A DNA stretch of 10,949 nt from Acidimicrobiia bacterium (GTDB lineage: Bacteria; Actinomycetota; Acidimicrobiia; Acidimicrobiales; SZUA-35). Every line of letters begins with the position of its first letter. The stretch's first letter is position 1. Positions 1 through 10,949 of this stretch are shown in pieces. The stretch is taken from NCBI GenBank assembly GCA_029857855.1, contig JAOUGG010000037.1, positions 1 to 10,949 on the forward strand, given 5' to 3'. The translations under genes and the position numbers were made by a program. The notes beneath the pieces were generated by a model that did not search any database, had not been told where the DNA came from, and saw nothing but the letters and a program-made list of their open reading frames with translations.

Positions 1-254
1 TGGAACTCCCGCGAGAGGATGCCCAGGTGCGATTCGGGCGCCCCCGACAGTGTGATCACCCCGATGCAGCCCATGCTGAGCACCGGCGACAGGAAGGTGG
101 TCGTCCCGCCCTGGGCCAGCACGATGTGCTCACCGAGCGTGCCGGAGTTGATGAGTTCGATGACCGACTTCGGTTCCGGCAGGAAGATGATCGTGCCTTC
201 CGGAACCTTGTCGGTCTCGAAACTGTTGAAGCCTTCGGCTACATAAGTTGTCAT
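1..254 (-). CDS. PEP-utilising-family protein beginning with a phosphohistidine swivelling domain (partial, 3' end outside window)
   Basis: Only the first 84 residues are present. They resemble the mobile phosphohistidine domain of PEP synthase, PPDK and enzyme I: after a short beta-rich lead comes LAQGGTTTF (47-55), then TLSGAPESHLGILSRE (68-83), matching the family pattern T-x-GG-x-x-SH-x-AI-x-ARE, with His76 as the predicted phosphorylated residue. In PEP synthase this domain follows an ATP-grasp domain; here it is N-terminal, so the protein is either a stand-alone swivelling subunit (as in multi-subunit phenylphosphate synthase) or has another order. The ATG at 254 is preceded by GAAGGGGA seven bases upstream. 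It is the third gene of a minus-strand series after the DUF7064-like and HAD genes, 114 nt behind the HAD stop; that gap shows nothing beyond the ribosome site. A phosphotransfer role is inferred; the substrate is unknown. Confidence 0.75.
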   Translation of the reverse strand, partial: MTTYVAEGFNSFETDKVPEGTIIFLPEPKSVIELINSGTLGEHIVLAQGGTTTFLSPVLSMGCIGVITLSGAPESHLGILSREF

Positions 255-261
255 TGGTGTG

Positions 262-269
262 TCCCCTTC
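262..269 (-). promoter_or_regulatory. Ribosome binding site of the PEP-utilising-family gene
   Basis: GAAGGGGA on the minus strand, seven bases before the ATG at 254. It supports that start and indicates independent translation initiation rather than coupling to the HAD gene upstream. Confidence 0.6.
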
Positions 270-368
270 TGTGACGCTGATGTCTGGCTTGCCTGTGTCT
301 GCGGATTCGGCGGCGGTCTGATTCGGATGGTCTGGTGCGTTGTCGACGCTATGGGCCTCGGCTACGGG

Positions 369-1367
369 TCACGGCACGGCGGTGAGCCGAAGCGCCTCGA
401 CGAGTTCGGGATCGATCATTGGCTGCCGACCTCGGGGGCCGACCGTCCGGGTGGGCGGGGCCGAGGAAACCACCACCGGTGTGGGCGCTGCCGTTGCGGC
501 CCGTCTTGCGCGAAGCCGGTTCTTGGCACGGACGCCGGTCGGTGTCGAGACGGTTTGGGCTCCCGGCGGGCAGTGACACGCTTCGGTCGAGCACGTGTCG
601 TGTGAGGACGGCCCCGGCGTGGTTGGAGCAGTAGGCGTCGACTCGACGGGCTCGATACGGCAGGAGTCCGGAGTCTCGTCGGCGGCAGCACCGAAGAAGG
701 CGACGAGCTCCTGGGGCCACACCATGACGGTCTCGGCTCCCGCCGCGAGCAGACTCGCTTCGTCGTGCATGCCCCAGCAGACGCCGACGGCCCGGATGCC
801 GACGCGGCCTGCCTCCTCGATGTCACCCACCGTGTCGGTCACCATGAACGTCGCATCGTTCGGCACAATGGCGGCTGCCGTCGTCTCGACATAGCTCGGA
901 GTGCAGTGGCGAAGCGAGGCGTAGCTCTGGTCGGCAATGAACTGGCGGATGACGGCGCTTTTGCTCGGCTGGACGTCGCCCGAGAACACGTGGGAGAAGC
1001 AGGTCGCGACCCCGGCCTCGGTCAAGACCCGGCGGATGACGGGCATGCCGTTGGACGACACGACCGCCAGGGTGTACGCCGGCGTGAGCGACCGGATGAC
1101 GTCGACGATCCCGGGAATGAGACTCGGCCGGTATCGGTCGTTCAACGCCGTCATGAAATGATCCTTGGCCCGCCGTATGTGTTCCTTGTCCGGGCTCAAT
1201 GCGTCAAACGATTGGTGGAAGTTGCTCTGGAAGATACGGAAGAAGGCATCACGGCTGTCGACGCCGAGGCTGAACCGTTCGTTGGTCTCGGCAAAGACCT
1301 CCCAGGAAGCCTGGCGGGTGTCGACCAGCGTTCCGTCGAAGTCGAACAGGATGGCGCCTCGGGGCAT
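369..1367 (-). CDS. HAD-superfamily phosphatase with long C-terminal tail and candidate BMC encapsulation peptide
   Basis: 332 residues. The HAD core (about 1-227) carries all catalytic motifs: FDFDGT (8-13, nucleophile Asp9 and acid/base Asp11), VVSSNG (102-107), Lys136 in QPSKS, and VTDTVGD (176-182, Asp178 and Asp182). The helical cap after motif I indicates a phosphoglycolate-phosphatase-like subfamily acting on a small phosphorylated metabolite. Typical members end near residue 220-230; this one adds about 105 residues rich in Pro, Thr, Ser and Ala, containing a Cys/His cluster (His256, Cys259, Cys264, His265, Cys266), and ends in IDPELVEALRLTAVP, a predicted amphipathic helix. A disordered linker plus a terminal short helix is the usual layout of BMC encapsulation peptides, so lumen targeting is inferred. 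The start lies 3 nt after the DUF7064-like stop with no clear ribosome site, suggesting translational coupling. The phosphatase assignment is firm; substrate and targeting are not. Confidence 0.88.
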   Translation of the reverse strand: MPRGAILFDFDGTLVDTRQASWEVFAETNERFSLGVDSRDAFFRIFQSNFHQSFDALSPDKEHIRRAKDHFMTALNDRYRPSLIPGIVDVIRSLTPAYTLAVVSSNGMPVIRRVLTEAGVATCFSHVFSGDVQPSKSAVIRQFIADQSYASLRHCTPSYVETTAAAIVPNDATFMVTDTVGDIEEAGRVGIRAVGVCWGMHDEASLLAAGAETVMVWPQELVAFFGAAADETPDSCRIEPVESTPTAPTTPGPSSHDTCSTEACHCPPGAQTVSTPTGVRAKNRLRARRAATAAPTPVVVSSAPPTRTVGPRGRQPMIDPELVEALRLTAVP

Positions 1368-1370
1368 CGT

Positions 1371-2399
1371 CTAGTCCAACGGTCGCGACGGGCGGGCCGT
1401 GGCCGGGTCGCTGTTGAGGGCGGTGAGCATCGGCACCTCGAAGAAGTCCATGATCTCGCCGTGGCCGGTTCCGGCCTCCGTGGTGGCTCCGCCGCCTCCC
1501 TCGATGGTCCACTCGGCCAGTGAATTGAAGGCCACCATGTTCGGCCAGCACTGCCACGGGAAGGTGGTCAGGGCCCGGCCGTGAAGGGTGAAGGTGCGGT
1601 CGGCCGAGTCGGTGATGTCGAGAGCGACGGACTCGGGGTAGCGTTCCTGCGGTCGCTCGGTCCTGCCGGTTCCCGCCTTGAGTCCGTACACCGCGCCCTT
1701 CTCGAGGATGTAGCCATGGGCCAGCCACAGCTCGGTGCCGTTGGTGGTGCCGTCGAAGCCGAAGATGGCGTGCACCGCCAGCTCTTCGGAGAAGTGGGCG
1801 TGGAGCCAGCTCATGTTCGGCTTGCCCCGCTCCGGTCGGGGCCCCCAGGAATGATCCATCGTGGAGACGCAATCGATGTCGTAGGATTTGCCCCGCACCG
1901 ACACCGTGCCGGTGACCTTGCCGGACTGATCGAAGTGACCGTTGTACGCCGTCCCCCAGGCGAACTTGCCGGCGTCGTCGGCGTTCGTGGCCGCAGCGCA
2001 CATGGGATCCATGTCGGGATCCTGGATGTCGAACGCCGGCATGAGCGCGTCCCAGGTGACGTCGATCGTCGTCCCCTCGCCGTCGTCGTAGTTGATGAGC
2101 CAGGTCTGGTTCGGCTTCGTGCAGCGCACATGAAGGCTGTTCAGGAGTTCGTAGTCGAGCAGGCTGTCGGGAATAGGCAGCGATGATCGAAGGTCACAGA
2201 AGTCCGCTTCCCAGGGAGTCACTGCTCGACCCGAGTTGATGCAGATCGTCGACCCGACGATTCCGAGGTTGGGTCGGAAGAGACCGTAGACGCCGACGTT
2301 GAGGTTGTGTTCCGCGTTGAAGAAGCCGAAGTAGTTGGTTTCGGCCCAGGTAGGATCGTCCTCGGCCGGATGGAATTCTGCGTCCACGTCGTGAATCAC
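1371..2399 (-). CDS. DUF7064-like protein of unknown function
   Basis: 342 residues, no signal peptide or membrane segment. The marker is TMDHSWGPRPE (180-190), followed by a run of beta-strand-like segments (SWLHAHF, AVHAIFGFDG, ELWLAHGYILE). This matches my recollection of the actinobacterial DUF7064/DUF7065 proteins, a predicted beta-rich fold without established chemistry. The open frame continues to 2735, but upstream of 2399 it would translate the 13-bp tandem repeat and low-complexity sequence. GTG at 2399 has GGGGGG six bases upstream and is followed at once by family-like sequence, so it is preferred. First gene of the minus-strand set, coupled to the HAD phosphatase and divergent from the BMC operon; a role connected to the BMC substrate is inference from position only. 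Confidence 0.65.
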   Translation of the reverse strand: MIHDVDAEFHPAEDDPTWAETNYFGFFNAEHNLNVGVYGLFRPNLGIVGSTICINSGRAVTPWEADFCDLRSSLPIPDSLLDYELLNSLHVRCTKPNQTWLINYDDGEGTTIDVTWDALMPAFDIQDPDMDPMCAAATNADDAGKFAWGTAYNGHFDQSGKVTGTVSVRGKSYDIDCVSTMDHSWGPRPERGKPNMSWLHAHFSEELAVHAIFGFDGTTNGTELWLAHGYILEKGAVYGLKAGTGRTERPQERYPESVALDITDSADRTFTLHGRALTTFPWQCWPNMVAFNSLAEWTIEGGGGATTEAGTGHGEIMDFFEVPMLTALNSDPATARPSRPLD

Positions 2400-2405
2400 G
2401 TGAGA

Positions 2406-2411
2406 CCCCCC
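2406..2411 (-). promoter_or_regulatory. Ribosome binding site deciding the GTG start of the DUF7064-like gene
   Basis: A run of six G on the minus strand, six bases before GTG at 2399. No comparable site precedes the more upstream in-frame starts, which supports the shorter protein. Confidence 0.5.
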
Positions 2412-2444
2412 TGGGTTGCGAACAGAGCGGAACCGGTGTTCGCC

Positions 2445-2509
2445 ATCGAATCGAGTAATCGAATCGAGTAATCGAATCGAGTAATCGAATCGACCGATCG
2501 AATCGATGG
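2445..2509. repeat. 13-bp tandem repeat, five units, in the divergent control region
   Basis: Five consecutive 13-bp units begin at 2445, 2458, 2471, 2484 and 2497. All share the 10-bp core ATCGAATCGA, itself two copies of ATCGA. The last three bases are GTA in units 1-3, CCG in unit 4 and TGG in unit 5. The array lies 46 bp before the GTG start of the DUF7064-like gene. It is either a slippage-prone array or a cluster of regulator sites; the sequence alone does not decide. Confidence 0.9.
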
Positions 2510-2564
2510 CGTCCGATGGTTCCGTAGTGGCAACGATAGGGAGGATCGGCCGGAGCGATCCAGC

Positions 2565-2607
2565 TCCCGGACGGACAACAAACTCCTGTCTTGTTGTCTT
2601 CACGGGA
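2565..2607. promoter_or_regulatory. 43-bp interrupted dyad, candidate operator of the BMC operon
   Basis: Perfect 8-bp arms GACAACAA (2574-2581) and TTGTTGTC (2591-2598) are centred on 2586. A second pair of 5-bp arms, TCCCG (2565-2569) and CGGGA (2603-2607), has exactly the same centre. It overlaps the expected -35 zone and the first bases of a GATAAT box. The AT-rich inner arms and absence of a T run argue against a terminator. Best read as a binding site for a dimeric or tetrameric regulator; no regulator gene is seen in the window. Confidence 0.6.
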
Positions 2608-2611
2608 TAAT
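2606..2611 (+). promoter_or_regulatory. Possible -10 element for the BMC operon
   Basis: GATAAT matches the TATAAT consensus at five of six positions and lies 56 bases before the BMC-P start. No good -35 hexamer is found 16-18 bp upstream (the space is occupied by the dyad), which would fit an activator-dependent promoter. Assignment is by eye only. Confidence 0.4.
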
Positions 2612-2667
2612 GACCCTGCTGACCCCACTGCCGTACGTTGAGGACGGAACGTGAACCGGGGGTCGCA

Positions 2668-2982
2668 ATGAAGCTGGCACGAGTTCGAGGCAATGTCGTC
2701 AGTTCGGTCAAGGCCGACGGCTTGTCAAGCCACAAACTCCTGCTGGTGGAGGACCTCCATCCCGCTCACCTCGGCGACGACACGGACGACGTCGGGTCCG
2801 GCGGCGACCCCTACATCGCCGTCGATCTTGCCGGCGCCGGCATCAGCGAGATCGTCGTGGTCACCACGGGGAGCGCGGCCCGGATCGACCGCGGCGGCAG
2901 CGGTGTTCCTACCGACGCCGCCGTCGTCGGCATCGTCGACTCCGTGAACCTCGACGGAGCGACGGCGTATTACAAGAGCTGA
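2668..2982 (+). CDS. BMC-P pentameric shell vertex protein (EutN/CcmL family)
   Basis: 104 residues, close to the usual 85-105 of the family. It begins MKLARVRGNVVSSVKADGL, with the family's G-x-V-V-S/T-x-K opening; KLLLVEDL, YIAVDLAGAGISE, TTGSAAR and DAAVVGIVDSV follow in the order expected for EutN/CcmL/PduN. These proteins form pentamers that cap the vertices of the icosahedral shell. ATG at 2668 is chosen over the in-frame ATG at 2638 because GGGGG lies five bases upstream and the family match begins exactly there. First gene of the operon and the only BMC-P in the window, so it would supply all vertices unless another copy exists elsewhere. The stretch 36-48 is rich in Asp and Gly and probably forms a loop. 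Confidence 0.93.
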   Translation: MKLARVRGNVVSSVKADGLSSHKLLLVEDLHPAHLGDDTDDVGSGGDPYIAVDLAGAGISEIVVVTTGSAARIDRGGSGVPTDAAVVGIVDSVNLDGATAYYKS

Positions 2983-3068
2983 ACGGACACGGGCTGATCA
3001 CCACAGGGGCCGGCGCCAATGGCGGCGAAGAAGCAGACCGCAACGACGAAATCATCGAAGAACCAAGC

Positions 3069-3075
3069 AAGGAGA
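3069..3075 (+). promoter_or_regulatory. Strong ribosome binding site for BMC-H
   Basis: AAGGAGA, a near-perfect anti-16S match nine bases before ATG 3085. It is one of the strongest such sites in the operon, fitting the need for a large excess of hexamer subunits, and it decides 3085 over the in-frame ATG at 3019. The A-rich leader between the two ATGs uses codons rare in this genome (AAA, AGA, TCA) and is most likely untranslated. Confidence 0.65.
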
Positions 3076-3084
3076 CGAGAGACC

Positions 3085-3381
<297 letters not shown>

Positions 3382-3459
3382 GCGGCGGAATCGGGTCGGT
3401 AGCCGACGATTCCAGGGGTCCGTCATGAACCGCGAGGTACAGCCGAGGAAGGACATCCG

Positions 3460-4872
3460 ATGACGAGCACGCAGTCGAACGGTACGGGGTACCTGGACGC
3501 CGAGCTCGACGCCATCGCCGAGGCCCGCGCCCTGGCTCGTGGCGCTCGATCGGCGTTCGAACGGTTCGAAGGTGTGAACCAGGAGACCGCCGACCACCTG
3601 GTGGCGGTGATGGCGAAGGCTGCAGCCGACGCCTCCGATGAGTTGGCCAAGCTGGCCGCCGAGGAGACGGACTACGGCGTCTACGAGGACAAGATCCTCA
3701 AGAACCTCTACAACGCCACGGTGGTGGCCAAGTCGATGGAATCCATGAAGACCATCGGTGTGCTCTGGGTCGACGAGGCTCGCAAGGTCACCGCCGTCGG
3801 TGCTCCCATGGGCGTGATCGCCGGAATCATCCCCGTCACCAACCCGACGTCGACCACGATCTTCAAGTGCCTTGCCGCCGTCAAGGCGGGTAATGCGATC
3901 GTCTGCGCCCCGCATCCCCGGGCGGTCCGCTGTTGCGTCCGCACCGTCGAGGTCATGGCGGCCGCCGCCGAACGAGCGGGCGCTCCCAACGGGCTTCTCA
4001 GCTGCCTGTCCAAGGTGACGCTCGATGCAACCGCCGAGCTGATGGCCCATCCCGCCATCGGGCTGGTCATGGCCACCGGCGGTCCGGGCATGGTTCGGGC
4101 CGCCTACTCGTCGGGCAAGCCGACCCTGGCCGTGGGCGCGGGCAACGTGCCCGTCTACATCCACCGGTCCGTGGCCGATGTCTCGGAGGCCGCCCTCATG
4201 GTGGTCACCTCGAAGGCGTTCGACAACGGAACCGCGTGTGTGGCCGAGCAGGCGGTCGTGCTCGACGAACCGATCGCCGACGCCGCCCGGGCCGCCTTCG
4301 CCGATCATGGGACGTTCTTTCTCGACCAGGCGGCGCAGGAGCGTCTGGGGCAGCTGCTGTTCACCCCGTCGGGGGCAAATCATCCCGACCATGTCGGCAA
4401 GAGCGCCGTGGAGCTGGCCCGTCGCATCGGCCTCACCGTGCCGGCCGAAATCAAGGTGCTGGGCGTTGAGCTGACCGACGTCGGCCGCCATGCCCCCCTG
4501 TCGGCGGAGATCCTCGGTCCGGTGCTGTCGTTCTACCGGACGGCCGATGTGGGGGCCGGGGTGGACAAGTGTCTGGAGGTCCTTCGCTTCGGCGGCGAGG
4601 GCCACACGGTCGGCCTGCACGCCGACGATCCGCAGGTGGTGGCCCAGGTCGCCGGTCTGCCTGCGTCCCGGATCGTGGTCAACACGCCGAGCCTGTTCGG
4701 CGGCATGGGCTACAGCGCGGGTACCGACGCCTCGTTCATGCTGGGCACCGGTACCTGGAGCGGATCGATCGTGTCCGACAACGTCACGCCGCTGCACCTG
4801 ATCAACATCAAGCGGGTGGCCCACGAGAACCGACCCTGGCGCGACCTCTACAAGCCGGGGATGGGAGTGTGA
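3460..4872 (+). CDS. CoA-acylating aldehyde dehydrogenase of the BMC core (PduP/EutE-type)
   Basis: 470 residues. Converts an aldehyde plus CoA and NAD+ to acyl-CoA and NADH in the compartment lumen. The Rossmann and catalytic regions match acylating members: GVIAGIIPVTNPTST (118-132), TGGPGMVRAAYSSGKP (206-221), VGAGNVPVYI (225-234), FDNGTACVAEQ (254-264) with catalytic Cys260, and GEGHTVGLH (379-387). The cysteine context is nearer to the AdhE/sulfoacetaldehyde-type branch than to PduP. Helix 11-37 aligns with the start of the PduP catalytic body, leaving only about ten residues before it and no C-terminal extension, so no classical encapsulation peptide is visible. ATG 3460 follows GAGGAAGGA by six bases. 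This is the core metabolosome enzyme; the aldehyde identity is not shown by sequence. Confidence 0.93.
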   Translation: MTSTQSNGTGYLDAELDAIAEARALARGARSAFERFEGVNQETADHLVAVMAKAAADASDELAKLAAEETDYGVYEDKILKNLYNATVVAKSMESMKTIGVLWVDEARKVTAVGAPMGVIAGIIPVTNPTSTTIFKCLAAVKAGNAIVCAPHPRAVRCCVRTVEVMAAAAERAGAPNGLLSCLSKVTLDATAELMAHPAIGLVMATGGPGMVRAAYSSGKPTLAVGAGNVPVYIHRSVADVSEAALMVVTSKAFDNGTACVAEQAVVLDEPIADAARAAFADHGTFFLDQAAQERLGQLLFTPSGANHPDHVGKSAVELARRIGLTVPAEIKVLGVELTDVGRHAPLSAEILGPVLSFYRTADVGAGVDKCLEVLRFGGEGHTVGLHADDPQVVAQVAGLPASRIVVNTPSLFGGMGYSAGTDASFMLGTGTWSGSIVSDNVTPLHLINIKRVAHENRPWRDLYKPGMGV

Positions 4873-4877
4873 TCGTC

Positions 4878-5771
4878 ATGGCCCCCGAGACCGCCGCCGT
4901 GCAAGGTGACGTGCAAGACGGGCACGGCGGCTCGACGGCGCGGATCGCCGGATTCCTCCATCGTGCCGGTGCCGGTCATCGCCGGGTCCCGGAATCCTGG
5001 AGCGGCGACCTGCAATTCGGTGTCGATCTGGGGACCGCCTCCATCGTTTTGTGCGCGGTGGATGCCGACAACGAGCCGGCGTGGTGGGACAGCCGTTCGG
5101 TGCAGGCGGTCCGCGACGGCGTCGTCGTCGACTTCGCCGGTGCCGTCGCCGCCACCAGGGAACTGGTCGACGAGGCGGAGGAGACGCTCGGTGTCAGGGT
5201 GAGCCACGCCGCCACGGCGGCTCCGCCCGGCGTCCCGGTTTCCGACCGCCGAGCCTGCCACTACGTCGTCGAGCAGGCCGGCGTCGAGTGCCGGGGCGTG
5301 AACGACGAGATCTCGGCCGCCCAGGAGATCCTCGGGGTCGTCGACGGTGCCATCGTCGACGTCGGCGGGGGGTCGACGGGCGTCGGCGTGTATCGGAACC
5401 GGGAGCTGGTGTCGTTGACCGATCTACCGGGTGGCGGCCACCACCTCGATCTGATCCTGGCCGGGGCGCTCGGTATCTCGATCGAGGAGGCCGAGGAGGC
5501 CAAACGCACCGACGGTGCCGCGCACCTCGGTGTTCTCAAGGCCGGGGTCGAGCGGATCGCCGAATCGATTCGGTCGCAGTGCTCCGGCGTCGATCCCGGG
5601 CCCGTACACCTTGCCGGTGGCGCGCTGCTCCTTGCCGGCGCCGACGAGATCGTGGCCGATCGCCTGGGCTGGCGAACGGTTTCCTATCCGAACGCCCACC
5701 TGATCACGCCGTTTGGCATCGCCCGCAGCTTCGCCGCGGGGACGGCCGACGGCGGAACCGGAGACCGCTGA
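4878..5771 (+). CDS. eutJ: EutJ-like actin/Hsp70-fold ATPase
   Basis: 297 residues; E. coli EutJ is about 280. A poorly conserved, Gly-rich first 45 residues precede the ATPase body: phosphate-1 loop FGVDLGTASIVLCAVD (about 47-62), VRDGVVVDFAGAV, SHAATAAPPG, phosphate-2 loop GAIVDVGGGSTGVGVY, GGGHHLDLILAG, the EEAEEAKR helix, adenosine loop VHLAGGALLLAGADEI, and a C-terminal ITPFGIARS matching the EutJ ending TPLAIASS. EutJ is described as a chaperonin-like component of ethanolamine and related BMC operons; its client is unclear. ATG 4878 is preferred to GTG 4869 because GGGAG at 4863-4867 is well spaced only for the former. It follows the aldehyde dehydrogenase by 5 nt and overlaps the BMC-T start by one base (TGATG). 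Confidence 0.9.
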   Translation: MAPETAAVQGDVQDGHGGSTARIAGFLHRAGAGHRRVPESWSGDLQFGVDLGTASIVLCAVDADNEPAWWDSRSVQAVRDGVVVDFAGAVAATRELVDEAEETLGVRVSHAATAAPPGVPVSDRRACHYVVEQAGVECRGVNDEISAAQEILGVVDGAIVDVGGGSTGVGVYRNRELVSLTDLPGGGHHLDLILAGALGISIEEAEEAKRTDGAAHLGVLKAGVERIAESIRSQCSGVDPGPVHLAGGALLLAGADEIVADRLGWRTVSYPNAHLITPFGIARSFAAGTADGGTGDR

Positions 5772-6385
5772 TGGACCTTCAATTGCGCACCTACGCGTTC
5801 ATCGACCGGATGCAGCCCCAGGCCGCGGCCCACGTGGCTGCAACCTGCCAGGGCGATGTACCGATCGCCGGAATGGCCGAGCTGTTCATCGAGGCCGCTC
5901 CGGGCAACGAGATCTTCCGCTGCGCCGACATCGCGCTGAAAGCGGCTGACGTCCGTCCGGCGCTGCAGATCGTGGAGCGGGAGTTCGGCCTGCTCGAGAT
6001 CCACGGCAAGGGGCAGGCCGAGGTGGTGGCCGCCGGAGCCGCGGTGTTGGAGCATCTCGGTATGGCCGAGATCGATCGGGTGAAACCCGCCGTGGCCGGA
6101 TCCCAGTTCATCACCAATGTCGATCCCTACCAGGCCCAGCTGATCAACAAGTGGCGCAAGGGCAACCTGCTGATCCCCGGCACGAGCCTCTACATTCTCG
6201 AGGTCGCACCGGCCGCCTACGTGACGCTTGCGGCCAACGAGGCCGAGAAGGCGGCCGCCATCACGCTTGTCGAGGTGCGGGCCGTCGGTCGGTTCGGGCG
6301 ACTGTTCATCAGCGGCACCGAGAGTGACGTGCAGGCGGCGGCGACCGCGGCGATCGACGCCCTCGAGCAGCTCGAGGGCCGTTAA
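5771..6385 (+). CDS. BMC-T tandem-domain trimeric shell protein
   Basis: 204 residues with two BMC-type halves. The first (about 1-95) opens LRTYAFIDRMQPQAAAHVA and includes GNEIFRCADIALKAADVRP and IHGKGQAEVVAAGAAV; the second (about 100-204) includes GSLYILEV-like TSLYILEVAPAAY, LAANEAEKAAAITLVEVRAVG and GRLFISGTESDVQAAATAAI. The opening resembles the BMC-T proteins of the Haliangium/CsoS1D stacking (double-layer, gated-pore) group; that subgroup call rests on memory of those sequences. Such trimers occupy hexagon positions and are thought to pass larger molecules such as cofactors. Start ATG 5771 overlaps the EutJ stop and its own stop overlaps the next start (TAATG), so the three genes are translationally coupled. 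Confidence 0.92.
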   Translation: MDLQLRTYAFIDRMQPQAAAHVAATCQGDVPIAGMAELFIEAAPGNEIFRCADIALKAADVRPALQIVEREFGLLEIHGKGQAEVVAAGAAVLEHLGMAEIDRVKPAVAGSQFITNVDPYQAQLINKWRKGNLLIPGTSLYILEVAPAAYVTLAANEAEKAAAITLVEVRAVGRFGRLFISGTESDVQAAATAAIDALEQLEGR

Positions 6386-7692
6386 TGAGCTTCATCACCG
6401 CCGACGACGTTCGAAATGCCGACGACTTCCTGCTCGTCGGGCCCGGGGCCCGGCTGACTCCGTTGGCCCGGGACCTGGCCAACGAACTCGGCGTGGAGAT
6501 CCGCCACGTCAACGGCCCAGCCGGCGGAGCGGGGAACCGGGCACGGGTGCCGGGCCGGGGTCAACCTGGGGCTGAAGCCCTGGCCTCGGTGCCCGCCGTC
6601 GCCCTCGATGACCCGTCGGCTCCGATCTCGTCATCGAACCTGGCGTTGCCGCCGTCGGGAGCGATGTACCGCCGGGGTACACCCCTGGCCGCCGGTATCG
6701 ACCGGGGACGCGACGTCCTGCGTTCCTCACCGCCGGCCGCAACCGCTGGATCGTCGGCCGATCGCGTCAAGGTCGGGGTGGTCGGAGCCGGGCACGTCGG
6801 GGCGATGACGGCGCTTCGCCTCGCCGAGTGCAATCTCTTCCGGCAGGTGGCAATGGTCGACGTCACCCCCGGTCTGGCGGCCGGGCTTGCCCTCGACATG
6901 TGGCACGGCTCGGGTCTGTGCCGCTTCGACACCCGGGTCGTCGGTGACGAGGATCCGACCGTGCTCAGCGACTGCCGCTACATCGTGGTCACGGCGGGCA
7001 GCCCCCGCAAGCCGGGTATGACCAGGACCGACCTTACCGATGTCAACGCGGCCGTGATGCGCAGCGTCGGTTCGTCGATCGCCCAGCACGCCCCCGATGC
7101 CGTCGTCGTCGTCGTCACCAACCCGCTGGAGGAGATGACCCACGTGATGCAGAACGCCACCGGGTTTCCATCGGAGCGGGTGATCGGCATGGCCGGCGTA
7201 CTCGACTCGGCCCGGTTTCGTGCCCTGGTGGGCCTGACCGGCGTGGCCGCCCCGTCGCGGGTTCACGCCTACGCCATGGGCAGCCACGGCCCCGAGATGG
7301 TCATCCCCCTCAGCCAGGCCACTGCCAACGGGCGGCCGGTGTCGGAGCTTATCGAGCCGACGACCCTGGCGGCCATCGTCGAACGAACCCGGGATTCCGG
7401 GGCCGAGGTGGTTGGTCTGCTCAAGACCGGGAGCGCCTACTTCGCCCCGGCCGAGTCGGCGGCGTCAATGGTTCGCGCCATGGCTCGTGACAGCAACGAT
7501 GTGCTGACGGCCTGCGTACGTTCCGGCGGCGCCTACGGTCTGGTCGACACCCGGGTCGGGCTGCCGGTACGGCTGCGGCCCGACGGTGTCGACGAGATCG
7601 TGACGCTGGATCTCGAACCTGGCGAGATCGAGGCCCTCCAGGCCGCGGCGGAACGGATCGCCGTTCGCGTGGCCGCCGCGGCGGAGGGTTGA
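6385..7692 (+). CDS. Fusion: EutQ/EutT-like N-terminal module plus malate-dehydrogenase-type NAD enzyme
   Basis: 435 residues in three parts. Residues 1-45 (ITADDVRNA, LTPLARDLANELGVEI) match the opening of EutQ (ITANDIRAA, ITPEAREVADLLGF) and a segment of EutT. Residues 46-125 are a Pro/Gly/Ala/Ser-rich linker. Residues 126-433 are an LDH/MDH enzyme: GAGHVG (134-139), Asp159 at the NAD-specificity position, TAGSPRKPGMTRTDL (203-217), TNPLEEM, LDSAR (273-277) and GSHGPEMV (299-306). His301 and Asp274 form the catalytic pair; Arg208, Arg214 and Arg277 occupy the dicarboxylate-binding positions of MDH, where LDH has Gln at the first. Malate/oxaloacetate interconversion is therefore predicted, likely to re-oxidise NADH made by the aldehyde dehydrogenase. 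LDH/MDH-type genes are known in planctomycete-type BMC loci; I do not know of this fusion. The start overlaps the BMC-T stop. Confidence 0.88.
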   Translation: MSFITADDVRNADDFLLVGPGARLTPLARDLANELGVEIRHVNGPAGGAGNRARVPGRGQPGAEALASVPAVALDDPSAPISSSNLALPPSGAMYRRGTPLAAGIDRGRDVLRSSPPAATAGSSADRVKVGVVGAGHVGAMTALRLAECNLFRQVAMVDVTPGLAAGLALDMWHGSGLCRFDTRVVGDEDPTVLSDCRYIVVTAGSPRKPGMTRTDLTDVNAAVMRSVGSSIAQHAPDAVVVVVTNPLEEMTHVMQNATGFPSERVIGMAGVLDSARFRALVGLTGVAAPSRVHAYAMGSHGPEMVIPLSQATANGRPVSELIEPTTLAAIVERTRDSGAEVVGLLKTGSAYFAPAESAASMVRAMARDSNDVLTACVRSGGAYGLVDTRVGLPVRLRPDGVDEIVTLDLEPGEIEALQAAAERIAVRVAAAAEG

Positions 7693-7700
7693 CCGGGCTG

Positions 7701-8744
7701 ATGAAGGCGGTGGCGGTCGCCTCCGATGGGAAGCCCGAGGTGATCGAGGTCGCCGAGCCCGGACCTCCCGGACCAGGTGAGGTCGTGGTGGCCGTGGAGC
7801 TGGCCGGAATCTGCGGCACCGACCTACACGTTCTCCGGGGCGACTTCGGTGCCGCGCCACCCGGAACGATTCTCGGCCACGAATTCGTGGGTTGTATCGT
7901 CGCTGTCGGTTCCGGGGTGACCCGCCTGTTGGCCGGGGACCGGGTGGTCAATTCCGACTACACCGCCTGCGGCCACTGCCGCTGGTGTCGCCGAGCGGGG
8001 CACTGGCACTGCGACGAGCGTCGCTTCTTCGGCACCGGCGAGCTGTTCGGACCGGCCCAGGCCGGGGCTCAGGCCGAGCGGGTCCTCGTACCGAACGCCG
8101 AAACCACGCTCAGCCTGCTCGACCCGCGTTGCCCGCCGGAGGCCGCCATCCTCCTGAGCGACAACCTGGCCACCGCCTGGTCGGCCGTCGAGCGGGCCCG
8201 GCTCGAACCGGGGGAGGTGGTAGCCGTGATCGGGGGTGGCCCGGTGGGACTGCTGTCGGCTCACTGTGCCCTGGCGGTCGGCGCCGGTTCGGTGGTCGTC
8301 GTCGAACCGAATCCAGCGCGGCGGTCCGTCGCCGCGTCCCAGGGAGCCGTGGCGACCGACCCCGACAATGCCCGCGCCACGGTGGACGGGCTCACCGGCG
8401 GTGACGGTGCCGACGTCGTCATCGAGGCCGTCGGGCTGATCGCCACGCTCGACAGCGCCGTCGATCTCGTCCGTCGGGGTGGGCGGGTGGCGTCGGTCGG
8501 GGTTCCGTCCGCCGGCACCTGGACCGTGCCGGTCGCCAAGGCGTTTTCCGACGAGCTGACGCTTTCGTTCGTGGTCGGAAACCCGATCTCGACCAACGAC
8601 CGACTCCAGCGGATGGTGATCGGCGGTGCCCTTGATCCGACCTTCGTCATCGACGGCCGGACGACCCTCGCGGAGGCCCCAACCGCCTATGAGGCGGCGA
8701 TGGCCCAACGACATCTCAAGGTGGTGCTCGAGGTGGGCCGGTGA
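7701..8744 (+). CDS. Zinc-dependent medium-chain alcohol dehydrogenase
   Basis: 347 residues, normal length for the MDR family. Catalytic zinc ligands Cys38 (GICGTDLH), His60-Glu61 (LGHEFVG) and probably Asp154; structural zinc cysteines Cys90, Cys93, Cys96 and Cys104. The Rossmann motif GGGPVG (178-183) ends in Glu202, indicating NAD(H). It interconverts an alcohol and an aldehyde or ketone and would either feed the acylating aldehyde dehydrogenase or recycle NADH. BMC alcohol dehydrogenases are more often iron-dependent (PduQ/EutG), so an MDR enzyme is a less common choice. ATG 7701 is chosen; the in-frame TTG at 7689 abuts GGAGGG (7683-7688) with no spacer. No encapsulation peptide is apparent at either end, so it may act outside the shell. 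Last gene of the operon. Confidence 0.9.
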   Translation: MKAVAVASDGKPEVIEVAEPGPPGPGEVVVAVELAGICGTDLHVLRGDFGAAPPGTILGHEFVGCIVAVGSGVTRLLAGDRVVNSDYTACGHCRWCRRAGHWHCDERRFFGTGELFGPAQAGAQAERVLVPNAETTLSLLDPRCPPEAAILLSDNLATAWSAVERARLEPGEVVAVIGGGPVGLLSAHCALAVGAGSVVVVEPNPARRSVAASQGAVATDPDNARATVDGLTGGDGADVVIEAVGLIATLDSAVDLVRRGGRVASVGVPSAGTWTVPVAKAFSDELTLSFVVGNPISTNDRLQRMVIGGALDPTFVIDGRTTLAEAPTAYEAAMAQRHLKVVLEVGR

Positions 8745-8774
8745 TCCAACGAATCGACGCCACGTCGGCCGGAG

Positions 8775-9260
8775 TCAAACCTCGGCGTTCGCCCGTCTCA
8801 GGCGCAGGAACTGTTCGACGTTGAACAGCTTGAGGAGCCGCTGCTCGTTCGGGGGAAGCTGATCGGCGACATCGGCTGCCGACAGGATCTCGGGGTGGTC
8901 GACCGGCACGGTCTCCCCGTCCGCGGTGACAACAGCCTGTCCGGCGGCGAGCACGTTCTGGACCCAGTCGGCTCTGGTGCCGTAGGGGAGGGTGACCAGG
9001 AAGCCGTCAGGTACCGCCTGAGTGCCGATCGGCGTGCGATAGGTGGCGCCGGACCGGCGGCCGACGTGTTCGATGATCGAGGCGTAGGCGCCCGGCGTAC
9101 CCGCGGTCGCCATCTGCTTCGGGTTCGAGACCGCCTTGTTGAACCGCCGGACGGCATCGACCACGGGTGGCGACTTCCGCCGCATCCCCACCAGGAAGAC
9201 CGACACGAGTCCGGCAACGACGGCCAGCACCGCCAACACGACATTTTCGAATGATTCCAA
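8775..9260 (-). CDS. DDN-like deazaflavin (F420)-dependent oxidoreductase family protein with N-terminal membrane anchor
   Basis: 161 residues. A membrane segment (about 7-25, NVVLAVLAVVAGLVSVFLVG) is followed by RRKSPP and a split-barrel domain: GRRSGATYRTPIG (67-79), DGFLVTLPYG (85-94), WVQNVLAAGQAVV (98-110). This pattern (HVGRRSG-x-x-RTP, then ADWV-x-N) is that of DDN-like proteins of mycobacteria and relatives, many of which bind F420. Reaction unknown. The start is uncertain: the frame opens just after a TGA, and the first possible start is TTG at 9260 without a clear ribosome site; GTG at 9239 or ATG at 9185 are alternatives, the last removing the anchor. It converges on the alcohol dehydrogenase with 30 nt between the stops and follows the amidohydrolase by 25 nt, probably as one transcript. 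No evident link to the BMC. Confidence 0.8.
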   Translation of the reverse strand: MESFENVVLAVLAVVAGLVSVFLVGMRRKSPPVVDAVRRFNKAVSNPKQMATAGTPGAYASIIEHVGRRSGATYRTPIGTQAVPDGFLVTLPYGTRADWVQNVLAAGQAVVTADGETVPVDHPEILSAADVADQLPPNEQRLLKLFNVEQFLRLRRANAEV

Positions 9261-9285
9261 TCATGTCTGCAGTGTCGCACATGCG

Positions 9286-10170
9286 CTACCGGCCGCCCAG
9301 GCCGAGCAGCTTCACCGCGTTCTCCTTCATGATAAGTGGGCGAACCTCGGGTTTGATCTCCAAATCGCCGTCGAACGAGGCGATCCAGCGGTCGGGGCTG
9401 ATGACCGGGTAGTCCGAGCCGAACAGCACCTTCCGTTTCAACAAACCGTTGGCCGCCCGGACCAGCTGTGGCGGGAAGTACTTGGGCAGCCACCCCGACA
9501 GGTCGATGTACACGTTGGCCTTGTGGGTGGCCATCGAGATGGCCGAATCCTGCCACGGCACCGACGGATGGGCCAGGATGATCGGAAGGCCCGGAAAGTC
9601 GGCGGCAACGTCGTCCATCAGCAGGGGATCGGAGTAGCGGAGCTTGATGCCCCGTCCACCGGGGAGCCCGGCGCCGATGCCGGTCTGCCCGGTGTGGGTC
9701 ACCACCGGCAGCCCCAACTCCTCCAGCTTCTCCCACAGCGGGTAGACGTGCCGATCGTTCGGTTCGAACGCCTGCAGGCTCGGGTGGAACTTGAAACCTC
9801 GGACACCATGATCGCGGGCCAGCGATTCGGCCGTGGCCACCGAATCCTTGGCCAGCGGGTCGACCGACCCGAACGGGATCAGGACATCGGGATACGCGGC
9901 GGCCAGCTCCGCGATCTCGGCGCTCGACAACCCGGGGTGGCCGAGGCCCGTGGAGGCGTCCACGGTGAAAATGACCGCCGCCATGTTCCGCTGCCGGTAG
10001 TAGTCGGCCAGATGCTCGACGGTCGGAGTCCGCTCGTCGTCGGATGAGAAGTACTTCGCCGAGGCGTCGAGCAGCTCCTGGTCGAGGGCCAGACACCCGT
10101 GCGAGTCCTTCTCGACATGAACGTGCATGTCGATGGCCACCAGGTCGTCAACGTCCAATTCCGTGCTCAT
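9286..10170 (-). CDS. Amidohydrolase family 2 (ACMSD-like) metal-dependent hydrolase or decarboxylase
   Basis: 294 residues. A TIM-barrel enzyme with the Amidohydro_2 metal pattern: IDMHVHVE (13-20, His16 and His18), FKFHPSLQAF (126-135, His129), VVTHTGQTG (157-164, His159), ILAHPSVPW (198-206, His201) and LFGSDYP (249-255, Asp253). Family members hydrolyse or decarboxylate small cyclic or aromatic acids; the substrate cannot be inferred. ATG 10170 has no good ribosome site, but TACGTT lies six bases before it on the minus strand, compatible with a leaderless transcript as is common in actinobacteria. It precedes the DDN-like gene on the same strand and is divergent from smc with 182 nt between. 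Confidence 0.87.
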   Translation of the reverse strand: MSTELDVDDLVAIDMHVHVEKDSHGCLALDQELLDASAKYFSSDDERTPTVEHLADYYRQRNMAAVIFTVDASTGLGHPGLSSAEIAELAAAYPDVLIPFGSVDPLAKDSVATAESLARDHGVRGFKFHPSLQAFEPNDRHVYPLWEKLEELGLPVVTHTGQTGIGAGLPGGRGIKLRYSDPLLMDDVAADFPGLPIILAHPSVPWQDSAISMATHKANVYIDLSGWLPKYFPPQLVRAANGLLKRKVLFGSDYPVISPDRWIASFDGDLEIKPEVRPLIMKENAVKLLGLGGR

Positions 10171-10285
10171 GGAGTCAACGTAGCCCCGGCAACCGGAGAA
10201 CCCCGTCTCGGCCCGTGACCAACCGCCACCGCACCCGACCCGCCAGCTAGGATCGAGGCTGAGTTGTGATCGTCTAGCGGGCCTT

Positions 10286-10313
10286 CGCGTTGGGTCGGGC
10301 AGTCTTCAACGCG
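10286..10313. repeat. Inverted repeat upstream of smc
   Basis: Seven-base perfect arms CGCGTTG (10286-10292) and CAACGCG (10307-10313) separated by 14 bases, 40 bases before the smc start. No T run follows, so a terminator is unlikely. It could be a regulator site or a leader hairpin. The remainder of the 10171-10352 intergenic stretch shows only a TAGGAT box at 10248-10253 without a matching -35. Confidence 0.4.
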
Positions 10314-10352
10314 TTACCTCAACCCCACGAAGGGTCTCCTGAAGGGATCTGT

Positions 10353-10949
10353 GTGTTTCTCAAAGAGCTGACCATCAAAGGGTTCAAGTCGTTCGCCGAG
10401 TCGGCGGACCTGCTGCTCGAACCGGGCATCACGGTGGTCATCGGGCCGAACGGCTCGGGCAAGTCGAACGTGGTCGACGCCATGGCCTGGGTGCTCGGAG
10501 CTCAGGCACCGTCCGCCGTCCGTTCCCAGAAGATGGAAGACGTGATCTTCGCCGGAACCTCGGCCAAGAAGGCACTCGGCCGGGCCGAGGTGTCGCTCGT
10601 CATCGACAACAGCGATGGCCTTTTGCCGATCGAGTTCAACGAGGTCATGATCACCCGGACACTGTTCCGCAGCGGGGAATCCGACTACGCCATCAACGGT
10701 GTCTCCTGTCGCCTGCTCGACATCCAGGAGCTCCTGTCCGACTCGGGCGTCGGGCGTCAACAGCACATCATCGTCTCCCAGGGACGCATCGACGACGTGC
10801 TCAACGCCCGCCCCGAGGATCGTCGGGGCATCATCGAGGAGGCCGCCGGCGTTCTCAAGTACCGCAAACGCCGGGAACGGGCCGAACGGCGACTGGCCGC
10901 CACGGGCGACAACCTGACCCGGCTACAGGATCTTCTTCGTGAGGTCCGG
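10353..10949 (+). CDS. smc: Chromosome segregation ATPase SMC (partial, 5' end)
   Basis: The first 199 residues of a protein usually near 1,150-1,200, running off the window in frame. It is the N-terminal half of the ABC-type head: [15 protein letters not shown], Walker [10 protein letters not shown] (31-39), the R-loop region [15 protein letters not shown] (54-68) with Arg58, Q-loop VSQGRID (141-147), then [21 protein letters not shown] leading into the coiled coil from about residue 165. SMC with ScpA and ScpB condenses and segregates chromosomes. GTG at 10353 is chosen: GAAGGGA ends five bases upstream, and the neighbouring GTG at 10351 is in a frame that stops after six codons. A housekeeping gene marking the right limit of the BMC locus; smc often follows rnc, but here the upstream neighbour is the divergent amidohydrolase. 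Confidence 0.96.

What the first reader, a model, noticed from the sequence alone, without database searches (positions are those of the whole stretch)
6385..7692. BMC-type N-terminal module fused to a malate-dehydrogenase-type enzyme
Residues 1-45 (ITADDVRNA ... LTPLARDLANELGVEI) match the openings of EutQ and part of EutT, proteins of ethanolamine microcompartments, and are joined by an 80-residue low-complexity linker to a complete LDH/MDH enzyme. The same small module in front of unrelated enzymes suggests a portable BMC-association or assembly domain. Fusion to an MDH is not something I know as described.
Basis: partly seen in the sequence, partly recalled or inferred. Interest (0 to 1): 0.82.

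Follow-up and report, generated by a model that had tools for sequence, protein, structure and literature searches.

The report
Shell-docking module fused to malate dehydrogenase
A small folded tag, shared by several proteins of bacterial protein-shelled organelles, sits on the front of a malate dehydrogenase and probably anchors that enzyme inside the organelle's shell, pointing to a common but unrecognised docking domain.

Summary
Window 6385-7692 encodes a 435-aa protein: a module (aa 1-44), a disordered Pro/Ala-rich linker with an invariant Arg-Arg motif, and a complete malate dehydrogenase (MDH), in a BMC operon. The fusion is kept in 32 of 33 distinct loci with a matching MDH, from Acidimicrobiia to Burkholderiales; in the other the module lies in the neighbouring frame. 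A profile of the MDH modules alone ranks EutQ, PduM and EutT top three of 34 proteins, 33 of them Eut/Pdu. The module also occurs on EutQ cupins, a EutT-like protein, PduL, class-V aminotransferases, an amidohydrolase, MmgE/PrpD and flavoprotein-like proteins and small adaptors. In 296 genomes of the phylum, 19 of 20 module genomes carry EutN, one of the 19 by a chance hit. Published EutQ work assigns this segment to shell binding (PMC12487888); PduM is said to lack homologues outside Pdu (PMC12108088). Best reading: a portable shell-docking domain anchoring MDH as lumen redox enzyme. Homology and link to BMC genomes are shown; shell binding by MDH and reaction direction are inferred. The locus resembles published MIC1.

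The parts
6385..6516 (+). Module, aa 1-44 of the fusion (ITADDVRNA...LTPLARDLANELGVEIRHV)
   Evidence: Profile match to EutQ N-term, PduM C-term, EutT N-term; AlphaFold2 of aa 1-42 alone pLDDT 92, of the full protein about 94 in this stretch
6517..6762 (+). Disordered Pro/Ala/Gly/Ser-rich linker, aa 45-126
   Evidence: pLDDT under 50 for aa 45-100 and 105-115; A+P+S+G 61% of the linker stretches measured in the family
6649..6687 (+). Conserved motif in the linker, aa 89-101 PPSGAMYRRGTPL; R96 and R97 invariant
   Evidence: 33 of 33 sequences of A9; a strict regex of the motif is in 23 of 36 MDH ORFs and in none of the other ORFs of the loci
6763..7677 (+). Malate dehydrogenase domain, aa 127-431
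   Evidence: PF00056, PF02866, PRK06223 over its cut-off; R208, R214, N246, D274, R277, H301 invariant in 33 of 33
2668..2982 (+). EutN/CcmL-type shell vertex protein (BMC-P)
   Evidence: PF03319 3.1e-23
3019..3381 (+). BMC-H shell protein, EutM-like, with N-terminal extension
   Evidence: PF00936 4.3e-30; EutM model 130.7 bits, cut-off 133; 62 of 83 aligned residues identical to E. coli EutM, K53 and D57 kept
3460..4872 (+). Acylating aldehyde dehydrogenase
   Evidence: PF00171; TIGR02518 481 bits, below cut-off 620, matched from aa 13 to 463 of 470
4878..5771 (+). EutJ, with about 35 residues before the matched stretch
   Evidence: PRK15080 273 bits, cut-off 182
5771..6385 (+). BMC-T shell protein, CcmP-like
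   Evidence: NF053796 253 bits, cut-off 340
7689..8744 (+). Zinc-type alcohol dehydrogenase (TTG start at 7689 or ATG at 7701)
   Evidence: PF08240, PF00107
369..1367 (-). HAD-type phosphatase, divergent; homologues in 30 of the 32 fusion loci compared
   Evidence: PF13419 4.9e-19

Best explanation
The first 44 residues are a small folded docking domain of metabolosomes, the same as helices H1/H2 of the EutQ N-terminus and the C-terminal end of PduM. It sits at either end of lumen proteins, joined by a flexible linker, and tethers them to the inner side of the shell near BMC-H/BMC-T tiles. In this BMC type the enzyme so tethered is an MDH, which is expected to be oligomeric and so to offer several docking domains at once. 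No other enzyme of the operon shows a clear separate targeting element, so the MDH may be both shell anchor and redox partner: it would turn NADH made in the lumen by the aldehyde dehydrogenase (and by the alcohol dehydrogenase if that runs oxidatively) back to NAD+ by reducing oxaloacetate, with malate leaving through the shell. Shown here: the architecture (predicted), homology of the module, its tie to BMC genomes, conservation of the fusion, intact catalytic residues. Inferred: shell binding by this protein, number of subunits, substrate, direction.
For: Fusion in frame in 32 of 33 distinct loci with a matching MDH, plus two diverged fusions in L194 and L195. Module HMM from MDH fusions ranks EutQ, PduM, EutT first of 34 proteins. 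The curated PduM model PDU_like matches the module of a flavoprotein-like BMC protein, its residues 216-255 to positions 113-152, E=5.2e-6, 26.9 bits against a cut-off of 27, and TIGR04493 does at 5e-4. 67 of 80 BMC-T loci carry the module by the iterated model; the 13 without are 9 cyanobacterial loci and 4 cut close to the BMC-T gene on one side or both, of which L098 keeps 10 kb on its other side without a module. Genome-level association with EutN, 19 of 20, Fisher p 1.6e-20 with relatedness not corrected for. The own genome (81% complete) has two module hits at E<=0.1, both before an MDH next to shell genes. AlphaFold2: folded module, disordered linker, folded MDH. Published: EutQ lacking 9-41 stays with cargo, EutQ lacking 62-99 stays with shell, EutQ 1-99 targets sfGFP (PMC12487888, sections read); EutQ without its first 100 residues appeared to lose EutM in pull-downs (PMC4827028, passages). 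K53 and D57 of EutM, needed in that work, are kept in the window BMC-H; Q64 is Asn.
Against: No complex was predicted and nothing measured. PduM follows the core, not the shell, when PduB 1-37 is missing (PMC9132943, passages), and PduM lacking its first 23 residues gives only dim puncta (PMC12108088, passages), so the module may bind the shell weakly or bind something else. PMC4827028 places EutQ on the cytosolic face of EutM, PMC11334477 thought EutQ outside the shell while leaving it open (passages), PMC12487888 places it inside. EutQ of Enterococcus and Listeria lacks the first three helices, so the module is not universal. PduM similarity in the first round (0.0046) is near the best decoy (0.047). 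In one genome (G452) three module genes have no shell gene found within about 9 kb (queries from the window only). 13 of 32 EutN genomes in the phylum sample had no module hit. The aldehyde dehydrogenase has a strongly amphipathic stretch at aa 22-36, the highest terminal moment of the seven proteins, and EutJ has about 35 extra N-terminal residues, so hidden targeting elements there are not excluded. The malate direction rests on family residues and on the lack of another obvious NAD+ recycler.
Confidence: 0.65

Rival explanations
1. The module binds the enzyme core or an encapsulation peptide instead of the shell, and so pulls MDH into the cargo condensate.
For: PduM, which ends in the module, localises with cargo when the PduB N-terminus is lacking (PMC9132943, passages); the aldehyde and alcohol dehydrogenases of the window show no clear separate extension, so something must gather them.
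Against: In EutQ the cargo-binding part was mapped to H3/H4 (62-99) and H1/H2 showed no NMR shifts with the EutC peptide (PMC12487888); PduM has a separate N-terminal core-targeting peptide, residues 1-23 (PMC12108088, passages).
Confidence: 0.18
2. The module is a general small interaction or oligomerisation domain that happens to be frequent in BMC proteins, with no docking role.
Against: Strong hits are tied to genomes with shell genes. In EutQ, deleting it separates shell and cargo.
Confidence: 0.09
3. The module is an E3-binding (peripheral subunit-binding) domain borrowed from 2-oxoacid dehydrogenase E2.
For: Pfam PF02817 is the only Pfam hit in the module, E=0.0095 in the whole protein, and is matched at E<=1 by 26 of 86 module sequences.
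Against: 20.1 bits for the window module, below the curated cut-off 23.7, only profile positions 2-19 of 36; the AlphaFold2 model is alpha/beta with strands before and after the second helix.
Confidence: 0.03
4. The MDH does not act on malate/oxaloacetate but on another 2-hydroxy or 2-oxo acid made in the organelle.
For: TIGR01763 is below its cut-off; the residue after His-Gly (aa 303), Asp in the solved MDH 1gv0, is Asp in only 9 of 33 fusions; public names include lactate dehydrogenase.
Against: Arg at the two positions of the PRxPGMxR loop is invariant in 33 of 33, as in 1gv0; the best PDB matches are malate dehydrogenases.
Confidence: 0.3

Closest known systems
EutQ N-terminus, helices H1/H2 (Salmonella, E. 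coli; PMC12487888, PMC4827028)
   Same: Sequence profile, terminal position, flexible linker after it, BMC locus
   Different: EutQ continues with cargo-binding H3/H4 and a cupin acetate kinase; the MDH fusion has neither, but has the Arg-Arg linker motif
PduM
   Same: Its C-terminal 40 residues or so fit the module profile; a curated PduM model matches a module protein
   Different: Module at the C-terminus, core-targeting peptide at the N-terminus (published), no known enzyme domain
EutT
   Same: N-terminal module before a cobalamin adenosyltransferase; a EutT-like protein in L197 also has it
   Different: Other enzyme; weakest profile score of the three
Encapsulation peptides (PduP, PduD, EutC)
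   Same: Terminal extension joined by a linker that brings enzymes into BMCs
   Different: Those are amphipathic helices of about 15-20 residues; this is a folded 44-residue domain by prediction
MIC1 metabolosome (Axen 2014, PMC4207490)
   Same: AldDH, lactate/malate DH, zinc DH, MreB-like protein, phosphatase; no PTAC or signature enzyme among the ORFs scanned
   Different: Its Dataset S1 and member list were not read, so identity of type is likely, not shown; the N-terminal module is not mentioned in section 28 or the passages seen
PVM metabolosome
   Same: A lactate/malate dehydrogenase gene proposed to regenerate NAD+ (PMC4207490, passage)
   Different: Its MDH N-terminus was not examined here

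Membership tests
EutQ-H1/H2 type module | Sequence profile match | tested here: met
   own genome search E=1.5e-14 with A7, which includes the window row
EutQ-H1/H2 type module | At a protein end, with linker, in BMC loci | tested here: met
EutQ-H1/H2 type module | Binds shell proteins | not testable with these tools
   Known for EutQ from papers only
Encapsulation peptide | Single amphipathic helix of 15-20 residues | tested here: not met
   Predicted alpha/beta fold, helices 6-11 and 26-35, strands 15-18 and 38-41; a prediction
Malate dehydrogenase (LDH/MDH family) | Family profile and catalytic residues | tested here: met
   TIGR01763 alone below its cut-off
Malate dehydrogenase (LDH/MDH family) | Activity on malate/oxaloacetate | not testable with these tools
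   -
E3-binding domain PF02817 | Curated score reached | tested here: not met
   20.1 against 23.7 bits for the window module
E3-binding domain PF02817 | Fold of two parallel helices | tested here: inconclusive
MIC1 BMC type | AldDH, lactate/malate DH, zinc DH, MreB-like protein, phosphatase in one locus | tested here: met
   list of features from PMC4207490 section 28
MIC1 BMC type | Additional hydrolase, second AlcDH; no PTAC or signature enzyme | tested here: inconclusive
   None of these among the ORFs scanned in the 10.9 kb contig, which is cut on both sides

The most novel reading that the evidence does not exclude
One portable docking domain, unnamed in Pfam, links shell and lumen in many metabolosome families: PduM (said to have no relatives), EutQ, EutT, PduL, small adaptors and MDH, aminotransferase, amidohydrolase and MmgE/PrpD cargo all use it. 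PduM and the small adaptors would be bipartite bridges, core peptide at one end and shell module at the other, and in the MDH type the enzyme itself is the bridge and exports reducing power as malate, a shuttle like that of mitochondria.
Probability: 0.44. Interest if true: 0.87.

Novelty: new variant of a known kind. Interest (0 to 1): 0.72.

Why it matters
How lumen enzymes are tied to the shell is an open question in BMC assembly. EutQ and PduM were studied separately, and PduM was described as having no homologues outside Pdu. A shared domain makes the question testable with one set of mutants, gives a new tag (unlike encapsulation peptides) for loading engineered shells, and offers a search profile that flags unlinked cargo. 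The MDH fusion also bears on how incomplete-core metabolosomes recycle NAD+, which Axen 2014 left unresolved.

Tried and rejected
Rejected: a circular permutation of the E3-binding domain (my idea), because the model is alpha/beta and the Pfam match is partial and under cut-off. Rejected: chance resemblance. Rejected: a lone oddity of this MAG (32 loci). A first genome-contig scan with the N-terminal alignment gave 108 pattern matches and no confirmed relative; the BMC-T alignment worked. PDB sequence search with the module gave only marginal hits, best a designed TIM barrel at 0.0083. In the fold searches no E3-binding domain row was among the 50 listed; that is absence from a list only. Weak module hits were read and set aside as background, named by eye: IF2 (G013), HD-domain protein (G003), PHP-domain-like protein (G616), a probable shadow frame (G648), all E between 4e-4 and 9e-4; four more weak hits at 6e-4 to 8e-3 in the BMC genomes, two of which were looked at. 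The 13 EutN genomes without a module hit were not examined. In the 296-genome set ten of the 20 positives are one family (f13), and five of those (G093, G496, G190, G506, G527) were not read one by one. Of the 18 order genomes matched, 13 weak ones were not followed, apart from fetching G279, which showed no match to the operon's proteins. L085 has module and MDH in two overlapping frames; whether that is a real split or an assembly error was not settled.

Full report
WHAT IS THERE. The ORF at 6385-7692 encodes 435 aa. Apart from weak matches below cut-off, Pfam finds only the lactate/malate dehydrogenase domains from aa 128 on. AlphaFold2 on 33 aligned fusions gives three parts: aa 1-44 folded (pLDDT about 94), aa 45-115 mostly below 50, MDH from about aa 124 mostly above 90. 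Residues 1-42 predicted alone with 84 sequences have pLDDT 92 and the order strand-helix-strand-strand-helix-strand.

THE LOCUS. On the + strand lie EutN, BMC-H, acylating aldehyde dehydrogenase, EutJ, CcmP-like BMC-T, the MDH fusion and a zinc alcohol dehydrogenase. The BMC-H is nearly EutM: 130.7 bits against a cut-off of 133, 62 of 83 aligned residues identical. Laid on family models, the aldehyde dehydrogenase has 12 residues before and 7 after the matched stretch and the alcohol dehydrogenase no clear extension, so the MDH module is the only clear targeting element on an enzyme of the operon. Against that, the aldehyde dehydrogenase has a strongly amphipathic stretch at aa 22-36 and EutJ about 35 extra N-terminal residues. 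The window is the whole contig, from a draft genome of 978 contigs, 81% complete.

RELATIVES. Three near relatives came from the protein database, all MDH fusions. A search of 248 genomes of the order with the N-terminal alignment gave 18 with any match at E<=0.01; the window and four in another family (G347, G415, G289, G320) proved to be the fusion with the same gene order. A scan of genome contigs with the BMC-T alignment kept the best 80 of 142 confirmed loci. Of 36 ORFs with an MDH match, 35 carry the module in frame and one (L085) has it in the neighbouring frame. Three of the 35 repeat loci already held, which leaves 32 distinct fusions and L085: Acidimicrobiia, other Actinomycetota (Rhodococcus jostii, Nocardia, Gordonia, Pseudonocardia and others), Burkholderiales, Steroidobacter, Eremiobacterota (titles). 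Among those 32, picked for the fusion, AldDH and BMC-T are matched in 32, the zinc ADH in 31, EutJ and the HAD phosphatase in 30 each. In 198 genomes of the phylum 98 had an MDH match at E<=1e-60. Besides the window's, one of them (G057:C23) was later read as a diverged module fusion. The others begin in the linker or MDH part of the model, except one that runs from model position 37 through stop codons; their N-termini were not read one by one.

CONSERVATION. In 33 aligned fusions T25, P26, L27, A28 and A32 of the module are invariant; so are R96 and R97 of the linker motif and R208, R214, N246, D274, R277 and H301 of the MDH. That these last are the catalytic and substrate-reading residues is recalled from LDH/MDH biochemistry; the same residues are seen in the aligned 1gv0 malate dehydrogenase.

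THE MODULE ELSEWHERE. An HMM of the MDH modules alone, run over 11,961 ORFs of the loci, found 27 further ORFs at E<=1e-3; iteration levelled off at 89 domains. The iterated model is trained on these ORFs, so its E-values favour them. By it 67 of 80 loci hold a module: 30 on MDH, and 53 further domains in all. The 13 without are 9 cyanobacterial loci and 4 loci cut close to the BMC-T gene on one side or both; one of these, L098, keeps 10 kb on its other side without a module. Carriers by Pfam or NCBIfam, one representative each unless named: EutQ cupin (L106, L093, L197), class-V aminotransferase (L108, L114), dihydropyrimidinase-like amidohydrolase (L108), flavoprotein-like proteins with the module at the C-terminus (L104, L116, L201, the last two also TIGR02536 below its cut-off), EutT-like (L197, EutT model below its cut-off), PduL/PTAC with the module at the C-terminus (L176), MmgE/PrpD (L162, L163), and a cut second MDH fusion of the own genome (L194). 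Many more are small proteins with no family.

TIE TO BMC GENOMES. In 296 genomes of the phylum 20 had a module hit at E<=1e-3 and 32 had EutN; 19 of the 20 are among the 32 (Fisher p 1.6e-20, relatedness ignored and the own genome included). Two of the 20 are background by eye: IF2 in G013, which has EutN too, and an HD-domain protein in G003. 13 of the 32 EutN genomes had no module hit. In 200 genomes of the phylum of G460, a genome chosen because it has the module, three hits at E<1e-8 (G460, G562, G700) are all EutN genomes; two weak hits are not; EutN is over its cut-off in four. In 32 genomes chosen for having such loci all 32 hit; two E. coli records asked for were not held. Off-locus strong hits were in a second BMC locus in two genomes, one of them R. 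jostii, and in G452 in three places with no shell gene found by the window's proteins.

MECHANISM. From papers: EutQ 9-41 (H1/H2) is needed to stay with the shell, 62-99 (H3/H4) binds cargo peptides, 1-99 targets sfGFP (PMC12487888, mechanism section and discussion read). EutQ without its first 100 residues appeared to lose EutM in pull-downs, and EutM K53, D57 and Q64 changes abolished binding (PMC4827028, passages); that paper puts EutQ on the cytosolic face. PMC11334477 thought EutQ to be outside but left it open (passages). PduM 1-23 targets the core, and loss of PduM partly separates core and shell (PMC12108088 and PMC9132943, passages). Put together, EutQ, PduM and the small module proteins with helix-like tails by eye (L196, L197) look like bridges, core at one end and shell at the other. 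The MDH fusion lacks the cargo-binding part; there the enzyme itself takes its place. With an acylating AldDH and no PTAC or iron ADH among the ORFs scanned, MDH is the plainest candidate to turn NADH back into NAD+. Axen 2014 could not resolve which dehydrogenase does this in MIC1 (PMC4207490, section 28 read). The malate shuttle is inference.

NOVELTY. That an MDH-family gene lies in such BMC loci is known (MIC1, PVM; PMC4207490). That the EutQ N-terminus links shell and cargo is known. Not found in print in the searches made (open-licence papers only, no supplements; most hits seen as listings only): the module on MDH, its link to PduM and EutT, or its standing as a portable domain. PMC12108088 says PduM has no known sequence homology outside Pdu MCPs (passage). 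In the Pfam scan of 86 module sequences no family covers the whole module; E3_binding and PDU_like touch 26 and 7 of them.

The fusion count was mended from 32 of 32 to 32 of 33 and the four cut loci described more exactly; the amphipathic stretch of AldDH and two papers against were added. Odds for the best explanation and novel case were lowered by 0.01 for that.

Noticed in passing
G000:C953 (L194, 5107 bases): A second BMC locus of the same genome: EutN, BMC-H, AldDH, BMC-T and a second, diverged module-MDH fusion cut by the contig end; a relative lies in G057 (L195).
   Followed up: partly
window 3-254 (-); L081:15145-17820 (-): An ORF that by eye resembles a PEP-utilising mobile-domain protein (L050:4212-4736) is cut by the window edge; a PPDK_N plus PEP-utilizer protein lies near 20 of 32 fusion loci. 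Possibly part of the pathway.
   Followed up: partly
L081:12924-15107: A PucR-type regulator with GAF domains lies near 25 of 32 MDH-fusion loci.
   Followed up: no
window 1371-2735 (-): DUF7064/DUF7065 (Rv3169-like) protein divergent from the BMC operon, kept in the four f106 loci by eye.
   Followed up: no
L108:8235-9620 and 10613-12409; L114:903-2396; L111; L107: Class-V aminotransferase and dihydropyrimidinase-like enzymes with N-terminal modules in BMC loci of Syntrophomonadaceae and a Spirochaetaceae MAG (L107 and L111 judged by length and module only); a BMC for a cyclic nitrogen compound may be hidden here.
   Followed up: partly
L162:7988-9673 (-), L163:8293-10047 (-): Two MmgE/PrpD proteins with N-terminal modules, not beside shell genes found, in a Dehalococcoidia genome that has a BMC.
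   Followed up: partly
L164:8847-9896 (-): A 350-aa Pro-rich protein with two modules (aa 9-46 and 251-292); could cross-link shell tiles.
   Followed up: no
L176:1495-2574 (-); L173, L178, L179: PduL (PTAC by Pfam for L176, the others by eye) with a peptide-like N-terminal helix and a C-terminal module, in a family with up to nine EutN genes per genome.
   Followed up: partly
P0004 (E. coli EutQ): EutQ residues 6-92 match the NCBIfam EutA model NF007991 positions 2-88 at 1.6e-9, though E. coli EutA itself does not show the module.
   Followed up: no
control E. coli genome: The PduM model TIGR04493 rings below its cut-off in the control E. coli genome; which gene it is was not told, and EutQ and EutT of K-12 do not match it at E<=1.
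   Followed up: no
window 10290-10949 (+): Start of an SMC-like protein by eye, cut by the window end; not run against any library.
   Followed up: no
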